This document shows positions 1 to 64,000 of a stretch of DNA of 64,000 nucleotides, piece after piece. The translations under genes and the position numbers were made by a program. The notes beneath the pieces were generated by a model, which saw nothing but the letters and a program-made list of their open reading frames with translations, made no database searches and was not told the DNA's origin. How positions within the stretch are numbered: the stretch's first letter is position 1; each line of letters opens with the position of its first letter. Source of the stretch: Firmicutes bacterium M10-2. Its GTDB lineage: Bacteria > Bacillota_I > Bacilli_A > Erysipelotrichales > Erysipelotrichaceae. The stretch is taken from positions 469,947-533,946 of the forward strand of contig KE159692.1 of NCBI GenBank assembly GCA_000403415.2. Direction: 5' to 3'.

Positions 1-198
1 TTTCAAATAAACATTATTGAGCCATTTTTGAAAATCCATGCCGGAGACAAATTTCTTTTCTGCTTCATAGACTTCTTTGTTATGCGAAAGGTAAAAGTTA
101 TAAACGAATCGGCATGTTCCGATCGTTTGATGGATCTTTTGTTTCTGTTCCAAAGTCGGATCAATTTCCGTTTTGAAGCTCTTTAGCAATCTCCTCAT
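1..198 (-). CDS. tnpB: TnpB (IS607-type accessory nuclease), N-terminal part, runs off the window
   Basis: The frame reads MRRLLKSFKTEIDPTLEQKQ and continues with GTCRFVYNFYL and MDFQKWLNNVYLK to the window edge, the typical start of TnpB, the RNA-guided nuclease of IS605/IS607 elements. The start at 198 lies just behind AGGGAGG; a TTG three codons on has better spacing. It overlaps the end of the upstream tnpA by 38 nt, the usual coupled IS607 arrangement. Only about 66 residues are visible, so the RuvC-like catalytic residues, zinc finger and the guide RNA beyond the 3' end cannot be judged. Confidence 0.85.
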   Translation of the reverse strand, partial: MRRLLKSFKTEIDPTLEQKQKIHQTIGTCRFVYNFYLSHNKEVYEAEKKFVSGMDFQKWLNNVYLK

Positions 199-799
199 CC
201 TCCCTGATTTGTTTCTTATACTTTCGTAAACCATATAATCTACAACTGAATACGTGTAGAATAGAAAGAATGTCCTGCACCAGTTCTTCATTTGGCGAAA
301 GAGTTTCGTTCTTTACCACGATGATCTCCGTATTGAATTTTTCGCAAAAGCTTTCAAACCAATCATAGCCAAAACGAACAAATCTGTCTTTATTCGAAAT
401 CACTATTGTTTTTATTTTGTTTTCCATGACTTCTTCGAGCAGTCTGTTCCATTTCTTGCGGTTGTAATTCAATCCGCTTCCAAACTCTTCAATACATTGA
501 TTTACAATAACACCTTTAGTATTACAGAATTGTTTTAAAAATTCTACTTGATTATGTAAATCATCTTTTTGATTTCTTGTAGAAACCCTTGCGTAAATGA
601 CAACATCTCTAACATCATTTTCTGTTTGTATTCCTTTGAATTGTAGATACTGGTCGTAAGTATAATATCTTCTATCAGTAGGAGTTCGATGAGCCTTCAA
701 TATTTCTTCTCTATCCCATCTCTGCAATGTCTTGACTGATACACCCAATAACTCGGCAAAATCTTTAGGTTTATAGTTTGTGATATTCTTTGTGTTCAT
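161..799 (-). CDS. tnpA: IS607-family serine recombinase (TnpA)
   Basis: Transposase of an IS607-type element. Residues about 10-52 form a MerR-like DNA-binding helix-turn-helix (FAELLGVSVKTLQRWDR). A serine-resolvase catalytic domain follows, with nucleophile Ser73 in VVIYARVSTRNQKDDL. The length, 212 aa, is normal for the family. A ribosome site, AGAAAGGG, precedes the ATG. TnpB begins inside its last codons, so the two are co-translated. IS607 elements have no inverted repeats and make no target duplication, so the upstream end of the element, somewhere between 800 and 970, cannot be fixed from this sequence alone. The gene looks intact. Confidence 0.93.
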   Translation of the reverse strand: MNTKNITNYKPKDFAELLGVSVKTLQRWDREEILKAHRTPTDRRYYTYDQYLQFKGIQTENDVRDVVIYARVSTRNQKDDLHNQVEFLKQFCNTKGVIVNQCIEEFGSGLNYNRKKWNRLLEEVMENKIKTIVISNKDRFVRFGYDWFESFCEKFNTEIIVVKNETLSPNEELVQDILSILHVFSCRLYGLRKYKKQIREDEEIAKELQNGN

Positions 800-963
800 A
801 AATACAACCCTTTCTTTATGAACATATTATGCCGTATTTATACACTTTTTTTCTATATTTTTTATAACTTAACATATCCTCCTTTATGTAAAGCTAGCTT
901 TCCATATTTTTATTATATCCGCTTCTTTTTTTATGTCAAGTTTACTTTACATTTTAACTTTTC

Positions 964-993
964 CGTAAAAAAACCGGACATTCCATCCGGTTT
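964..993 (-). terminator. Intrinsic terminator of the sirtuin gene
   Basis: On the minus strand an AAACCGGA/TCCGGTTT stem with a 7-nt loop is followed by a T-tract, 22 nt after the sirtuin stop codon. The rest of 800-963 is AT-rich spacer and IS607 promoter DNA with no gene. Confidence 0.85.
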
Positions 994-1014
994 CCTTTCT
1001 TTGCTTCTCTTTTT

Positions 1015-1746
1015 TTATTTTACGGCTTCATCCAATACTTTTCCGATCGAATCGTGAATCACAAGGGTTGCCTGCGAATCCATTGGTGTGCTTTCCTTAT
1101 TGATCAGCACTAAATTTTTTCCTTGAAAATACTGAATGAGTCCAGCTGCAGGATACACGACCAGACTTGTTCCGCCTACGATCAAGGTATCGGCATGAGA
1201 AATGGCATTTACAGCTTCGTAAATGATGTGCTGATCCAATCCTTCTTCATACAATACGACATCCGGTTTAATGATCGCTTGATCGTTATCGCAACGCGGA
1301 ATTCCGTCTTTATCCCTTAATTGAATCGTTTCGTCCAAAGTAAACGATTTTTTGCATTGGGTACAATAATTGCGCATAACCGATCCGTGAAGTTCAAGTA
1401 CATTGACAGAACCCGCCTTTTGATGAAGTCCATCGATATTTTGGGTCACGATCGCTTTAAGCTTTCCTTGTTTTTCAAGCTTTGTCAACGCAAGATGAGC
1501 TTTGTTCGGTACTGCATCTTCGTAAATCATTTCATTGAAGTAAAAATCAAAAAACTCTTTTGGATGTTTGACATAAAACGAATGGCTCAACATTTGTTCT
1601 GCAAGATATGGATACTTTCGTTTATACAATCCGGTATCGCTTCGAAAATCAGGAATGTGGCTTTCGGTGGAAACTCCGGCTCCTCCGAAAAAGACAATAC
1701 TGCTTGAATTTTCAATAATTTTTCTTAATTGTTCAATCTTATCCAT
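1015..1746 (-). CDS. NAD-dependent protein deacylase (sirtuin, CobB/SrtN type)
   Basis: Cytoplasmic Sir2-family enzyme that removes acyl groups from lysines using NAD+. Visible motifs are the Rossmann loop GAGVSTESHIPDFRS (22-36), QNIDGLH (102-108) with catalytic His120 in ELHG, and GGTSLVVYPA (191-200). The structural zinc site is unusual: Cys128 and Cys131 (CTQC) are followed by Cys152, but the fourth ligand position is Asp155 (CDND where CxxC is expected). The length, 243 aa, is normal. AGGAGGTAG precedes the ATG. It is a single gene with its own terminator, downstream of clpB. Confidence 0.93.
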   Translation of the reverse strand: MDKIEQLRKIIENSSSIVFFGGAGVSTESHIPDFRSDTGLYKRKYPYLAEQMLSHSFYVKHPKEFFDFYFNEMIYEDAVPNKAHLALTKLEKQGKLKAIVTQNIDGLHQKAGSVNVLELHGSVMRNYCTQCKKSFTLDETIQLRDKDGIPRCDNDQAIIKPDVVLYEEGLDQHIIYEAVNAISHADTLIVGGTSLVVYPAAGLIQYFQGKNLVLINKESTPMDSQATLVIHDSIGKVLDEAVK

Positions 1747-1762
1747 TTTCTACCTCCTGAAA

Positions 1763-1785
1763 AAAGACGGGTTTCCCCGCCTTTA
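1763..1785 (-). terminator. Intrinsic terminator of clpB
   Basis: On the minus strand GGCGGG-GAAA-CCCGTC is followed by TTTTTT, 8 nt after the clpB stop. Confidence 0.85.
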
Positions 1786-1792
1786 TCGTACA

Positions 1793-4369
1793 CTATTTTT
1801 TATTTTTCGACACTTTAATTTCGTATTTGTCATCTTTTACACGAATGTCAATGTGTGCATCTTGCATAGCACCCTCTTTGATCATCTGACGGGCAATTTC
1901 TGTTTCGATCTGACGCTGGATATATCGTTTCATCGGACGTGCTCCAAATACCGGATCCACTCCGTTTTCCGCGATTTTTTCGTATACCGCATCGTCAATA
2001 TGAACAGTAATGTCCTTTTCTTGGAGTCGTTCGATCAACTCTTTCATGAACTTGCGGGCAATCTTGACAAATGCTTTGTCTTGCAGCGCATTGAACACAA
2101 CAATTTCATCAATACGGTTGATAAATTCCGGACGGAAATGCGCTTTCACAGCTTCCATGTATTTTTCATGAAGGATTTCCGGCTCGTTTTTATATTCAAA
2201 CGCATATTGACTTCCTAAGTTGCTTGTCAAAATGATGATCGTATTTTTGAAATCCACTGTCACACCTTTTGAATCGGTGATCCGGCCATCATCAAGAATC
2301 TGAAGCAGAACATTGAATACGTCCGGATGCGCTTTTTCGATTTCATCAAATAAAACGATCGAATATGGATTACGACGAACAGCTTCCGTCAATTGACCGC
2401 CTTCTTCATGTCCTACATATCCTGGAGGCGCTCCGATCAAACGGGCAACGCTGTGTTTCTCCATGTATTCCGACATATCGATACGGACAATATGACGTTC
2501 GTCATCAAACAATTGTTCGGCAAGTGCCTTAGCCACTTCCGTCTTACCTACTCCGGTAGGGCCTAAGAACATGAACGAACCAATCGGACGGTTTTCATCT
2601 TGAATTTGTGCTTTGGAACGAAGAATGCAATCGACAACCAGTTCGATGGCATGATCTTGTCCGACTACACGCTGCTCCAATACTTTTTGCAAGTTCAACA
2701 GTTTTTCGCGTTCGCTTTCTACAAGACGTGTGACTTCGACACCTGTCCAGCGGGAAATAATCTTGGAAACCAATTCTTCGTTGACAGTTTCCTGAATCAG
2801 ACTTCCTTCATCTTTCGGAAGGCCGCCGCTTTCTTTATTAATCCGCGCTTCCAGTTCCGGAATGATTTGGTATTGAAGTTTTGCGGCATCTTCATAACGA
2901 AGGTCGTTTTGCGCTTGTTCAAGATCAAGTTTTGCTTTTTCAAGAGCCAGCTTATCTTCTTGCGCCTGATTCAAGATGCGTTTTTCATCTTCCCATTTCG
3001 AATGGAGCTCATCGCGTTTTTCCTGAAGTTTACCCATTTCCTGTTCGATTTCATCACGACGTTCAATGGCTTTTTTATCAGTTTCCGACATCAAAGATGT
3101 TTTTTCGATTTGAAGCTGCATGATTTTCCGTTCAAGTTCATCAAGCTCTTGCGGCATACTTTCCATTTGAACTTTCAATGTTGCGCACGCTTCATCGACA
3201 AGGTCGATTGCTTTATCCGGCAAGAATCGGTCCGTAATGTAACGATCGGACATTGTGGCAGCCGAAACAAGTGCGTCATCAAGAATACGTACTCCATGGT
3301 ACCCTTCGAAACGATCTTTCAATCCGCGAAGGATCGCAATCGTATCTTCTACGTTTGGTTCACGCACATTGACTTTTTGGAAACGACGTTCCAATGCAGC
3401 GTCTTTTTCGATATATTGACGATATTCATTGAATGTAGTCGCTCCGATCATATGCAACTCGCCACGAGCAAGCATCGGCTTCAACAAGTTTCCGGCATCC
3501 ATACTGCCTTCTGTCTTTCCTGCCCCAACAAGATTGTGGATCTCATCAATGAATACGATAATGCGTCCGTTGGATTCTTTAATTTCATCAAGCACAGCTT
3601 TCAGACGTTCTTCGAATTCGCCACGATATTTGGCACCGGCAATCAAAGAACCCATATCCAATTCGATCAATGTCTTGTCTTTTAAAGATTCCGGCACATC
3701 ACCTTTCATGATTCGCCAAGCCAATCCTTCGACAACAGCCGTTTTTCCGACCCCAGGTTCTCCGATCAAGACCGGATTGTTCTTTGTCTTACGGGAAAGG
3801 ATCTGCATGACACGACGAATTTCATCATCACGTCCGATAATTGGATCAATCTTCCCTTCGCGTACTTCGGCTACCAGGTCACGACCGTATTTTTTCAGTG
3901 CTTCCAGATTGTCTTCCGCATTCGGGGTATCCATCTTTCGTCCGCCACGACGAGCAAGTTCTGCTTCTTCGCATTGTTTTTCAGTCAAGTTGAACGTTTG
4001 AACCAAACGTCTTGAAATATAAGAGCGGTTGAACATCAATGCAATCCAAAGAGTTGCTACAGACAAGTAAATTTCATCATGCTGACTTGCCCATTTGGCT
4101 GCTTTATCAATTGATTTTTGTACTTCATTTGATAAGTTGATGTTTTGAGAAGAGCTCTTCACGATTTTTTTCTCTTCATCTGCAATGATCGTTAAAGCGA
4201 GTTTTTTATCCACATCGATACGGTCGAATAAACCGTCCAGAATTTCGGATTTGAACATGGCTTCGAGAACATCGATCGTATCGACAGAAGCGTGCTGATT
4301 AGCTTTTGCGTCATTGACCGCATTCATCAAGATCTTTTGAAGATTTTCGGACATTTTTTCAAAATCCAT
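1793..4369 (-). CDS. clpB: ClpB disaggregase (Hsp100 AAA+ ATPase)
   Basis: ATP-driven ring chaperone that extracts polypeptides from aggregates together with DnaK. The 858-aa protein has a Clp_N domain (about 1-140), a first AAA+ domain with Walker A GEPGVGKT and Walker B VFIDEIHN, a long coiled-coil M domain (about 400-540), and a second AAA+ domain with GPTGVGKT, IDMSEYMEKHSVARLIGAPPGYVG and FDEIEKAHPDVFN. The start chosen is the ATG at 4369, seven bases after AAAGGAGG; a longer in-frame start at 4441 has no ribosome site. I found no CIRCE (TTAGCACTC) or CtsR-type operator upstream, so its heat-shock control is not evident. A TATAAT-like box lies at 4412-4417. Confidence 0.97.
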   Translation of the reverse strand: MDFEKMSENLQKILMNAVNDAKANQHASVDTIDVLEAMFKSEILDGLFDRIDVDKKLALTIIADEEKKIVKSSSQNINLSNEVQKSIDKAAKWASQHDEIYLSVATLWIALMFNRSYISRRLVQTFNLTEKQCEEAELARRGGRKMDTPNAEDNLEALKKYGRDLVAEVREGKIDPIIGRDDEIRRVMQILSRKTKNNPVLIGEPGVGKTAVVEGLAWRIMKGDVPESLKDKTLIELDMGSLIAGAKYRGEFEERLKAVLDEIKESNGRIIVFIDEIHNLVGAGKTEGSMDAGNLLKPMLARGELHMIGATTFNEYRQYIEKDAALERRFQKVNVREPNVEDTIAILRGLKDRFEGYHGVRILDDALVSAATMSDRYITDRFLPDKAIDLVDEACATLKVQMESMPQELDELERKIMQLQIEKTSLMSETDKKAIERRDEIEQEMGKLQEKRDELHSKWEDEKRILNQAQEDKLALEKAKLDLEQAQNDLRYEDAAKLQYQIIPELEARINKESGGLPKDEGSLIQETVNEELVSKIISRWTGVEVTRLVESEREKLLNLQKVLEQRVVGQDHAIELVVDCILRSKAQIQDENRPIGSFMFLGPTGVGKTEVAKALAEQLFDDERHIVRIDMSEYMEKHSVARLIGAPPGYVGHEEGGQLTEAVRRNPYSIVLFDEIEKAHPDVFNVLLQILDDGRITDSKGVTVDFKNTIIILTSNLGSQYAFEYKNEPEILHEKYMEAVKAHFRPEFINRIDEIVVFNALQDKAFVKIARKFMKELIERLQEKDITVHIDDAVYEKIAENGVDPVFGARPMKRYIQRQIETEIARQMIKEGAMQDAHIDIRVKDDKYEIKVSKNKK

Positions 4370-4552
4370 AGAAGTCCTCCTTTTGTTAGATTCACTTTCA
4401 TCTTTGAATTTATTATAAAACTGCCTTTTTGTGACTTCCATTCATTTGCTTTAGGGAAAGGAACCCATCCTTTATTAATGCGAATTTTACGTGCAATATT
4501 TCTTTTTGCGATTTTAGAATTATAATAAATAAGATCAAAGGAGGATTTTATC

Positions 4553-5533
4553 ATGGTCCGAAAGCAAAAAATCAACTCTAAAAATCTTGTGATCATTCTT
4601 GTTGTTCTTGTGTTCATTCTCTGCGGATTATGGGGAGGTTATATTTTGATCGATCACCATATTCAGCAGACCCGACACGAAAAAATCGAGGAAATTTTGA
4701 AAAGTCGTCAGGAAACCTCGGACCGGATCAATGCATGGCAAAACACACGCGGAATCGATCAGGAAGCATTTGACGCTTTAAAAGCGGAAGCTTTGGCTGA
4801 CAATGCCTCGGCCTATAAAGCGCTTGAAAATCTGGAAGAAAAGCGGGTGGACCAAAAGACATTTAATCAAGCGGTAGCTCTCGATCTGGAAAATGACGGA
4901 TTGCGATATATGAATTTATACAATGATCCGGGACTTCCGGAAGATTATCTCGTGTTTTTAAGTCGCGATAATGATCGTCTTGCGTTTGTGAGTCAATATC
5001 ATATACTGAACGGGCATACGACACCGCCGACCGCATTAACGGAATCTCTCGATACCGTTCCTCATTTGCTGCAATGGGATGAGCGTTGGGGTTATCTTCC
5101 TTACGGCACTTCAAATATGGTCTTTGCAGGATGTGCTCCGACAAGTCTTTCAATGATCTTGTCTTATCTCAATCAGGATCCTACTTTAACGCCGTATGCG
5201 CTTGCGCAATTCTCGGAATCAAACGGCCATTACGTGGATGGTGTCGGGACTTCCCACTCATTCGTGGAAGCAGCTGCAAAAAACTATGGCGTGGAAGTAC
5301 AAGGAATTCCTGTCGATGAAGCATCCATTGATCAAGCTCTCGCAGAAGGAAAATTATTGCTCGTTTCCGTTGATCCCGGACATTTTACACGTGTCGGTCA
5401 TTTTATCGTGATCACAGGGCTTGAAAACGGTCAATACAAAGTGCTTGATCCCAACTCTTATAAAAACACCAGACTTTGGGATAAGTCGGTCATTTTAAAT
5501 GAGTCTGCCTCGATTTGGGCTATTTGGAAATGA
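4553..5533 (+). CDS. Membrane-anchored C39-like cysteine peptidase
   Basis: Predicted surface papain-fold peptidase. One N-terminal membrane segment (about 11-33) is followed by a helical stalk and a C39_2-type domain from about 165. The catalytic set is visible: Gln174 (LLQWDERWG), Cys194 in AGCAPTSLSMIL, His283 in VGHFIVITG and Asp299 in VLDPNS. No GG-leader transporter lies nearby, so it is not a bacteriocin-exporter domain; cleavage of cell-wall or surface peptides is an inference. AAAGGAGG precedes the ATG, and a TATAAT at 4523-4528 probably drives it, divergent from clpB. Confidence 0.85.
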   Translation: MVRKQKINSKNLVIILVVLVFILCGLWGGYILIDHHIQQTRHEKIEEILKSRQETSDRINAWQNTRGIDQEAFDALKAEALADNASAYKALENLEEKRVDQKTFNQAVALDLENDGLRYMNLYNDPGLPEDYLVFLSRDNDRLAFVSQYHILNGHTTPPTALTESLDTVPHLLQWDERWGYLPYGTSNMVFAGCAPTSLSMILSYLNQDPTLTPYALAQFSESNGHYVDGVGTSHSFVEAAAKNYGVEVQGIPVDEASIDQALAEGKLLLVSVDPGHFTRVGHFIVITGLENGQYKVLDPNSYKNTRLWDKSVILNESASIWAIWK

Positions 5534-5545
5534 TGAATTTTCAAC

Positions 5546-5577
5546 AGCCCCTGATCCGTTTGATCGGGGCTTTTTAT
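5546..5577 (+). terminator. Intrinsic terminator of the C39-like peptidase gene
   Basis: The stem AGCCCCTGATC / GATCGGGGCT is followed by TTTTTATTTT, 12 nt after the stop. Confidence 0.9.
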
Positions 5578-5586
5578 TTTGACAAA

Positions 5587-5615
5587 CGAAAACCTCGCAT
5601 CATAGGGATGCGAGG
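5587..5615 (-). terminator. Intrinsic terminator of the antiporter gene
   Basis: The stem CCTCGCATC / GATGCGAGG lies just after the stop at 5622, with a short T-tract on the minus strand. Confidence 0.75.
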
Positions 5616-5621
5616 CAGCGC

Positions 5622-6869
5622 TTATCTTACCATTGGATTGGCAAGTTCTGATGCGATTTCCTGTTTTTCGAATGCACTCATTTTCGTATTTTTAAAGTCC
5701 GGATCATCCGCTTTATGTTTGTAAGCCATCTTCAGGAAAATCGGAGTAATAACTGTTGTGAACACGACACACAGCAAAATCGGAGTTACGAACATTTCAG
5801 GCAGGATACCAAGATTCATTCCTTTATCGGCAACGATGAGGGCAACTTCCCCGCGTGAAATCATTCCGCAGCCAATCCGCAATGCTTGTGCAGGCGTATA
5901 TTTGCACAATAACGCCCCTCCGCAGCATCCGATGATTTTAGTAAGAACAGCTCCTACACAGAGCAGTACGACCAATCCGACCAAAGCCCATGTGACTTGG
6001 ATCGGTGCAAGTTTCAAACCAATGCTGGCAAAGAAGATTGGAGTAATAAGCATATAGGAAAGCGTACCAATTCGTTTCGTCACATATTCGCATTGCGCAG
6101 TTCCCGAAATGATCAAACCGCCTACAAAGCTGCCGGTAATGTCGGCAACACCGAAAAACTCTTCAGAGCAATAGGCCATGATTAAAGCAAACGCGAACGA
6201 TACGATCGAATAGCGTTGTAATCCGTGAGCCGGATCGGTACTGAACCACCATTTGAATACTTTGTGCATGATCAGCCCTACAATGATCGAGAAAATGAAG
6301 AATCCTAAGATTTTCAGCAGAACGATTCCCACATTTACACTTGCATCGGCCATTCCGGTCACTAAAGTAAGACATACAATTCCTAATACATCATCGATCA
6401 CGGCTGCGGCTAATATCACGTTTCCGCTTTCTGTGGACATACAGTTCATTTCTTTTAATGTTTCTACGGTAATTCCTACACTTGTCGCAGTAAAGATGAC
6501 ACCGATAAATAAATTTTCGATCCATGCAGAAGGTCCGACATTATAGCACATTCCGATCAAATACCCTCCAATAAGCGGGATCAAAACACCGAGCAGGGCG
6601 ATCACGAATGCTTTTCCTCCGGCCTTTTTCAGATCGGCAATGCTTGTTTCAAGACCTGCCGAAAACATAAGAACAATGACACCGATTTCCGAAAGCGAAG
6701 AAATAAGATTACTTGGTTGAACCACATTCAACATGGCTGGTCCGAGCACGATTCCTGCAATCAATGCACCGACTACACTTGGCATTCTCAGCTTTTTCGA
6801 AAAGATTCCGAATGCTTTTGTAAAGAGCAAAATGATTGCGATATCCAGTAAATAGCGATAATTTTCCAT
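5622..6869 (-). CDS. CPA2-family cation:proton antiporter (KefB/NapA-like)
   Basis: Polytopic membrane protein of about 12 helices, exchanging a monovalent cation (Na+ or K+) for protons. The Na_H_exchanger fold starts with DIAIILLFTKAFGIFSKKL, then VVGALIAGIVLGPAML, and the unwound-helix region is AAAVIDDVLGIVCL with the ion-binding Asp pair. The 415-aa protein ends soon after the membrane domain and has no TrkA-N/C regulatory domain. I chose the ATG at 6869 because GGAGGAAG lies about 10 nt upstream; the in-frame ATG at 6887 has none. Ion specificity cannot be read from the sequence. It is monocistronic, convergent with the C39-like peptidase gene. Confidence 0.88.
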   Translation of the reverse strand: MENYRYLLDIAIILLFTKAFGIFSKKLRMPSVVGALIAGIVLGPAMLNVVQPSNLISSLSEIGVIVLMFSAGLETSIADLKKAGGKAFVIALLGVLIPLIGGYLIGMCYNVGPSAWIENLFIGVIFTATSVGITVETLKEMNCMSTESGNVILAAAVIDDVLGIVCLTLVTGMADASVNVGIVLLKILGFFIFSIIVGLIMHKVFKWWFSTDPAHGLQRYSIVSFAFALIMAYCSEEFFGVADITGSFVGGLIISGTAQCEYVTKRIGTLSYMLITPIFFASIGLKLAPIQVTWALVGLVVLLCVGAVLTKIIGCCGGALLCKYTPAQALRIGCGMISRGEVALIVADKGMNLGILPEMFVTPILLCVVFTTVITPIFLKMAYKHKADDPDFKNTKMSAFEKQEIASELANPMVR

Positions 6870-7596
6870 ACAACATACTTCCTCCATAGCTAACGGCGAT
6901 ATACTACACCTTATCTATGGATAAAATCTATAAGTATTTTTTATGAAAGCGCTTCATTATAAAAGAAACCGTTTTCAACTTTTTATGATTTATCCCTTTT
7001 AAAAATTGTAAAAATAAAGAAAATTTTAAGGACAAACTTTTCTGTAAATTCCGACAGTCCTGTTTATCTATTTGTCTTAATCCTCTGCTTTCTGCTTCTC
7101 GGATTTGCTTTGGATCTAATAAGCCCCCACAACAAATTAAATCCAAAGCAAATCCAAGAAACACCAACTTTCTTTATTCTTCATCTTCCGGCTTTCTTCT
7201 ATTCCCTATACTTCATACAAAGCATTCCGTAATCGACATCAATGCACGGATGCCGTATACAATTTAAAAACTTTCTTTTATTTTCCTTTCCGGCGGTACA
7301 TAAAGAAATCAATTTTATTTGCATAAAAGTATCCTTATTCCCGAACGAATACTTTTTTTATCAATTCACATAAAATCAAAGCATTTAACTAAATAAATTA
7401 AATTTCAATTATTCATGAATATTATCTCTTTTTTACTCTATGCCATCATATAAAATGTTTTGTTATGCACATTTTAAACTCACAATTTTAATAAATGCAA
7501 TATCATTTAAATTTTGCCTATATTTTTGAATCCAATTATGAATATATAAAAACATTAAAAATTCATTTATATTTTTTACCAGAGAGGTGGGATAGC
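6870..7596. other. 727-bp AT-rich intergenic region without a convincing gene
   Basis: Contains the leader of the antiporter (a TATAAT at 6956-6961 on the minus strand, next to an imperfect palindrome at 6944-6956) and a strong inverted repeat at 7094-7162. Open frames here have no coding character, and I see no tRNA or known riboswitch motif. Confidence 0.6.
7094..7162 (-). ncRNA. 27-bp perfect RNA hairpin, candidate structured RNA
   Basis: Arms 7094-7120 and 7136-7162 are separated by a 15-nt loop containing CCCCC. As plus-strand RNA there are three C/A mismatches; as minus-strand RNA the same positions become G-U pairs, so all 27 positions pair. The core GGATTTGCTTTGGAT is a perfect 15-bp inverted repeat. 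There is no T-tract, so it is not a terminator. It could be a small RNA, a processed hairpin or a decayed mobile-element end. Confidence 0.4.
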
Positions 7597-7770
7597 ATGC
7601 CCTTCAGAATCCAAAAAATAGAATCCATTAATAAGACCGTTCGTATGCCAACCGATTTGATTAACTCTTTAGAACGATTGGCAACATCGCACGATATCAG
7701 TTTTAATCAGCTTGTCGTTCAATGCTGCCGCTATGCCTTGGAAAATCTTGATCTTACAGAGAAAGAGTAA
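7597..7770 (+). CDS. Small ribbon-helix-helix (Arc/CopG-like) protein
   Basis: A 57-aa protein with a probable DNA-binding ribbon-helix-helix: strand KTVRMP (13-18), helix 1 TDLINSLERLATSH and helix 2 SFNQLVVQCCRYALENL. It starts at an ATG 6 nt after GAGAGGTGGGA. Such proteins are dimeric repressors or antitoxins. No toxin gene is adjacent, so it is probably a stand-alone regulator. The target is unknown. Confidence 0.75.
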   Translation: MPFRIQKIESINKTVRMPTDLINSLERLATSHDISFNQLVVQCCRYALENLDLTEKE

Positions 7771-7802
7771 ACAAACGCAAAATAGCTTTCGGTCATGGAA
7801 AA

Positions 7803-7836
7803 ACCGGGAAAATTTCAGAGATTTCCCGGCTTTTTC
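7803..7836 (+). terminator. Intrinsic terminator of the ribbon-helix-helix gene
   Basis: The stem CCGGGAAA / TTTCCCGG is followed by CTTTTTC. Confidence 0.9.
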
Positions 7837-7859
7837 TTTATCTTTTACACCATTTCATT

Positions 7860-7894
7860 AAAAAAGAAGCATCCTTCATGGATGCTTCCGTTTT
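7860..7894 (-). terminator. Intrinsic terminator of the nuclease gene (possibly bidirectional)
   Basis: The stem GAAGCATCC / GGATGCTTC with loop TTCAT has T-tracts on both sides. Confidence 0.88.
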
Positions 7895-7904
7895 TTCACT
7901 GCGT

Positions 7905-8786
7905 TTACTTATTGCCCAGGCACTGGTTATGGATTGTATACCCTTGATTCAGCAGATCCTGCAAGTTTCCGCGATAAAACTCTTTGTTTTCTTCTTTCAT
8001 ATTCGAAACCGAAGAGCAACTCGGATCGTGGATCTTCTTAGTCGATTTGTTGATTACATATGTGCCTTGAGTATTTTGATTTGTCGAAGAATCGGTTTCC
8101 TCTTTGCTCAATGCACTATCGCCTGTCGCATGATCAATCGTGATTCCCGGCTGTTCATTGTACGCATAAACATTGAACTCGATTCCTTCTCCGTTGTCTT
8201 CAACCGAGTATCCTTCCATAATTACTCCATCCGCAACAAGATTATTTCCCGTATACACAGGAATCACCCGATACATGACGTGATTGCCTGTTTCTTTGAT
8301 ATAGTCGCGCGTCATATCCTCAAAAGGCTTCATTCCTTCGATATTCAAATACCGTGTTCCGGTGATCAAGTTATTCGGATTGGCATCTTCTCCCGTCAAG
8401 GACCATGCGATCAAGTGACAACGATTGTACAAACTCTTACCTTCCACATTGTCATATTGAACCGAATGCCATCCTGTCGGCTTCACAGAAGAAATATTTC
8501 CTCTTTCTTTGGTTGGCAAAAGATCCGTGCCGATCGACGCAAATGCACCCGTCACCCGACCAAGATCATCCAAAGGATAATAAGTTTCAAAGGATTGATC
8601 GGTAATCTCGTCTTCCGTAAAAGTCGGCACATTATTATTGAGAACTACATATGCCTGATCGGTAAAGGCAGGAATGTCATCTTGAGAAACAATAGGACTT
8701 GGAGCGTTTGCTTCCTGGGCAGAACATCCTACCACAGAAAATGACAAACAAACGATCAGGAAAGCCGAAAGCAGTTTTTTGATCAT
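7905..8786 (-). CDS. Secreted DNA/RNA non-specific endonuclease lipoprotein
   Basis: Predicted extracellular nuclease. An N-terminal lipoprotein signal ends at a VVGC lipobox (Cys about 21). The central bba-Me nuclease domain carries YNRCHLIAW, the DRGH-type motif with catalytic His, and the Asn-containing metal region ANPNNLITGTRYLN. After a Ser/Thr/Asn-rich linker, the last 50 residues (TYVINKSTKKIHDPSC and QGYTIHNQCL) resemble the small Cys/His Ada-like module often found at the end of secreted nucleases. The 293-aa protein overlaps the gene before it by 4 nt (ATGA), so the two are co-translated. Nutrient or DNA scavenging is a plausible role. Confidence 0.88.
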   Translation of the reverse strand: MIKKLLSAFLIVCLSFSVVGCSAQEANAPSPIVSQDDIPAFTDQAYVVLNNNVPTFTEDEITDQSFETYYPLDDLGRVTGAFASIGTDLLPTKERGNISSVKPTGWHSVQYDNVEGKSLYNRCHLIAWSLTGEDANPNNLITGTRYLNIEGMKPFEDMTRDYIKETGNHVMYRVIPVYTGNNLVADGVIMEGYSVEDNGEGIEFNVYAYNEQPGITIDHATGDSALSKEETDSSTNQNTQGTYVINKSTKKIHDPSCSSVSNMKEENKEFYRGNLQDLLNQGYTIHNQCLGNK

Positions 8787-9166
8787 CGAACGTAAACCTC
8801 CTTTAAGATCGTATCATGCGAATAGCCTTGAAGAGTGCTCACATCCTTCAAATTCAAAGAACTCAGATCGACATCAAGTTTGACATCGCTTGGATACACC
8901 TTATCCCAGCGATATACGATCAGTTCATCCCATGCAAGCTCTTTCAAATCGGCCTGCTCCGAAAAAACATTTTCATAATCTTTGAAATTTTCAGTTACTA
9001 CCACATGATCATATCCTTCGAAAAGTTTGGCACTATACTCGCTCATCGCAATATCTTGTCCATCCGACATTTTCTCGATATCTTCGATTACGACACGATC
9101 CCTTGAAGGTCGTCGATTGTTAAAAAGAAGTCCGTCTTTTTGATCGACACATACAAAGACTCGCAT
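8783..9166 (-). CDS. Conserved protein of unknown function, 127 aa
   Basis: Begins MRVFVCVDQKDGLLFNNRR followed by SRDRVVIEDIE, a pattern I recognise from a family common in anaerobic Bacillota that is sometimes labelled ribonuclease Z. No metallo-beta-lactamase motif (HxHxDH) is present, so that label is not supported. It is a small soluble alpha/beta protein with no signal peptide. It is coupled to nagA upstream (1-nt overlap) and to the secreted nuclease downstream (4-nt overlap), forming a three-gene unit. Confidence 0.7.
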   Translation of the reverse strand: MRVFVCVDQKDGLLFNNRRPSRDRVVIEDIEKMSDGQDIAMSEYSAKLFEGYDHVVVTENFKDYENVFSEQADLKELAWDELIVYRWDKVYPSDVKLDVDLSSLNLKDVSTLQGYSHDTILKEVYVR

Positions 9167-10305
9167 TAAAACGCTTTTTTTCCTTTCACATAAGTCATCA
9201 AAACATCATAGTTGTCGTCCAAAACGACAAGATCCGCATCTTTTCCTGCCTGGATGCTTCCTTTTCGATCATCAACCCGAAGCATACGTGCAGGATTCAA
9301 TGTGCAGCTATTGATTGCAGCAATCCAAGGCACCTCCGCCAGTTCATAAACAATTCGCAAACCTTTATTGACATTTAATGTCGAACCCGCTAAATTTCCG
9401 GCACCGACTAAATGAGCCGAACCATCTGCAAATAATTCGATCTCGTTGCCGCCAAAGAGTACACGCGTACCGACAGGCAGGGATTTAACCATCAAAGAAT
9501 CCGTGATCATAATGCCGTGATCGTTTCCTTTCGCCTTGAAGAAATCATTGATTGCCGCCAAATGCGAATGGTTGCCATCACAAATAATTTCTCCGTACAC
9601 TTCACGAAAGCGCAGAGCCGCACCAACCAGCCCAGGCTCGCGATGCATAAATTTTGTCATCCCGTTATATACGTGCGTCATACTCATTGCTCCATTGGCA
9701 ATGGCTTCAGCAGCTTGTTCGAATGTTGCGCTTGAATGCCCTTGACTCGCCACAATTCCTTGAGAAACCAAATAATGCAGTAAAGCATGATCTTTATCAT
9801 GTTCGCAAGCCATCGTAACTACTTTGATCAAATTGTTGCTCGCTTTCTGATAGCGCTTGAACTGTTCCACATCCGCAGGAACACAATATTGCTCAGGCTG
9901 AGCTCCCTTATACACTTGATCCAAATAAGGCCCTTCAAAATGGATTCCAAGAATTTCCGCTCCTTCATACCCTTGGGCAACCACATCTGCCACGTTCTTT
10001 ACAGCAGCTGTCAACACCTCTTCGCTTTGTGTGATTGTTGTCGGGCATAAACTCGTCACGCCTTCTTTGACAATGTTCTTTACCCAATTGCGCAGCCCTT
10101 CCGGTGTCGCATCGTTGGTATCCCAACCATATGCGCCATGCGTATGAATATCGATAAATCCCGGCACGATGCGCTTGTCACCATAATCTTCGTCTGCCGT
10201 TTTTGTTCCGTATGGATTGATCGATTGAATCTTTCCGTCTTTCACATCAATCTGAGCTTCCATCCAGTGGTCAAGAACCCAGACTCTCTTACTTTGAATA
10301 ATCAT
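9166..10305 (-). CDS. nagA: N-acetylglucosamine-6-phosphate deacetylase
   Basis: Removes acetate from GlcNAc-6-phosphate in amino-sugar and cell-wall recycling. An amidohydrolase barrel is visible: FIDIHTHGAYGWDTND (metal-site HxH), GIHFEGPYL with the metal-binding Glu, ASQGHSSATFEQA, MTHVYNGM, ICDGNHSHL and catalytic Asp in MITDSLM. 379 aa from the ATG at 10305, seven bases after GGAGG; an upstream ATG at 10365 has no ribosome site. No nagB or sugar transporter adjoins it. The next two genes are translationally coupled. Confidence 0.96.
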   Translation of the reverse strand: MIIQSKRVWVLDHWMEAQIDVKDGKIQSINPYGTKTADEDYGDKRIVPGFIDIHTHGAYGWDTNDATPEGLRNWVKNIVKEGVTSLCPTTITQSEEVLTAAVKNVADVVAQGYEGAEILGIHFEGPYLDQVYKGAQPEQYCVPADVEQFKRYQKASNNLIKVVTMACEHDKDHALLHYLVSQGIVASQGHSSATFEQAAEAIANGAMSMTHVYNGMTKFMHREPGLVGAALRFREVYGEIICDGNHSHLAAINDFFKAKGNDHGIMITDSLMVKSLPVGTRVLFGGNEIELFADGSAHLVGAGNLAGSTLNVNKGLRIVYELAEVPWIAAINSCTLNPARMLRVDDRKGSIQAGKDADLVVLDDNYDVLMTYVKGKKAF

Positions 10306-10345
10306 TATTTGACCTCCGTATCTGTTCATACTGTACCATGAACCA

Positions 10346-10373
10346 CAAAAAAAAGCACTTGTCATAAGCGCTT
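10346..10373 (-). terminator. Intrinsic terminator of the yitT-like gene
   Basis: The minus-strand stem AAGCGCTT / AAGTGCTT with loop ATGAC is followed by eight T, overlapping the stop codon. Confidence 0.85.
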
Positions 10374-11201
10374 TTCAAAGTTTCCGCTAATCGGCGAAGC
10401 ATCACTCAAGATCACGAATGCTTTGGGATCCAGTTCATGCACGATCTTTTTTACCCGGCGCACTTCGTATTTATTAATCACACAAACCAAAACATCCTGA
10501 GGAGTATCTGTATAAGCTCCATATCCGCGCCAATATGTAATTCCGCGTCCGGTCCGTTTCAGCAACTCTTGCTTGACCCTCTCATCCTTTGTAAAAATCA
10601 AGGCTTGTATGCTGATATTTTGATAATGGATCTTATCGCTGACTGCGTACATAAAAATAATGTAAATCAAAGAATACAAGGCAACTTGCAAATCAAATAA
10701 AATGGCCGAAAGCGAAAGAACAACCGCATTGATCAAATACGAAAGTTTTCCGACCGAAAAATCCGGCTTGATTTTCGAAAAATACACGCCCAAAATATCG
10801 AGTCCTCCTCCGCTTCCGCTGCTTCGCAAACAAAGTCCGATTCCCGCACCACCGATGCATGCTCCGATAAGACAATTCGACAAAACATCCGACATGACCG
10901 GAATTTTCAAGACCGGAATATAAGAAAGAGCAATCGTTTGTATAATTAAAGACACAAAAGTCTTGACACAAAAACTTTTGGAAATCGTCCTCCATGCTAA
11001 GATAAACAAAGGAACGTTAAAACAAAAGTTAATCACTCCGGTCAGATCGCTCTGAAATGGAAGCAGATAATTGATAATTTGCGCAAACCCAACCAAACCC
11101 CCGGCATTCAGTGTCAAAGGTGAAATAAAACAATTGACGCTGATCGGAAACAAAATGCTTCCGGCAACAAGTTCTGTCCATTTTACCCATTCTTTATTCA
11201 T
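10362..11201 (-). CDS. YitT/DUF2179 family membrane protein
   Basis: 279-aa protein with about five or six membrane helices (GSILFPISVNCF, GGLVGFAQIINYLL, GACIGGAGIGLCLRSSGSGG) and a cytoplasmic C-terminal DUF2179 domain (about 215-279, ALIFTKDERVKQELLKRTGRG). The motif GSGGGLDILGVYF is typical of the family. The function of the family is not established. The start chosen is the ATG at 11201 after AAAGGAAGAG; it overlaps the end of the rRNA methyltransferase gene by 8 nt, so the two are co-transcribed. Confidence 0.85.
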   Translation of the reverse strand: MNKEWVKWTELVAGSILFPISVNCFISPLTLNAGGLVGFAQIINYLLPFQSDLTGVINFCFNVPLFILAWRTISKSFCVKTFVSLIIQTIALSYIPVLKIPVMSDVLSNCLIGACIGGAGIGLCLRSSGSGGGLDILGVYFSKIKPDFSVGKLSYLINAVVLSLSAILFDLQVALYSLIYIIFMYAVSDKIHYQNISIQALIFTKDERVKQELLKRTGRGITYWRGYGAYTDTPQDVLVCVINKYEVRRVKKIVHELDPKAFVILSDASPISGNFEKRL

Positions 11202-12540
11202 TTTTCTCTTCCTTTCGTACATGAGAGTTCGGCAGCAAACGCAATCCTTTCGGAATCTTATTATTGATGCGCGAACCATCGCTTTTTCCGAATCCAAACG
11301 GCATTCCCCTATAGGAAAGCGCCACATAGCCGGAATCACTTCCTATAGAAATTTGGTTTCCATGCATTAATTCATCCATCTGATCAATCGTACAAGCTAT
11401 CGTATGGCGAAAATGATTTTTCAGCAATCCATTCAAGTACAGCGCATGCGCCGGTTCGAAACGATTTTTTTTCATCTCTCCGACCAAGACTCCCTGACGG
11501 ATTACTTTGACCTTTTTCACATCCAGAAACGGGTGATCCATCATATACAGCTTTTCCTTATGATGCATGAAATAAGGAAGCCATATATCAAGCTGGTCGT
11601 TCAAAAAATTTTTCTCGGTTTTATTGGGCATTTCGTTCTTAAGCGTTTTGACCGAATTTTCTTTCGTACCCTTTTTACGAAATTTTGCCATAAACTGTCC
11701 TTCTCCACCATCCATCGGAAAAATACGACGCACCATCGATGCATCCATTCCTTCGGTATCGAACCCTTGACGTCCGTATTTTACATCACATTCCACTTGT
11801 TCCATCTCTTCAAAATTTTCAAGGACCCAGGCAACAATGTCTTCGTTTTCTTCTTTTGCGTACGTGCACGTCGAATATACAAGGATTCCTTGTCCTTTGA
11901 GCATGGATATGGCCTGAGTTAAAATTTCTTTTTGCCGCTTTGCGCAATACAAAATATTTTCATACGACCATTCCTGCTGAATGATTTCATGTTTTTTGAT
12001 CATTCCTTCTCCCGAGCATGGTGCATCCACCAAGATTTTGTCAAAACAAGCAGGAAATGCTCTTGCGAGTCCTTTCGGATCCTCGTTTGTGACCATAAAA
12101 TTGGTGACCCCCATACGTTCCAAATTCGATAAGAGCACTTGCGCCCTTTTCGGTTCGATTTCGTTCGACACAAGCATTCCATCTTTGAGTTTTTCCGCGA
12201 TTTGGGTCGTTTTCGATCCGGGTGCCGCGCAAAGATCAAGCACAAAATCATCTTCTTTTATATCAAGAAGTTTTACGACGGCGCTGGCGCTTGGTTCCTG
12301 CAAATAGATTGCGCCGCAAATATGATAAGGATCCAATCCTAACGATTGATTAACGATCAAAGAATGTGAAACAAAAGGATTGGCTTCCTTGTGTGCAATA
12401 TGAGAAAGCACTTGTTGATCGCTCGCTTTGATCTGGTTGATCCGCATTGCTTTTTTGACTTCTTGATCCAGCGAAGCGAGAAATTGTTCATATTCCTGAG
12501 GAATCAAAGTTTGTATACGTTTTAAAAATTCATTGTTCAT
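11194..12540 (-). CDS. RsmF-type rRNA (cytosine-5) methyltransferase
   Basis: S-adenosylmethionine-dependent NOL1/NOP2/Sun enzyme that methylates cytosines in rRNA. The SAM site DLCAAPGSKTTQIAEKL, DAPCSGEGM with the first catalytic-region Cys, and STCTYAKEENE with the nucleophile Cys are all present. The C-terminal half (about 300-448) matches the extra RsmF/PUA-like region, ending in SYRGMPFGFGKSDGSRINN. The length of 448 aa matches the RsmF-like enzymes of Bacillota. A weak TTAGGA precedes the ATG. The exact target cytosines are not readable from the sequence. Confidence 0.9.
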   Translation of the reverse strand: MNNEFLKRIQTLIPQEYEQFLASLDQEVKKAMRINQIKASDQQVLSHIAHKEANPFVSHSLIVNQSLGLDPYHICGAIYLQEPSASAVVKLLDIKEDDFVLDLCAAPGSKTTQIAEKLKDGMLVSNEIEPKRAQVLLSNLERMGVTNFMVTNEDPKGLARAFPACFDKILVDAPCSGEGMIKKHEIIQQEWSYENILYCAKRQKEILTQAISMLKGQGILVYSTCTYAKEENEDIVAWVLENFEEMEQVECDVKYGRQGFDTEGMDASMVRRIFPMDGGEGQFMAKFRKKGTKENSVKTLKNEMPNKTEKNFLNDQLDIWLPYFMHHKEKLYMMDHPFLDVKKVKVIRQGVLVGEMKKNRFEPAHALYLNGLLKNHFRHTIACTIDQMDELMHGNQISIGSDSGYVALSYRGMPFGFGKSDGSRINNKIPKGLRLLPNSHVRKEEKNE

Positions 12541-12549
12541 ATCATTTTC

Positions 12550-13629
12550 CTAAAAGACCGATTCCGGACGGATCCGACAAGCGTAAGCAGAACATGTATC
12601 CGGCTGATCCCATCCGTTTCCAAATGAAAAATCGGCTCCTTCCATGAAATAATTTACCACAGAATCCACATCGGTAGTGAGAGAAAAAACTTCGACATGG
12701 CAATGCGGTCCGGTAGAATTTCCGCTGTTTCCGCTTAAAGCGAGCAAATCACCTTGTTGTACACTTTGTCCTGCACGAATAAAAAGGGTCGATGAAAGAT
12801 GGGCAAAGGTTACCGCATAATATTGCTCTTTCACTTTCACAAGCATACAAATCGAATTTCCGGCTCCGGCAGGCCAGCCGCACCAATTTCCCAAATAGCC
12901 GCCATCTTCCGGACTTGGAGCATCTGCGTAAAGAATAATTCCATTGGCCGGCGCGTAAAGCGAAGAATGCATATCCAGCGCGTAGTCAAGACCTAAATGC
13001 AGACCTCCCTGCGGATAACTCCATGTTCCCGCAGAAACAAAACCGTTCATAAACGGCAAAGACCAGCCAGAAGAAGGCTCGATCAAATGAGCATCTACCA
13101 TGGCTAAACAAGAAGTGCCTTCTTCTTGAATATGACCAATTGAACCAAATGCCGGAAGATCGTATGTCCCTTTCAACATACTTTGATCGTTTTTTTCTCC
13201 TTGATCGTTGAATCCGCGCAATTCGGGATGCTCAAGAAACAATTGCTGCTGAAGTTTGATCAGTTGTTCCTTTTTTGCCTGAACATCTTCGATTTGTTTT
13301 TGATAGTCGCTACGTATTGTTTGAAGTTTTTCAAGATGGATTGTTTCGTTGGAATAATCATGAAGTTGCTTTTCAAGCAACTCTTCATCAAAGTGATGAG
13401 GAAAATGATTTTGTTCGGCTTGAAGATACACTTTTCCAAGTTCGAAAACCTGAAAACGGGAAAGATAAGAATCGATTTTATTCGTTAAACGAAAAAGAAT
13501 ACTTTGGATCGATCGTTCTTGTTTCATATATGCATTGATTTGTCGAGAAAGATCCTGTGACTGCCAAGCAGCCGATGAAGGAAAAAATAAAGAATGAACA
13601 AGACAAAAAGATAGAAATAAATGCTTCAT
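12550..13629 (-). CDS. Secreted M23 (LytM-type) zinc metallopeptidase with coiled-coil
   Basis: Predicted peptidoglycan endopeptidase. A signal peptide (MKHLFLSFCLVHSLFFPSSA) leads to a coiled-coil (about 25-130) and a C-terminal M23 domain with HLGLDYA (HxxxD zinc ligands) and TGPHCHVEVF (HxH). The overall plan matches EnvC/YibP-like or PcsB-like division-associated proteins. Two Cys near the C-terminus (CSAYACRI) could form a disulfide. I chose the ATG at 13629 after GGAGAAATT rather than 13662. A TATAAT lies about 25 nt before, at the edge of the MITE-associated repeat. Confidence 0.88.
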   Translation of the reverse strand: MKHLFLSFCLVHSLFFPSSAAWQSQDLSRQINAYMKQERSIQSILFRLTNKIDSYLSRFQVFELGKVYLQAEQNHFPHHFDEELLEKQLHDYSNETIHLEKLQTIRSDYQKQIEDVQAKKEQLIKLQQQLFLEHPELRGFNDQGEKNDQSMLKGTYDLPAFGSIGHIQEEGTSCLAMVDAHLIEPSSGWSLPFMNGFVSAGTWSYPQGGLHLGLDYALDMHSSLYAPANGIILYADAPSPEDGGYLGNWCGWPAGAGNSICMLVKVKEQYYAVTFAHLSSTLFIRAGQSVQQGDLLALSGNSGNSTGPHCHVEVFSLTTDVDSVVNYFMEGADFSFGNGWDQPDTCSAYACRIRPESVF

Positions 13630-13698
13630 TAATTTCTCCGATCTACTGTCTGTCCTTCCCATTATAGCAAAAAAGTCTTATTTTACATAAGACTTTTC

Positions 13699-13889
13699 CA
13701 GGCTGTTGACAAAGTCGATTTTTCAAATCGGCTTTGTCACAGCTTTTTATTTTTCTCCCACAAATGAATAAAAAAAGAGCAATTTGAGGTATTTAAGTAC
13801 CTAATATTACTCTTTTTTTAGACCTTTTTACCCACTTTTATTTTATTGAAATTTAATTTTTTCAAAATAGGTAGTTTGTCAACACTCTG
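13699..13889 (+). mobile_element. Terminator-targeting MITE, copy 1 (191 bp)
   Basis: Non-coding element starting CAGGCTGTTGACAAA and ending with the complement of CAGAGTGTTGACAAA (13 of 15 terminal bases match). It is identical to copies 2, 3 and 5 in this window. Perfect 29-bp direct repeats flank it (13670-13698 and 13890-13918); each repeat is the whole terminator hairpin (GTCTTA / TAAGAC stem) of the O-antigen-ligase-like gene. It contains three internal hairpins, including one at the left end followed by TTTTTATTTTT. It has no ORF and must be moved in trans. Confidence 0.9.
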
Positions 13890-13897
13890 AAAAAGTC

Positions 13898-15118
13898 TTA
13901 TTTTACATAAGACTTTTCGTTTGCTTTTGAGCTATTGATAATTAACATGAAAATACATCCTGTCGCTAAAAAGTTCATCGTCACATCCAACAATCCGTGA
14001 ATAAAGAAAATCACGAAGAAACATAAGATCATCGCGAAAATTGCCGGATCTTTGTTTTTCTTATACGATCGGTAAATTTCTTTCCATAAACTAAAAGCGT
14101 ATCCGATTAACAGCAGCGTTCCGAAGATTCCGTATGAAAGAAACGTATCAAGCACAATATTGTGGGCGTGCGGCGCCTTATGACCCTTCAGCATTTTATA
14201 AACAAACCCATAAGTCTGCGGCCCTTGTCCAAACCAAGGATGCATGGTGAAAGCCAATAGAGCTGTATACCAGATTTCAAACCGTGCATTAAGAGTCGAT
14301 AATTGATCAAAGCGCGGAATCAGTTCCGGAAACATGAGCACCAAGACAAGGACTGCCATTTCGGCAATCATAGAAACAATAAACCAGTTTCTTTTTCGAT
14401 CGAACCAGAAAAATACCGGAAAGATAAACAAAAACGGCAACAAAGCAGTACGGCATCCCGTCAAAAGCATCATAAAAAAATTAAAAAAAGCCGTAATCAC
14501 ATAATAGAGCCGAAAGCCCATTTTTTTTGTTCGTATGAATTTGTACAAACAAAAGACGATCTCAAATTCAATGATTGTTGCGTAAAAATTCGCATTCATA
14601 AAGGTCGAATTGATTCGATCTTTCGGGGAATTCTGAACAACGAAATCAAAGAAAGCGTATCCTTTGCGAACCGATACTTTTTGAAATTCAAACAATCCGT
14701 AAATTCCCGCAAACCAAGAAAGGAAGATCAATTCGGAAATCACATATTGAAAGAGTTTAGGCGTTAAATGTTTTCGATAAAATGCCACAAAGAAACCGAT
14801 CAATATAAATCCTCCGACATTTAGCAGGCCGACCCAATTATGATGTCCCAGACTAACTCCAAGTTCCAGCACACAAAAAGAATAAAACCAGATGGCGCCT
14901 TTTTGATTCTTGATATCGCGAATTAAATTTCCTTTAATAGCCGCATACAATAGGATTGCCGATAAAACAGCCGCAGCGAACTGAAAAGGCAAAAATAAAC
15001 CGGCAATCGCAATCAAGATTGAACGTTCAAACGAATCAAAGCGAATCAGATCGTTTTTAACTTGTGTAATAGCATGTTTCATAGTTTTAATTATCTTAGA
15101 TGATCCCATTTTTTTCAA
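13898..15118 (-). CDS. O-antigen ligase/polymerase-like (Wzy_C) membrane protein
   Basis: Polytopic protein of about 10-12 helices with the O-antigen ligase signature region: TGCRTALLPFLFIFPVFF, a periplasm-like loop with NARFEIWYTALLAFTMHP, WFGQGPQTYG and HAHNIVLDTFLSYGIFG. Family members polymerise or attach glycans at the cell surface. In a Gram-positive this suggests attachment or polymerisation of a wall polysaccharide, in keeping with the acetylation operon beyond the tRNA. The start at 15118 is a TTG; ATG codons at 15109 and 15082 are alternatives, and none has a good ribosome site. Its terminator overlaps its stop codon and was duplicated by the MITE. Confidence 0.75.
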   Translation of the reverse strand: MKKMGSSKIIKTMKHAITQVKNDLIRFDSFERSILIAIAGLFLPFQFAAAVLSAILLYAAIKGNLIRDIKNQKGAIWFYSFCVLELGVSLGHHNWVGLLNVGGFILIGFFVAFYRKHLTPKLFQYVISELIFLSWFAGIYGLFEFQKVSVRKGYAFFDFVVQNSPKDRINSTFMNANFYATIIEFEIVFCLYKFIRTKKMGFRLYYVITAFFNFFMMLLTGCRTALLPFLFIFPVFFWFDRKRNWFIVSMIAEMAVLVLVLMFPELIPRFDQLSTLNARFEIWYTALLAFTMHPWFGQGPQTYGFVYKMLKGHKAPHAHNIVLDTFLSYGIFGTLLLIGYAFSLWKEIYRSYKKNKDPAIFAMILCFFVIFFIHGLLDVTMNFLATGCIFMLIINSSKANEKSYVK

Positions 15119-15141
15119 CTTACAATCCTGTCACTTTCAAT

Positions 15142-15165
15142 AAAAAAAAGCCCTTTTTTCAGGGC
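15142..15165 (-). terminator. Intrinsic terminator of tRNA-Thr
   Basis: The minus-strand GCCC-TGAAAAAA-GGGC stem is followed by eight T, 13 nt after the encoded CCA. Confidence 0.88.
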
Positions 15166-15177
15166 GAATGAACTAGA

Positions 15178-15253
15178 TGGTGCCGACGATAGGACTTGAA
15201 CCTACGACCTACGCGTTACGAGTGCGTTGCACTACCAACTGTGCTACGTCGGC
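15178..15253 (-). tRNA. tRNA-Thr (anticodon CGT)
   Basis: Cloverleaf on the minus strand: acceptor GCCGACG/CGTCGGC, D-arm GCAC-AGTTGGTA-GTGC, anticodon loop CTCGTAA, T-arm GTAGG-TTCAAGT-CCTAT, discriminator A. CCA is encoded at 15178-15180. The base pair next to the anticodon loop (A31-C39) is a mismatch. A single tRNA with its own promoter and terminator. Confidence 0.93.
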
Positions 15254-15264
15254 ATCTGTTAGAT

Positions 15265-15293
15265 ATTCTACCAGAATCTTTTTTAAATCTCAA
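15265..15293 (-). promoter_or_regulatory. Promoter of tRNA-Thr
   Basis: On the minus strand TTGAGA (15293-15288), a 17-bp spacer and TAGAAT (15270-15265), 11 nt before the tRNA 5' end. Confidence 0.8.
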
Positions 15294-15352
15294 TACTTTT
15301 TTGACAGCTTCTGAACATTGCAAGGAATGTCGAAAGACGTTTCTTCCGAAAT

Positions 15353-15381
15353 CAAAAAAGCACCCAATTCAATCGGGTGCT
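15353..15381 (-). terminator. Intrinsic terminator of the O-acetylation operon
   Basis: The minus-strand AGCACCC / GGGTGCT stem is followed by TTTTTT, 13 nt after the last stop codon of the operon. Confidence 0.88.
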
Positions 15382-15393
15382 GGTGCTTCTTGT

Positions 15394-16761
15394 TTATTGT
15401 ATAGATGCCATCTGGTATTGCAGCTGAGCAATTTGTTCATTGAGATAAGCAATTGTTTGATCGTTTGTAGCGATCATGGCGCTTACATCTTCTCCGCTTG
15501 CCTGCTGGGCTTCGAGGTCTGCTTTATAAACGATCGCATCATTTAATTGGGCTTGAAGCGAATCGATTTGCGCCTGAATCTGATTACGCTGCTGTTGTGC
15601 CTCTTGTTGTGCCTGCTGGGCTTCTTGTGCTTTTTGCGCCTCTTCCTGCGCTTGAGCATTGGCTTGTGCTTGGGATTCTTCTTCCTGAGCAACCAACGTA
15701 TTGAATGTTACGCCTGCCTGCTCTATACAAATTTGATCGATCTTTTGCCGCAAAGACGTCGACAAACTATTGTATGCATCCTTATATTGGATGATCTGGG
15801 CTTTTTCTTCATCGGGTTTGGTAGACCAGTTCGATACATAGCCCACAAGATTTTGATATTCCGGGCTTGTTTCATCTTCTTGTGTTGTTTTTAAGGCTTT
15901 CAACGCTTTCAGCTGTGCCGTAAATGTTTCCTTGGTCTGTTCCTTGAAATAATTATTGATCCGATCTTTTTGTTTTGGAAGAAGATTGTTGTACGCATCT
16001 TCAAGATCGATGATTTCCATTTTTTCAGCTTCGGAAAGCATATCCCATTCATCCGCATATTCGACCAGTTTCGCATATGTGTTATTTTGTTCTTCACTTG
16101 CCACATTATTCGGATCGTAGATTGTCACTTTATAAGTATACGCTCCCAACAAGGCCGCAAAAACAAGAACGCCGATAATAATCCATTTTTTATAAATCGT
16201 AAAGAAATTGGGTTCTTTGGGTTCCTTTTTTTTCTTTTCTTTCTTCGGCTTTTCTTCTTCGGGATTTTTTATGGTATCCGTTTTCGGATCTTCTTTTTGT
16301 TTTTCCGCTTTTTTGTCATCCTTCTTTTCTTTGGATTTCTTTCCTTCTTTAACCTTTTTCGGTTTTTTAAAGGACGCTTTTTTCTTCTCTTCTTTTTTCG
16401 GTATCTCGATTGAAGAGTAAATGGAAGCAAGCATATCATTTTGATCTAAGTTCGGTTCCTGATGAATGGAATCTGTCGTAAAATCTTCCACTTCCTGAAT
16501 ATGCTGTTCCTGTTCTTCGTTTTGCCGGCGATATTGCTCCTCCTCTTCTTCAATCGTCAATTGTCCTCGTTCCTTGCGCAAAAGATCCAATGCACTTGAC
16601 ATTGTTTTTTCCGCATATTGGCGTTCAGGTTTGGTCATCGGCTTTTTCGTTTCTTCATTTTGTTCCTGATCTTTATACAAAGCCATTTCTGTTTTTTTAT
16701 GTAAGAGCGCTTTTGCAAACGCATCGATTTCTTGATTTTCTTTTGAATTTTTTTCTGACAT
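15394..16761 (-). CDS. Single-pass membrane protein with tandem extracellular repeat and coiled coil
   Basis: 455 aa of unrecognised family. Visible parts: a highly charged Lys/Glu-rich cytoplasmic region (about 1-200), one membrane helix (WIIIGVLVFAALLGAYTY), then two diverged copies of a 60-residue repeat (YAKLVEYADEWDMLSEAEKM and YQNLVGYVSNWSTKPDEEKA) and a Gln/Ala-rich C-terminal coiled coil. It is the last gene of the SGNH-DUF4358-MBOAT-DHHW operon, so a scaffold or wall-anchoring role near the acetylation machinery is a guess. I chose the ATG at 16761 after GGGGGA; an ATG at 16818 overlaps the upstream stop (ATGA) and is an alternative. Confidence 0.7.
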   Translation of the reverse strand: MSEKNSKENQEIDAFAKALLHKKTEMALYKDQEQNEETKKPMTKPERQYAEKTMSSALDLLRKERGQLTIEEEEEQYRRQNEEQEQHIQEVEDFTTDSIHQEPNLDQNDMLASIYSSIEIPKKEEKKKASFKKPKKVKEGKKSKEKKDDKKAEKQKEDPKTDTIKNPEEEKPKKEKKKKEPKEPNFFTIYKKWIIIGVLVFAALLGAYTYKVTIYDPNNVASEEQNNTYAKLVEYADEWDMLSEAEKMEIIDLEDAYNNLLPKQKDRINNYFKEQTKETFTAQLKALKALKTTQEDETSPEYQNLVGYVSNWSTKPDEEKAQIIQYKDAYNSLSTSLRQKIDQICIEQAGVTFNTLVAQEEESQAQANAQAQEEAQKAQEAQQAQQEAQQQRNQIQAQIDSLQAQLNDAIVYKADLEAQQASGEDVSAMIATNDQTIAYLNEQIAQLQYQMASIQ

Positions 16762-16814
16762 TTTTGTTCCCCCGTTTCCTATTTTAGCAAACTCTTGAGG
16801 ATATTCCCAATCAT

Positions 16815-17966
16815 TCATTGATTTTGAGAATATACGCTCATCACGTTTGAAAGGTTCGTGTCACTGACAAAATTGTCATAATTATACAAGAAGAGGGCAT
16901 CGGTCGGAAGAGTCTGACGCAAAAGGATTGTCAAATCTTCATAATAATATCGCGGATCGACCACTGTAATCGTACGATAATAAGGAATCAGGAACTGAAG
17001 CATCGTATTGGCGTACGAATCTTTGAATACAATGAGTCTGCGGTCGCTGTCATTATCCATTTCAATTTGCAGCACGCCCACATTCGTCCCCGTAAACACT
17101 TGATACTGATCTTTTTGGTCAAGAGCCAATTCGTTGTACATAGTCCTCGTTCCTTCTTTTCCATCTCGAGTCATGATGTAATCCGGCATTTGTTTATATA
17201 CATAAAGATCGATTTGATCCTTCAAAAAAGGATTCCCTGTCTTTGAAGACAAGGTGCCTTGAAAAGTCCGGCTCACAGGCATTCGATCAAATTGCTCAAT
17301 CTTTGTATTGATGCCATTAGCAAGCGCAAATTGAGAAAATGCATAGTATGCGCCAAGCGAAGTCCAATGATGATCCGTCTTATAGTAAAGATCTTCTTTT
17401 TGATGATCCGCCATTTCTTTGCGCACATCAATAATTTTGGCTGAGTCCTTAAGCTGCCTATTCATCGCGTCAAAAAGAGGATCCATCGTCGTTGGTGATA
17501 CATAGTTCGGCAATTCTTTTTCGTTTATAATGGCCGAGGTCGGAACGATCATTACATTTGTATTGATGCCATTATGCTCCATGAATGTCAGGATCGCTTT
17601 TAAGTTTTGATCAACAATCTGTTCATCGTACGGATTGGAAGCTTGAATCAGTCTTTCTTTTGCAAGATAGACACCATTGATTTCTTTCATTCCCATTCCT
17701 TTTTTCAATAAATAGCCTAAATGCATGTACTGATCCCGAAAAACAAATTGATCGGTAAACCAATCATTCCATTGATCAAAAGTTTTTCCGGACGTGATGT
17801 TTGCGACACTGAATTGGGGAAACTGCTCAAGAGGACGGTTCTCAAGCATCGAATTTTTACGATCCGGTACGATTAAATTGATGATCAAGCCAAGGACCAT
17901 AGTCCCCAGCAAAAAGAGAAAAAGGATCCGGCCAAGCATCGTACTTCTGTTATTCACTTGTTTCAT
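16815..17966 (-). CDS. DHHW-family (AlgJ/AlgX-like) O-acetyltransferase partner
   Basis: 383-aa protein with one N-terminal membrane helix (about 12-33) and an extracellular SGNH-like domain. The hallmark DHHW motif lies in YYKTDHHWTSLGAYYA, and a Ser-centred block FKDSYANTMLQFLIPYY follows, as in AlgJ/AlgX-type proteins that move acetyl groups onto exported polysaccharide. The preceding gene encodes the matching MBOAT protein, with 15 nt between them. AAAGGAG precedes the ATG. The acceptor glycan is unknown. Confidence 0.88.
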   Translation of the reverse strand: MKQVNNRSTMLGRILFLFLLGTMVLGLIINLIVPDRKNSMLENRPLEQFPQFSVANITSGKTFDQWNDWFTDQFVFRDQYMHLGYLLKKGMGMKEINGVYLAKERLIQASNPYDEQIVDQNLKAILTFMEHNGINTNVMIVPTSAIINEKELPNYVSPTTMDPLFDAMNRQLKDSAKIIDVRKEMADHQKEDLYYKTDHHWTSLGAYYAFSQFALANGINTKIEQFDRMPVSRTFQGTLSSKTGNPFLKDQIDLYVYKQMPDYIMTRDGKEGTRTMYNELALDQKDQYQVFTGTNVGVLQIEMDNDSDRRLIVFKDSYANTMLQFLIPYYRTITVVDPRYYYEDLTILLRQTLPTDALFLYNYDNFVSDTNLSNVMSVYSQNQ

Positions 17967-17981
17967 CGTTTTTCTCCTTTC

Positions 17982-19364
17982 CTAAAACGCATTGTATAAA
18001 AAGATTTGGCTCGTACTTGATACAAGCATTCCGATGCAGGCGACAAACAGCAAAATGTAAACTACACTTACCAATACAACGCCTTTTTGCTTCCATAGTG
18101 CGAAGATTCGATCTTGCACAAGGTCAACAACCGGTGTGGCAAAAACGAATGAAGCAAGCAGGAGTCCCAAATATTGCGATAACCCGAAAAGTGCTTGCGA
18201 ATTGACGAAGCTTTCAGCAATCCCGAACATACATCCAAGCAATCGAAACGCTTCCGCATAGGTTGGCGAAAAGAAAAATACCCATCCAAAATTCGCAATA
18301 AAAAAGATTAGGACTATCCGCACGGTATGAGGGAGCCGTTCTAAAATTTTTTTGCCGTAAAATCGTTCGATCAAAAGCAGCACACCATAGTAAAGTCCCC
18401 ATAAAATATAAGTCATGTTGGCTCCATGCCATATCCCTGTCAGTAGCCATACGACCAAAATATTTCTTATAAACTTGTTTTTATCGACACGACTTCCTCC
18501 AAGAGGAATATATACATAATCGCGAAACCACGTTGATAAAGAAATGTGCCATCTTCGCCAGAAATTTTGCACACTGTCGGCAACATATGGATGATCGAAG
18601 TTTTTCGGAATTTCAAAACCAAACCACTTTCCGATTCCGATTGCCATATCGGAATATCCGGAAAAATCAAAATACAATTGGAATGTATAAGACAAAGATA
18701 AAAGCCATACGCCTACGACGCTCGTTTCCCCTTGCAGGGATGCGAACATCAGCGCTAATTGATCGGCAAAGATTACTTTCTTGACAAGACCTTTAAAGAA
18801 CAAAAGCGTTCCTTGCGATAAATTGGCTGAAGTCAGCTTCCTATTTTCTAGCTGATTTTTAAACTCTCGATACTCACTGATTGGTCCCATCGTGAGCTTG
18901 GCAAAAAAGGCGATATATAACGCAAGATCCAGAAAATTTTTTTGCACCGGCGTCTTTTTCATGGCTACATCTGCCAAATAAGAGATAGCCGAGAAAATAT
19001 AAAACGAAAGGCCCAAAGGCATAATAAGATTGAGAGGTGCCAATCCAAATAATCCGTTGATCCATACATTCAGGTATTTATAAACAAACAAAATCAATAC
19101 TAAAAAGGCAATCGATCCTCCCACAAGCCATGATTTCTTTTTGTGCTGCTTTTGATCCATCAAATCAATTTGTTTTCCGCACGCAAAGATCCATAAAGTG
19201 GTAATGAGAAGGATCAAAAATCCGGGCAGACCGGCCCATGCGTAAAACAGCCAAGAAACAATCAGCAAAAAGATGTTTTTTATTTTCTGATTTTTGCAAA
19301 ATTGATATCCGATAAGGGTCAATGGCAAATAGCCAAAGATAAAAAATAAATTTGTAAACGCCAT
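17982..19364 (-). CDS. MBOAT O-acyltransferase (AlgI/DltB-like)
   Basis: 460-aa multi-pass membrane acyltransferase. Family motifs are visible: LGLSFYIFSAISYLAD, YFDFSGYSDMAIGIGKWFG, FWRRWHISLSTWFRDYVYIP and the catalytic-His segment LLTGIWHGANMTYILWGLYYG. MBOAT proteins pass acyl groups from a cytoplasmic donor across the membrane. Next to a DHHW and an SGNH protein this points to polysaccharide O-acetylation, not to Dlt D-alanylation (no dltA/dltC nearby). AAAGGGAAATAT precedes the ATG. Confidence 0.94.
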   Translation of the reverse strand: MAFTNLFFIFGYLPLTLIGYQFCKNQKIKNIFLLIVSWLFYAWAGLPGFLILLITTLWIFACGKQIDLMDQKQHKKKSWLVGGSIAFLVLILFVYKYLNVWINGLFGLAPLNLIMPLGLSFYIFSAISYLADVAMKKTPVQKNFLDLALYIAFFAKLTMGPISEYREFKNQLENRKLTSANLSQGTLLFFKGLVKKVIFADQLALMFASLQGETSVVGVWLLSLSYTFQLYFDFSGYSDMAIGIGKWFGFEIPKNFDHPYVADSVQNFWRRWHISLSTWFRDYVYIPLGGSRVDKNKFIRNILVVWLLTGIWHGANMTYILWGLYYGVLLLIERFYGKKILERLPHTVRIVLIFFIANFGWVFFFSPTYAEAFRLLGCMFGIAESFVNSQALFGLSQYLGLLLASFVFATPVVDLVQDRIFALWKQKGVVLVSVVYILLFVACIGMLVSSTSQIFLYNAF

Positions 19365-19376
19365 ATATTTCCCTTT

Positions 19377-19871
19377 CTATAATGCGTTGATAAAGTTCTG
19401 TTCGATTCGATCCGCTTGCGGTCCGCTCACATAGAGAGCATAGTTTTGATAAATATCAATGATTGCTTTTTTCATTGTATCTTCCTGTTCGGGCGCATAG
19501 CCGGAATATACATCAATTTGGTCTTGAATCCGTTTTTCAACACTGTTTTTGAATTGATCGGCACTTTTCGGATCCGAAAACTGCACAATCAAGAGTTCGT
19601 CAGCCGACATTGCATCATTTGTCCGATAAAATCCGATTTGATCGAAATGCTGCGGATCCAATTGAAAGAAGCGGCGGACACTTTGAATGTCCTGACTTGG
19701 ATAATTGGTCATATCGATCCCTTCCAAAGTTTTTTCCGTAACTTGATCGAAGGGCGTATCGCTTTTTGGTTTTTTGATGAAAACGGGAACCAAAACATTC
19801 AAAAAAGCAACCACACAAATGACCATGATTCCTACATTAAAGATTGTCTGTTGTCTTTCACTCTTAGCCAT
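19377..19871 (-). CDS. DUF4358 domain protein
   Basis: 164 aa, one N-terminal membrane helix (about 11-31) and a small extracellular DUF4358 domain: an FDQVTEKTLEG start, then QIGFYRTNDAMSADELLIVQF. The family is usually found beside MBOAT/SGNH acetylation genes, as here, but its action is unknown. It overlaps the SGNH gene by 8 nt, so it is co-translated with it. Confidence 0.8.
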   Translation of the reverse strand: MAKSERQQTIFNVGIMVICVVAFLNVLVPVFIKKPKSDTPFDQVTEKTLEGIDMTNYPSQDIQSVRRFFQLDPQHFDQIGFYRTNDAMSADELLIVQFSDPKSADQFKNSVEKRIQDQIDVYSGYAPEQEDTMKKAIIDIYQNYALYVSGPQADRIEQNFINAL

Positions 19872-20637
19872 AAATTTTTTCCCACATCACACTACCGATA
19901 TTTTTCGCCCATTGCTCGGTAAATTCCGAAGTGAAATGGACCCCGTCCTCTTGATAATGAGAAAGATCTGTTCCCAAATTGTCATTATCAACAAATGTCC
20001 ATCCTCTTTTTTCGCACATAGATTTCAATTGCTCGTTCCACTGTTTTGCTTTGGTCCAATTCGGAGAACGGTCTTTCGCTTCTTGCGTCACATCGATGAT
20101 CGAGCAAACGAAAACCTGAGCATCCGGATCAACTTCAAGAATTTGATCGATTTGCTGCTCATACGTTTTCGAATATCCGTTTTCTTCCTCGCCGCCGATA
20201 TTCAGTCCCATATCGTTGACTCCGTAGGAAAAGATCAATTTGGAAGGTTTTGCACTTGCAATCAAATCCTTTTGATCTGTGATATTCATGATCGTATTTC
20301 CTGCTCCTGCCAACACCCAATTCGGGTCCAGGAGGCCGTAAGACGAAAATCCGTATGCTCTCGAATCGCCAAATAACGCAAAATCATTAAATACAGATAA
20401 AATATCGATGCTGCCGTTATCGAGCATTGCTTTGAGTTCATCTCTTTTTCTTGTTTGAAGTTTTGAAGCGATATCCTCAATTTTCAATTGAGATTGCTCA
20501 TGAAGATAGTTTCTTCCTTCTTTTATAACCGGATCGGTACGAAAAAAGAAAACATAGATCAACAGGATCGTGCAGATCAATGCGCCGGATCCTGCAAATA
20601 TCCGTTTATTTCGAGTTGTGAATCCATTGTTTTTTTT
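19864..20637 (-). CDS. SGNH/GDSL-family hydrolase, membrane anchored
   Basis: 257 aa. One N-terminal membrane helix (about 12-32) precedes an SGNH domain: block I FALFGDSRAYGF with the catalytic Ser, block III SYGVNDMGLNIGG with Asn, and block V DGVHFTSEFTEQW with Asp and His. Such enzymes transfer or remove O-acetyl groups. It is the first gene of the five-gene acetylation operon. The start chosen is the ATG at 20637 after AAGGGGAAC. A terminator hairpin sits directly upstream in the leader, suggesting attenuation. Confidence 0.88.
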   Translation of the reverse strand, partial: KKNNGFTTRNKRIFAGSGALICTILLIYVFFFRTDPVIKEGRNYLHEQSQLKIEDIASKLQTRKRDELKAMLDNGSIDILSVFNDFALFGDSRAYGFSSYGLLDPNWVLAGAGNTIMNITDQKDLIASAKPSKLIFSYGVNDMGLNIGGEEENGYSKTYEQQIDQILEVDPDAQVFVCSIIDVTQEAKDRSPNWTKAKQWNEQLKSMCEKRGWTFVDNDNLGTDLSHYQEDGVHFTSEFTEQWAKNIGSVMWEKIYG

Positions 20638-20654
20638 CATTTGTTCCCCTTCAC

Positions 20655-20686
20655 AAAAAAGCGCATGCAATCGTCATGCTATGCGC
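20655..20686 (-). terminator. Leader terminator (attenuator candidate) of the O-acetylation operon
   Basis: The minus-strand stem GCGCAT(A)GCA / TGCATGCGC is followed by TTTTTT. It lies between the operon promoter and the ribosome site of its first gene, about 55-80 nt into the expected transcript. No known riboswitch fold is recognised in the roughly 100-nt leader. Confidence 0.6.
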
Positions 20687-20744
20687 GAAGAAACCAAAAA
20701 AAATAATAAGTTAAATTTTTAGTTTCTATTGTTTTATTTCCTTT

Positions 20745-20773
20745 ATTGTAGTTATTTTCCATAGTGGAATCAA
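20745..20773 (-). promoter_or_regulatory. Promoter of the O-acetylation operon
   Basis: Minus strand TTGATT (20773-20768), 17-bp spacer, TACAAT (20750-20745). The start of transcription is expected near 20738. Confidence 0.75.
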
Positions 20774-20815
20774 CAAAAATCAAAAGAAAAAAAGGAAGGA
20801 AAGTATTTCCTTCCG

Positions 20816-21006
20816 CAGGCTGTTGACAAAGTCGATTTTTCAAATCGGCTTTGTCACAGCTTTTTATTTTTCTCCCACAAATGAATAAAAAAAGAGCAAT
20901 TTGAGGTATTTAAGTACCTAATATTACTCTTTTTTTAGACCTTTTTACCCACTTTTATTTTATTGAAATTTAATTTTTTCAAAATAGGTAGTTTGTCAAC
21001 ACTCTG
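20816..21006 (+). mobile_element. Terminator-targeting MITE, copy 2 (191 bp)
   Basis: Identical in sequence to copies 1 and 5. Flanked by perfect 23-bp direct repeats (20793-20815 and 21007-21029), each a complete GGAAGGAAA / TTTCCTTCC hairpin. The copy at 20793 keeps the T-tract on the minus strand, so it is the terminator of the telA-like gene, whose stop codon lies at 21035. The gene-proximal copy runs straight into the element instead of a T-tract. Confidence 0.9.
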
Positions 21007-21034
21007 AGGAAGGAAAGTATTTCCTTCCGTGAAT

Positions 21035-22201
21035 TCAACGACGAATCTCAAGCATTTTTTTCTTGAGCTGATCTTCCATATCCATCATTACCTTTTCAGC
21101 TTCCAATCGTTTTTGGCGACCTTCTTTTTGGATTTGCATAACTTCATCGAATGTTTGGATCAACTTCGTATTTGTTTCCTGCAATGTTTCGATATCCACA
21201 ATTCCCCGATTCGTTTCTTTTGCGGTTTCCACTGCAGCCATATGCAAGGATTGAGCGTTTTTCTTTAAAAGCTCGTTTGTCATATTCGAAACTTCCCGCT
21301 GCGCTTTCGCCGCTTCTTTGGCATGATTCAACCCAAAAGCCAGCACAAGCTGATTTTTCCATAACGGGATCGTATTGACAAGTGTTGTTTGAATTTTATC
21401 GATCATGACAGAATTTGAGCTTTGCAGCATCCTCAATTGCGGAGCTGTTTGGATGCTGATCATTCTCGATAATTCAAGATCATACAACTTCTTTTCAAAC
21501 CGATCGATAAAACTGATAAGATCCTGATACGCTTGAGAATCTTCGGGAAGCTGTGTGCGTTCTGCCTTCGCTTTGGCTTCGGGAAGATCGTGCTGCTCGA
21601 CATCTGTCAGTTTTTTCTTTCCCGCCAAAATATACATAGACAGCTCTTTAAAATATTGAGCGTTCAACTCATACATTTGATCAAGCATCGCATTATCCTT
21701 AATGAGCAAAATTTGCTGACGCTCCAAATTATCCGCAACTTTCGTTACATTTGTTTCTGCTTTGGCATAACGAGCTTTCATGGATTCCAATTGGTTCTTC
21801 CCTTTATTGAAAAGGCCGAAGAAACCTTTCTTCTCTTCGTGTTCCGGATCGGTATCTTTTAACTCAACCACAATATTAGCAAGCATATCCCCAACATCAC
21901 CGAGATCTTTTGTCTTTACGCTTTCGAGTGTTTTTTCCGAAAAATCAGCTAATTTTTTTTGCGGAGCACTTCCGTATTGAATGATCTGATTGGAATCTTT
22001 AATGTTGATTTTGTCTGCGAACTCATTAATCATCTTCATTTCCTGTTCGCTAAATTGCTTCGTATCGATTCGAATATCCGCGAGTGGTTCGGCCACTTCT
22101 TGTTTGGGATGAGCAAGAATCGGATCGACAAGTGTGACCTCTTCTTTCTTTTCTTCAGGTTCTAAAGTAAGCGAGATCGTTTCTTTTTTTTCTTCTGGCA
22201 T
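21035..22201 (-). CDS. TelA/YaaN-family protein
   Basis: 388-aa cytoplasmic, largely helical protein of the toxic-anion-resistance family. Family blocks visible: FFGLFNKGKNQLESMKARY, DNAMLDQMYELNAQYF, QTAPQLRMLQSSNSVMIDKI and IPLWKNQLVLAFGLNHAKEA. The name comes from tellurite resistance; the physiological role is uncertain and probably concerns the envelope. It follows the XpaC-like gene by 18 nt, the usual xpaC-telA pair. AAAGGAAC precedes the ATG. Its terminator has been split by MITE copy 2. Confidence 0.92.
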   Translation of the reverse strand: MPEEKKETISLTLEPEEKKEEVTLVDPILAHPKQEVAEPLADIRIDTKQFSEQEMKMINEFADKINIKDSNQIIQYGSAPQKKLADFSEKTLESVKTKDLGDVGDMLANIVVELKDTDPEHEEKKGFFGLFNKGKNQLESMKARYAKAETNVTKVADNLERQQILLIKDNAMLDQMYELNAQYFKELSMYILAGKKKLTDVEQHDLPEAKAKAERTQLPEDSQAYQDLISFIDRFEKKLYDLELSRMISIQTAPQLRMLQSSNSVMIDKIQTTLVNTIPLWKNQLVLAFGLNHAKEAAKAQREVSNMTNELLKKNAQSLHMAAVETAKETNRGIVDIETLQETNTKLIQTFDEVMQIQKEGRQKRLEAEKVMMDMEDQLKKKMLEIRR

Positions 22202-22219
22202 GATAGTTCCTTTCTAAAA

Positions 22220-23362
22220 TCAGCGAGGGATCTTCTCTTTTGTCAGACCTTCGCGTGCAAGTAATGTTTCAAGGACAGAAATGTCTGAAGCCACTTCCAT
22301 GGTCGTCATTTCAAACAAATCGTCATACAACTCGGATAAAGCATAATTGAGTGTATCCAATGTATTCTCAATGTCGTGCTTTGACTTTTTGATATTATCC
22401 CCGGGATTAGGATAGTTGTTAAGCTCTACATACGTTTCGAGCAGCTTATCAATCGAGGGCAAATAATATTTGGTCATATTTTTTGTGGCATCCACTTCTT
22501 CTGGATGTTCTTGAACAAAAGTTAAGATATGACGGATATTGTTTTCGAGATCCGTTAATTTTTGAGAAACAATCGGATCTTTGATCAAATCGTTATATCG
22601 TCGGATCTTCATGATGGCTTTTTCGCCAATTTGCAAAGTTTCCTGTGCCTGCGCAGAAAGAGGCTGATCTTCTTGTTCTCCGCTTTCATTTGTTTCCTTT
22701 GGAATATCCGGCAGCTTAGACGCTTCATACGCTTCATTTGTCGCATAAAAAAGATTTTTCTTTTGATCGATATGCCCTTGCAAAAACAATCGATCTGCAA
22801 TCATTTCGTTGAGATCTTCGATCGTCTTTCTTTCTGTACTGTACACTGCCTGAGATAAAGTCGGAATGTCGATCATATCATTTTGATGTAAATTGGAAAT
22901 ATAAACATGAAATCTGCGCATATACTGTTCTTGTTTTTTTGTCGAATTCATTCCTCCGATCCCGACAATCAACAAAATCAAAGCCGGAATAAGAACGAAC
23001 AAGGACCCGGCCACAGCATATTTTGCAAGTCCCCAGCCAACCATTAATGCATAAATGATATCAAATCCGCCAAAAACAGCGGTGGCAACCCCACCTACTA
23101 CCCCAAGGACTCGGTAAACGAAAAGCTGGCTTTGGATTTTCTTTTCCAGCTTTTTTATCTTTTTGATATCATATTTTAAATTGATTGATGCTTTTTTGGC
23201 AGCAGTCGAATATTGCCTGATTTTTTTATTGATCATGGTCGTTGTGGAATTGACAGTCTTTTCGATCGAACTGTTCAATTCGGTAAAATCCAAAGTATCG
23301 ATCGCATTTTTTAAGGAGTGACCAATGCTCTTTCCAAGATCCAGCCAATCGTTTTGGCTCAT
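22220..23362 (-). CDS. XpaC-family membrane protein
   Basis: 380 aa. A helical N-terminus and then a pair of membrane segments (about 80-127: VVGGVATAVFGGFDIIYALM and GSLFVLIPALILLIVGIGG), followed by a cytoplasmic helical XpaC domain. XpaC was named for hydrolysis of a chromogenic phosphate in Bacillus; the true function is unknown. It is transcribed with the TelA-like gene. The ATG at 23362 follows GAAGGGATTT; a longer frame to 23434 has no ribosome site. A TAAAAT with TTTGGA 17 bp before it is a possible promoter. Confidence 0.85.
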   Translation of the reverse strand: MSQNDWLDLGKSIGHSLKNAIDTLDFTELNSSIEKTVNSTTTMINKKIRQYSTAAKKASINLKYDIKKIKKLEKKIQSQLFVYRVLGVVGGVATAVFGGFDIIYALMVGWGLAKYAVAGSLFVLIPALILLIVGIGGMNSTKKQEQYMRRFHVYISNLHQNDMIDIPTLSQAVYSTERKTIEDLNEMIADRLFLQGHIDQKKNLFYATNEAYEASKLPDIPKETNESGEQEDQPLSAQAQETLQIGEKAIMKIRRYNDLIKDPIVSQKLTDLENNIRHILTFVQEHPEEVDATKNMTKYYLPSIDKLLETYVELNNYPNPGDNIKKSKHDIENTLDTLNYALSELYDDLFEMTTMEVASDISVLETLLAREGLTKEKIPR

Positions 23363-23469
23363 AGAAATCCCTTCTTTCGTATACGAGTATTTTATCACAG
23401 ATCTTTCTTCATCCAAAGAAAGAACATTACACAATCTTCAGATCAACGGTAGATGAATTTTTCAAATTG

Positions 23470-23478
23470 TGCTACTCT
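23470..23478 (+). promoter_or_regulatory. Extended -10 promoter placed for a leaderless mRNA
   Basis: TGC-TACTCT (extended -10 TGn) ends 7 nt before the ATG at 23486. No Shine-Dalgarno sequence is present. Confidence 0.45.
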
Positions 23479-23485
23479 AAAAAAC

Positions 23486-24325
23486 ATGGATAAAAACAAG
23501 AAAAAAACAGAAGAAATGCTCACGATTTTAGCCGTGTGTGCCGCAAGCATCGTTTTATGTTGCGTAATCTTGCTGTTTGACAGAAAAAGCGATTCCGAAA
23601 TCGCGCAAGAAACAATCGAATCGACAACAATTTCAGAAAAGGAAAATAATCTGAAAGAACTGCAAGAAGAAATCGATCAGTATCTGAAGGAAACCGCAAT
23701 TTCGAAAACCGATATCGGATTCTATGTGGAAGATCCGGAAAGTAATCAGACAATCTCGATCAACGGAGATCTTCCTTTTTTCGCCGCAAGCACATATAAG
23801 CTTCCTCTTGCAATGGTGTGGTATGACCAAATCAATGCCGGGAACGCTCAATTGAGCGATTACTATGATGCACTTGAGAACATGGTTGTCAACTCGGATA
23901 ACGATACAGCAGAATATTTGTTTGAAAGCTTAGGCGGTTGGGAAGCCTATAAGCAACGCATTGCTTTTTATGATCCCCAACAGGAAGTGAATTCCGAATA
24001 TTTGGCAACAGACAACGTCTTTACACCGGACAATATGGGACATATTTTACGATATTTATATGATCATAAAGATGCCTATGATCAGTTGATCAAAGATATG
24101 AAGAAGTCGCATCCCGGACAGTTTCTCGATCGCAATTTGAATATTTATTTCGCTCAAAAATACGGTTCGTATGAAGATGCTTACAATGCAGTCGGCTTGT
24201 CTTTGACAAGTAAAAAACCTTACATTATCGCGATTTATACGAATCTTGGCGAATACGGAGAAGAAGTTATCGGTGATTTAAATGAAATTTGTTTTGAATA
24301 TTTCAACAACAACGTGGAAAAATAG
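23486..24325 (+). CDS. Membrane-anchored serine hydrolase of the class A beta-lactamase fold
   Basis: 279 aa. One N-terminal membrane helix (about 11-31), a short coil, and a penicillin-recognising fold with SxxK as S102-TYK105 (AASTYKLPLAM) and SDN at 137-139 (VVNSDNDTAEYL). The third KTG box is replaced by SLTSKKPYIIAIYT, as in non-lactamase relatives, so antibiotic hydrolysis is not expected; a peptidoglycan-related or unknown esterase role is likelier. The ATG at 23486 has no ribosome site but sits 7 nt after an extended -10, suggesting a leaderless mRNA. An ATG at 23453 also lacks one. Confidence 0.8.
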   Translation: MDKNKKKTEEMLTILAVCAASIVLCCVILLFDRKSDSEIAQETIESTTISEKENNLKELQEEIDQYLKETAISKTDIGFYVEDPESNQTISINGDLPFFAASTYKLPLAMVWYDQINAGNAQLSDYYDALENMVVNSDNDTAEYLFESLGGWEAYKQRIAFYDPQQEVNSEYLATDNVFTPDNMGHILRYLYDHKDAYDQLIKDMKKSHPGQFLDRNLNIYFAQKYGSYEDAYNAVGLSLTSKKPYIIAIYTNLGEYGEEVIGDLNEICFEYFNNNVEK

Positions 24326-24374
24326 GTCTATATTTCGGTAAATTTTCCAGGAAGGTTTTCAACATAAAAAAATA

Positions 24375-24383
24375 TGGTATAAT
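24375..24383 (+). promoter_or_regulatory. Extended -10 promoter placed for a leaderless mRNA
   Basis: TGG-TATAAT (24375-24383) ends 6 nt before the ATG at 24390, so transcription should begin at or next to the A of the start codon. The -35 region is weak (TTTTCA at 24356-24361). Confidence 0.7.
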
Positions 24384-24389
24384 ATTTTC

Positions 24390-24632
24390 ATGTTAGACGA
24401 CAAAGAAATCCAGGAAATCATTGAGCCGATCATTGAAGTGTTAAAATCCCTAGAAAAGGAACTCGGATCTACTCATCTTATGGAGGTGCCATCGATTCAT
24501 TTTGTACGAAATGAGCAGACAGCCGACTTTTTATTAGGAACACATCAACTCGACGAAGAATCGATTCAACAAATTGAAGAGTATTTACAACAAGAAATCG
24601 AGAGCATGTATCATCCGACAATTTTACATTAA
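24390..24632 (+). CDS. Small acidic protein of unknown function, 80 aa
   Basis: MLDDKEIQEIIEPIIEVLKS then a middle part with HLMEVPSIHFVRNEQTADF and a helical end. No family recognised; acidic, soluble, no signal. Coding character is good, and the ATG directly follows a consensus -10 with no ribosome site, so it probably has a leaderless transcript. It lies between the serine hydrolase gene and tRNA-Leu. Confidence 0.65.
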   Translation: MLDDKEIQEIIEPIIEVLKSLEKELGSTHLMEVPSIHFVRNEQTADFLLGTHQLDEESIQQIEEYLQQEIESMYHPTILH

Positions 24633-24638
24633 AAAGCT

Positions 24639-24668
24639 CTTGATTTTTTTTGTTCTTTCATGTAACAT
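24639..24668 (+). promoter_or_regulatory. Promoter of tRNA-Leu
   Basis: TTGATT (24639-24644), 18-bp spacer, TAACAT (24663-24668), 9 nt before the tRNA. Confidence 0.65.
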
Positions 24669-24677
24669 TATCTATGC

Positions 24678-24761
24678 GCGGGCGTGGCGAAATTGGTAGA
24701 CGCACTAGACTTAGGATCTAGCGCCTTCGGCATGGGGGTTCGAGTCCCTTCGCCCGCACCA
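24678..24761 (+). tRNA. tRNA-Leu (anticodon TAG)
   Basis: Class II tRNA: acceptor GCGGGCG/CGCCCGC, anticodon stem CTAGA/TCTAG with loop CTTAGGA (anticodon TAG, reads CUA-type Leu codons), long variable arm around CGCCTTCGGCA, T-loop TTCGAGT, encoded CCA. Confidence 0.96.
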
Positions 24762-24772
24762 TTTTGTAAATC

Positions 24773-24798
24773 AACTCCTGAAAAGGAGTTTTTTTTTA
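24773..24798 (+). terminator. Intrinsic terminator of tRNA-Leu
   Basis: ACTCCT-GAAA-AGGAGT is followed by a long T-tract. Confidence 0.92.
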
Positions 24799-24852
24799 TA
24801 AACAAAAGAAGCACCATACAAAAAAGAAAACGAGAGCTTTAATCGCTCTCGC

Positions 24853-25043
24853 CAGAGTGTTGACAAACTACCTATTTTGAAAAAATTAAATTTCAATAAA
24901 ATAAAAGTGGGTAAAAAGGTCTAAAAAAAGAGTAATATTAGGTACTTAAATACCTCAAATTGCTCTTTTTTTATTCATTTGTGGGAGAAAAATAAAAAGC
25001 TGTGACAAAGCCGATTTGAAAAATCGACTTTGTCAACAGCCTG
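24853..25043 (-). mobile_element. Terminator-targeting MITE, copy 3 (191 bp)
   Basis: Same sequence as copy 1 in inverse orientation (CAGAGTG end on the left). Perfect 22-bp direct repeats flank it (24831-24852 and 25044-25065), each a full CGAGAGC / GCTCTCG hairpin. Before insertion this was a bidirectional terminator: the left copy retains the T-tract for minus-strand transcripts, the right copy the T-tract for plus-strand ones. It lies between tRNA-Leu and the end of the ABC transporter operon. Confidence 0.9.
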
Positions 25044-25070
25044 CGAGAGCTTTAATCGCTCTCGCTTTTT

Positions 25071-25865
25071 TTAGATCAACACCCCGCGATCATCCGAGAA
25101 TTCTTCTCCCGAAGCCTCCCTGAATTTTCTGTGAAGATCATTAACTGTTAATTTTTGTTTTTCTTCTCCTTTGACATCATAAATGATTTTGCCATCATAC
25201 ATCATGATCAGACGATTTCCAATCTGGATCGCATCCTTCATATTGTGTGTAATCATCAATGTTGTCAGTTTTTGTTCTTCGACAATTTCTTTTGTCAAAT
25301 CAAGCACTTTTTTTGCGGTCAAAGGATCAAGAGCTGCCGTATGTTCATCAAGCAAAAGAAGTTTCGGACGCTGCAGACTTGCCATCAACAACGTAAGCGC
25401 TTGTCTTTGTCCGCCTGATAAAAGGCCTACCTTATTCGACATTCTCTCTTCCAAACCAAGACCCAGACGTTTTAAATCTTCTTTAAACTGCACTTTTTCT
25501 TCTTTCGTGATTCCCCAGCGCAGCGTCCTGGGTTTTCCCCGGCGATTTGCCAAGGCAAGATTTTCACTGATTTCCATATCGGCAGCCGTTCCCATCAACG
25601 GATCCTGAAAAACACGTCCGATTAATTTCGCTCTCTTGTATTCGGGGAGCAGCGAAATTTCTTCTTTATCCAAATATATATGCCCGCAATCGATTGGATA
25701 GACTCCCGCAATCATATTGAGCAATGTACTTTTTCCTGCTCCGTTGCCACCAATCACTGTCACAAAATCACCGTCATTCAAAGTCAAAGATAAGCGATCC
25801 AGCGCTTTTTTTTCATTGACCGTTCCGGCATTGAATGTTTTTGATACATTTTTAATTGTCAGCAT
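25071..25865 (-). CDS. ABC transporter ATP-binding protein (TrpZ-like)
   Basis: 264-aa nucleotide-binding subunit energising the transporter encoded by the two preceding genes. Walker A GGNGAGKSTLLN (about 37-48), Q-loop FQDPLMGT, signature LLSGGQRQALTLLMA, Walker B KLLLLDEHTAALD and switch His in MITHNMKDA are intact. DEHTAALD in place of DEPT is normal in this subfamily. The start is the ATG at 25865, 7 nt after GAGGAGG; it overlaps the permease gene by 14 nt. The terminator after its stop has been duplicated by MITE copy 3. Confidence 0.93.
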   Translation of the reverse strand: MLTIKNVSKTFNAGTVNEKKALDRLSLTLNDGDFVTVIGGNGAGKSTLLNMIAGVYPIDCGHIYLDKEEISLLPEYKRAKLIGRVFQDPLMGTAADMEISENLALANRRGKPRTLRWGITKEEKVQFKEDLKRLGLGLEERMSNKVGLLSGGQRQALTLLMASLQRPKLLLLDEHTAALDPLTAKKVLDLTKEIVEEQKLTTLMITHNMKDAIQIGNRLIMMYDGKIIYDVKGEEKQKLTVNDLHRKFREASGEEFSDDRGVLI

Positions 25866-26823
25866 GGAAAGCCTCCTCGATCGCATCGACCTCTTCAGTC
25901 AGTTTTTTATACATTTTTTTCTGTTTCGAACTTTCAAGCATAATCGGAATCGATAAAGCAATACCAACAAGAATGGCCGTAAATAATTTCAAGTTGTCTG
26001 CACTCAAACCCATTTGCAATACAATGGCGACAATGATTCGATAGCAAACAGAACCAATTACGATTGAACTCAATCTTCTTGCAAAGCCACCCTTTCTTCC
26101 GAAAATAACTTCTCCAAGCACAATGGAAGCTAGGGCAATCACGATCGCACCAATTCCCATTTTGACATCCGCATATCCTTGCTGTTGGGCAACCAAGGCT
26201 CCTGAAAACGCGTTCAGAGCATTAGAAATCATCAAAGCGATCATGATTGTCTTTTTCGTGCTGATCCCGTTCGCGCACACCATATGTTCATTGTTTCCTG
26301 TCGCACGGATTGCCGAACCAATCTCAGTACCGAAAAACCAGTACAAGATTCCAATCACAATGACCGCAATCAAAATCCCAATCAGCAATACAGTTAAATT
26401 CGTTGTTGAGATCCACTTGGAAACACTCCGAGGCAAATGGATCCAATCCGCCACTTTTGTAAAAATCGTACTCGTATTCAATAAAGGCAAATTGCTTTTT
26501 GACATGATCATCAAATTGATCGAATACAATCCGATCTGAGTCAAGATACCGGCCAGGATCGCCGGGATCCTGCAAATTGTATTCAAAAATCCGGTCACAG
26601 CTCCGGCAAGCGCTCCGGCCAGAAGAGCAGCCAGCAAAGACAGCAGCGGATCGACCCCGCTTACGATCAAGATCGCACTGACAGCTCCGCCCGTCGCAAA
26701 GCTTCCATCCACTGTCAGATCAGCAAAATCCAGCAATCGAAATGTAATATAAACACCTAGGGCCATGATGCCCCATAAAATTCCTTGACCGATTGCGCCT
26801 TCAATAGATAATAAAATAGACAT
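25852..26823 (-). CDS. ABC transporter permease (TrpY-like)
   Basis: 323 aa, about 8-9 membrane helices, of the branched-chain-type permease superfamily (BPD_transp_2). It starts ILLSIEGAIGQGILWGIMAL, then FRLLDFADLTVDGSFATGG, and carries the cytoplasmic coupling region AIRATGNNEHMVCANGIS, where EAA-like contacts to the ATPase occur. Partner of the substrate-binding lipoprotein encoded 1-2 nt upstream and the ATPase encoded downstream; together they form a TrpXYZ-type importer. Confidence 0.92.
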   Translation of the reverse strand: MSILLSIEGAIGQGILWGIMALGVYITFRLLDFADLTVDGSFATGGAVSAILIVSGVDPLLSLLAALLAGALAGAVTGFLNTICRIPAILAGILTQIGLYSINLMIMSKSNLPLLNTSTIFTKVADWIHLPRSVSKWISTTNLTVLLIGILIAVIVIGILYWFFGTEIGSAIRATGNNEHMVCANGISTKKTIMIALMISNALNAFSGALVAQQQGYADVKMGIGAIVIALASIVLGEVIFGRKGGFARRLSSIVIGSVCYRIIVAIVLQMGLSADNLKLFTAILVGIALSIPIMLESSKQKKMYKKLTEEVDAIEEAFHADN

Positions 26824-26824
26824 A

Positions 26825-27808
26825 CTATTCGATGATTACCGCTTCACTTTCGATATCAGACGGGATCTTGATGCCAAGTTTATCGGCAGCCGTTTTGTTA
26901 AGCGTCAATTCACATTTATCGCTCGGCAAATATTCGATTGCCATATCTTCCGGCTGAGATTCACCCTTCAAAATATCTGCCGCTTGTTTTCCGGCAAGTT
27001 TTCCAAGCTCGAAATAATCGATTCCATACGTCGCAAGTCCGCCATTTTCGACCATTCCTTCTTCACCGACAATCGTAGGTAAGTTGTTGTCATTGGCTAC
27101 TTGGGTTACGCTTGCCATTCCTTCCGCTAATAAATTATCCGTAGGAATATAGATGGCATCCACTTTTCCTACCAGGCTTTCTGTTACTTGTTGAATTTGA
27201 TTTGAATCCGTTACTGTTGCACGAGTCACTTCAAGTCCGAGTTCTTTTGCTTTCGCTTCGGCAAGATCTGCTTGGAATTCCGAATTTTGTTCCGCGTTGC
27301 AGTACATTATCGCAATTTTTTTTGCATTTGGCACAAGGTCCATCAGCAGATCAAGCTGAGCATCTACCGGTGTAAGATCCGAAGTTCCCGTTACATTCGT
27401 TTCGGGTTTTTCATTGGACTTTACCAAACCGCTTGATTGTGGATCGGTCACTGCGCTGACAACAATCGGAATATCTTTTGTCGCGTTCGCTGTCGCCTGA
27501 GCAGCCGGCGTTGCGATCGCATAGATCAAATCATCATTGTTATTAATCAAAGTTTGAGCGATCGTCGTATTGTTCGATTGATCTCCCTGCGCGTTTTTAT
27601 AATCAATCACTACTGTTTCGTTGTCGACATCATACCCGTTTTCTTTCAACCCTTCTACAAATCCTTCATATGCCGCATCTAAAGCCGGATGTTCTGAAAA
27701 TTGGATCACGCCCACTGTCGGAGCATCTTGAGTGTTTTCACCTTGCGAACAGCCCGCAAATGACATGGCCATAGCCGCACAAGCCAATAGTTTCATTGTG
27801 TTCTTCAT
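26825..27808 (-). CDS. ABC transporter substrate-binding lipoprotein (TrpX-like)
   Basis: 327 aa, PF04392-type (ABC_sub_bind). Lipobox FAGC (Cys19) after a short signal peptide, then the fold TVGVIQFSEHPALDAAYEGF, VVIDYKNAQGDQSNN, IPIVVSAVTDPQSSGLV and PTIVGEEGMVENGGLATYG. Relatives bind aromatic amino acids, especially tryptophan; the substrate here is inferred. GAGGAGAGG precedes the ATG. No T-box or tryptophan leader peptide is seen in the roughly 90 bp upstream, so control by tRNA is not supported. Confidence 0.92.
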   Translation of the reverse strand: MKNTMKLLACAAMAMSFAGCSQGENTQDAPTVGVIQFSEHPALDAAYEGFVEGLKENGYDVDNETVVIDYKNAQGDQSNNTTIAQTLINNNDDLIYAIATPAAQATANATKDIPIVVSAVTDPQSSGLVKSNEKPETNVTGTSDLTPVDAQLDLLMDLVPNAKKIAIMYCNAEQNSEFQADLAEAKAKELGLEVTRATVTDSNQIQQVTESLVGKVDAIYIPTDNLLAEGMASVTQVANDNNLPTIVGEEGMVENGGLATYGIDYFELGKLAGKQAADILKGESQPEDMAIEYLPSDKCELTLNKTAADKLGIKIPSDIESEAVIIE

Positions 27809-27871
27809 ATTATATCCTCTCCTCTATATGATGTTCCATTTTACACTATTTACATTTAAATGAAAAGAATG

Positions 27872-27900
27872 AAAAAAAATGAAACTTATTTCAAGTTTCA
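27872..27900 (-). terminator. Intrinsic terminator of the 181-aa membrane protein gene
   Basis: The minus-strand stem TGAAACTT / AAGTTTCA is followed by eight T, directly after the stop codon region. Confidence 0.75.
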
Positions 27901-27901
27901 T

Positions 27902-28447
27902 TTAAATGTGTTCGATAATCACTTTTACAACATAAAGGACAGTGGAAACCGTCAAGATCGATACGGCCCGATTGTATGTTTTCTGCTTTCCTTCCAGCAT
28001 TCCTTTCAAAGAAATGATGACCTGTTCCAGATCGAGGATCATTTTTTTTGCGAGCTCATTGGAATTCATATGCATAATCGCTTCACTTGTAAATTTAGAA
28101 CTATCAAGCTCTTTATCTCGATTGCTTGTGGAAAGACGCAACGTGAGCAATGTCGCACCGAGCATTCCGACAAGGGAAGAGATTGAGCAAATTTGATACA
28201 CACATGTATGCAATGTCGTTTGCGCATTGGCAAAGTTCCATCCTTCCAACATTTCTTTCCAATGCATATCATTGACGACCACAATCAACAAGGCAGACAT
28301 GAATGCAATCAAGATTGATACTTTTTGGAAAATATCATCATGCATGCGCAAAAGCCGTAAATATTGTGTATAGCATACCATTCCGATCACAAAATATTGA
28401 GGTTCGATCATTTGAGGATCGACAGGGGTTCTTGTTTCTTGTTCCAT
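27902..28447 (-). CDS. Membrane protein of unknown function, 181 aa
   Basis: Three membrane segments: a pair (VSILIAFMSALLIVVV and SISSLVGMLGATLLTLRL), a cytoplasmic helical stretch of about 55 residues, and a last helix AVSILTVSTVLYVVKVII. This 2TM-coil-1TM plan resembles SLATT/Pycsar-type membrane effectors, but no nucleotide cyclase or synthase gene is adjacent, so a defence role is unsupported. The ATG has AAGGGT immediately before it and a TACAAT six bases upstream, so its transcript may be leaderless. It follows the DUF4317 gene by 44 nt. Confidence 0.6.
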   Translation of the reverse strand: MEQETRTPVDPQMIEPQYFVIGMVCYTQYLRLLRMHDDIFQKVSILIAFMSALLIVVVNDMHWKEMLEGWNFANAQTTLHTCVYQICSISSLVGMLGATLLTLRLSTSNRDKELDSSKFTSEAIMHMNSNELAKKMILDLEQVIISLKGMLEGKQKTYNRAVSILTVSTVLYVVKVIIEHI

Positions 28448-28491
28448 ACCCTTATTGTACGCATCCTCATTTTAAAAATCCCGTTTGATGC

Positions 28492-29628
28492 TTATGGCCG
28501 TAATTCGATCCCGTTGATTTCGACTGTATCATCCATGGCGATCACGATGCATTTTCGCCCGTTGATCGTTTCCATCTTCACTTTCGTATCTCCGCCGTTT
28601 TTTACATTAATCGCAATATCGGGAACTTTGATTGCCATCCGATTCGTATCGATCATATTGACTGCTTTCAATGATTGATCCCCTAAAACTTTCGTATAGA
28701 CTTCATCAAAATGAGACATCGATTGTTCATCTGCACCTGAAAATTCAAGCAGTCTTTTCACATCCGATTTCGAATAGGTGATCTCGCTTGGATCTTCTTC
28801 GCTTTCTTGAATATTGTCGTAAATATTTTCATGAATCGCAGTCAACACATCGCAATGCAGACGATCTTCGAACATACCGATCAACATTTGCGAAAAACCG
28901 CTCTCTTCATCCAAAGGAGACATCGGCATATTGCAGTGCAGCACATCTTCGATCAAAAACGGATTGATCGATTTCATCGTTTTGGCATGATAAAGCACAT
29001 GATTGACATCCGCAGCCCGTTCCGAGAAGCAAGGATACAATATCGCATCATCCGGATTGGATTTGATTTCCATTTCCGAATTGACCTTTCGCTCTACTTC
29101 ATTGGTTTCCCTGTTGTAGTAAAGACCGATTGTCGTCTGGGTTGCCGGAACGATCGATACAAGAATACAAGCGTATTTATAGCCATCCTCATAGCTTGCT
29201 TCCAAATTTTTCGATTTCAAAGGCACCGAATATTCGCAATAGGCCACTTGAATATAAATATGATTCGTATAATGTCCGTTTTCTATCAAATCTTGAACAA
29301 ATTCGCGAAACATTCCCTCATCTTCCAATTTGCTGTTCAAAAGTGAATACAGCATTTCCTGTCCGGGATTTTTCTCACCCGCTTCTTTAGGAAAATGAAA
29401 CTGCAGTAAATTCTTTCCTAAATTTCCGCTTAAACTCTTTTTCATGATATTCAAATAAAGTGTTCCTTCTTCTTCGGACATCAAAGAAAAATCTTTTATA
29501 TCGTACGAGAGCACTTTCTTTTCTTCGGAGCTGATCGATGCGTATGCCGTTGCGATCCGCGGAATATAAAACAGATCGTTTTCCCACTTGATCTGTCGTT
29601 TTAGTTCATTGAGTTCTTTTTTGTTCAT
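28492..29628 (-). CDS. DUF4317 family protein
   Basis: 378-aa soluble protein. Family blocks: MNKKELNELKRQIKWENDLF at the start, YASISSEEKKVLSYDIKDF and YEDGYKYACILVSIVPATQT. The DUF4317 family is widespread in Bacillota and has no assigned function. The ATG at 29628 follows GAGGAGAG. It overlaps the end of the GNAT gene upstream by 23 nt, so the two are probably co-expressed. Confidence 0.82.
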   Translation of the reverse strand: MNKKELNELKRQIKWENDLFYIPRIATAYASISSEEKKVLSYDIKDFSLMSEEEGTLYLNIMKKSLSGNLGKNLLQFHFPKEAGEKNPGQEMLYSLLNSKLEDEGMFREFVQDLIENGHYTNHIYIQVAYCEYSVPLKSKNLEASYEDGYKYACILVSIVPATQTTIGLYYNRETNEVERKVNSEMEIKSNPDDAILYPCFSERAADVNHVLYHAKTMKSINPFLIEDVLHCNMPMSPLDEESGFSQMLIGMFEDRLHCDVLTAIHENIYDNIQESEEDPSEITYSKSDVKRLLEFSGADEQSMSHFDEVYTKVLGDQSLKAVNMIDTNRMAIKVPDIAINVKNGGDTKVKMETINGRKCIVIAMDDTVEINGIELRP

Positions 29629-30253
29629 TTTTTCTCTCCTCTTGCTCCAGTTTATCACAATCTTCCGTTGGATCGTAATAGAGATCATACAAGTTCATAT
29701 CATCATGAAGATTTCTTACCTTTTTCAATCGAAACCCCAAATGAATATATTTTTCCATTTTTACTTTCTCATCTGTTTCCACAATACAAAGACAATCTCT
29801 TTCTTTAGCCATCTGCTTGACATATTCAATGAGCTGGCGCATCAATCCTTGGCCCCAAAACGCTTGTTGAATCGCCAACAGTTCAATATGGATAAAGCGC
29901 TTCTTTTTTTTACGCAGCACCACTTCCTGAGGATCACCGATTTGCGTGCCGTGATCCATCATTTTATACATTCGCCATGGCCCTAAAATGAAACTAAATC
30001 CCCATAAAAGACGAACATATTGACCAATCGGCGTAATGGTCGATTCATTGGAAATCATCATATAAGCGTGATCATCCAGCGAGTAAATATCACAATAGAC
30101 CTTCATGACCGAAGTAGACAGTTCAATATAGCGCATGATCATTTTTTCATCTTTAAAGCCGTCAAAAGAAGCGGAAGCATGGGGATAACGGGCAAATGAT
30201 TGAGCGATCGAGAGCATTTCGCTATGTGTTAAATTCTCTTTCCTTTTTATCAT
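29606..30253 (-). CDS. GNAT-family N-acetyltransferase
   Basis: 215-aa acetyl-CoA-dependent transferase of unknown acceptor. The GNAT core is in the second half: HIELLAIQQAFWGQGLMRQL (strand 4 and the acetyl-CoA pyrophosphate loop, QxxWGQG), then LCIVETDEKVKMEKYIHLGF. The start at 30253 lacks a ribosome site; instead a promoter, TTGCCA-17-TACCAT, ends 6 nt before it, so the mRNA is probably leaderless. A longer frame to 30313 would start inside the promoter. It is co-transcribed with the DUF4317 gene. Confidence 0.8.
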   Translation of the reverse strand: MIKRKENLTHSEMLSIAQSFARYPHASASFDGFKDEKMIMRYIELSTSVMKVYCDIYSLDDHAYMMISNESTITPIGQYVRLLWGFSFILGPWRMYKMMDHGTQIGDPQEVVLRKKKKRFIHIELLAIQQAFWGQGLMRQLIEYVKQMAKERDCLCIVETDEKVKMEKYIHLGFRLKKVRNLHDDMNLYDLYYDPTEDCDKLEQEERKNEQKRTQ

Positions 30254-30259
30254 AGCTTT

Positions 30260-30288
30260 ATGGTACCTTGCAGAGAAAATTTTGGCAA
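30260..30288 (-). promoter_or_regulatory. Promoter of the GNAT gene, placed for a leaderless mRNA
   Basis: Minus strand TTGCCA (30288-30283), 17-bp spacer, TACCAT (30265-30260), then 6 nt to the ATG. Confidence 0.65.
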
Positions 30289-30371
30289 TGTGCAAAAGCC
30301 ATCGTTGCACCAAAAAAGATTTTTTATCTCGTTCTCTTTATAATGGGAAATGAAAAAAGGAGATCGAAAAA

Positions 30372-31430
30372 ATGAAAAAAAGAACAAGTATTGCTGGGCT
30401 TGCCCTTGCTTTCAGCTTAGCTTTCTCATCCATTTCTCTTTATGCCCAAGAACAAAGTGCGGAGACCGAAACGACACCTGCCATTTATTCGAATTTGGCT
30501 GATCAAAAAAAAGCGTTGAGTGCGTATCCGATCATTGCCACAGCCGGATTCGACGCTTATAAAGACGAAACCGATGAAGGAAGTTATGTGATTCCCGGAT
30601 TGAACGGAACTCAAACTTTAAATGATGTCGGTGAAGTTGAAATGTGCGATCAAATGACCCCGCAAGGTGTCACTGTTGCGGACGACTACATTATAATTAG
30701 CGCTTATTGCCACGAACATAAACATAACAGTGTCCTTTACGTCCTTAACAAAAAAGATCACAACTATGTAAAAACAATCGTATTGGATGGAAAACCACAT
30801 GCAGGCGGAATCGCTTACGATTCTTTAAATCGTACTGTTTGGATTGCCACAAAAGATGAAAAAGAACATCGCGGAGGTGCTTCGTATATCAAACTTTCGA
30901 ATATCGACGCTTATGATTTTACCAAGGATAAAGCACCGCTGAAATACGATTACTCGATCGAAATTTCCCAATTGAAAGATGATTCCTTCATGACTTATTA
31001 TGATTCTCAATTGTATTGCGGATACTTTACAAAAGACGAAGGCAGCGTCAAAACGTATATTTATGATATCGATCCGAAAACAGGAAAAATCGACACTACG
31101 AAACGTCATGTTGCCAAAGCGTATGGATTCGATCAAATCGGAGACAACTGCCAAGGAATTGCGGTTGACGACAATTACATTTATCTTTCGGCAAGTGATG
31201 GACCGAAAATGAATTCGACATTGAGCATCTTCAAGAAAGGTCAGCATTCTTTATTAAATTCAAATGCTGAAAAAGTAATCACGCTTCCTCCTCGTCTTGA
31301 ACAAATTTATCCGACAGAAAACGGAGGATTATTAACCTTATATGAATCTGCTGCCAACCATTATCGCGATGAAGGAAGTACGGATATCGATCGTGTACTG
31401 ACAATGAATATCAGCGATCTTCTCAAATAA
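30372..31430 (+). CDS. Secreted beta-propeller-like protein of unknown function
   Basis: 352 aa with a clear Sec signal peptide (MKKRTSIAGLALAFSLAFSS, cleavage near SLYAQE). The mature part has repeated strands such as QGVTVADDYIIISAYC, HAGGIAYDSLNRTVWIAT and QGIAVDDNYIYLSASD, spaced like propeller blades. No enzyme motif is recognised; it may bind a ligand or wall component. AAGGAGATC precedes the ATG, and a TATAAT lies about 30 nt upstream. Its terminator hairpin has been duplicated by MITE copy 4. Confidence 0.72.
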   Translation: MKKRTSIAGLALAFSLAFSSISLYAQEQSAETETTPAIYSNLADQKKALSAYPIIATAGFDAYKDETDEGSYVIPGLNGTQTLNDVGEVEMCDQMTPQGVTVADDYIIISAYCHEHKHNSVLYVLNKKDHNYVKTIVLDGKPHAGGIAYDSLNRTVWIATKDEKEHRGGASYIKLSNIDAYDFTKDKAPLKYDYSIEISQLKDDSFMTYYDSQLYCGYFTKDEGSVKTYIYDIDPKTGKIDTTKRHVAKAYGFDQIGDNCQGIAVDDNYIYLSASDGPKMNSTLSIFKKGQHSLLNSNAEKVITLPPRLEQIYPTENGGLLTLYESAANHYRDEGSTDIDRVLTMNISDLLK

Positions 31431-31462
31431 CCGAAAACAGCCAGTTGGAATACTGGCTGTTT

Positions 31463-31651
31463 CAGAGTGTTGACAAACTACCTATTTTGAAAAAATTAAA
31501 TTTCAATAAAATAAAAGTGGGTAAAAGGTCTAAAAAAGAGTAATATTAGGTACTTAAATACCTCAAATTGCTCTTTTTTTATTCATTTGTGGGAGAAAAA
31601 TAAAAAGCTGTGACAAAACCGATTTGAAAAATCGACTTTGTCAACAGCCTG
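31463..31651 (-). mobile_element. Terminator-targeting MITE, copy 4 (189 bp, variant)
   Basis: Inverse orientation relative to copy 1. It differs from the four identical copies by two single-base deletions in A-runs (near 31526 and 31535) and one G-to-A change (near 31618). Perfect 28-bp direct repeats (31435-31462 and 31652-31679) each contain the entire AAACAGCCAGT / ACTGGCTGTTT terminator of the secreted propeller-like gene. The distal copy keeps the full T-tract. Confidence 0.9.
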
Positions 31652-31684
31652 AAACAGCCAGTTGGAATACTGGCTGTTTTTATA

Positions 31685-32467
31685 TTATCTATGCAAGTGG
31701 ATCAGGACAAGCTCTTTGGGATTGTGGAAACGCGGTATTTTGACTGTATTGGAGAGTCCTGCGCTAATGATCCATTCCCCTTTTGAAGTCATCACCAAGC
31801 CATGGGTATACTTTGGGAAAAGCCCTTGTCCGGGTGCGAATAGTGCCTTTCCGTTCCATCTCAGCTGTCCTCCGTGAGCATGACCTGAGCAGATCAGATC
31901 AAAATCAGCCACTTCAGGATCTTGCAGAAGATGTTCTATCACATATTCAGGATGGTGGACCATCAAAATTTTGATTCCTGATTCATGAGAAAAGCGTCTG
32001 CACCATGCAAAATCCGCTTTTGTGCTCAATCCTGCAATCAAAAGCGAATTTCCGTTAATCATGATTTCTTCCTGCGTGTTATCAAGCAAAGTGATATCGA
32101 ATTGTTTGAGCATCAATCGATCTTCATAACGCAAATACTTTTCATGATTTCCAAGAGAATAATATGTCGGTGCAATTTGCCGGCATCTTTGAAAGAAAAG
32201 CATTCCGCCTTCTTTCAGACCATCTCTTGCCAGAAAACGATAAAGGATATGATGAGGCTTTTCGATTGTTCGTTTCGATAATTTTCGAGTGCCTTTGTTG
32301 TGCCGTTCCAACATATCTCCCGTACACAAGATCAGATCCGGCTTGCAGGAAACAAGCCATTGGATTACTTCTTCATATTCTTGTTCGTGAAGATCCGAAA
32401 CATGCGCAATCGTCAGCGGCTCTTTGATCTTGTCATTGCGAACATCGTATTGAGTCAGCTTTACCAT
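31685..32467 (-). CDS. Metallophosphoesterase (calcineurin-like)
   Basis: 260 aa with the dimetal site motifs IAHVSDLHEQ (D, H), ILCTGDMLE (GD), YSLGNHEKY (GNHE), VHHPEYV and CSGHAHGGQLR (GHxH). It resembles YkuE/YaeI-type phosphodiesterases but has no signal or membrane anchor at its start, which is directly TQYDVRNDKIKEPLTIAHVS. Substrate unknown. It overlaps the gamma-carbonic-anhydrase-like gene by 7 nt, so it is co-transcribed. Confidence 0.88.
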   Translation of the reverse strand: MVKLTQYDVRNDKIKEPLTIAHVSDLHEQEYEEVIQWLVSCKPDLILCTGDMLERHNKGTRKLSKRTIEKPHHILYRFLARDGLKEGGMLFFQRCRQIAPTYYSLGNHEKYLRYEDRLMLKQFDITLLDNTQEEIMINGNSLLIAGLSTKADFAWCRRFSHESGIKILMVHHPEYVIEHLLQDPEVADFDLICSGHAHGGQLRWNGKALFAPGQGLFPKYTHGLVMTSKGEWIISAGLSNTVKIPRFHNPKELVLIHLHR

Positions 32468-32952
32468 AGATTTTCCTCGTATTGTTTTGAAAGTTCTACA
32501 TATTCTTGCGCGCTTTTGCGATTTGCTTCAATTTCTTGGCTTGTCAATGGGCGGACAACTTTCGCAGGCGTCCCCATAATCAGCATCCCATCTTCAAAGC
32601 GTTTGTTCTGAGTCACCAGCGATCCGGCTCCCACCACCGAATTTTTTCCGATTCTTGCTCCATTCAAAACAATTGATCCCATTCCGATGAGTGAATTTTC
32701 ACCTACATGACATCCATGCAGGATCGCTCCGTGACCAATCGTGCATCCTTTTTCGATTAAAGTATCGTAATTTTCATCCGTATGAATTACGCACCGATCT
32801 TGAATGTTTGAATTTTCCTTGATTGTCACCTTGGCATGTTCGCTTCGGATCACGGTTTGAAACCAAACGCTCGCATTTTTTTCAATATCCACATTTCCGC
32901 GAATAGTCGCATCTTGCGCAACCCACGCATCTTGATTAATATGCATACTCAT
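32461..32952 (-). CDS. Gamma-carbonic-anhydrase-family left-handed beta-helix protein
   Basis: 163 aa of hexapeptide repeats (ATIRGNVDIEKNASVWFQTV, GCTIGHGAILHGCHVGENSL) forming a trimeric beta-helix, with metal-type His at IHTDENY, IGHGA and LHGCHVG. Family members (YrdA, PaaY, gamma-CA) bind zinc; catalytic carbonic anhydrase activity is often absent, so none is asserted. GAAGGAATG precedes the start. It lies between the transglycosylase and phosphoesterase genes. Confidence 0.88.
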   Translation of the reverse strand: MSMHINQDAWVAQDATIRGNVDIEKNASVWFQTVIRSEHAKVTIKENSNIQDRCVIHTDENYDTLIEKGCTIGHGAILHGCHVGENSLIGMGSIVLNGARIGKNSVVGAGSLVTQNKRFEDGMLIMGTPAKVVRPLTSQEIEANRKSAQEYVELSKQYEENLW

Positions 32953-32961
32953 TCCTTCTTT

Positions 32962-33669
32962 CTAAAATACCGGGGTATCGTACAATTCTGTTGCTTTTTG
33001 CTGATCGATATATCCGTTTTCAATCATAGAGCTCAATACGATCTGCTGCCTGCGTTTGGCTGCCTCGTAATGATCACTTAGCTGATAATTGCCCGGAGAT
33101 TGAGGAATACCGGCAAGCAAAGTGCATTGGGCTTCCGTCAATTGATTCGGCTCTTTCCAAAAATAACCGTTTGCCGCTTCTTTTATGCCCGTATATCCAT
33201 CTCCGTAATTGATGATATTTACATAGAGAGCAAGTATTTCCTGTTTGGAACACGTATTTTCAAGATCTTTGGCAAGAAATATTTCGGATACCTTCCTTGT
33301 CACACTGGCAGAAAACAGTCCATACATATTTTTTACGGTTTGCTGAGTAATCGTAGATCCTCCGCTTTGCAAAAAATTTTCGGGAAATACATGGGACATG
33401 ATTGCTCTGGCAATCCCGATATAATCGACACCTCCATGTTCGTAAAACCGTCGATCTTCAACACAAACTGTCGCCTCGAGAAGCATAGGCGGTAATTGAT
33501 CGTAAGGAACGAAGTCGGCAGACGATTCGATCTGAACCACCATTTGCTCAACGGACATCTGACCGGTCAATTGCTCGTATTGTTTAAATCCTCGATACCC
33601 GACAAAGGCTCCAACTGAAAGAACTGCAAGCAAAATAAGAATAAATATACTTTTTATGATTTTTTTCAT
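32962..33669 (-). CDS. Monofunctional peptidoglycan glycosyltransferase (GT51)
   Basis: 235 aa. An N-terminal membrane helix (about 5-25) is followed by a GT51 domain: catalytic Glu in CVEDRRFYEHGGVDYIG, GGSTITQQTVKN, and ILALYVNIINYGDGYTGIKE with YFWKEPNQLTEAQCTLLAGI. There is no transpeptidase domain, so it only polymerises lipid II into glycan strands outside the membrane. AAGGAGGAGC precedes the ATG. It is downstream of the two-component system, possibly regulated with it. Confidence 0.94.
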   Translation of the reverse strand: MKKIIKSIFILILLAVLSVGAFVGYRGFKQYEQLTGQMSVEQMVVQIESSADFVPYDQLPPMLLEATVCVEDRRFYEHGGVDYIGIARAIMSHVFPENFLQSGGSTITQQTVKNMYGLFSASVTRKVSEIFLAKDLENTCSKQEILALYVNIINYGDGYTGIKEAANGYFWKEPNQLTEAQCTLLAGIPQSPGNYQLSDHYEAAKRRQQIVLSSMIENGYIDQQKATELYDTPVF

Positions 33670-33710
33670 TGCTCCTCCTTCTTTGTTAAGATACCATAAT
33701 TTTCCAATTC

Positions 33711-34883
33711 TTATTTTACAGTATTGAAAGATTTCCCATAGATTGAAAAGACCACCTTTTCGTTTTTCGAATCAACTTGAAGGCTCATTCGATTACGTTG
33801 AGCAATTTCTTTTGCGATTGCCAAGCCAAGACCATAACTTCCGTCTTTTTTTCTTGATTCATCCGTCTTGTAAAACCGATCGAAAATGTGTTTCATTTGC
33901 TCGGAAGATAAATGCCCTCTGTTTTCGATCGTAAACAAAAAATGATGCTCCTTATTGACTAGACATACACGAATTGAACTTTCTTCAGGCGCATATTTGA
34001 TTGCGTTGTCAAACAGCAAAGAAATCAAACGGTGCGTATTTTCCTTTTCTGCATCAATCAGGATATTCGGTTCAAAACTCTCTTCGATCAGCACTTTCTT
34101 TTCATAAGCATACTCTTCGAGCCCCAAACTGATCTTTTCGCACATTGACGAAAGATCGAAACGTTCCTTGAGACTTGTCGGCAGGGCATCATATCTTGCC
34201 AGCTCAAGCAAAGAATAGATCAGCTGTTTCATACGAGATGCTTCTTCATAAAGAGAAGCAAGCCAAGGATTATTCGGATATTTGTCTAAAAGCAGTTCGC
34301 TGTCTGCCAAAATAATCGTCAAAGGAGTTTTCAATTCATGAGAAGCATCTGCGATAAAGCGCTTATGTGCATCCCATGTTTCCTGGACCGGTGCAACGAT
34401 CCATTTGCTCATTGAATAGACGGCAAGGAAAAAGACGGCCATGCTGCCCGCAAAGATGAGCACACTTCGAGTGACCAGCAGCTTAAATTGTTTGATGAGC
34501 ACACTTGCATCAACAACTCCGCCGATATACCCTTGAACTGTTGCTTTTTTTTCGTAGTATACTCCTTCTTTTTCAACCATCTCATCATAGGTCAGAAAAT
34601 CCATTTCACTACGTATCGATTCGACATCATACCCTTGATATCGCCGATCCCCTAAAAGCATATATGAATCCGTCACATTGTCAAAAATGAGTGTATAAGA
34701 GGGTAAAGTCGGTGCTTTCTTTTCTTGCGTTGTCAGCTCAAGGCACCAGTCCATGCAATATTCGATTTCTTCTTTGTTGCGCTCGTAAGTTTGAACGCAC
34801 TGCAAGATTAAGATGGCTCCTACAACGATTCCGAGAAAAAACATAGTCATGAGGATAAATTGTTTTTGAAGGCGTTTGATCAT
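33711..34883 (-). CDS. Sensor histidine kinase
   Basis: 390 aa. Two membrane helices (about 11-31 and 138-158) bracket a 105-residue extracellular sensor. HisKA has the phosphorylated His182 in DASHELKTPLTI, and the ATPase domain has N-box LLFDNAIKYAPEESS, FDRFYKTDESRK and GSYGLGLAIAKEIA. There is no HAMP of normal length. It is encoded directly after the response regulator (4-nt overlap). The signal is unknown; an envelope link is suggested by the transglycosylase gene 40 nt downstream. Confidence 0.94.
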   Translation of the reverse strand: MIKRLQKQFILMTMFFLGIVVGAILILQCVQTYERNKEEIEYCMDWCLELTTQEKKAPTLPSYTLIFDNVTDSYMLLGDRRYQGYDVESIRSEMDFLTYDEMVEKEGVYYEKKATVQGYIGGVVDASVLIKQFKLLVTRSVLIFAGSMAVFFLAVYSMSKWIVAPVQETWDAHKRFIADASHELKTPLTIILADSELLLDKYPNNPWLASLYEEASRMKQLIYSLLELARYDALPTSLKERFDLSSMCEKISLGLEEYAYEKKVLIEESFEPNILIDAEKENTHRLISLLFDNAIKYAPEESSIRVCLVNKEHHFLFTIENRGHLSSEQMKHIFDRFYKTDESRKKDGSYGLGLAIAKEIAQRNRMSLQVDSKNEKVVFSIYGKSFNTVK

Positions 34884-35554
34884 TGTCCGGTCTCCAATCG
34901 GTATCCAAGTTTTCGGATTGTTTTAATCTTTACTTTCGATCCGAGATAATTCATTTTTTTCCTCAAGAAAGAAATATATACTTCAACATTATTATCTATA
35001 GCTTCGCTGTCGCTTCCCCAAATCCAAGTGATCAGATCTTCTTTGGCAAAAGTACGATCCGGTTCCTTCATCATCCTTTGAATAATCTTGAATTCTTTAT
35101 GACCTAAATGGATCGATTTCCCTTTTACGCTCAAATCCTGAGTATTTAAATAAAGAGTGAGATCTTCGAATTGAAGTTCGTTGAGGATGACTTCGCCTTT
35201 GCGTCTTGTCAGTGCTTTGACACGCGCAAGCAGCTCTCTTGTGGAAAACGGCTTACTCATATAATCATCGGCGCCGCTTTCAAGACCGATCACTTTATCT
35301 TCTATTTCTCCTTTTGCGGAAAGCATGAGCACCGGTGTATCGATTCCTCTTTCGCGCATAGTCTGCAGCACTTCGATTCCCGAACATTGAGGAAGCATCC
35401 AATCAAGAATAACAAGGTCAAAAGTATAGGTTTCCAAATAATGTAAGGCTTCTTTCCCTGTTGCGGCAATTTCGATCAAATCCTTTTGATTGATAAATAC
35501 TTCGGCGATCGCCTGTGCCAAATTTTTTTCATCTTCTACGATCAATATATACAT
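34880..35554 (-). CDS. OmpR/PhoB-family response regulator
   Basis: 224 aa. Receiver domain with acidic pocket VEDEK, phospho-acceptor Asp51 in LVILDWMLPQ, and MLSAKGEIEDKVIGLESGADDY; C-terminal winged helix from about 130 with LHLGHKEFKIIQRMMKEP-like packing and VYISFLRKKMNYLGSKVKIK ending TIRKLGYRLE. Cognate of the kinase encoded next. AGAAAGGAACG precedes the ATG. Confidence 0.95.
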   Translation of the reverse strand: MYILIVEDEKNLAQAIAEVFINQKDLIEIAATGKEALHYLETYTFDLVILDWMLPQCSGIEVLQTMRERGIDTPVLMLSAKGEIEDKVIGLESGADDYMSKPFSTRELLARVKALTRRKGEVILNELQFEDLTLYLNTQDLSVKGKSIHLGHKEFKIIQRMMKEPDRTFAKEDLITWIWGSDSEAIDNNVEVYISFLRKKMNYLGSKVKIKTIRKLGYRLETGQ

Positions 35555-35587
35555 AAAGTCGTTCCTTTCTAAAAAAATAAGCAGGAA

Positions 35588-36292
35588 TCATCCCGCCTGT
35601 ATATCAAAAAATTGTTTTCTTTTCCATAAAAGGTTCATGAAAAGTCCGCAAATCAAAGTGCCTATGCTCATTATAAAAATGCCTATGACGATTCCGAAAA
35701 GCCAAAATCCGTTGAATAGAACACTTGTCACAAACAGCTCGATCATACATGTCCACAAAAATAAATGATGATCGATCTTCCCGAATAAACAAGTCGAAAT
35801 TACAATCCATCCCCATATGAAAAGAAGCGATCCAAATTCAAGCAGATATAAGGTCGTGGCAACCTGCACCGTCAAAAAAAGCCACCCGGAAAGGTCAGTA
35901 GGTTTCGGATCATCAAGAAGGTGTATGATTGTTTTATCTTTTCCAAATGGGATCCATAAAAAGCCTAAAACAGAAACAATGGCTATCCCCCATGAAAGAG
36001 AAATGGTTAAATTATTTTTAATCAGCAAGAGTAAAACAGCAATCAAAAGCGGATCTGCCGGTCCCGAAAGCCGCTGATTGATCAATTGCGCCCTCGAACA
36101 TACAGTTTTCGTACGCTTTCTTTGATAATACGCGTATAAATACGAGAAGATTCCTCCTAAAACTGCCATAATCGGCTCGATTACAATCGCTTGGGTCAAA
36201 GCGTGTTTACATAAAAATACCAAACATACGATCCAAACAATAATAGAAAATACGCGCAACAACAACTGACAAGCCATCCCAAATTGATCCAT
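35588..36292 (-). CDS. Membrane protein of unknown function, 234 aa
   Basis: About seven hydrophobic segments, including FSIIVWIVCLVFLCKHALTQ, IEPIMAVLGGIFSYLYAYYQ and LFGIVIGIFIMSIGTLICGL. A basic loop YYQRKRTKTVCSR and a segment WIPFGKDKTIIHLLDD lie between them. I do not recognise the family. The gene is 33 nt upstream of the response regulator gene and may be co-transcribed with the two-component system. GGGG, 12 nt before the ATG, is a weak ribosome site. Confidence 0.6.
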   Translation of the reverse strand: MDQFGMACQLLLRVFSIIVWIVCLVFLCKHALTQAIVIEPIMAVLGGIFSYLYAYYQRKRTKTVCSRAQLINQRLSGPADPLLIAVLLLLIKNNLTISLSWGIAIVSVLGFLWIPFGKDKTIIHLLDDPKPTDLSGWLFLTVQVATTLYLLEFGSLLFIWGWIVISTCLFGKIDHHLFLWTCMIELFVTSVLFNGFWLFGIVIGIFIMSIGTLICGLFMNLLWKRKQFFDIQAG

Positions 36293-36334
36293 ACTTTTTT
36301 ATCCCCTTTTGTTTGTTTCATTTTAACATGAACT

Positions 36335-36376
36335 AAGAAAAAAAGTTCCAAAACTTACTTTTTTTGGAACTTTTAT
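36335..36376 (-). terminator. Intrinsic terminator of lgt
   Basis: The minus-strand AAAGTTCCAAAA / TTTTGGAACTTT stem is followed by TTTT, overlapping the lgt stop codon. Confidence 0.88.
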
Positions 36377-37116
36377 AAATAGATAAGCAAGCCGATACTG
36401 AATAAGAACATGATCAAGGAAATGATCTGAGATGTCGAAAATCCGTCAAATCCTCCGCGAATAAGATCGCCACGATAAAACTCGATCACAAAACGTCCGA
36501 TACAGTACAGCATCAAATACCATATAGCCACTTCTCCTTCAAAAAGATCTTTCTTCTTTTTAACAAGCCAGATCAGAAAGAAAAATAAAGCGAAATCAAA
36601 CACAGAACACATCAGCTGAGTCGGAACCAAACGAACCCCGGCCGGAGCCAGAGATCCTTCCGGAAAAACGATTCCAAATAGGCTTGTCGTTTCAATGCCA
36701 TAGCAACAGCCCGCAAAGAAGCATCCAATACGTCCGAATCCTTGCGCAAGAGCTACCGAAGGAATAATGAGATCGACTTGTTGCCAGAAATTCATATTGT
36801 GTTTATGACAATAGATATATCCGCCAATCAAACCGCCGATAATCCCTCCCCAGACGACCCAGCCATCTGCAAGACTTCCGATAATCCCGGGATCTTGAAC
36901 AATGTCTTTGATTCGCGTCAGCAAATAAAGGCATTTCGATCCGACAAATCCGCTAATAACAAAACAAAGTGCCAAAGAATCGAGGTGCGATATGTCGATT
37001 CCCATCTTCTTCCCTCGTTTTTCAGTTACGATATATGCAAAGATAATACCAAGCGCTACAAACAATCCATAAGTATGAACCGTAAACGGTCCTACAGAAA
37101 ACAAATCGTTGTACAT
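36373..37116 (-). CDS. lgt: Prolipoprotein diacylglyceryl transferase
   Basis: Membrane enzyme that attaches diacylglycerol to the lipobox Cys of prolipoproteins, such as the nuclease and TrpX-like proteins in this window. About seven helices; it starts with the typical SVGPFTVHTYGLFVALGI. The signature is GFGRIGCFFAGCCYG, the variant of GRxGNFxN seen in many anaerobic Bacillota, and an essential-Arg region YCIGRFVIEFYRGDLI is present. 247 aa; TAGGAGGACTGC precedes the ATG. Confidence 0.93.
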   Translation of the reverse strand: MYNDLFSVGPFTVHTYGLFVALGIIFAYIVTEKRGKKMGIDISHLDSLALCFVISGFVGSKCLYLLTRIKDIVQDPGIIGSLADGWVVWGGIIGGLIGGYIYCHKHNMNFWQQVDLIIPSVALAQGFGRIGCFFAGCCYGIETTSLFGIVFPEGSLAPAGVRLVPTQLMCSVFDFALFFFLIWLVKKKKDLFEGEVAIWYLMLYCIGRFVIEFYRGDLIRGGFDGFSTSQIISLIMFLFSIGLLIYL

Positions 37117-37134
37117 TTGCAGTCCTCCTAAAAG

Positions 37135-37158
37135 AAAAAGTGCTTACGCACTTTTGAT
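37135..37158 (-). terminator. Intrinsic terminator of yneF
   Basis: The minus-strand AAAAGTGC-GTAA-GCACTTTTT hairpin lies 12 nt after the yneF stop. Confidence 0.85.
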
Positions 37159-37169
37159 TATGAATCGAT

Positions 37170-37385
37170 TTATCGGTTGGAATTGACCGATTTCATGATT
37201 TGGCGAATTTGTGCTTCGCTTGGCTTGCGCCCCATCTGCAAAAACATCGCCCGAATCATTTTCTCGTTGATCGGCGGATTTTCTTTTAATTCTTTTTCAA
37301 AACGTTTGCGTGTAAAATAAAAAGTTACGACACCGCCAATCAGTGCTCCAACTAAAGTAAACCCTACGGAAGCCCAGAAATTCAT
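37170..37385 (-). CDS. yneF: YneF family (UPF0154) small membrane protein
   Basis: 71 aa. One membrane helix (FWASVGFTLVGALIGGVVTF) and a conserved cytoplasmic tail with ENPPINEKMIRAMFLQMGRK and PSEAQIRQIMKSV, the diagnostic UPF0154 pattern. Function unknown. The ATG at 37385 follows GGGGTAAC; the longer frame to 37529 runs through the promoter and overlaps the upstream gene. Confidence 0.92.
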   Translation of the reverse strand: MNFWASVGFTLVGALIGGVVTFYFTRKRFEKELKENPPINEKMIRAMFLQMGRKPSEAQIRQIMKSVNSNR

Positions 37386-37411
37386 TTTGTTACCCCATTT
37401 CTTTATTAGAG

Positions 37412-37440
37412 ATTTTACCCCATTCCCCTGTTTTTGACAA
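37412..37440 (-). promoter_or_regulatory. Promoter of yneF
   Basis: Minus strand TTGTCA (37440-37435), 17-bp spacer, TAAAAT (37417-37412), 26 nt before the ATG. Confidence 0.8.
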
Positions 37441-37491
37441 GCTGTAAGATTAAAATCACATACTATCCCAAAGAGTACAGGAAAGATATAA

Positions 37492-38376
37492 TTATATCCA
37501 ATCAATATTTGTTTTTTCTTTTTTTTCAAACACGCCTTCTACAATCAATACCGATAGAAAAATCATCGCTCCGCCAAACAGCATGATCCAAGTTTTTTGC
37601 TCATGAAAGATCAAAAAACCGAATAAATTCGCAAACAAAGATTCCGTACATAACAATACGCTTGCACTTGAAGCATCAGTATATTTTTGCGCCCATGTCT
37701 GAAGCATGTATGCTAAAGTCGTGGCAATACAAATACTGTACCCGATACTCATCCATGCTCCTGTTGAAATCGAAACAGGCCATGACTCAATGAACAGTGC
37801 ATACGGCAAAGACAAAACGGCCGCAACACCCATCTGGATTGCATTGATCAAAAACGGATCTAAGACTGCTGCTGCTTTTTCGGTTGCCATAATTTGTCCT
37901 GCAAACAAAAAAGCACATCCTAAACTGAGCAGATCTCCGATATTAAAGGAAAAAGACCCGGAAGAAAGAGATAAGCATCCGATTCCGAACAGGCAAAGTC
38001 CACTGGCAAGAAACTGGCGATCCAACGGTTTTTTACGAAATACGATCCACGATAAATACGGTACGACCACAACATTGACAGCAGTCAAAAAGGCATTCAT
38101 CCCCGTGCTTGTATATTTCAAGCCAATGGTTTGGAGCAGAAACGCTAAATATAAGAAGATGCCGCTGAGTACACTTGCCTTGATTCCTTCTTTGGATATT
38201 TTCGGTTTCCTGATCAGAACAAGCATCAAAAACAAGAAAGCCGAACCGCTGAATCGTAGCGCCAAGATCGTCCCGGGTTCAAATGTGTCCAATGCCGATG
38301 CTGTCGCGATAAAGCCTCCGCCCCAAACCATTGCGGTAATCAAGCACGCAATATTCGCCCACTTTTTTTTATGCAT
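37492..38376 (-). CDS. EamA/DMT-family transporter
   Basis: Ten-helix drug/metabolite exporter with two EamA repeats: the first begins ANIACLITAMVWGGGFIATA, the second begins around IGDLLSLGCAFLFAGQIMAT and includes TLAYMLQTWAQKYTDASSAS. Substrate unknown. The ATG at 38376 overlaps the parC stop by 8 nt, so it is co-transcribed with topoisomerase IV; an upstream TTG (38382) is possible. Confidence 0.9.
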   Translation of the reverse strand: MHKKKWANIACLITAMVWGGGFIATASALDTFEPGTILALRFSGSAFLFLMLVLIRKPKISKEGIKASVLSGIFLYLAFLLQTIGLKYTSTGMNAFLTAVNVVVVPYLSWIVFRKKPLDRQFLASGLCLFGIGCLSLSSGSFSFNIGDLLSLGCAFLFAGQIMATEKAAAVLDPFLINAIQMGVAAVLSLPYALFIESWPVSISTGAWMSIGYSICIATTLAYMLQTWAQKYTDASSASVLLCTESLFANLFGFLIFHEQKTWIMLFGGAMIFLSVLIVEGVFEKKEKTNIDWI

Positions 38377-40855
38377 TGTCAAATAAGCCGCCTTGCTTGA
38401 ATTCTTCCTTTTTCGGCTTCCACTTTCCTTCGGAAATCATCACGAGATCATTGACCCATTCACAATGCTCTATTTTCCCAAAAGGCGTTGAGTACGTTGC
38501 GGTTGCTGCCATGAGCGAAAGATCGGTCGGTTTCAGCTCGACTTTATCCTCACTGACAAATGTATAGTTTCGATTGGCATTCAGCAGTCGATCTACCTTT
38601 TTCGGATGCGATCTTACAAGCTTATACATACGATTTCCTTTTGCGGGGCGATTTGCGGACACGATTTCGTAGGCGTGCATTCGCTTCATCATTCCTTCCT
38701 GCAGCACAACAACGATCTGCTGCACATCCTCATTGACCAGCATAGATGCCATGTGATCTCGAGCCGCTAAATTCATAGCTTTTACACCTTTTGTTTTCAA
38801 ACCGCTTTCCGGCACTTGCTCTACATTGTATTGAAGTCCGAGTCCATCAAAACTTGCCAAATATACATCATCTTTTTCGCTTGCGGAAAGACATACCTCA
38901 ATCAGTTCATCGAGCTCTCCAAGTTTCATACATACCATTGTTTTATTTGCTCGCGAAACCTCGAACTGCGAAAGCGGGGTACGTTTGATCATTCCCATTT
39001 TGCTGAGCATCACGATTTGAATGGTCGGCGTAAATTTATGAACGCCATATGCAGCAACGATCCGTTCATTGTCGTCAAGACGGATATAATTCGAAATGTG
39101 TACTCCCAAATCTTTCCATTTGGCTTCTTCGATCAAATGCACGGGAATGTATCCGTATTTTCCCCGATTCGTAAAGAAAAGCACTTTGTCTTTTGTATTG
39201 ATTTCTCCGGAAGCAATCATGAAATCTCCGTCTTTCCGGCCCGCAAAGATTTCCGAACTTGCATTGTACGAACGCATCGACACACGCTTGATGTAGCCGG
39301 CTTCACTAATACAGACCATGACCTGTTCGCTTGCGATCATTGCTGTTTCGTCGATTACGATTTCTTCGACTTCTTCTTCGATCATCGAACGGCGATTGAC
39401 CACAAATTCGGAATTGACTTCTTCCAGTTCTTCGATCAGCTTCGCGGTACGCACTTTTTCATTCTCGATAATCGCTTTCAGCTGTTTGATTTCCCGCTTC
39501 AGCAAACGATCTTCTTTTTGAAGCTCCTTAATATCTGTATTGGATAAACGATATAAACGCATGGTCACGATTGCTTCGGCCTGCACTTCCGTAAACTCAA
39601 ACCGTTTGATCAAATTCAATTTGGAATCCTTTTTATCTTTACTGGCTCGAATGATCTGAATAATTTCATCCATAATCGATACAGCCTTCATCAATCCATC
39701 AATGATATGTGCCCGCTCTTGTTTAACGCTTAAATCATATTGACTGCGACGTAGCACCACGTCTTCCCTGTGTGCCAAAAAGGCATCAATTGCTTGGATC
39801 AGTCCCAATTGAGTCGGAGTTTTATTCACGATCGCGATCACATTATAATTATAGGAAATTTGCAGTTCCGTATTTTTATATAAATAATTCAGGATCGTTT
39901 GGGCGGGCGCTCCTTTTTTAAGATCAACGACGATCTTCAAACCATTGCGATCGCTCTCATCTCTTACATCCAAAATTCCGTCCACTTTTTTATTCAAACG
40001 GATCTCATCGATTTTTTTGACCAAATTCGATTTAATTACTTCATACGGAATCTCCGTAATCACGATTTGATCGATCGTACGAAGTGATTCGATTTGCGCT
40101 TTTGAACGCACAATGACTTTTCCGCGTCCCGATTCAAATGCTTGACGAATTCCTTCTTTGCCCATAACGATCGCTCCTGTCGGAAAATCGGGACCTTTTA
40201 CGATCGTCATCAATTCATCGAGTGAACAATTCGGATGCTGCAAACGATAAATACATGCCGAAACTACCTCATTTAAATTATGAGGAGGAATATTGGTCGC
40301 ATACCCGGCTGCAATACCTGAAATTCCGTTAATGAGCAAATTCGGGAATCGGGCCGGGAGCACTGTAGGTTCCATTTTATCGTCGGAAAAGTTTGGCGTC
40401 CATTCGACCGTTTTCCGATCAATATCCATCAACAAATAATTCGCGATCTTAGCAAGCCGCGATTCAGTATATCGCATGGCTGCTGCCGGATCGTCATCGA
40501 TCGATCCGTTATTTCCTTGCATATCCACAAGCGGTGTTGTGATCTTCCAGTCTTGAGACATACGTACCATCGCATCATATACGGAACTGTCGCCATGCGG
40601 ATGGTAATTACCGATGACATTTCCGACTGTTTTGGCCGACTTATGATAAGGATGATCAAATGTGTTTTTCGCTTCATACATCGCATACAAAATACGTCGC
40701 TGTACCGGTTTGAGTCCGTCTCTTGCATCCGGAAGCGCTCTTTCTTGAATGATATATTTGGAATATCTTGCAAACCGTTCAGCCATGATATCTTCCAAAG
40801 GAAGGGTACGGACTGCGCCCGTTTCTTCGATTTCTGCTTTTTTCTTCTTGGCCAT
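38369..40855 (-). CDS. parC: DNA topoisomerase IV subunit A
   Basis: 828 aa. Breakage-reunion subunit that decatenates sister chromosomes with ParE. Starts near LPLEDIMAERFARYSKYII; catalytic Tyr lies in AAAMRYTESRLAKIA; the quinolone region reads HPHGDSSVYDAMVRMSQDW with the sensitive-type Ser and Asp. The C-terminal domain has no GyrA box (QRRGGRG), and the QDWKITTPLVDMQGNNGSID wording is ParC-like, so ParC is preferred to GyrA. It abuts parE (1-nt overlap). Confidence 0.96.
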   Translation of the reverse strand: MAKKKKAEIEETGAVRTLPLEDIMAERFARYSKYIIQERALPDARDGLKPVQRRILYAMYEAKNTFDHPYHKSAKTVGNVIGNYHPHGDSSVYDAMVRMSQDWKITTPLVDMQGNNGSIDDDPAAAMRYTESRLAKIANYLLMDIDRKTVEWTPNFSDDKMEPTVLPARFPNLLINGISGIAAGYATNIPPHNLNEVVSACIYRLQHPNCSLDELMTIVKGPDFPTGAIVMGKEGIRQAFESGRGKVIVRSKAQIESLRTIDQIVITEIPYEVIKSNLVKKIDEIRLNKKVDGILDVRDESDRNGLKIVVDLKKGAPAQTILNYLYKNTELQISYNYNVIAIVNKTPTQLGLIQAIDAFLAHREDVVLRRSQYDLSVKQERAHIIDGLMKAVSIMDEIIQIIRASKDKKDSKLNLIKRFEFTEVQAEAIVTMRLYRLSNTDIKELQKEDRLLKREIKQLKAIIENEKVRTAKLIEELEEVNSEFVVNRRSMIEEEVEEIVIDETAMIASEQVMVCISEAGYIKRVSMRSYNASSEIFAGRKDGDFMIASGEINTKDKVLFFTNRGKYGYIPVHLIEEAKWKDLGVHISNYIRLDDNERIVAAYGVHKFTPTIQIVMLSKMGMIKRTPLSQFEVSRANKTMVCMKLGELDELIEVCLSASEKDDVYLASFDGLGLQYNVEQVPESGLKTKGVKAMNLAARDHMASMLVNEDVQQIVVVLQEGMMKRMHAYEIVSANRPAKGNRMYKLVRSHPKKVDRLLNANRNYTFVSEDKVELKPTDLSLMAATATYSTPFGKIEHCEWVNDLVMISEGKWKPKKEEFKQGGLFDNA

Positions 40856-42786
40856 TACATGCTCACTTCCTTTCCGTATTCATCTTCCAAGGTAAAGACT
40901 ACATTTTCTTCAATCCACATTCGTCTTAGATCAGCACGATCTCCCATAAAGTCACTTACTCGTTTTTCGGCCATACGTGCATTATCGATCGTCACACAAA
41001 CAAGCGTACGCGTTTTCGGATCCATTGTCGTTTCCCACAACTGGCTGGCATTCATTTCACCGAGTCCTTTGTATCTTGTGATCGTATATCCGGATTTGAA
41101 TTTTTTCTTGCTTTCTTCAAGCTCTTCATCGGTATATAAATATTCTTCTTTACCGCCTTTCGAAATTCGGTAAAGCGGAGGCAATGCAATATACAACATC
41201 CCGTGTTCGATCAACGGACGCATGAATCGATAAAAGAACGTCAGCAGCAAATTTTGAATGTGAGCACCGTCATCATCCGCATCTGTCATAATAATTACTT
41301 TATAATAATTGGAATCTTCGGCCACGAAACCGGCACCAACTCCGGCACCAAGTGCATAAATAATTGTATTGAGCTCCTCGTTCTTTTCAATGGCTTCCAA
41401 TTTTGCTTTTTCGGTATTTAGCACTTTTCCGCGTAATGGCAAGATGGCCTGATACTTAGAATCCCGCCCTTGTTTGGCTGAACCTCCGGCTGAATCTCCT
41501 TCGACTAAATACAGTTCCTTGCGCCTTGCATCTTTTGATTGTGCACTGGCCAGCTTTCCGGAAAGAACACGTTCGCTACGATTGCGCCCTTTCCCTTTAC
41601 GGGCATCTTCACGTGCTTTTCGAGCCGCATTTCTGGCACTGGATGCCCTGGCGATCTTGCGCACAAGCGTATTGGCCAATTCGCGATTTTCCTCTAAAAA
41701 GTAGCGTAGATTCTCGCTTACGATTGCTTCGGTAGCCGGCTTTGCTTCTGGCGTTCCTAATTTTTCTTTCGTCTGTCCTTCAAATTGCAGCAGTTCTTCA
41801 GGTACGGATAAATTGAGCACTAAGGTTAATCCTTCGCGAACATCGCTGCCTTCATACCCTTTTTCCTTTTCTTTCAGGAAGCCGTTTTTCCGTGCGTAGT
41901 CATTGAAAACTTTCGTAAATGCAAGCTTAGCACCTGTTTCATGGCTTCCGCCATCGCGAGTACGTACCATATTCGTAAAAGAAAAAATATTTTCCTGATA
42001 GTCATCGGTATACTGGAATGCCCCTTCAATCTTGATTCCGTTGCTTTGTCCTGAAAAAGATACAGGATCATGCATTGGGGTATGATCTTTATTTACTTCT
42101 TCAATAAAAGCTTTCAATCCGTCTTCGTAAAAATAAACGTGTTCTCTTGCTTCCTTATTTCGCAGATCTTTCACGATCATCGTCAAACCTTTAAGCAGGA
42201 ACGCATCTTCTTGCGCTCTTTCGCAAATCTTAGAAAACGAGAATCGATTTTGTTTGAAAATTTTAGGATCCGGCATAAATGTGACTTTGCTTCCTGTTTT
42301 CTTTGTCGTTCCTGTGCAAACCAATTCTCCGATTTCGCGTCCTCCGTCCCGAAATTCCATGATCCATATATTTTTCCCGTCACACACTTCGACTGTACAC
42401 CAAGAAGATAAAGCATTAACGACACTAGCTCCTACTCCATGCAGCCCTCCTGCATTGCGATATCCGCCTTGGCTCGTAAATTTTCCTCCGGCATGCAGCA
42501 CTGTAAATATGACAGCAAGCGTAGAGATCCCTGATTTATGTTTTCCTACCGGCATTCCGCGTCCTTCATCTTCTACGCTGACACTGCCATCTTTATTGAG
42601 GATAATCGTGATCTTGTTTCCAAATCCATTGAGCGCCTCGTCGATCGCATTGTCCACGATCTCCCATACGAGATGGTGTAACCCTTTTAGATCCGTCGAT
42701 CCGATATACATTCCGGGTCTTTTTCGTACGGCATCGAGTCCTTCCAGAATCACGATACTTTCTTCATTGTACTGTGTTTGTGGCAT
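40855..42786 (-). CDS. parE: DNA topoisomerase IV subunit B
   Basis: 643 aa ATPase subunit. GHKL site: VWEIVDNAIDEALNGFG, VEDEGRGMPVGKH, LHAGGKF and GGLHGVGASVVNALS; TOPRIM: LYLVEGDSAGGSAKQGRDS and IIMTDADDDGAHI. The LHAGGKFTSQGGYRNAGGLH wording is ParE-type, not GyrB. AAGGAGATC precedes the ATG. It forms the operon parE-parC-eamA. Confidence 0.96.
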   Translation of the reverse strand: MPQTQYNEESIVILEGLDAVRKRPGMYIGSTDLKGLHHLVWEIVDNAIDEALNGFGNKITIILNKDGSVSVEDEGRGMPVGKHKSGISTLAVIFTVLHAGGKFTSQGGYRNAGGLHGVGASVVNALSSWCTVEVCDGKNIWIMEFRDGGREIGELVCTGTTKKTGSKVTFMPDPKIFKQNRFSFSKICERAQEDAFLLKGLTMIVKDLRNKEAREHVYFYEDGLKAFIEEVNKDHTPMHDPVSFSGQSNGIKIEGAFQYTDDYQENIFSFTNMVRTRDGGSHETGAKLAFTKVFNDYARKNGFLKEKEKGYEGSDVREGLTLVLNLSVPEELLQFEGQTKEKLGTPEAKPATEAIVSENLRYFLEENRELANTLVRKIARASSARNAARKAREDARKGKGRNRSERVLSGKLASAQSKDARRKELYLVEGDSAGGSAKQGRDSKYQAILPLRGKVLNTEKAKLEAIEKNEELNTIIYALGAGVGAGFVAEDSNYYKVIIMTDADDDGAHIQNLLLTFFYRFMRPLIEHGMLYIALPPLYRISKGGKEEYLYTDEELEESKKKFKSGYTITRYKGLGEMNASQLWETTMDPKTRTLVCVTIDNARMAEKRVSDFMGDRADLRRMWIEENVVFTLEDEYGKEVSM

Positions 42787-42823
42787 CTTGATCTCCTTCC
42801 ACTTAAAATACGAATTCCAATCT

Positions 42824-42851
42824 ATTATAAAAAAAATAATAGATTTCGCAA
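42824..42851 (-). promoter_or_regulatory. Promoter of parE-parC
   Basis: Minus strand TTGCGA (42851-42846), 16-bp spacer, TATAAT (42829-42824). A second TATAAT lies farther upstream in this very AT-rich 196-bp divergent region. Confidence 0.6.
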
Positions 42852-42982
42852 AATAAATATTCTAAAAACAATATTATTTTTGACTTTATAAAAAATTATA
42901 ACAAATTATCTGTATTTTAGCTAGGAATATTGTTTTTTAATTTCTCAAAAAAGTATGTTAAAATGGACAGGAGGTGAATTAA

Positions 42983-43606
42983 ATGACGATCTTATATACG
43001 ATCTTATGTATCCTGCTTGGTTATTTGCTAGGTTCCATTCCATTTGCATTAATCATAGGCAAGGTGTTCTATCATAAAGACATTCGTAAATTCGGTTCCG
43101 GAAATCTCGGTGGCACGAACGCGGGACGCGTCTTAGGAAAAAAAGCCGGAATTGCCGTGATCATCTGCGATGTCTTAAAAGTCGTGGCTGCTTTGGGAGT
43201 CGCAAGACTTGTTTCTCCGGTTGCTGCCACTTGGACAGGGCTTGCTTGCTGTATCGGACACTGTTATCCGATCTTCGCTCATTTTCATGGAGGTAAAGCG
43301 GTCAGTACCGTATTCGGATTTTTGGTGGGCATGAGCATTTTCGTGTTCAAGGATGCTTCCTTTTTCCTTGTACCTTTTATCATGTTCTTTATCACATTGT
43401 ATTTATTCAAGTTTGTTTCTTTGGCCAGCATTTGCGGGATACTGTGCGGAACTCTTTATATCAGCGCAGCGCTTTGGTATTTCGATACGGCAAATATCAT
43501 GATCATTATCGCCTGTTGGCTCATGTCCCTTCTTGTGATTTATCGCCATATGAAAAATATCGTTGCGATACGCAATGGAGAAGAAAGAAAAATCACTTGG
43601 ATGTAA
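42983..43606 (+). CDS. plsY: Glycerol-3-phosphate acyltransferase
   Basis: 207-aa membrane enzyme that acylates sn-1 of glycerol-3-phosphate from acyl-phosphate, the first step of phospholipid synthesis. Motifs: LLGSIPFALIIGK, GSGNLGGTNAGRVLGKKAG and GHCYPIFAHFHGGKAVST. CAGGAGGTGAATT precedes the ATG, and a TAAAAT sits about 24 nt upstream. It is divergent from parE, as in many Bacillota. A terminator about 70 nt downstream was duplicated by MITE copy 5. Confidence 0.96.
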   Translation: MTILYTILCILLGYLLGSIPFALIIGKVFYHKDIRKFGSGNLGGTNAGRVLGKKAGIAVIICDVLKVVAALGVARLVSPVAATWTGLACCIGHCYPIFAHFHGGKAVSTVFGFLVGMSIFVFKDASFFLVPFIMFFITLYLFKFVSLASICGILCGTLYISAALWYFDTANIMIIIACWLMSLLVIYRHMKNIVAIRNGEERKITWM

Positions 43607-43695
43607 TACTGAGTAATTCTTATTATTTCCGTATAAGTTGGTATATTTTGTCGTAGTCTTGATGATATATCCGATCGATCTCGTTCACGAGATCT

Positions 43696-43886
43696 CAGGC
43701 TGTTGACAAAGTCGATTTTTCAAATCGGCTTTGTCACAGCTTTTTATTTTTCTCCCACAAATGAATAAAAAAAGAGCAATTTGAGGTATTTAAGTACCTA
43801 ATATTACTCTTTTTTTAGACCTTTTTACCCACTTTTATTTTATTGAAATTTAATTTTTTCAAAATAGGTAGTTTGTCAACACTCTG
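43696..43886 (+). mobile_element. Terminator-targeting MITE, copy 5 (191 bp)
   Basis: Identical to copies 1 and 2. Perfect 20-bp direct repeats (43676-43695 and 43887-43906), each the complete GATCTCG / CGAGATC hairpin; only the right copy is followed by TTTTTT. This is the only copy whose CAGGCTG end faces the gene that the terminator serves (plsY); in copies 1, 2 and 4 the CAGAGTG end does. Confidence 0.9.
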
Positions 43887-43906
43887 CGATCTCGTTCACG
43901 AGATCT

Positions 43907-44137
43907 TTTTTAATTTGCGTATAGATTCCCGGCGTCATTGCTGGCGATGTATGGTACAAAACCCTTTTTTTGGATGGCCGGCACACTGGTTGAGTATCAT
44001 ATGTGTGTCTTAATATGCGGGCGTGATGCAGATGTTTGCGTTTGTTTCTCTATTTTCATGTTCTTCATTTTTAAGCGCCATTCATATATCGACACTCCCT
44101 TCTTGCTGTATCCCGGTCTTTTATATTTTTTCTGATT
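43907..44137. other. Non-coding, probably decayed DNA
   Basis: No frame here has a ribosome site or a recognisable product. It lies between MITE copy 5 and a phage antirepressor remnant and is probably debris of the same lost element. Confidence 0.5.
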
Positions 44138-44428
44138 TTATCGATTTGATAAGCTGTTAAATCGAACAATCGGTGCTTCAACTAAACGCCACGGGTTTTT
44201 ATCAACTCGTGATTTTTGCTCAATTAGCTGTGCGTCTTCCAATTCGACCTTTTCCTGAAGTTCGCTTGCCAGTTTTAAAGCCTCGCTAAATGTTTGAGGT
44301 ATATTCCATTTCGTTTGTTGGATATCATATGAACCTGCCTTTCTCAAGCTCGGCAAGACTTCCGAAGTGACCCAGCGTTTGAAGATTTTGATCTTTTGGA
44401 TACTTTCTTCGATAAGGGGGCATTTTGT
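44138..44428 (-). pseudogene. Phage antirepressor (BRO-type) remnant
   Basis: The frame, open from about 44428, reads IKIFKRWVTSEVLPSLRKAG followed by SYDIQQTKW and NIPQTFSEALKLASELQEKV, the end of a BRO-N domain and the linker that precedes a phage antirepressor C-terminal domain. No start with a ribosome site, no N-terminal half and no C-terminal DNA-binding domain are present. It is a fragment of a lost prophage; no other phage gene is adjacent. Confidence 0.6.
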
Positions 44429-44622
44429 AACACATCCTTATCCTTCTTTGATTGCATTTGAAATAGTAATTAATAATGTTTCAAGTCAAATATTTTTGTT
44501 TTCAATAATTCCTTTAAATGCTTCATAATATTTTTCATTTGAACTGTTCTTTCTTTTATTCTTTATGCTTTTTATTTACTGGCACAAGAGCGACATCGAT
44601 TTTCCGTAAGATCCTTTGTATT

Positions 44623-45036
44623 ATGATAAATTTTATAAAATATAACTATGCTTCCTCTTCTGTTGAAGCCTATCTTTCGGATGGATCCAATCGTTCTTTT
44701 TCCTTTTCGTCGATCTCATCCTTTTTGAATGAAATGTGTCTTCACTTCGGATCTTCGCTATCCGGAAGGATCGATTCTTTCAAATATCATATTGGTTTAA
44801 AGAAGAAAATTCCTGTTTTTGTCAATCAATATCATTTTTTTATTCCAATCAAAACAGATTTTTGGATCAACTACGAAGCCATTCATGAAGTACAGTATCT
44901 TGACAAAAAAAATCGATGTACGATCAGCTTTCATGATCATACATCGATTGATTGTACGAATCCGACATTTATCGAACACATTTTAAGACATATCTTTCTT
45001 TTTAAAACTAAAATATCAAAAATCGCTAGTGTGTAG
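44623..45036 (+). CDS. ComK-family competence transcription factor-like protein
   Basis: The 137-residue end of a longer frame resembles ComK, which in Bacillus and Staphylococcus switches on DNA-uptake genes. Matching blocks: LNEMCLHFGSSLSGRIDSFK (ComK has a CxxxGxxxxGR pattern), GLKKKIPVFVNQYHFFIPIK (cf. KKKTPVPVN and FFPT in ComK), FWINYEAIHEVQYL and KNRCTISFHDHTSIDC. The start is uncertain: the ATG at 44623 has no ribosome site, and the part of the frame before it (from 44518) is not ComK-like. It overlaps the convergent RidA-like gene by 11 nt. Confidence 0.65.
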   Translation: MINFIKYNYASSSVEAYLSDGSNRSFSFSSISSFLNEMCLHFGSSLSGRIDSFKYHIGLKKKIPVFVNQYHFFIPIKTDFWINYEAIHEVQYLDKKNRCTISFHDHTSIDCTNPTFIEHILRHIFLFKTKISKIASV

Positions 45037-45448
45037 CTTCATTTTCATCGCAATCACTGCAATTGGATGACTGCATCGTTTTTTCATGACGCAATGTATT
45101 CACGCCCATGCCTTCGATCGCAACCATCGCGTTGTTTTCCAAGCCACTGACTTCGATAATGGACATTGCCGGATATGGGGCTTCCACAAAGTTTTTAAAT
45201 ACAGATAAGAATTCCTCTCTTAAAGTGATATCAGTCAAATAAACTGTATATTTGACCAAATGATCCATTCGCAGATCCAAGTCTTCCAATACATCAATGA
45301 CCCTATAACATGCCGTAACGCATTGTTCTTGAAATGTTTTTCCTCGCCCAATTTGCGCAGACATATATACAAAATCACCCAGTTGTACAATCTCGGAAAT
45401 ACATTCATCACGCGGTACGGAATCACCGATCTTCAAAAAAATATTCAT
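45026..45448 (-). CDS. RidA-like (YjgF/UK114) family protein lacking the catalytic Arg
   Basis: 140 aa with the trimeric RidA fold: QLGDFVYMSAQIGRG, ACYRVIDVLEDLDLRMDHLV and KYTVYLTDITLREEF. Canonical RidA removes ammonia from reactive enamines/imines with an Arg in PARxxV; here the segment reads YPAMSIIEVSGL, with Met in the Arg position, so imine deaminase activity is doubtful. The C-terminal tail is Cys/acid-rich (SSNCSDCDENEATH). AAGGAAGG lies 10-11 nt before the ATG. Confidence 0.85.
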   Translation of the reverse strand: MNIFLKIGDSVPRDECISEIVQLGDFVYMSAQIGRGKTFQEQCVTACYRVIDVLEDLDLRMDHLVKYTVYLTDITLREEFLSVFKNFVEAPYPAMSIIEVSGLENNAMVAIEGMGVNTLRHEKTMQSSNCSDCDENEATH

Positions 45449-45477
45449 TTACTATTCAGCCTTCCTTTCTCTTTTCA

Positions 45478-47868
45478 TTATATGGAATCCTCTGAGGGTT
45501 CCAAAGTATTTTGCACCAGTACTTCTCGTGGTTTACTGCCATTGGCAGGACCAATAATCCCATTTTCTTCCAATACATCCATCAATCGGGCAGCTCTGGA
45601 ATAACCAATGGAAAATTTACGCTGGATCAAAGATGTCGAAGCCTTCCTTGACATAATCACAAAATGCTTTACTTCCGTATACAACGGATCCGAACTTTCG
45701 GAAGCAACTTCTCCGCCTTGTGATTGAAGATCTTTCAAAGTAATGAAAGCATCATCGTATTTCGGTTTTGCCTGTTCTTTGACATAAGCAGCAATCCGAT
45801 TGACTTCATCATCCTTGATGAACACGCCTTGAACCCTTCGCGGAGAATTTTCTCCATTTGGCAAATACAGCATATCTCCATAGCCAAGCAATCGTTCGGC
45901 ACCAGCCTGATCCAAAATAGTCCGGGAGTCGACAAGAGAAGCAACCGCAAACGCGATTCGGCTCGGAATATTCGATTTGATGACACCGGTAATAACATCA
46001 ACACTTGGTCTTTGCGTAGCCACAATCAATACAATTCCCGCAGCTCGAGCCAATTGTGTGATTCGTTGGATAGACTGTTCGACTTCTTTGGCTGCGACAA
46101 GCATAAGGTCTGCCAACTCATCGATAATGACTACTATTTTTGGCAAAATCGTTAAATTCTCTTCCGGATGCTCCAGTACATATTCGTTGTATGCCGTAAT
46201 ATTCCGCACACCGGTCGTCCCGAATAAATCATATCTTGCATCCATCATTTGAACAACAACTTTCAGCGCCTTATTCGCCAGATCGCCATCTGTAATGACC
46301 GGCGCCAATAAATGAGGAATATCATTGTATGGAGTAAATTCGACCTTTTTCGGATCAATTAAGATCAATTTGACCTCATCCGGCCTTGTACGCATCAGCA
46401 AAGAACAAATGATCGTGTTTACACATACCGATTTTCCCGAACCCGTTGCTCCCGCAATTAATAAATGGGGCATCCGATCCAATACGCCATATACATTATC
46501 GCCCATCAAATCTTTTCCCAGCACAAACAACAGCTTTTGGTTATCTTTAGAGCTTGGTATATTTTGAACAAGATCACGCATCTGTACAGGCGTCTTATCA
46601 ATGTTAGGAATTTCGATTCCTACTGCGCTTTTCCCCGGAATCGGTGCTTCAATTCGAATATCAGTCGCTGCCAATGCCATTTTGATATCGTCCTGTAAGC
46701 CGGAAATACGTGAAACACGCACTCCCAGTTCTGGCTTAATCTCGAATTTAGTCACCGAAGGTCCGATATGAATTTCTTTTAGATCTGCCTTTACGTTGAA
46801 TTCATCAAGAATCTCAATTAGCTTTTGGCCTTGAACCTTGGCTGCTTGCATATTGTTTGTGCCTTTTCCGACTGTACGGATCGGATCAAGCACATTTAGC
46901 AAAGGAAGCTTATAGGAAGAATCGATTTCCTTATAAGAAGGCCGCGGTTCTACAATCACTGGATCGGTTTCTTTTTTTTCTTTGACTTTTTTCGGAACCT
47001 CTTTGATCGTACTGTCATGGATCACAACATCTTGAATCGTTTGCGTTGGTTTCGCCTCGGCTTTCGGTTTTTTCGATTCCTTTTTTGGCGCATCATCCGC
47101 CATTAATCCCAACATGGTTTTCTTTGTCTTTTTTTTCTTTTTCGGCTCTTCTTCATACATACTGCTGGCATCGATGATTCGGAACGAACTTTCCTTGGAA
47201 TCGGGAATTCTTTCTTCTTCGTACAATTCTTCAAACAAATCATCATATTCATCCCGTTCTTTTTCATGTTTCAGCTTAGGAAGCGAAATTTTTTGAGGAT
47301 GATCTACAAACCAGGTATAGCTGAGCATTACAGCACCTAAAATCGCAAATATTGCCGCAATCAAATAGGCTCCTGTCAAGTCGAATAAACTACGGCAAAT
47401 CCCCGCTATCACACTTCCGATCAATCCGGAAGAAAATGAAATTTTATTGCTGAGTATCGGCCACGTATTGGTCAGGATCTTGCTTGCTCCGTACCATGCA
47501 TCATGCGCGGCAAATTCGCGACAACCTTGATACAACAAGACTGCCAAAGCCAAGAACACCACACCGACATAATAACGAAGCGGAATTTTCTTCTTGTCAT
47601 TGCTGTAAATCACCCAAATCGCGTATGCGATCCCTAAAATCAACACCACATAGGTGAGCATTCCGAAAAAATAAGCCACTATATTGAAGATAAAAGTGCC
47701 GACCACTCCTAGTTTAAAAAGAGCAATCATAAAAGCGCAAATCATACAAAGCAGAAAGCACAAACGGAACAACCGGGATTTCTGCCAGTACGTTTGTGCT
47801 TTTTTAGAGGCTGTTTTCCGGGCAGTTGTTTTCTTACGGGTTTGTTTTCGTTTTTTAGCAGCTGCCAT
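45478..47868 (-). CDS. FtsK/SpoIIIE DNA translocase
   Basis: 796-aa septal DNA pump that clears chromosomes at division or sporulation. Lys-rich N-terminus, four membrane helices (about 30-190), a charged linker, the alpha/beta motor with Walker A GATGSGKSVCVNTI and Walker B VVIIDELADLMLVA, and a C-terminal gamma winged helix (STSLIQRKFSIGYSRAARLM) that reads KOPS/SRS-like sites. AAAGGAGGG precedes the ATG. No partner gene is needed nearby. Confidence 0.95.
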   Translation of the reverse strand: MAAAKKRKQTRKKTTARKTASKKAQTYWQKSRLFRLCFLLCMICAFMIALFKLGVVGTFIFNIVAYFFGMLTYVVLILGIAYAIWVIYSNDKKKIPLRYYVGVVFLALAVLLYQGCREFAAHDAWYGASKILTNTWPILSNKISFSSGLIGSVIAGICRSLFDLTGAYLIAAIFAILGAVMLSYTWFVDHPQKISLPKLKHEKERDEYDDLFEELYEEERIPDSKESSFRIIDASSMYEEEPKKKKKTKKTMLGLMADDAPKKESKKPKAEAKPTQTIQDVVIHDSTIKEVPKKVKEKKETDPVIVEPRPSYKEIDSSYKLPLLNVLDPIRTVGKGTNNMQAAKVQGQKLIEILDEFNVKADLKEIHIGPSVTKFEIKPELGVRVSRISGLQDDIKMALAATDIRIEAPIPGKSAVGIEIPNIDKTPVQMRDLVQNIPSSKDNQKLLFVLGKDLMGDNVYGVLDRMPHLLIAGATGSGKSVCVNTIICSLLMRTRPDEVKLILIDPKKVEFTPYNDIPHLLAPVITDGDLANKALKVVVQMMDARYDLFGTTGVRNITAYNEYVLEHPEENLTILPKIVVIIDELADLMLVAAKEVEQSIQRITQLARAAGIVLIVATQRPSVDVITGVIKSNIPSRIAFAVASLVDSRTILDQAGAERLLGYGDMLYLPNGENSPRRVQGVFIKDDEVNRIAAYVKEQAKPKYDDAFITLKDLQSQGGEVASESSDPLYTEVKHFVIMSRKASTSLIQRKFSIGYSRAARLMDVLEENGIIGPANGSKPREVLVQNTLEPSEDSI

Positions 47869-47885
47869 AATTCCCTCCTTTATTT

Positions 47886-49568
47886 TTATTGATTGATTTC
47901 CAAGATCACCGGCAGGACCATCGGTCGTTTCGCCGTTTGTTTGAACAAGTATTTTGCCACCTTGTCACGAATTTCCTGACGAGTTTCCAAGTTATCATAC
48001 GTCTTGTTTTTAACGTTATCTTTGATCGTTTCTTCCATGATCTTCGCGACATCATTGGTAATGTATTGAGAATCCTTTAAATAGATCAATCCTCGGGATT
48101 GAACATCCGGTCCATTAATGATTTTTTTCGTTTTGGAATCGATTCCGATCGCAAGGATCATCACTCCATCGGTTGAAAGGATCTCGCGATCTTTCAACAC
48201 AACACCAGCCATATCCCAGTTTTCTTTTCCATCAATCATCGTATCGTGAAGCTGCATTTCCATTTTGACAGAAACAAGCTTCTCGTCTTCAAACTGCGCC
48301 ACTTGTCCATTATCGAGGATAATGATGTGATCGCTTGCTATGCCCATTTCAGCGGCAATTTCCGCATTTGCACATAACATACGGTACTCCCCTTTGACAG
48401 GTATGTAATATTTCGGTCTTGTCAAAAAGAGCATCATCTTGAGATCTTCTTTGGACGGGTGCATGCTCAAAACATTTTTATCAAGAAGAACAAGGCGTCC
48501 TCCCCGCTTATAAATATCATTCTCCATGTTTTTAAATACTTTTTCAACGCCGGGAATGATCGGTGTTGCGATAACGATCAGATCTTCCGGACGGATATTG
48601 ATATTCGGGACTTCATCATTGGCAATATTGGACATTAACGTAAAGAGTGGACGGCCTTGTCCGCTGATCAACACAACCACATCTTTGATTTTATCGATTT
48701 CGTTGACATTCGCCAGTATATGTTCCGGAATCTTATATCCGATTTGTTTTAGACCATTCATGCGTTCCTGAAGCTCTTTCGTATACAAAATAAGCTTTCG
48801 GTCATGTTTAATGCAGCAGTCGATAATTTCCTGAATGCGATATACGGACTGGGTATACACACTGACAAAAATGCGGGTATCATGATTCAGATCGAGAATT
48901 TGATCAAATGCTTTCGTGACTTGATGATTTGGAGATGTGTGACCGCTTCGCTCGGCCCCCTTGCTTTCCTGCATAAGCACAAGAACGCCTTCTTTTCCAA
49001 GTTTTGCTCCAATCGTTAAGTTTCCGCGATAATTGTCGTCAAGATCATTATAGTTTTCAATAAATTCTCCAGAGTATACGACATAACCCTGGCTTGTGGA
49101 AATCGCAACCCCAAAAGCTCCCGGATAAGCGTGAGTGATCGGAAAGAAGATGACTTTTCTTTTTGCAATCCGTTTCTGGTCATGACGTTTCACCACATGG
49201 ATCCGTACTCCGCTGATCTTCTCTTTTTTCAACATTTTCGTGATCTCTTTGGCAGCGAGCGGCGAAGTGTAAATATCCGCTTTAACTTGCTTCAGCAAAT
49301 GTGGCAATGCTCCCATAACATCATCGTGTCCATGCGTAATGATGATTCCCGCAATATTCTCTTTGTGCTCAATCAAATAAGTAAAATCTTGAATGATATA
49401 TTCGATACCTAAAGATTCTTTCGCATCGGGAAATTTGATTCCCGCTTCAATGATATAGATCTTTTGGTCGACTTCGACACAGATCATATTTTTTCCGTCC
49501 TCGTCCAAGCCTCCCAACATAAAGATCCGGATCTTTTCTTTTTTTTGTTCCGGTTTATTTTCGCTCAT
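47886..49568 (-). CDS. RNase J-family ribonuclease with substituted metal site (J2-like)
   Basis: 560 aa; metallo-beta-lactamase plus beta-CASP layout and a C-terminal domain, as in RNase J. Several metal-binding positions are changed: HxHxDH reads ITHGHDDVMGALPHL (Val84 for the last His), the Asp of GDF is Glu168 (YSGEF), and the usual PVHGEYR reads PVKGEYRM. His remains at THAYPG and MHPSKED. RNase J2 proteins are similarly degenerate and act with RNase J1, so this is probably a J2-like subunit; no J1 gene is in the window. CAGGAGG precedes the ATG. Confidence 0.88.
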   Translation of the reverse strand: MSENKPEQKKEKIRIFMLGGLDEDGKNMICVEVDQKIYIIEAGIKFPDAKESLGIEYIIQDFTYLIEHKENIAGIIITHGHDDVMGALPHLLKQVKADIYTSPLAAKEITKMLKKEKISGVRIHVVKRHDQKRIAKRKVIFFPITHAYPGAFGVAISTSQGYVVYSGEFIENYNDLDDNYRGNLTIGAKLGKEGVLVLMQESKGAERSGHTSPNHQVTKAFDQILDLNHDTRIFVSVYTQSVYRIQEIIDCCIKHDRKLILYTKELQERMNGLKQIGYKIPEHILANVNEIDKIKDVVVLISGQGRPLFTLMSNIANDEVPNINIRPEDLIVIATPIIPGVEKVFKNMENDIYKRGGRLVLLDKNVLSMHPSKEDLKMMLFLTRPKYYIPVKGEYRMLCANAEIAAEMGIASDHIIILDNGQVAQFEDEKLVSVKMEMQLHDTMIDGKENWDMAGVVLKDREILSTDGVMILAIGIDSKTKKIINGPDVQSRGLIYLKDSQYITNDVAKIMEETIKDNVKNKTYDNLETRQEIRDKVAKYLFKQTAKRPMVLPVILEINQ

Positions 49569-49613
49569 AATACCTCCTGTTGGTTCTCGATTATTTTATT
49601 CATTATAGCACAA

Positions 49614-51047
49614 TTACACAGCTTTCCCGTCTAAGGAAAATGTTTTTGCATCGGTAATATACACATCGACAAGATCTCCAGGCTCAATATTTGTTCCGCT
49701 GAAATTTACGAGCTTATTGGTTTCCGTATATCCGGAGTAAACATCCTCTTTGCGTTTGCTTGATCCATCGACTAAAACTTTTACGGTTTTTCCGATATAC
49801 GCTTTGTTTTTTTCCAAAGCGTATCCATTCCATACTTCGTTTAAGCGATACAAACGTTGACGCTTCGTTTCTTCATCAATCTCATCTTCCATCTTAGCGG
49901 CCGGTGTACCGGGACGCGGAGAATAAATGAACGTAAACGCATTATCAAACTGGCATTGACGGACTAATTCGAGTGTATTCTCGAACGCTTCATCGCTTTC
50001 GTTAGGAAAACCGACAATGATATCGGTTGAAATCGCCACATTCGGAATCGTATCAACGATCTTTTTATACAGCCGCATATAGGACTCGGCACTGTATCTT
50101 CGTCCCATTCTCTTTAGGATCTCATCATCTCCGGACTGCACCGGAAGGTGAATAAACGGCATAATGTTGTCGTATTTTGCGATCACATCAACCATTTCAT
50201 TTGTAAAATCCCAAGGATGGCTGGTCATAAACCGAATGCGCGGAATTCCAATCTTAGCTACTTCTTCCAAAAGGGTCGCAAAGTCAATCGGTTCCTCAAG
50301 ATCTTTTCCGTACGCATTAACATTTTGACCTAGTAGAGTGATTTCTTTATACCCTTCTTCTTTTAATTGACGGACTTCTTTCAATATTTCCGACATATAC
50401 CGCGAGCGCTGTTTTCCTCGTGTGTAAGGGACGATACAATATGTACAAAATTTATCACATCCGTACATGATGTTGACCCATGCTTTATGATGTTCAAACC
50501 GTTTTACCGGCAGATTTTCATAGACTTCTCCTTCTTTGGAATAAATCTTGATGACTTTTTCATGTTTGACCATCGCGTCATAAAGCATACTTGGCAAATC
50601 CTGAATATTGTGAGTTCCGAATAAAAGTCGGACTTGAGGATATTTTTCCAAAATTGTCTTAACGAAAGAATCTTCCTGTGACATGCATCCGCAAACACCG
50701 ATCACAAGATCTTTATTGCTGCGGTACAGTCGTTTAAAGTTTCCGATCTCTCCTAATACCTTTTCTTCGGCGTTTTGACGAATCGCACAAGTATTGAGGA
50801 TGATGACATCCACATGTTCGAGATCCTCTGCCGGCTTGAAACCAATCGTTTCTAAAATTCCGGCAATGGTTTCGGAATCTCGTTGATTGGCTTGACAACC
50901 GTATGTGGAAATATGATACGTCTTTCCAACCCCCAAATCGAATGTATTTGCCGGGATCGCATAATGATCTACCCGTTCGACGGCGCTTCGTGTTCTTCGT
51001 GCCGCTTCTTTTAAATTAGGAAGCGACCATTGTTCTTTTATTTTCAT
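49614..51047 (-). CDS. miaB: tRNA-2-methylthio-N6-dimethylallyladenosine synthase
   Basis: 477-aa radical-SAM methylthiotransferase modifying A37 of tRNAs. UPF0004 domain with cluster Cys in TYGCQANQRDSE, NTCAIRQNAEEK and GVCGCMSQ; radical SAM CxxxCxxC in YGCDKFCTYCIVPYTRG; TRAM domain at the C-terminus. It encodes a N-terminal extension of about 45 residues (ARRTRSAVERVDHYAIPA). TTTGGAGGAATAATC precedes the ATG. It lies downstream of the ferredoxin gene, separated by a terminator. Confidence 0.95.
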   Translation of the reverse strand: MKIKEQWSLPNLKEAARRTRSAVERVDHYAIPANTFDLGVGKTYHISTYGCQANQRDSETIAGILETIGFKPAEDLEHVDVIILNTCAIRQNAEEKVLGEIGNFKRLYRSNKDLVIGVCGCMSQEDSFVKTILEKYPQVRLLFGTHNIQDLPSMLYDAMVKHEKVIKIYSKEGEVYENLPVKRFEHHKAWVNIMYGCDKFCTYCIVPYTRGKQRSRYMSEILKEVRQLKEEGYKEITLLGQNVNAYGKDLEEPIDFATLLEEVAKIGIPRIRFMTSHPWDFTNEMVDVIAKYDNIMPFIHLPVQSGDDEILKRMGRRYSAESYMRLYKKIVDTIPNVAISTDIIVGFPNESDEAFENTLELVRQCQFDNAFTFIYSPRPGTPAAKMEDEIDEETKRQRLYRLNEVWNGYALEKNKAYIGKTVKVLVDGSSKRKEDVYSGYTETNKLVNFSGTNIEPGDLVDVYITDAKTFSLDGKAV

Positions 51048-51059
51048 GATTATTCCTCC

Positions 51060-51085
51060 AAAAAAAAACCAAGCGATTGCTTGGT
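51060..51085 (-). terminator. Intrinsic terminator of the ferredoxin gene
   Basis: The minus-strand ACCAAGC-AATC-GCTTGGT is followed by a long T-tract, between the ferredoxin stop and the miaB start. Confidence 0.88.
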
Positions 51086-51110
51086 CTTATTATAGCACGT
51101 CTGTTTGTGA

Positions 51111-51287
51111 TTATTCTAATGTGATCGCACCTACTGGGCATACGCCTGTGCATGCTCCACAGTCAATGCATACATCAGCATCTACAAATGCTTTTCCTTC
51201 ATCATTCAATGTGATCGCACCTACTGGGCACACGCCTGTGCATGCTCCACATCCAATGCACATTTCTTGATCTACTTTTGCAGCCAT
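51111..51287 (-). CDS. 2[4Fe-4S] ferredoxin
   Basis: 58-aa clostridial-type ferredoxin: two CIxCGACTGVCPVGAITL units (first at 10-27, second at 40-57), each giving CxxCxxCxxxC, so it binds two 4Fe-4S clusters and carries low-potential electrons. The two halves are nearly identical at the DNA level too (17 identical bases around CACAGGCGTRTGCCCAGT). AGGAGGAAC precedes the ATG. It may feed electrons to radical-SAM enzymes such as MiaB, but that is only a positional guess. Confidence 0.96.
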   Translation of the reverse strand: MAAKVDQEMCIGCGACTGVCPVGAITLNDEGKAFVDADVCIDCGACTGVCPVGAITLE

Positions 51288-51335
51288 ATTTGTTCCTCCT
51301 GTTAATTATTTTTCTATTTATTTCCTTATGGTTTC

Positions 51336-51363
51336 ATTATACTCGTGAAATATTTGGAATCAA
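51336..51363 (-). promoter_or_regulatory. Promoter of the ferredoxin gene
   Basis: Minus strand TTGATT (51363-51358), 16-bp spacer, TATAAT (51341-51336). Confidence 0.7.
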
Positions 51364-51420
51364 GGCGGTTTGGTAAGTCCCAGCTTACTTCAAACGATAT
51401 GTAACAGCTTACAAAAACAT

Positions 51421-51444
51421 AAAAAAAGAGGATTTCCATCCTCT
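51421..51444 (-). terminator. Intrinsic terminator of rny
   Basis: The minus-strand AGAGGAT-GGA-AATCCTCT is followed by TTTTTT at the rny stop. Confidence 0.88.
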
Positions 51445-53002
51445 ATTTTGCAAGTTCCTGTGCACGCACTTCGCGAATGACGTTGACCTTGATCTGACCA
51501 GGATATGTCAGTTCGCTTTCGATTTTTTCGCGAATTTCCCGAGCAATCTTCACGCATGTTACATCATCTACACGTTCCGGATTCACAAGAATACGAATTT
51601 CCCGACCTGCTTGAATGGCATATGCCTGACTGACACCTTCAAAACTTGTCGCGATCTTTTCAAGATTTTCCAAACGGTTGATATACGCTTGTGCGCTTTC
51701 TTTGCGTGCTCCCGGTCTGGCTGCCGAAATAGTATCTGCCGCAATAACAAGATGTGAAGTCAAATATTTCGGTTCAACATCGTAATGATGCGATTGAATC
51801 GCATTCAACACGATATCTTTTTCACCGTGTTTTTTACAGAACTTATAGCCAAGTTCCACATGACTTCCTTCCTGTTGCTCGATATTCAAAGCTTTTCCAA
51901 TATCGTGAAGCAATCCGGCACGTTTAGCGATTTGTTGGTTCAAACCTAATTCTACCGCCATCGCACCGGCCAAATAGGCTACTTCCATGCTGTGCTGCAA
52001 TGCATTCTGACCATAGGAATAACGATATTTCAGCGTTCCGATCAAGCGGATAATTTCACGGTCGATACGCCCGATTCCAAGTTTAAAGACCGCTTCTTCT
52101 CCCGCTTTCATAATTTCTTGATCGATTTCCGTCTGGTATTTTTTAACGACTTCTTCAATGCGTCCCGGCTGAATTCGGCCATCGCGGATCAAATGTTCCA
52201 AGGCAAGCCTAGCGACTTCCCGACGTATCGGATTGAAGCATGTGATCGTAATCAGATCCGGCGTATCATCAATATTAAGCTCTACACCAGTCGCTTGCTC
52301 GAAGCAGCGGATATTCCGCCCTTCACGTCCGATAATCCGGCCCTTCATTTCTTCTCCCGGAATCGCTACGACCGAGACCGTGCGTTCCTGCGTTTCTTGT
52401 TGAGCCATTCGTTCAATGGCCAACGCAATAATGTTTTGTGCTTTTTCGGTTGCGGTCGCTTTCGCTTCTTCTTCTTTATCTTTGATATAAGCGACCGTTT
52501 CATGTTCCATCTTTTTTTCGACTTTTGCGAACAGTTCTTTTTGCGCATCCTGGCTGGACATCTTCGCCACCCCTTCGAGCACGACGATTTGCTGATCGAT
52601 CTGTTCTTGCAGTTTCTTCTCTTTTTCATCTAGGAATGAGAGCTTATCGGTTACTTTTTGCAGTTTATCTGATACTTGGCGCTCTTTTTGTGAAAGGGCC
52701 TCATCTCGAAAATTCAAGTTATCTTCTCTTCGCAGCAATTTATTTTCATATTGCATTGATTCTTGTTTTCTCTCTTTGATTTCCTTTTCTGCTTCTACAC
52801 GCAATTCATGCGCTTGTGTCTTTCCGTCGAGAACAGCTTGCTTTATTTTCGCATCCGCCTCGATTTCCGCCTCTTTCAAGATTTGTTCTGCTTTTTGCTG
52901 ATTTTTATTCAAACCTGCACGAGAATACCCATACATAATGAGTACTCCCACAACTATACCTGCGATCCCAGACAAAGAGACGACAATAAATGTATTCATC
53001 AT
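51443..53002 (-). CDS. rny: Ribonuclease Y
   Basis: 519-aa membrane-tethered endoribonuclease that starts mRNA decay. N-terminal membrane helix (VVSLSGIAGIVVGVLIMYGY), long coiled coil (about 30-205), KH domain (GRIIGREGRNIRCFEQATGV) and HD domain with metal His-Asp in AGLLHDIGKALNIEQ. AAAGGAGGGTC precedes two ATGs (53002 and 52999). It has its own promoter. Confidence 0.97.
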   Translation of the reverse strand: MMNTFIVVSLSGIAGIVVGVLIMYGYSRAGLNKNQQKAEQILKEAEIEADAKIKQAVLDGKTQAHELRVEAEKEIKERKQESMQYENKLLRREDNLNFRDEALSQKERQVSDKLQKVTDKLSFLDEKEKKLQEQIDQQIVVLEGVAKMSSQDAQKELFAKVEKKMEHETVAYIKDKEEEAKATATEKAQNIIALAIERMAQQETQERTVSVVAIPGEEMKGRIIGREGRNIRCFEQATGVELNIDDTPDLITITCFNPIRREVARLALEHLIRDGRIQPGRIEEVVKKYQTEIDQEIMKAGEEAVFKLGIGRIDREIIRLIGTLKYRYSYGQNALQHSMEVAYLAGAMAVELGLNQQIAKRAGLLHDIGKALNIEQQEGSHVELGYKFCKKHGEKDIVLNAIQSHHYDVEPKYLTSHLVIAADTISAARPGARKESAQAYINRLENLEKIATSFEGVSQAYAIQAGREIRILVNPERVDDVTCVKIAREIREKIESELTYPGQIKVNVIREVRAQELAK

Positions 53003-53040
53003 GACCCTCCTTTGTCTTTTTGAGTCCGTAAAGCACGTTT

Positions 53041-53069
53041 ATTATACTCCAGAACACATAGAATGTCCA
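53041..53069 (-). promoter_or_regulatory. Promoter of rny
   Basis: Minus strand TGGACA (53069-53064), 17-bp spacer, TATAAT (53046-53041), 38 nt before the start. Confidence 0.75.
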
Positions 53070-53095
53070 TAATCCCCCGATATTCCCCAAAAATA

Positions 53096-53123
53096 CAAAA
53101 AAAAGAATGTACCCGGTACATCC
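53096..53123 (-). terminator. Intrinsic terminator of yceD-rpmF
   Basis: The minus-strand GATGTACCGGGTACATTC hairpin is followed by eight T, immediately after the rpmF stop. Confidence 0.88.
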
Positions 53124-53294
53124 TTATTTTTCAACAACTTGTCTTCCGTTGTATTCTCCACAAGAACACATTTTATGTGCCAATTTGTATTCACCACAGC
53201 TTGGGCATTTTGTAAGTTCAGGTTTTACCAATTTGTAGTGAGTTCTACGTTTTGCTTTACGTGTTTTTGAATTTCTTCTTTGTTGAACAGCCAT
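53124..53294 (-). CDS. rpmF: 50S ribosomal protein L32
   Basis: 56 aa, [17 protein letters not shown] start typical of L32. The zinc ribbon has CPSC normally, but the second pair is C-x-C ([10 protein letters not shown]) where CxxC is usual, one residue shorter. Ribosomal role is assured by start and context: it follows yceD by 11 nt, the standard yceD-rpmF pair. CTAGGAGGTGC precedes the ATG. Confidence 0.96.
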
Positions 53295-53305
53295 GTCTGC
53301 ACCTC

Positions 53306-53827
53306 CTAGTCATCATCCAATTTGAATTCACTCAGTTTTTCCCATCGCGGATCGATTTTTTCTTCCCGATCTAGTTGATCTTGATCCGAAATCACTTGCC
53401 AGCCGTTTCCTTTTGGATATTGGTTTCTCGGCAGGCGGGTAATGCTCATCGGTGCTTCGTATAACACCGCTTGGAACACGCTTGGGTTGATATCAATCGT
53501 GTCATGCTTGACAACGATGATCTCTTCATCCCCACGATCTTCTTCTTTGATCGGAACAAATGAGTACGTTTCATGCGACTCCGTGTCAAAATCCACTTCC
53601 AGATCCTCCAACGTAATAGAATCCAGAACGATCATCACGCCCTCCAATTCCAAATTGGAGTAGACTAGAGTGGATCCGTCATATTGCAGATCCCCTGTAA
53701 CATGAATTTTTGGAATAGACTTGACTTGAGTATGATGAAGTAAATCGTTTTCCTCGATTGCGATCCATTCATCGACGCATATCTTCCCCATTGGGGCCAT
53801 TAGGAATTCTTTTTTTGTAAATTTCAC
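53306..53827 (-). CDS. YceD family (DUF177) protein
   Basis: 173 aa. Acidic protein always found with L32; in plants and some bacteria it aids 23S rRNA/L32 assembly. Visible blocks: [37 protein letters not shown] and the conserved end [13 protein letters not shown]. The start chosen is GTG 53827 behind GAGGTG, because the consensus promoter at 53854-53882 places the transcript start near 53847, at the in-frame ATG 53848, which would then lack a leader; the ATG remains possible. Confidence 0.85.
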
Positions 53828-53853
53828 GATTTTCACCTCATGTCGCATCTGAT

Positions 53854-53882
53854 ATTATAAAGAATCCGCAAATAAATGTCAA
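53854..53882 (-). promoter_or_regulatory. Consensus sigma-A promoter of yceD-rpmF
   Basis: Minus strand TTGACA (53882-53877), 17-bp spacer, TATAAT (53859-53854): a perfect match in both boxes. Confidence 0.92.
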
Positions 53883-53948
53883 TGATTCTTCTTTTATTCT
53901 TACGATGCGTATTTCTTTTTTTATTTTACCACACTTACGAGGACAAAA

Positions 53949-53957
53949 TGCTAAAAT
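53949..53957 (+). promoter_or_regulatory. Extended -10 promoter placed for a leaderless mRNA
   Basis: TGC-TAAAAT ends 6 nt before the tmcAL ATG. No Shine-Dalgarno sequence lies between. Confidence 0.6.
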
Positions 53958-53963
53958 AACATT

Positions 53964-54980
53964 ATGAAAACTTGTGGAATTATCGTAGAATACAACCCAA
54001 TGCATAAAGGGCATATTTATCATTTGCAGCAAGCAAAAAAATTAAGCGGATGTGACATCCTCATTGTTGTTCTTTCTTCTTATTTTACCCAGCGTGCTTT
54101 ACCTTCTTTGATCGATCCCTACACAAAAACAAAACTTGCGATCGAACACGGAGCCAATATCGTGATTGAACTACCAAGTGTATACGCTGCCCAAAGCGCC
54201 GATCATTTCGCACGCTTTGCGATTGAAACCTTGGCGAATATGAATGTGGACTGTATTTGCTTTGGTTCGGAAACCAACTCCATTTCCCAGTTGGAAACGC
54301 TTGGATATGAACTGGAAAAGCTTGAAAAAGATCAGACAACAAGTTGGCAAAAAAATATTGCCCGCAAGATCTGTCCGAATGACATTCTGGGCATTCAATA
54401 CATTAAATACGCAAAAGAACATCATATCGTCCCGATATGCATTCAACGAGATCAAACATTCAAAAGTGCCACTCAAACAAGAAAAGATTACTTTTCGGGA
54501 GAAGAACAGTTTTTAGATGATACGTTTTTATCGGAACAGCAATGGAGTTCATATTACCCTTACTTGCGATTGTTTCTTTGTATGAGCGAGCCGAAAGACC
54601 TTGAAAAATATCATTTAGTCACCGAAGGAATTCAATATCGGCTGATTAAAAACGCAAAATTATTCCGTACTTGGGAACAGTTCTTGGAGGCATCCGTTTC
54701 CAAGACATATACACGCGCTCGCATCCAAAGAACATGTCTTTTTTTGATGTTGCAGATCACAAAACAAGAAATGAAAGAAAACGATCATTTCAACAGTTCG
54801 ATCCTTTTAGGATTCGATTCGATCGGTCAAACCTATTTAAACGAAATCAAAAAGGAGCAAACGGTATTCACAAAATTCAGCCAGCTGCCGCCTTTTTTAA
54901 AAAAAGTGCACCTTAAAAGCAAACTGCTCTATGAAAGCGTACTAAACGATCCTGTAAAGGAGGGTGTTTATGTTGGTTAA
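53964..54980 (+). CDS. tmcAL: tRNA(Met) cytidine acetate ligase
   Basis: 338-aa YlbM-family nucleotidyltransferase that makes ac4C at the wobble base of elongator tRNA-Met. HxGH nucleotide site in EYNPMHKGHIYHLQ, then DILIVVLSSYFTQRALPSLI and IELPSVYAAQSADHFA. It is shorter than the Bacillus enzyme (about 415 aa), being reduced at the C-terminal end. The location next to yceD-rpmF matches Bacillus. The ATG lies 6 nt after an extended -10 with no ribosome site. It overlaps the next gene by 11 nt. Confidence 0.92.
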   Translation: MKTCGIIVEYNPMHKGHIYHLQQAKKLSGCDILIVVLSSYFTQRALPSLIDPYTKTKLAIEHGANIVIELPSVYAAQSADHFARFAIETLANMNVDCICFGSETNSISQLETLGYELEKLEKDQTTSWQKNIARKICPNDILGIQYIKYAKEHHIVPICIQRDQTFKSATQTRKDYFSGEEQFLDDTFLSEQQWSSYYPYLRLFLCMSEPKDLEKYHLVTEGIQYRLIKNAKLFRTWEQFLEASVSKTYTRARIQRTCLFLMLQITKQEMKENDHFNSSILLGFDSIGQTYLNEIKKEQTVFTKFSQLPPFLKKVHLKSKLLYESVLNDPVKEGVYVG

Positions 54981-55530
54981 AGCATTCTTGATCCTCTTTT
55001 TTGTTTTCATCGTTCTTTATTGGCTTTATCGTCAATTCATTCCGAAAATCGATCCAAGAGCCCCGCATTATCGCTATGCTCTTTTATTAGGCTGTCCAAG
55101 CCATGACGACGGAAGCCTATCCACTTCGCAGATCAAACGATGTCAAACAGCAATCGAAGCTTATCGAAAAGGCTTATTCGATCAATTGATCATTAGCGGA
55201 TCAAACGTTAAAAACAAATATATAGAAGCAAAAGAAATGGAAAAATACATTCTTGATCATTTCTTTATCCCGATCACGACTGAAACCCAAGCAAAAAACA
55301 CCTATGAAAATCTCAAATACACAAAAGATCTTATCGGTGAGCAGCCTTTACTGATTATAACATCTTCGCTGCATGCACCAAGAGCCAATGCGATGGCCTG
55401 CGACTTTTTTAAAGAGCATAGTTCTTATACCTACCCTGACAGAAAATTTAAACATATCCTGCGGGAAATTATTTCGAGAATTTTGTTTATTTGGATTGAG
55501 ATCAAGAAAAAACTCAATATGTATCCATGA
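54970..55530 (+). CDS. YdcF/SanA-like DUF218 protein
   Basis: 186 aa with one N-terminal membrane helix (LVKAFLILFFVFIVLYWLY) and an extracytoplasmic DUF218 domain: HYRYALLLGCPSHDDGSLST, LIISGSNVKNKYIEAKEMEK, TETQAKNTYENLKYT and LLIITSSLHAPRANAMA. The family is linked to envelope integrity and possibly vancomycin barrier; biochemistry is unknown. The ATG at 54970 follows AAGGAGG; it is coupled to tmcAL. Confidence 0.86.
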   Translation: MLVKAFLILFFVFIVLYWLYRQFIPKIDPRAPHYRYALLLGCPSHDDGSLSTSQIKRCQTAIEAYRKGLFDQLIISGSNVKNKYIEAKEMEKYILDHFFIPITTETQAKNTYENLKYTKDLIGEQPLLIITSSLHAPRANAMACDFFKEHSSYTYPDRKFKHILREIISRILFIWIEIKKKLNMYP

Positions 55531-55535
55531 AAAAA

Positions 55536-55565
55536 GAGGAGCAAAAGAAGCTCCTTTTATTCTTT
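55536..55565. terminator. Bidirectional intrinsic terminator
   Basis: The AGGAGC / GCTCCT stem has T-tracts on both sides; it serves the DUF218 gene on the plus strand and relA/spoT on the minus strand. Confidence 0.85.
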
Positions 55566-57771
55566 ATTGTATTGTCCGCACAATTTCATTGACTGAACGG
55601 ACCTTTTTTAAATTAGCAATAATCACTTGCAGATGGTCGGCGTTTTTAACTCCTACCGTAAGTTTGGTCGTTGCCGTTAGATGGTTATCGTCTACTGAAG
55701 AATCCACTTGCTTTAAATACGCATTGGATTGCTGCAACATCGTCACGATATCGCTCAGCAGATAATTTCGATCATCTGAATAAATGATAAGTTTCACTTC
55801 ATAACTCTTATCATTTTCGGCGTTTTCTTCCCATGCCACAGGAATAAGACGTTTGGTTTCATGGATAATGTTCGGACAATCTTTTCTGTGAACTTTGACA
55901 CCTTGTCCTTTTGAAATGTATCCAAGAATCGGATCTCCCGGTATCGGTGAACAACAATTCGCTAAAGAAACCGCAATCGTATCGATTCCCGGAACAACAA
56001 CGCCACAGTTGCTTGACTTGTTTGTTTTTGGCACGGTTTTGTTGATCATCTTCACAATATCCGCTGCACTGAGCGCAGTGTTGCGGTTTTTCGCCAATCG
56101 ATCTACGACCGACTGCAAAGAAACACGCCGGTTTGCGATTCCGATATATAAATCTTCAACCGTTTTGAACGAAAGAGTCTGCAAGATCCCTTCCAAACGC
56201 TTCTGACTTCTTAACGAATCGTCCAATTCAAGACGTTTGAATTCTTCGGCCAGATCGTGTTCTCCTTTTTTGACCAGTTCCTTTCGATTTTGATGCTCTT
56301 GTTTTTGCAGAAACGCACGAATCTTATTGCGCGCATGACCCGATTTGACAATCTTGATCCAGTCTTTGCTTGGACCATTGGAGTGGTTGCTTGTCAAAAT
56401 ATCGACTACATCTCCTGTTTTGAGCTCTGTATTCAAAGGAACGATTGCGCCGTTTACGGTTGCTCCCACGGTTTTATGACCTACTTCTGTATGGATCCGA
56501 TACGCAAAATCGATCGGAGTCGATCCCGGCGGCAATGCAATGATTTTCCCTCTAGGAGACATACAATAAACATTGGCTTCAAAAATATCTTTTTGAAGAA
56601 CATTCATATACTCGAGCGGATCTTCACTTTCTTCATCCGTCATCATGGAGAAATCCCGGAACCAAGATAGCTTGTCCTCGATTTCCTTTTGCTGGATTTC
56701 GACCGATGCGCCCGGACGTTCCTTATAGATCCAATGGGCGGCAACACCACGTTCGGCAACCGCATCCATTTGCTCGGTACGAATCTGGATCTCGAAGATG
56801 TTCCCGTTTTCCGGATCGACAATCGTGGTATGAAGCGATTGATACATATTTGCTTTCGGCATAGCAATATAATCTTTAAAACGGCCGGGGATCGGACGGT
56901 ATTTCGCATGAATATAACCTAAAATTTCATAACAGTGAACTTCGGAATCGGTCACGATCCGAATTGCCAACAAATCAAGGATTTCTTCGAATCTCTTGTT
57001 TTTGGTTTTCATCTTTTTATATATGCTGTAAAAATGCTTAGAACGACCGAAAATGCGATACGGAATCTTATACGTTTTTAAAATCCCTTCGATTTCGCCG
57101 ATCATACTTTGCACTTGTTCGTTGCGATCGCTTTCTCTTTGGCGCACAAGTCTTTTGATTTGCTCGTATTTTTCCGGAAACAAATATTTAAAAGAAAGAT
57201 CTTCCAATTCGTTCTTTACTTGAGAAATTCCAAGGCGATGAGCAATCGGCGCATAGACCGCAAGAGTTTCGGAAGCAATCTTCTTTTGTTTTTCGGGCCT
57301 CATATATTGGAGAGTGCGCATATTGTGCAGACGATCAGCCAATTTAATCAAGATGACCCGTACATCTTTTGCCAACGCGATAAAAAGTTTTCGGTGATTG
57401 CTCGCCAAATATTCTTTCTCATCTTTGAACTTAATTGCCTTGATCTTTGTTACCGCATCGACAAGCATGGCAATTTCTTCCCCAAAATTTTCGACAATCG
57501 TATCGTGATCCACACCCTCACAATCCTCGACCGTATCGTGAAGCAATCCGGCAGCAATCGTTTTCGGCCCGCAATGCAGATCGGCAAGCGTATTGGCGAC
57601 CTGAATCACATGGACCTCATATGGTGCCCCGCTTTTCCTAAACTGTCCCGCATGATGCACATGAGCAAATTCATAGGCTCTTTTGATCAAATCGAGATTT
57701 TCCGGCCTTTTGATATATGTCTGAACATTTGCCATACATTCTTCAAAAGTAACTTCGTTTTTTGCTGGCAT
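55564..57771 (-). CDS. Bifunctional (p)ppGpp synthetase/hydrolase (Rel/RSH)
   Basis: 735 aa. HD hydrolase domain intact (HVHHAGQFRKSG, AAGLLHDTVEDCEG), synthetase domain with FGRSKHFYSIYKKMKTK and RPIPGRFKDYIAMPKANMYQ, TGS domain (GKIIALPPGSTPIDFAYRIH), a conserved Cys region and a C-terminal ACT domain. It makes and breaks the stringent-response alarmone. TAGGAGGGAGC lies before the ATG. It is followed by apt upstream in the same direction, the usual recJ-apt-rel order. Confidence 0.95.
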   Translation of the reverse strand: MPAKNEVTFEECMANVQTYIKRPENLDLIKRAYEFAHVHHAGQFRKSGAPYEVHVIQVANTLADLHCGPKTIAAGLLHDTVEDCEGVDHDTIVENFGEEIAMLVDAVTKIKAIKFKDEKEYLASNHRKLFIALAKDVRVILIKLADRLHNMRTLQYMRPEKQKKIASETLAVYAPIAHRLGISQVKNELEDLSFKYLFPEKYEQIKRLVRQRESDRNEQVQSMIGEIEGILKTYKIPYRIFGRSKHFYSIYKKMKTKNKRFEEILDLLAIRIVTDSEVHCYEILGYIHAKYRPIPGRFKDYIAMPKANMYQSLHTTIVDPENGNIFEIQIRTEQMDAVAERGVAAHWIYKERPGASVEIQQKEIEDKLSWFRDFSMMTDEESEDPLEYMNVLQKDIFEANVYCMSPRGKIIALPPGSTPIDFAYRIHTEVGHKTVGATVNGAIVPLNTELKTGDVVDILTSNHSNGPSKDWIKIVKSGHARNKIRAFLQKQEHQNRKELVKKGEHDLAEEFKRLELDDSLRSQKRLEGILQTLSFKTVEDLYIGIANRRVSLQSVVDRLAKNRNTALSAADIVKMINKTVPKTNKSSNCGVVVPGIDTIAVSLANCCSPIPGDPILGYISKGQGVKVHRKDCPNIIHETKRLIPVAWEENAENDKSYEVKLIIYSDDRNYLLSDIVTMLQQSNAYLKQVDSSVDDNHLTATTKLTVGVKNADHLQVIIANLKKVRSVNEIVRTIQ

Positions 57772-57796
57772 ATCGATTGCTCCCTCCTATCTGTTT

Positions 57797-58318
57797 TTAT
57801 TCTCCTTCGTAATGAGTCAAAGAAAGAACAGGAATTCCTTCGAACTTTTCCCTTCCTTTCAAATCGTCGAGTTCGATCACAAATGCGATCCCGACCACTT
57901 TTGCTTTTCTGGATTCTACTAATTTTACGATGGCTTCTACAGTTCCTCCTGTAGCCAGAAGATCATCCACGATCAATACTCGATCGCCTTCATGCAAAGC
58001 ATCCAAATGCATTTGCAGCTCATCTTGACCGTATTCGAGCTCGTAAGTGGCAGAAATTGTTTCCCTTGGAAGCTTTCCCGGTTTACGTACTGGGGCGAAT
58101 CCGACATTCGCTTCAATCGCAGCCGGGGTTCCGAAAAAGAATCCACGCGCTTCCGGAGCGACGATCAAATTGGCATCTACCTCTTTAGCAAATGCGCTAA
58201 TTTGATTTGTCACATAACGCATCGCTTCAGGATTAGCCAGAATCGGAGTAATGTCACGAAACATGATTCCTTTCTTTGGAAAATCAGGAATGCTTTCAAT
58301 ATAGTTTTGTATATTCAT
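57797..58318 (-). CDS. apt: Adenine phosphoribosyltransferase
   Basis: 173-aa purine salvage enzyme joining adenine to PRPP. PRPP loop VLIVDDLLATGGTVEAIVKL, VAPEARGFFFG and FAPVRKPGKLPRETISATYE are all present. AAGAGGACC precedes the ATG. It sits between recJ and rel, an arrangement common in Bacillota. Confidence 0.97.
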   Translation of the reverse strand: MNIQNYIESIPDFPKKGIMFRDITPILANPEAMRYVTNQISAFAKEVDANLIVAPEARGFFFGTPAAIEANVGFAPVRKPGKLPRETISATYELEYGQDELQMHLDALHEGDRVLIVDDLLATGGTVEAIVKLVESRKAKVVGIAFVIELDDLKGREKFEGIPVLSLTHYEGE

Positions 58319-58355
58319 TTATGGTCCTCTTTCTATTTGGAATAACACAATTATC

Positions 58356-59716
58356 TTATTGATACACAATTTTTTCAATCATAAAATTTGCCTGTTTGCG
58401 TCCTCTATACTCGCTGATTTGCAATTCTCCCTCAAAATCTTTGATTTTATTGACACTTTTCGAGATTTCCTCGAATGGCTGATTGAACCGCATACAACAG
58501 GCACCGTTTTGCAAGGTATACCTTCGATGTTTTGCATTTTGGAAGTCATACAAGTTTTTAATCTGCGGATCTTTCAGCAAAAAAGTCGGCATTTCAAACT
58601 GCGGTCCAAACGGTCTTAAAACGTCCAAACTCTCGATTGATGCGACATTGATCTCGCTCGGATCGATTTCCACTTCCGCTTTTTCTCCTTCTTCTTCCCA
58701 TATGTAGGATTTTCCCCGCTGGTTCACGAATCGTTCAAACGCACCGTAATCGGCAAGATCAACCGAAAAACCGGCCGCCTGTTTATGTCCTCCTACCGCT
58801 GAAAAAGACGGGAAAGCGGATAAGAATTCCATACAATCAAAGCCTTTCGGAGCTCTCATGCTCATTTTATACCCATCAACGTTTTTCGCAGCGACAATCG
58901 TCGGCTTGTTGGTACGATCAAGCAATTGCCCGGCCACCAGTCCGATAATTCCTTCATGGAATCCCGGTGCCATGATCAAATTGATTGGCTGAGTGGCATC
59001 CACCATCCGAAGAGCCTGTTCGCTCATTTGATTGGATATTGTTTTTCTTCGATCGTTGATCTGCTCGATCTGGGCATTCAGTTTCTGAATCTCGTTTTGG
59101 TCGGTCGAAAGCATATAGCGTACCACGTTATTGGCATTTGCCATATTCGACAAGCGCCCGATCGCGTTGATCTTAGGAACGACTTGAAATGCCACGGTCG
59201 TTTCGGTAATGTGCTGATCTTTAATAAACTTGCAAATATGAATTTCCTTTTGTTCGTTAAGCAGCTTCAAACCATGCTGAATGATCCTTCTTGTTTGTAA
59301 AACAACCGGCATCACATCAGCAATCGAAGCAATTGAAGCCATCATAAGTTGATAATTGCTATCCATGCCTAATACGCGCATGCATTCATAGGCAATCCCG
59401 GCTCCGCAAAGAGTGGAAAACTGTTCTTCAAGCAAACTCGGATGAATCAGGATATCGCATTCCACTTCTTCTTCAATCGTGTGATGATCCGTAACGATTG
59501 TAATCATTCCAAGAGTTCTTGCGAGTTCCAAAGCTTCTTTGGCTTTGACTCCGTTATCTACAGTAACAATTGCTTTGTATCCTCTATCATGTGCTAACTG
59601 CACGATATGCGGATGAAGTCCGTATCCTTCCTTAATACGATCCGGAATATAAAAACCGACTTCGAGTCCATATTTTCTTAATCCATCCACCATGATGGAT
59701 GTGGCCATGATTCCAT
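58356..59716 (-). CDS. recJ: RecJ single-strand exonuclease, 3' exon (bulk of protein)
   Basis: 5'-3' single-stranded DNA exonuclease of recombination and repair. This exon supplies 453 codons plus two bases: ATSIMVDGLRKYGLEVGFYI, VDNGVKAKEALEL, catalytic DHH in ITIVTDHHTIEEE, and the DHHA1 motif VGGHKQAAGFSVDL, then an OB-type end. Taken alone the frame would begin at an ATG (59708) inside the gene, with no ribosome site and lacking motif I. Joined to 60385-60580 it gives a 518-aa RecJ with DYDCDG complete. Confidence 0.93.
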
Positions 59717-60384
59717 ATAGCGATAGGTAATCCTTTGAAGTTATCTTCGGATTTTCCCCCGCTCCACACCGTGCATGCGACTTTCACCGCACACGGCGTT
59801 CCATCGATAAAAACCGACACATAAAAACGCGAACTTCCCTTATGTATGATTTTTATCGACTGATGTCCGTCCCTCTTCAAGATTTTCGTCTTGCCTCATC
59901 GGTACCATGACATCGCTTTCACCAGATCAAATGGATTTATAGGAATAACCTCTTATGTCCAACCGCTTCAACGTAGGCAAATCCTCAGCGTATCTGGCTT
60001 CCCACGTTCCGTTTTGTCTATCCATCCATACGACCCTTAGATGCTTGCTATGGTCGCCGATACTTTAGACGCGCCGTGCACGCGCCAAGGTCTTTCATAA
60101 CTGCGATTCTTACTTGACCTCATATCAACGTTTCCGTACATTCGCAAGTTTGTCAGAGAAAATCTCATTCTCATCATAGATCGTTTTTCGGACGACCGGC
60201 CATATATTTCAATGCCGCCTTCACCGAGCTTCTTACCACGGACTTTTGCCAAATCCATCGCAAGTCGGAGTCTTATCGGGAATGTTTCAAGACGTTACTC
60301 TCTCATTCCATTCCTTGACAAAACAGTTCTCCGATCAATAAATGATCGTGTCTGGATTTTTATCGGTCCAGAAACGTGTCGCAC
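59717..60384 (-). mobile_element. ORF-less group II intron interrupting recJ (668 nt)
   Basis: Minus strand begins GTGCGACACG (the GUGYG intron start) and ends CGCTAT (AY end). Domain V is at about 59766-59799: CGCCGTGTGCGGTGAAAG, then TCGCATGCACGG, with a CGC catalytic triad and GUGAAA loop. Domain VI follows to the 3' end. Candidate EBS1 at 60099-60105 pairs with IBS1 at 60385-60391 (5 Watson-Crick pairs, 2 wobbles). Domain IV is only a hairpin (stem TCGATAAAAA / TTTTTATCGA), so no reverse transcriptase/maturase is encoded. Splicing must rely on a maturase from elsewhere. Confidence 0.9.
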
Positions 60385-60580
60385 CACAGTCGTAATCTCC
60401 GGCAACAAAAACTTTATCGCCGTTTCGTTTCATGTCCTCCATCATTTCTTTAAAAGATTCCATTTCCGGATCTTGGCTTGGAGCGTACAAATCAGGACGA
60501 TCAAGCCATTGCTGTTGTTTCGTCGGATCCGGTTCCAACGTTTCTAATATCATTTTTGCTAATGGTGTCAAACTTTTCAT
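60385..60580 (-). CDS. recJ: RecJ single-strand exonuclease, 5' exon
   Basis: 65 codons plus one base: MKSLTPLAKMILETLEPDPT at the start and VFVAGDYDC at the end; the last base is the G of the next Asp codon, completed (G-AT) by the first bases of the 3' exon. The ATG at 60580 has no ribosome site but lies 9 nt after TATAAT, so the leader is at most a few bases. Upstream, at 60600-60627, a 14-bp A-rich unit is tandemly duplicated. Confidence 0.88.
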
Positions 60581-60655
60581 ATGCCTACTATTATATCTCA
60601 AACAGAAAAAAAGAAACAGAAAAAAAGACCGCTAAGCAAGAGCTCATGATCGGCC

Positions 60656-61657
60656 TCATTTCTCTTTCATCGGAATATGAAAATGTTCATAAGCTTTTTG
60701 TGTTGCGATACGTCCTTTCGGTGTACGATTGATAAAGCCGATTTGAAGAAGGTACGGCTCATACATATCTTCAATTGTCATCGGCTCTTCGCCAATGCTT
60801 GATGATAAAGCCTCCAATCCTACAGGGCCTCCTTTGAATCGTTCGATAATTCCCAGCAAATACTTGTGATCGACTGCATCCAAACCTAGATGATCGACCC
60901 GCAGACGATCCAAAGCATCTTTGGCCACCTCCAAAGAAATTACCCCTTCATTGTACACTTGAGCAAAATCACGCACTCGTCTGAACAACCGATTGGCAAT
61001 ACGCGGAGTCCCTCTGGATCTTCTTGCTACTTCCACCATCGCGTCTTTCTCGATTTGCGTATTCATAACTCTTGATGTCCTTGCAACGATTTTCGTCAGT
61101 TCGCTTAATTTATAATACTGAAGCTGATCGACGATTCCGAATCGATCCCGCAAAGGAGCGCTGAGATCACCCGCTCTTGTTGTTGCTCCCACAAGCGTAA
61201 ATGGAGGCAAAGACAAACGAATGTTATGGACAGATCCCGTGTCTTTCCCTACCACAATATCCAGACAATAATCTTCCATAGCGGGATACAGAACTTCTTC
61301 CACTTGTTTCGGTAATCTGTGAATCTCATCAATGAATAACACATCTCCCGGTTCGAGAGTAGATAAGATTGCTGCAAGATCCCCGCTCTTTTCAATAGAT
61401 GGCCCGCTTGCTGTTTTGAGATTTCCTCCCATTTCATGAGCTAGAATATAAGCCAGAGTCGTTTTTCCAAGACCGGGAGGCCCGTAAAGCAGCACATGAT
61501 CCAATGCTTCGTTTCGCGCTTTCGCCGCATGAATGAATACTTTCAAATTTTCTTTTAATTGTTGCTGTCCGATATATTCATCTAAAGAGCTCGGCCGCAG
61601 AGTAATCTCGATCAGATCGCCGTTTTGCTCCCTTGGATCCATCGTCCTTTGTTCCAT
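60656..61657 (-). CDS. ruvB: Holliday junction branch-migration ATPase
   Basis: 333-aa AAA+ motor: Walker [20 protein letters not shown], Walker [18 protein letters not shown], sensor [20 protein letters not shown], and a C-terminal winged helix ending near [20 protein letters not shown]. Works with RuvA on four-way junctions. AAAGGAAGGATAATC precedes the ATG; it follows ruvA by 3 nt. A stem GGCCG / CGGTC plus T-tract at about 60621-60659 is its likely terminator. Confidence 0.97.
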
Positions 61658-61660
61658 TGA

Positions 61661-62242
61661 TTATCCTTCCTTTCTTTGGGCCAGCAGCATCAGCGCCTGA
61701 CGAAGCATTGCATCGACGCTTCCATACTCCTTTTCCTGCAATTCTTTTTTCACGCTCTGAATCGTCTTTGGATTGTATCCCAAAGCCTCGAGCGCTTCTC
61801 TTGTCTGAGTCCAAATCGGATCTGTCTGCTCTTTTTCTTCTTCTTTTAAAGCTACGAGTTTTCCTTGAAGATCAAGAACAATCTGACTTGCGCTTTTCGC
61901 ACCGATTCCCGGCAATGTTTTGAGCCATTTCACATTTCCTTCTTCGATTGCCTGCGCCATAACCTTTCCGCTTGTTTTCGAGAGCATAGTCATGGCTGTT
62001 TTCGCACCGATCCCTTTAACATTCAAGAGTTTTGTGAAGATCTCATGATCCACTTCGCTGTCAAAGCCGAATAAAATTTGCGAATCCTCGCGTATTTGAT
62101 GATAAGTGTATAAAAACAGCGATTTTCCTATTGGATATTTGTATGGATCAGCCACAAACACTTCATACCCGATTCCGTTGACATCTACGATAATCGAGGA
62201 TATGCGAATGTGCCGAACCGTCCCTTCTACGAAAGCAATCAT
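61661..62242 (-). CDS. ruvA: Holliday junction DNA-binding protein
   Basis: 193 aa. OB-fold N-terminus (MIAFVEGTVRHIRISSIIVD, VNGIGYEVFV), tandem helix-hairpin-helix motifs (LLNVKGIGAKTAMTMLS, LKTLPGIGAKSASQIVLDL) and a short C-terminal domain III that contacts RuvB (EALEALGYNPKTIQSV). AAAAGGAGATT precedes the ATG. First gene of the ruvA-ruvB pair, upstream of recJ. Confidence 0.97.
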   Translation of the reverse strand: MIAFVEGTVRHIRISSIIVDVNGIGYEVFVADPYKYPIGKSLFLYTYHQIREDSQILFGFDSEVDHEIFTKLLNVKGIGAKTAMTMLSKTSGKVMAQAIEEGNVKWLKTLPGIGAKSASQIVLDLQGKLVALKEEEKEQTDPIWTQTREALEALGYNPKTIQSVKKELQEKEYGSVDAMLRQALMLLAQRKEG

Positions 62243-62312
62243 AAAAAATCTCCTTTTATATTAAAAATTATATCAGAAATACTGAATTTTTCAAAAAAAC
62301 TATAAAAATAAA

Positions 62313-63059
62313 TTATAGATCGATATCCAACAGTACCGGACAATGGTCGCTGCCCATGATCTTGTCACAAATTTCTACATCTTTTACTTTTTCCTTTAAA
62401 GCGGGTGATACAAGCCAATAATCGATGCGCCATCCGTTTCCTGCCTCGCGGCCACGTTCTACATAAGACCACCATGTGTATTTCACCTCTTTAGGATGCA
62501 TCAAGCGATAAGTGTCGATTAATTGGTTCAACAAATTTTTTCTGAAGCCCTTTCGTTCTTCATTTGTAAAACCAGTACTTCCTGCCAAAGTCATCGGATC
62601 ATATACATCAATGTTTTCGTTTGCGACATTAAAATCCCCGCAAAGCATGACCGGTTTGTCAAGCGAGGCAATATAGGCACCAAACGCTTTATCCCACTTC
62701 ATACGATAATCCAATCGTTTTAGCCCTTCTCCTGCATTTGGCGTATAAACATCGACCACATAATATTGATCATATTCCACAGTCAGTACACGCCCTTCAT
62801 GATCATGTTCTTCCTTTCCGATTCCGTACCGAACGCTGAGCGGCTCCTCTTTGGCCATGATCAACGTCCCGCTGTACCCTTTTTTTTCGGCGCAGTTCAT
62901 ATACACGTACGGATAACCGTTTTCCATTTCGATTTGATCCGCTTGGGCTTTTGTTTCCTGTAAACATACGATGTCGGCATCCATTGCCTCAATTGCTTCG
63001 TTAAACCCCTTTTTTTTGATGGCTCTTATTCCATTGACATTCCATGTTAAAAGTTTCAT
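62313..63059 (-). CDS. Exodeoxyribonuclease III (AP endonuclease)
   Basis: 248-aa exonuclease-endonuclease-phosphatase protein of the ExoA/Xth type: NVNGIRAIKKKGF, VCLQETKAQ (metal Glu), VMLCGDFNVANENIDVYDP (Asp/Asn), NGWRIDYWLVSPAL and GSDHCPVLLDI (catalytic His). Repairs abasic sites. The ATG at 63059 follows GGAGGTAAAG; a TTG at 63071 is less likely. Confidence 0.96.
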   Translation of the reverse strand: MKLLTWNVNGIRAIKKKGFNEAIEAMDADIVCLQETKAQADQIEMENGYPYVYMNCAEKKGYSGTLIMAKEEPLSVRYGIGKEEHDHEGRVLTVEYDQYYVVDVYTPNAGEGLKRLDYRMKWDKAFGAYIASLDKPVMLCGDFNVANENIDVYDPMTLAGSTGFTNEERKGFRKNLLNQLIDTYRLMHPKEVKYTWWSYVERGREAGNGWRIDYWLVSPALKEKVKDVEICDKIMGSDHCPVLLDIDL

Positions 63060-63077
63060 CTTTACCTCCAAAAATTT

Positions 63078-63102
63078 TAAAAAAAGAGACCCGAAGATCT
63101 CT
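63078..63102 (-). terminator. Intrinsic terminator of the YfcE-like gene
   Basis: The minus-strand AGAGATC-TTCG-GGTCTCT (stable UUCG tetraloop) is followed by a T-tract, overlapping the stop codon. Confidence 0.9.
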
Positions 63103-63641
63103 CAAAACCGGAACAATCGATGCTTTTTGATCGGTTCTTCTTTTTTCGCATTCGGCCAGTCCTTTTCAAAGATAAGCTCCGCTTCGGCCTGCATTCCCTG
63201 TAAGGTCAAAATCGCATAGCTTGGTTCTTTCCCATCTCTAGGCGACCAAGTTGATCCCGGATTAATCAAAAGCACACCATGGATCCTTTTGATCATTGAG
63301 CAATGTGTATGTCCGAAACATACGATATCGCATTCGTTTTGCTGGGCCATGCGAACCAGTTCATTTTCGCGGTTCATATAGGAACAACGATGAGAATGCA
63401 CAACCATCAATCGATGCTCTCCAACCTTGATGATTTGCTGATCTTTCATATTTCCTGCCGGAAAGAAATCGTTGTTTCCTCTGGCGAAGATCCAATGATC
63501 AAACAATGCCGGATCATCTTCAAGATCTCCGCAATGTATAAATAAATCAGCATCCTTATTCCATTGTTCGATCTTATTAACTAGTTGAGAGGTTCCATGC
63601 GAATCCGACACCACCACTAGCTTGTATTTTCTTTCATCCAT
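63102..63641 (-). CDS. YfcE/MJ0936-type phosphodiesterase
   Basis: 179-aa small metallophosphoesterase: VVSDSHGTSQL (DxH), DLFIHCGDLEDD (GD), IFARGNNDF (GNxD), VVHSHRCSY and VCFGHTHCSMI (GHTH), followed by NPGSTW. Cleaves phosphodiesters in vitro; natural substrate unknown. GAGGAGG lies about 11 nt before the ATG. It overlaps the preceding gene by one base. Confidence 0.93.
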   Translation of the reverse strand: MDERKYKLVVVSDSHGTSQLVNKIEQWNKDADLFIHCGDLEDDPALFDHWIFARGNNDFFPAGNMKDQQIIKVGEHRLMVVHSHRCSYMNRENELVRMAQQNECDIVCFGHTHCSMIKRIHGVLLINPGSTWSPRDGKEPSYAILTLQGMQAEAELIFEKDWPNAKKEEPIKKHRLFRF

Positions 63642-64000
63642 TATTGGAGTTCCTCCTCGAATTTCATTTCTTCCATCACCTTGTTTTCGTCAAACATTTT
63701 CTTGGCGTTGGATCGTCCGACATAACGCACTAAATACGGCTGATAATAATGACCTGTCTGTTCTTCTTTCCCTTGCGGATAGCGAACGATAAAGCCATAA
63801 CGCCATGCATTGTTTCTGATCCAGTTGATTTTCTCCAATTCCTTTTCATCCAATTCTTCTTCTAATGCTGTATAGTCATTTTCCAAAAACGCTTTATGCT
63901 GCGCAACCAGCTCGTTCCATTTCATACCGCCTTTTAAAACCACCGTATAGCCAAGCTGCTGTTCGTCTTCTCCACCGGAAAATACGTATTGATCGACATA
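63641..64000 (-). CDS. M15B (VanY/DacB-type) peptidase homologue lacking metal ligands, partial at window edge
   Basis: The frame is open to the window edge. The C-terminal core of M15B D,D-carboxypeptidases is clear: INWIRNNAWRYGFIVRYPQG, KEEQTGHYYQPYLVRYVG. But the zinc/catalytic signatures are gone: SEHQTGLAVD-like appears as GEDEQQLGYTVVLKGG (His and Asp replaced by Gln and Val), and EPWHxRYVG appears as QPYLVRYVG (Glu to Gln, His to Leu). It is therefore predicted catalytically dead while keeping the fold, perhaps a peptidoglycan-binding regulator. The N-terminus and any membrane anchor lie outside the window. Confidence 0.82.
   Translation of the reverse strand, partial: YVDQYVFSGGEDEQQLGYTVVLKGGMKWNELVAQHKAFLENDYTALEEELDEKELEKINWIRNNAWRYGFIVRYPQGKEEQTGHYYQPYLVRYVGRSNAKKMFDENKVMEEMKFEEELQ

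Follow-up and report, generated by a model that had tools for sequence, protein, structure and literature searches.

A promoter box six nucleotides before the start codon marks a predicted class of leaderless genes in the Erysipelotrichaceae

In the genome of Firmicutes bacterium M10-2, a member of the Erysipelotrichaceae, a group of genes lacks a Shine-Dalgarno (SD) sequence and carries a -10 box that ends 6 nt before the start codon; about 3% of the genes in this genome are predicted to be of this leaderless type. We consider it very probable that these boxes are promoters of leaderless mRNAs, which would be translated from a 5'-terminal AUG without SD pairing. The stretch analysed here (hereafter the window) spans 64,000 nt of contig KE159692.1 (positions 469,947 to 533,946), and a preliminary description of it had proposed, from several such sites, that leaderless-type starts are in systematic use. 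This proposal is backed by counts over the genome itself, by counts over the family and by the retention of the 6-nt spacing in orthologues.

Upon re-reading the sequence, we found all six of the box and start codon layouts cited in that description in their places. Three stand exactly as claimed, each with 6 nt between box and ATG: the extended -10 box TGG-TATAAT (TATAAT at 24378-24383) before a gene for an 80-aa protein (24390-24632; layout at 24375..24392, plus strand), TGC-TAAAAT (TAAAAT at 53952-53957) before ATG 53964 of tmcAL (53964-54980; layout at 53949..53966, plus strand; Pfam PF05636, HIGH_NTase1), and TACAAT before ATG 28447 of a gene for a 181-aa protein (27902-28447; layout at 28445..28459, minus strand). 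The same holds for recJ, where TATAAT lies 9 nt before ATG 60580 of exon 1 (60578..60595, minus strand), a near-leaderless arrangement that would leave a leader of about 2-3 nt. For the remaining two, the arrangement was as described and the box proved poor. At the gene for a GNAT acetyltransferase (so assigned by Pfam; 29606-30253, minus strand), TTGCCA (30288-30283), 17 nt, TACCAT (30265-30260), 6 nt and ATG 30253 follow one another within 30251..30288, with TACCAT matching only 4 of 6 positions; at a beta-lactamase-fold gene (PF13354; 23486-24325, plus strand), TGC-TACTCT (TACTCT at 23473-23478) is followed by 7 nt and ATG 23486 (23470..23488), with a box that matches 3 of 6 positions, making this site weak and uncertain. 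The 23486 and recJ sites are the weaker ones of the window, and the 23486 and GNAT sites, taken singly, are weak enough that chance could have produced them. The accompanying statement that a strong AGGAGG-type site precedes nearly all the remaining genes was overstated, as the SD match reached at least 5 nt in 39 of the 61 genes called in the window, 4 nt in 9 and at most 3 nt in 13.

By its ParE, the bacterium stands nearest to an uncultured Faecalitalea (84%) and to Holdemanella biformis (81%), two members of the Erysipelotrichaceae. We then turned to a sample of 864 kb of the 2.4 Mb genome, consisting of two 400-kb pieces (with an N content of 14.8 and 2.4 kb) and the window, in which a simple home-made gene caller, blind to -10 boxes, yielded 792 usable genes. 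These genes were divided by their SD match and by the amount of free upstream DNA, with SD-less genes defined by a match of at most 3 nt. Of the SD-less genes, 79 had 40 nt or more of free upstream DNA, and in 14 of these a box matching at least 5 of 6 positions was located at spacing 6; boxes of the same quality were located at spacing 7 in 3 cases and at any other spacing in 0-5. None of the 219 SD-led genes (SD of at least 6 nt, at least 40 nt free) had a box at spacings 3-9; their boxes mostly lay in the usual place, 17-38 nt before the start with a peak at 21-22. The preliminary description had suggested counting the motif genome-wide against a shuffled control, and in 1000 dinucleotide-preserving shuffles of the same upstream sequences the mean was 0.53 spacing-6 boxes and the maximum 3, placing the 14 observed well above chance. 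When the SD was ignored and the 5'-most ATG was taken as the start of each gene (n = 742), spacing 6 still gave 17 boxes, versus 0-5 at each of the remaining spacings between 3 and 9; the spacing-6 peak is thus independent of SD scoring and robust to the choice of start. Twelve of the 14 cases start with ATG and two with GTG, the latter being near-identical repeated copies, so that about 13 of the 14 are independent. These two gene starts (C1 200705 and C12 222666 of the genome) share the layout TATTAT-N6-GTG within a repeated element that is probably mobile; a leaderless GTG start there would be unusual.

To characterize the promoters, we used a set of 24 leaderless-type genes with spacing 6-7, a box matching at least 4 of 6 positions and an SD of at most 3 nt, restricted by choice to ATG starts; the GNAT gene was left out because an AAGG beside its box gives it an SD score of 4. 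RNA polymerases favour a pyrimidine followed by a purine about 7 nt past the -10 box, and in all 19 spacing-6 genes of the 864-kb sample the base before the ATG is a pyrimidine (C or T), as expected if the RNA begins at the A of the ATG. A pyrimidine occupies this position in 367 of 607 SD-led genes (60%) and in 36 of 84 other SD-less ATG genes (43%). The box is preceded by TGn in 13 of the 24 leaderless promoters, compared to 35 of 127 leadered ones (p = 0.012), while the -35 match is barely higher than in shuffled sequences (2.79 vs 2.62).

These features suggest the following course of events. The housekeeping, sigma-70-type RNA polymerase would recognise the -10 box, often TGn-extended and usually with little or no -35 element. 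As the box ends 6 nt before the ATG, the A of the ATG itself would be the standard start, for which a purine preceded by a pyrimidine is used 7 nt past the box. The RNA would therefore open with AUG; at spacings 7-9, its first base would lie no more than 1-3 nt from the AUG. Ribosomes would then bind the 5'-terminal AUG without SD pairing. The transcription start point, initiation of the 70S type and any effect on expression are what we infer from this arrangement, and at any single gene a second promoter may lie further upstream.

Functionally, the leaderless set is mixed, including RNA modification, transcription regulators, FtsW/RodA, RecJ and others. Pfam searches of the 24 genes identified RNA-related proteins and regulators (a SpoU rRNA methylase, a PP-loop ATPase, TmcAL, and RpiR, AraC, TetR, MarR-radical-SAM and HTH proteins) alongside FtsW/RodA, VTC, YaaA, a GDSL hydrolase and an EF-G-like protein, and several genes had no match. 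The EF-G-like protein, an 829-aa GTPase encoded by a leaderless-type gene on C1 of the genome (L016:2755-5244, minus strand), carries a C-terminal YacP-like NYN nuclease domain; in B. subtilis, YacP is Rae1, a ribosome-associated endonuclease.

The layout is also retained in relatives. The 80-aa product of the 24390 gene matched nothing in Pfam or NCBIfam. This gene occurs in 6 of 41 genomes, our own included, with members that are 33-100% identical. All six have TATAAT followed by 6 nt (five) or 7 nt (one) and ATG, SD matches of at most 4 nt, and alignments that begin with residue 1 at the shared ATG. Directly downstream of this gene in the window lies a tRNA-Leu gene (24678), and a tRNA match also lies beside the orthologue in a genome of the same genus (G001; L042). 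This genome retains the layout at three of the window's genes: at the 24390 gene (N6), at the 181-aa gene, which is present only in G000 and G001 of the 115 family genomes (TACAAT-N6-ATG in G001, hence the layout in 2 of 2), and at the GNAT gene (TACGAT-N7-ATG). The start of the 23486 gene has no clear conservation there.

For tmcAL, we compared loci comprising the best 30 of a search of the family and the best 30 of a search of the class, a selection weighted towards nearer relatives, from which one truncated locus was removed. The 41 family loci, counting the truncated one, comprised 26 leaderless starts (22 at N6), 13 SD-led and 1 with neither, and the 16 loci from other families comprised no leaderless starts, 15 SD-led and 1 with neither. 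Counting N6 boxes whatever the SD, we found them at 23 of 40 family loci versus a shuffle mean of 1.4 and a maximum of 5, using starts set by a chooser that favours SD or leaderless starts. Of the 26 leaderless loci, 25 have a pyrimidine before the ATG and 24 align from the first residue with offset 0. SD matches in the leaderless-type orthologues of both tmcAL and the 24390 gene are mostly 0-3 nt, and at most 4 nt. The hexamers themselves vary (TAAAAT, TACTAT, TATGAT, TAGACT, TACACT, TATCAT and TATAAT), with TA...T and the register alone being retained. On the sequences compared, then, the box-N6-ATG layout outlasts change in the rest of the upstream DNA. It is not required for tmcAL, since this gene has an SD-led GTG start in G001.

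A similar history emerged from recJ, for which 30 loci were tallied by eye, one of them truncated and set aside. Outside the genus, 27 orthologues were readable. Those of nearer genera, 16 in number, show the leaderless layout, with a box at N6-N8 (N6 in 11) and a start aligned with that of exon 1, apart from one that starts 10 codons earlier; in the other 11, which belong to more distant genera, the start lies 8-16 codons earlier and has an SD-like match of at least 4 nt. The two loci of the own genus have N9 (the window) and TATAAT-N7-ATG (G001). At individual genes, the layout is of long standing in the family, and in some lineages it alternates with SD-led initiation. The window's recJ is itself interrupted by a group II intron that has no ORF and is 668 nt long (59717-60384, minus strand; 5' GTGCG, 3' AT; Rfam RF02004 and RF00029), which sits inside the DYDCDG motif, with flanks that continue in the frame of intact relatives. 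The intron is also found in G001, and recJ is intact in those of the compared relatives from other genera that have a complete 5' end.

To follow the layout across whole genomes, the pattern TGnTAnAAT-N6-ATG was searched as TGNTANAAT-N5-Y-ATG, with the same pattern at a single decoy spacing, 12, as the control; a backward-pattern control was rejected as unfair, TATAAT itself being enriched over its mirror. The own genome gave 24 matches vs 5 at spacing 12. The 115 family genomes gave 2127 vs 473, sums that include two genomes with zero in every search (G002 and G018) and that repeated elements raise in some genomes, such as G070; the excess was seen in 105 of the 115, G002 and G018 being among the 10 without it. 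The remainder of the class sample, 135 genomes, gave 1168 vs 758, unevenly distributed: families f3, f8, f16 and f19 showed a 3.3-6.5-fold excess (94:27 in f8, 33:10 in f16, 52:8 in f19). Since excesses that are smaller than or comparable to this one also occur elsewhere in the class, the trait is not confined to the Erysipelotrichaceae, and f8 and f19 are possibly further lineages that use it. Family f16 includes genomes with an in-frame TGA in tmcAL, consistent with a Mycoplasma-type code. In 200-kb samples, among SD-less genes with free upstream DNA, N6 boxes were located at 10 of 68 in four family genomes, and at 0 of 54 in f2 (two genomes), 1 of 5 in f14 (one genome) and 1 of 19 in f4 (one genome). 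Loss of ribosomal protein S21 or S1 failed as a marker of a leaderless clade: 37 of the 41 relatives have S21, and a full-length S1 match above the cut-off was found neither in the own genome nor in any of the 41 relatives, with both families alike.

Could these genes instead be transcribed from further upstream, as leadered mRNAs without an SD, the AT-rich box merely keeping the initiation region unstructured? Leadered initiation without an SD has been described in other phyla, according to the retrieved part of one report (PMC5397173); a route through S1 is conceivable, though not favoured given the lack of a full-length S1 match above the cut-off in the genome. However, AT-richness as such would explain neither the distance of exactly 6 nt between TAnnnT and the start nor the enrichment of TGn, the pyrimidine before the ATG in 19 of 19 genes or the register kept in orthologues; we regard this explanation as very unlikely. 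It is highly improbable, too, that the start codons are wrong, such that translation truly begins downstream, behind an SD, and the box serves a leadered gene as its ordinary promoter. The starts do come from a home-made caller, and in the more distant recJ relatives an SD-led start lies 8-16 codons earlier. Yet the alignments of orthologues begin with residue 1 at a shared ATG (tmcAL 24 of 26, the 24390 gene 6 of 6), and this alignment, with the spacing-6 peak at 5'-most ATGs, led us to reject miscalling for the class as a whole.

AT-rich DNA between genes often contains TATA-like hexamers, and single weak sites such as those of 23486 and the GNAT gene could be of this kind. As an account of the class, chance is next to negligible, being ruled out, those two sites aside, by the shuffle tests and the spacing control over 115 genomes, with the orthologue footprints also standing against it. 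Promoters of leaderless mRNAs remain the reading that we favour. A further and more doubtful possibility is that leaderlessness itself is selected at particular Erysipelotrichaceae genes (tmcAL, recJ, the 24390 gene and others). These might form a mixed class of low-output or stress-tuned genes, with translation governed by the ribosome's treatment of an AUG at the very 5' end. Such a class would have persisted since the family arose even as its promoters diverged, with single genes joining or leaving it over time.

With the predicted class, leaderless initiation that is conserved at the level of single genes would reach a common family of gut bacteria close to the Mollicutes. SD-based start calling can be expected to misplace some gene starts in this family, and tmcAL and recJ, leaderless-type in one clade and SD-led in the next, would offer a natural experiment on switching between modes of initiation.

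The preliminary description called leaderless translation uncommon in Bacillota. This holds, in the portions of the sources retrieved, for C. difficile (15 leaderless genes; PMC7438776), three clostridia (about 2-3%; PMC9045289) and enterococci (<1%; PMC7724050), and not for streptococci, where 8-9% of mRNAs were mapped as leaderless by RNA sequencing (PMC6431027, PMC4448216). Nine leaderless transcripts are listed for M. gallisepticum (PMC4245973), leaderless genes have been measured in gut species (PMC4782308), and they have been predicted across bacteria, Mycoplasma included (Zheng et al. 2011, PMC3160421). Our literature search found no report of leaderless genes in Erysipelotrichaceae or Erysipelothrix, the co-mentions concerning other matters judging by titles and the beginnings of abstracts.

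The TA-led genes of Zheng et al. (PMC3160421) resemble ours in lacking an SD, in carrying TANNNT some 10-12 bp before the start and in having a frequency above shuffled controls. Their Firmicutes cases, however, are mainly Lactobacillales and Mycoplasma, with no mention of Erysipelotrichaceae in the text retrieved, and relative to that text gene-by-gene footprints over one family are what is added here. Streptococcal leaderless mRNAs likewise start with AUG, the RNA beginning at its A in 90% of cases in S. agalactiae, and are likewise shared across species, 81% of the S. pyogenes cases also being found in S. agalactiae (PMC4448216, PMC6431027, as excerpted); they differ in being RNA-mapped and in their share of mRNAs, set against about 3% of genes predicted from sequence in our genome. 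In Deinococcus-Thermus, TANNNT just before the ORF also drives leaderless transcription, spacing matters and the -35 element is optional, yet about one-third of D. radiodurans genes are involved and the element was tested by mutation, whereas the class described here is predicted from sequence; the domain-wide scan of that study (Fig. S7) may include Bacillota (PMC12340547, in the parts retrieved). Leaderless genes are thus a known class, to which the Erysipelotrichaceae would be added as a family with unusually clear footprints.

What the first reader, a model, noticed from the sequence alone, without database searches (positions are those of the whole stretch)
31435..31679. Insertion severs the gene-side hairpin from its U-tract while the distal copy stays functional
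Seen directly: the gene-proximal hairpin copy is followed by the element's CAG end after only 0-5 T, while the distal copy keeps its full T-tract (clear in copies 2, 4, 5; copy 3 is bidirectional). Inference: transcription may read through the first hairpin, include the whole element as a structured 3' UTR, and stop at the duplicated terminator. Hairpin duplication would thus make insertion nearly neutral for termination, which may explain the target choice, while adding a roughly 215-nt structured tail to the mRNA of the upstream gene.
Basis: inference. Interest (0 to 1): 0.7.

Follow-up and report, generated by a model that had tools for sequence, protein, structure and literature searches.

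The report
Terminator-duplicating mobile element carrying own terminators
A 190-base mobile DNA element has copied itself about 60 times into the 'stop transcription' hairpins at gene ends, duplicating each hairpin; the first copy met by transcription loses its tail, but the element carries its own stop signals, so each stop is probably reinforced rather than turned into a long RNA tail.

Summary
Window 31435-31679 is hairpin (28 nt), a 189-nt element, then the same hairpin. The genome holds 62 copies; 56 of 58 complete short copies are identical. Of 59 complete copies, 57 have direct target duplications, and 53 of those are a whole stem-loop centred on its dyad. Facing a gene end, the proximal hairpin keeps 2.2 T on average and the distal one 5.6; the distal tail is better in 66 of 68 cases. 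The element is a MITE (short non-autonomous transposon), very probably moved by a resident 1,646-bp IS1182-family insertion sequence with matching ends that also duplicates whole hairpins. The proposed ~215-nt tail ending at the distal hairpin is not supported: the element carries a terminator for each entry direction, a central hairpin with seven T (+ strand) and a right-end hairpin with U-tract (- strand). Both recur in most relatives across two families, with compensatory changes and a strand-specific wobble pattern. Full-length IS1182 relatives have similar inward terminators at most ends. Hairpin targeting by IS1182 elements was already published. New are the high-copy MITE, whole-hairpin duplication as its rule, and the conserved two-way terminators. 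Termination itself is inferred, not measured.

The parts
31435..31462 (.). Left copy of the duplicated target hairpin (TSD, 28 nt); proximal terminator for the + gene ending at 31430, now followed by CAG after 3 T
31463..31651 (+). MITE, 189-bp variant, ends CAGAGTGTTGACAAA...TTTGTCAACAGCCTG
31532..31580 (+). Central hairpin of the element, A-tract 31532-31537, stem-loop 31538-31573, T-tract 31574-31580: predicted intrinsic terminator on the + strand (bidirectional in this genome)
31594..31650 (-). Right-end hairpin of the element with inward U-tract on the - strand: predicted intrinsic terminator for leftward transcription; contains the right terminal inverted repeat
31652..31679 (.). Right copy of the duplicated hairpin (TSD), keeps the T-tract for rightward transcription; proximal copy for the - gene 31685-32467
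30372..31430 (+). Upstream gene (352 aa, no Pfam match), stop codon 4 nt before the TSD
31685..32467 (-). Convergent gene, calcineurin-like phosphoesterase (PF00149)
13699..13889 (-). MITE copy 1, TSDs 13670-13698 and 13890-13918 (29 nt)
20816..21006 (-). MITE copy 2, TSDs 20793-20815 and 21007-21029 (23 nt)
24853..25043 (+). MITE copy 3, TSDs 24831-24852 and 25044-25065 (22 nt)
43696..43886 (-). MITE copy 5, TSDs 43676-43695 and 43887-43906 (20 nt)

Best explanation
The feature is a 189/191-bp MITE, very probably mobilised in trans by an IS1182-family transposase. The transposase recognises a target palindrome by its structure and joins the element at the two 5' feet of the hairpin (most simply an extruded cruciform, where the feet are adjacent). 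Repair then duplicates the whole hairpin, whatever its length. Most strong intergenic hairpins are intrinsic terminators, so the element lands at gene ends. In either direction the first hairpin copy is followed by the element end instead of its U-tract and is weakened. The element, like full-length IS1182 relatives, carries inward-facing intrinsic terminators: the central hairpin for entry from the left and the right-end hairpin for entry from the right. Read-through should be stopped inside the element, with the distal hairpin plus U-tract as a third stop. Shown: anatomy, copy number, target duplications, near-identical ends with the IS, an empty site in a congener, conservation and covariation of the two hairpins. 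Inferred: mobilisation by this particular IS, cruciform targeting, and termination in the cell.
For: 62 copies, 56 of 58 complete short ones identical. 53 of 57 TSDs are a complete hairpin, nearly all centred on the dyad. A resident 1646-bp IS has tnp NF033551 IS1182 at 400 bits (cut-off 270), ends CAG-NN-TGTTGACAAA like the MITE, and whole-hairpin TSDs. IS1182 relatives in other taxa show the same ends and hairpin TSDs of 19-35 bp. The congener G002 has a single terminator at the syntenic site. 51 of 59 sites face a gene 3' end within 160 nt; 24 convergent versus 3 divergent. MITE relatives occur in 24 of 316 genomes, 18 of 80 genera and two families; a complete genome of another genus has at least 13 copies, 12 of 13 with perfect hairpin TSDs. 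Central hairpin: 6 of 8 pairs with two-sided changes, covariation score 0.687 versus 0.235 shuffled. Right-end hairpin: 6 of 12 pairs, 0.426 versus 0.166. Wobble-type cells in the + reading are G.U:A.C = 11:1 in the central hairpin and 1:5 in the right-end hairpin, as expected if the functional RNA strand is + for the first and - for the second. The terminator scan calls the + strand in 9 of 12 lineages and the - strand in 11 of 12 (slightly relaxed thresholds), and, at the strict thresholds, 21 of 28 IS ends against 0 of 168 interior control windows.
Against: No transcript data, so termination efficiency of any hairpin is unmeasured. The MITE ends differ from the resident IS ends at one position of 15 on each side, so another IS1182 transposase could be the mover. 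The helix arms for the covariation counts were picked by hand, and three lineages (G102, G161, G042) do not score a + terminator; G102 and G161 were left out of the central-helix count. Sequences in the wobble count are related, so those numbers are not independent. Four TSDs are short (9-15 nt) and are not whole hairpins. The near-identity of copies comes from a draft assembly with gaps.
Confidence: 0.8

Rival explanations
1. One reading: RNA polymerase reads through the first hairpin and the entire element and stops at the distal hairpin, giving a ~215-nt structured 3' UTR that may change mRNA stability.
For: The proximal hairpin is cut from its U-tract and the distal one has the better tail in 66 of 68 cases.
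Against: Terminator-like hairpins with long T-tracts lie inside the element and come first in both directions; they are conserved with compensatory change.
Confidence: 0.12
2. The internal hairpins are conserved for DNA reasons (transposase binding, a DNA hairpin intermediate) and their resemblance to terminators is secondary.
For: The right-end hairpin contains the terminal inverted repeat; IS ends of the same group also form hairpins.
Against: T-tracts follow the hairpins on the expected strand; wobble pairs are strand-specific (G.U in the + reading for the central hairpin, A.C for the right-end hairpin), which a DNA hairpin on both strands would not give. Counts are small.
Confidence: 0.2
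3. The element targets transcription termination itself (paused RNA polymerase or nascent hairpin RNA), not DNA palindromes.
For: 51 of 59 sites face a gene end.
Against: Insertions also occur in palindromes inside predicted ORFs (5 of 59) and in divergent regions (3 of 59); the TSD is centred on the DNA dyad; published IS1272 insertions also hit coding-region hairpins (PMC5678879, PMC4923244).
Confidence: 0.08
4. The hairpins flanking each copy are parts of the element, or chance or assembly artefacts.
For: A draft assembly with N gaps at some copies.
Against: The flanking hairpin differs at every site, is identical on both sides of one site, is present only once in the congener, and the same layout recurs in a single-contig genome of another genus.
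Confidence: 0.01

Closest known systems
IS1182 family insertion sequences, e.g. ISCbo5 of Clostridium botulinum group III / C. novyi (PMC3098183)
   Same: Same transposase family by name; inserts into hairpins at gene ends that probably act as transcription stop signals.
   Different: Full-length IS with transposase, 12-27 copies per chromosome; no MITE and no element-borne terminators described in the text read.
IS1272 and TnSha1 of staphylococci (IS1182 family; PMC5678879, PMC4923244)
   Same: Structure-directed insertion into stem-loops, several of them RNA-seq-confirmed terminators; the cruciform model in PMC5678879 (Fig 13, path b) predicts whole-hairpin duplication.
   Different: IS1272 replaces or partly deletes the hairpin and leaves no TSD; here the hairpin is duplicated.
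SPRITE, RUP and BOX repeats of Streptococcus pneumoniae (PMC3049150)
   Same: Small interspersed repeats near gene 3' ends; SPRITE resembles a Rho-independent terminator.
   Different: Different host; no whole-hairpin target duplication or IS1182 link reported in the passages read. Sequence homology was not tested here.
ISPpu9 and other ISs inserted in REP palindromes (PMC8450116, PMC1525189; abstracts only)
   Same: Insertion into palindromic extragenic sequences.
   Different: Targets are a repeated sequence family; here the targets are unrelated hairpins that share only structure.

Membership tests
IS1182 family (resident 1646-bp IS) | Transposase over the curated IS1182 cut-off | tested here: met
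   NF033551 400 bits, cut-off 270; DDE_Tnp_1_6 and DUF772
IS1182 family (resident 1646-bp IS) | Inserts into palindromes (reported for some members) | tested here: met
   IS copies flanked by identical hairpins; relatives likewise
MITE mobilised by IS1182 | Short, non-coding, terminal inverted repeats shared with an IS in the same genome | tested here: met
   189/191 bp; ends match IS ends at 14 of 15 positions; too short for a transposase, no ORF of 80 aa or more inside the copies
MITE mobilised by IS1182 | Same kind of target duplication as the IS | tested here: met
   Whole-hairpin TSDs in both
MITE mobilised by IS1182 | Transposition in trans by the IS1182 transposase | not testable with these tools
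   needs a transposition assay
IS1272-type stem-loop-replacing transposition | Target hairpin replaced, no TSD | tested here: not met
   57 of 59 copies have TSDs, 53 of them whole hairpins
Intrinsic (Rho-independent) terminator, for the two internal hairpins | Stable hairpin directly followed by a U-rich tract | tested here: met
   dG -17.9 and -26.8 kcal/mol with tail scores -5.90 and -5.69; scan calls versus 0 of 168 controls
Intrinsic (Rho-independent) terminator, for the two internal hairpins | Stops transcription | not testable with these tools
   needs Term-seq or a reporter
Known RNA family (Rfam) | Match at the gathering score | tested here: not met
   Only sub-threshold matches within the element

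The most novel reading that the evidence does not exclude
An order-wide lineage of MITEs that has kept, under selection, one terminator for each direction of entry. It acts as a self-insulating cassette that can enter terminators repeatedly at almost no cost to the host and adds a multi-stop terminator array at dozens of gene ends.
Probability: 0.45. Interest if true: 0.7.

Novelty: new variant of a known kind. Interest (0 to 1): 0.55.

Why it matters
It suggests how a transposon can reach about 60 nearly identical copies without apparent harm: it aims at hairpins by structure, copies the hairpin so that termination survives, and carries its own inward terminators, which in the full-length IS may also keep outside transcription away from the transposase gene. 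That makes a testable link between target choice, target duplication and element-borne terminators, and it gives a natural set of about 60 occupied terminators in one genome.

Tried and rejected
Rfam: no family at the gathering score within the element. No match of the MITE in plasmids or of its left end in viral contigs. RNAalifold on the plain MAFFT alignment gave a poor consensus because bulges differ between lineages; helix arms were realigned by hand, which biases towards pairing, so the slide and shuffle controls are quoted. Insertion orientation bias relative to a single upstream gene: 17 versus 10, not significant. The two type-2 IS1182 copies (L211, L212) do not have MITE-like ends of their own. 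The idea that the target is termination itself was rejected because ORF-internal and divergent palindromes are also hit.

Full report
What is there. The stretch 31435-31679 is exactly target duplication (28 nt), a 189-nt element, target duplication (28 nt). The duplicated sequence AAACAGCCAGTTGGAATACTGGCTGTTT is a complete stem-loop. The window holds five copies and the genome 62. Of 58 complete short copies, 56 are identical at 191 bp, and the window copy belongs to a two-member 189-bp variant.

Is it more than chance. Of 59 complete copies, 57 have direct duplications of 9-32 bp (median 24). 53 of the 57 fold at <= -5 kcal/mol, against 97 of 1482 same-length windows nearby (Fisher p about 5e-53). 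In 44 of 57 the centre of the duplication is exactly the centre of the dyad. The hairpins have no evident common sequence. 51 of 59 sites face a predicted gene 3' end within 160 nt; 24 lie between convergent and 3 between divergent genes; 5 fall inside predicted ORFs (gene calls are simple longest-ORF calls). In a genome of the same genus the syntenic gap between the two convergent genes has one bidirectional terminator and no element.

The U-tract claim. For 68 gene-end/hairpin pairs the proximal copy has a mean run of 2.2 T and the distal copy 5.6; the TransTermHP-style tail score is better distally in 66 of 68. The effect is symmetric: a rightward transcript loses the T-tract at the left copy, and a leftward transcript loses it at the right copy. 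It is the necessary result of duplicating the stem-loop without the flanking tracts. Some proximal copies keep Ts inside the stem and may still terminate partly.

What moves it. The genome has about ten copies or derivatives of a 1,646-bp insertion sequence with ends CAGACTGTTGACAAA, one base per end different from the MITE ends. Its transposase scores 400 bits against the IS1182 family model (cut-off 270). These copies also sit in perfectly duplicated hairpins. IS1182 relatives from Erysipelotrichaceae, other Bacilli, Clostridiales and unnamed bacteria show closely similar ends (CAGNNTGTTGACAAA or CAGNNTGTAGACAAA) and, in most loci where both ends were readable, whole-hairpin duplications of 19-35 bp. 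Duplication of the whole hairpin is therefore a habit of this IS1182 subgroup. Published work already described IS1182 elements in terminator hairpins (ISCbo5, PMC3098183) and IS1272/TnSha1 that replace or partly delete hairpins, some confirmed as terminators by RNA-seq (PMC5678879, PMC4923244). PMC5678879 proposed that attack at the 5' feet of an extruded stem-loop would duplicate it. The present data fit that branch of the model.

The element's own terminators. The central part, AAAAAAAGAGTAATATTAGGTACTTAAATACCTCAAATTGCTCTTTTTTT, is a bidirectional terminator-like hairpin (dG -17.9 on +, -15.4 on -; tail scores -5.90 and -5.45). Read leftward, the right end forms a hairpin of -26.8 kcal/mol followed by UUUUUAUUUUU (tail -5.69). 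Both lie between the two target copies, so polymerase entering from either side meets one of them before the distal hairpin. At the window copy the predicted 3' ends would be near 31580 for the + gene and near 31600 for the - gene.

Conservation. Relatives of the MITE were found in 24 of 316 genomes of the order, in 18 of 80 genera and two families (some of the weakest hits may be remnants). A single-contig genome of another genus has at least 13 copies about 70% identical, 12 of 13 with perfect whole-hairpin duplications. Across lineages the central stem changes from GAGTAAT/ATTGCTC to AGGTGATT/AATCACCT while pairing and the T-tract persist (6 of 8 pairs with two-sided changes; covariation 0.687 versus 0.235 +/- 0.044 shuffled; slid registers at most 0.302). 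The right-end outer stem changes from GCTGT/ACAGC to GACCG/CGGTC (6 of 12 pairs; 0.426 versus 0.166). Wobble-type cells in the + reading are 11 G.U to 1 A.C in the central hairpin and 1 G.U to 5 A.C in the right-end hairpin. This is what RNA pairing on the + strand and on the - strand respectively would give, and it argues against a purely DNA role. The sequences are related, so the counts are suggestive rather than a formal test. A simple terminator scan (dG <= -6, tail <= -4.2) finds the + terminator in 9 of 12 lineages and the - terminator in 11 of 12. At stricter thresholds (dG <= -7, tail <= -4.6) it finds an inward terminator at 21 of 28 ends of full-length IS1182 elements (several of them close relatives of each other), against 0 of 168 interior windows.

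Mechanism. Shown: anatomy, hairpin duplication, IS1182 relatedness of the ends, conserved hairpins with T-tracts. Inferred: structure-directed attack at the feet of an extruded hairpin; element-borne terminators stop read-through that results from the detached U-tract; in the full-length IS the same terminators shield the transposase gene from the neighbouring gene's transcription.

Novelty. Hairpin and terminator targeting by IS1182 elements is known. A high-copy MITE of this family, with whole-terminator duplication as its rule and a covarying terminator for each direction conserved across two families, was not found in the papers searched, although that library lacks most subscription journals. 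It is classed as a new variant of a known kind.

Noticed in passing
L094 (G000:C16 about 231788-233948): Two MITE copies about 1.9 kb apart share one hairpin duplication (AAAGAAGCACACCATTCCTAATGTGCTTCTTT) at their outer ends only, as expected for a MITE-bounded composite transposon carrying other DNA; a 10-N gap interrupts the first copy.
   Followed up: partly
L130 (G000:C1 about 356089-358300): Two inward-oriented MITE left ends around a 2-kb N gap share an outer hairpin duplication (AGGTCATGTATACCATGACCT): a second possible composite or an unresolved assembly gap.
   Followed up: no
L120, L122 (G000:C12 104930-105751 and 455321-455877): 822-bp and 557-bp internally deleted derivatives of the 1646-bp IS1182 element, each with a whole-hairpin duplication: MITE-like intermediates.
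   Followed up: partly
L032, L033, L060 (G000:C1 135125; C1 161458; C12 560075): Short target duplications (10, 15 and 9 nt) cover about one arm, or loop plus one arm, of the target hairpin, suggesting cuts at one foot and at the loop.
   Followed up: no
MITE positions either side of the central hairpin, e.g. window 24853-25043: Two short GTGG(G) motifs flank the central hairpin in nearly all lineages; possible internal transposase sites or RNA motifs.
   Followed up: no
51118-51275: Tandem 68-nt direct repeat (87% identical).
   Followed up: no
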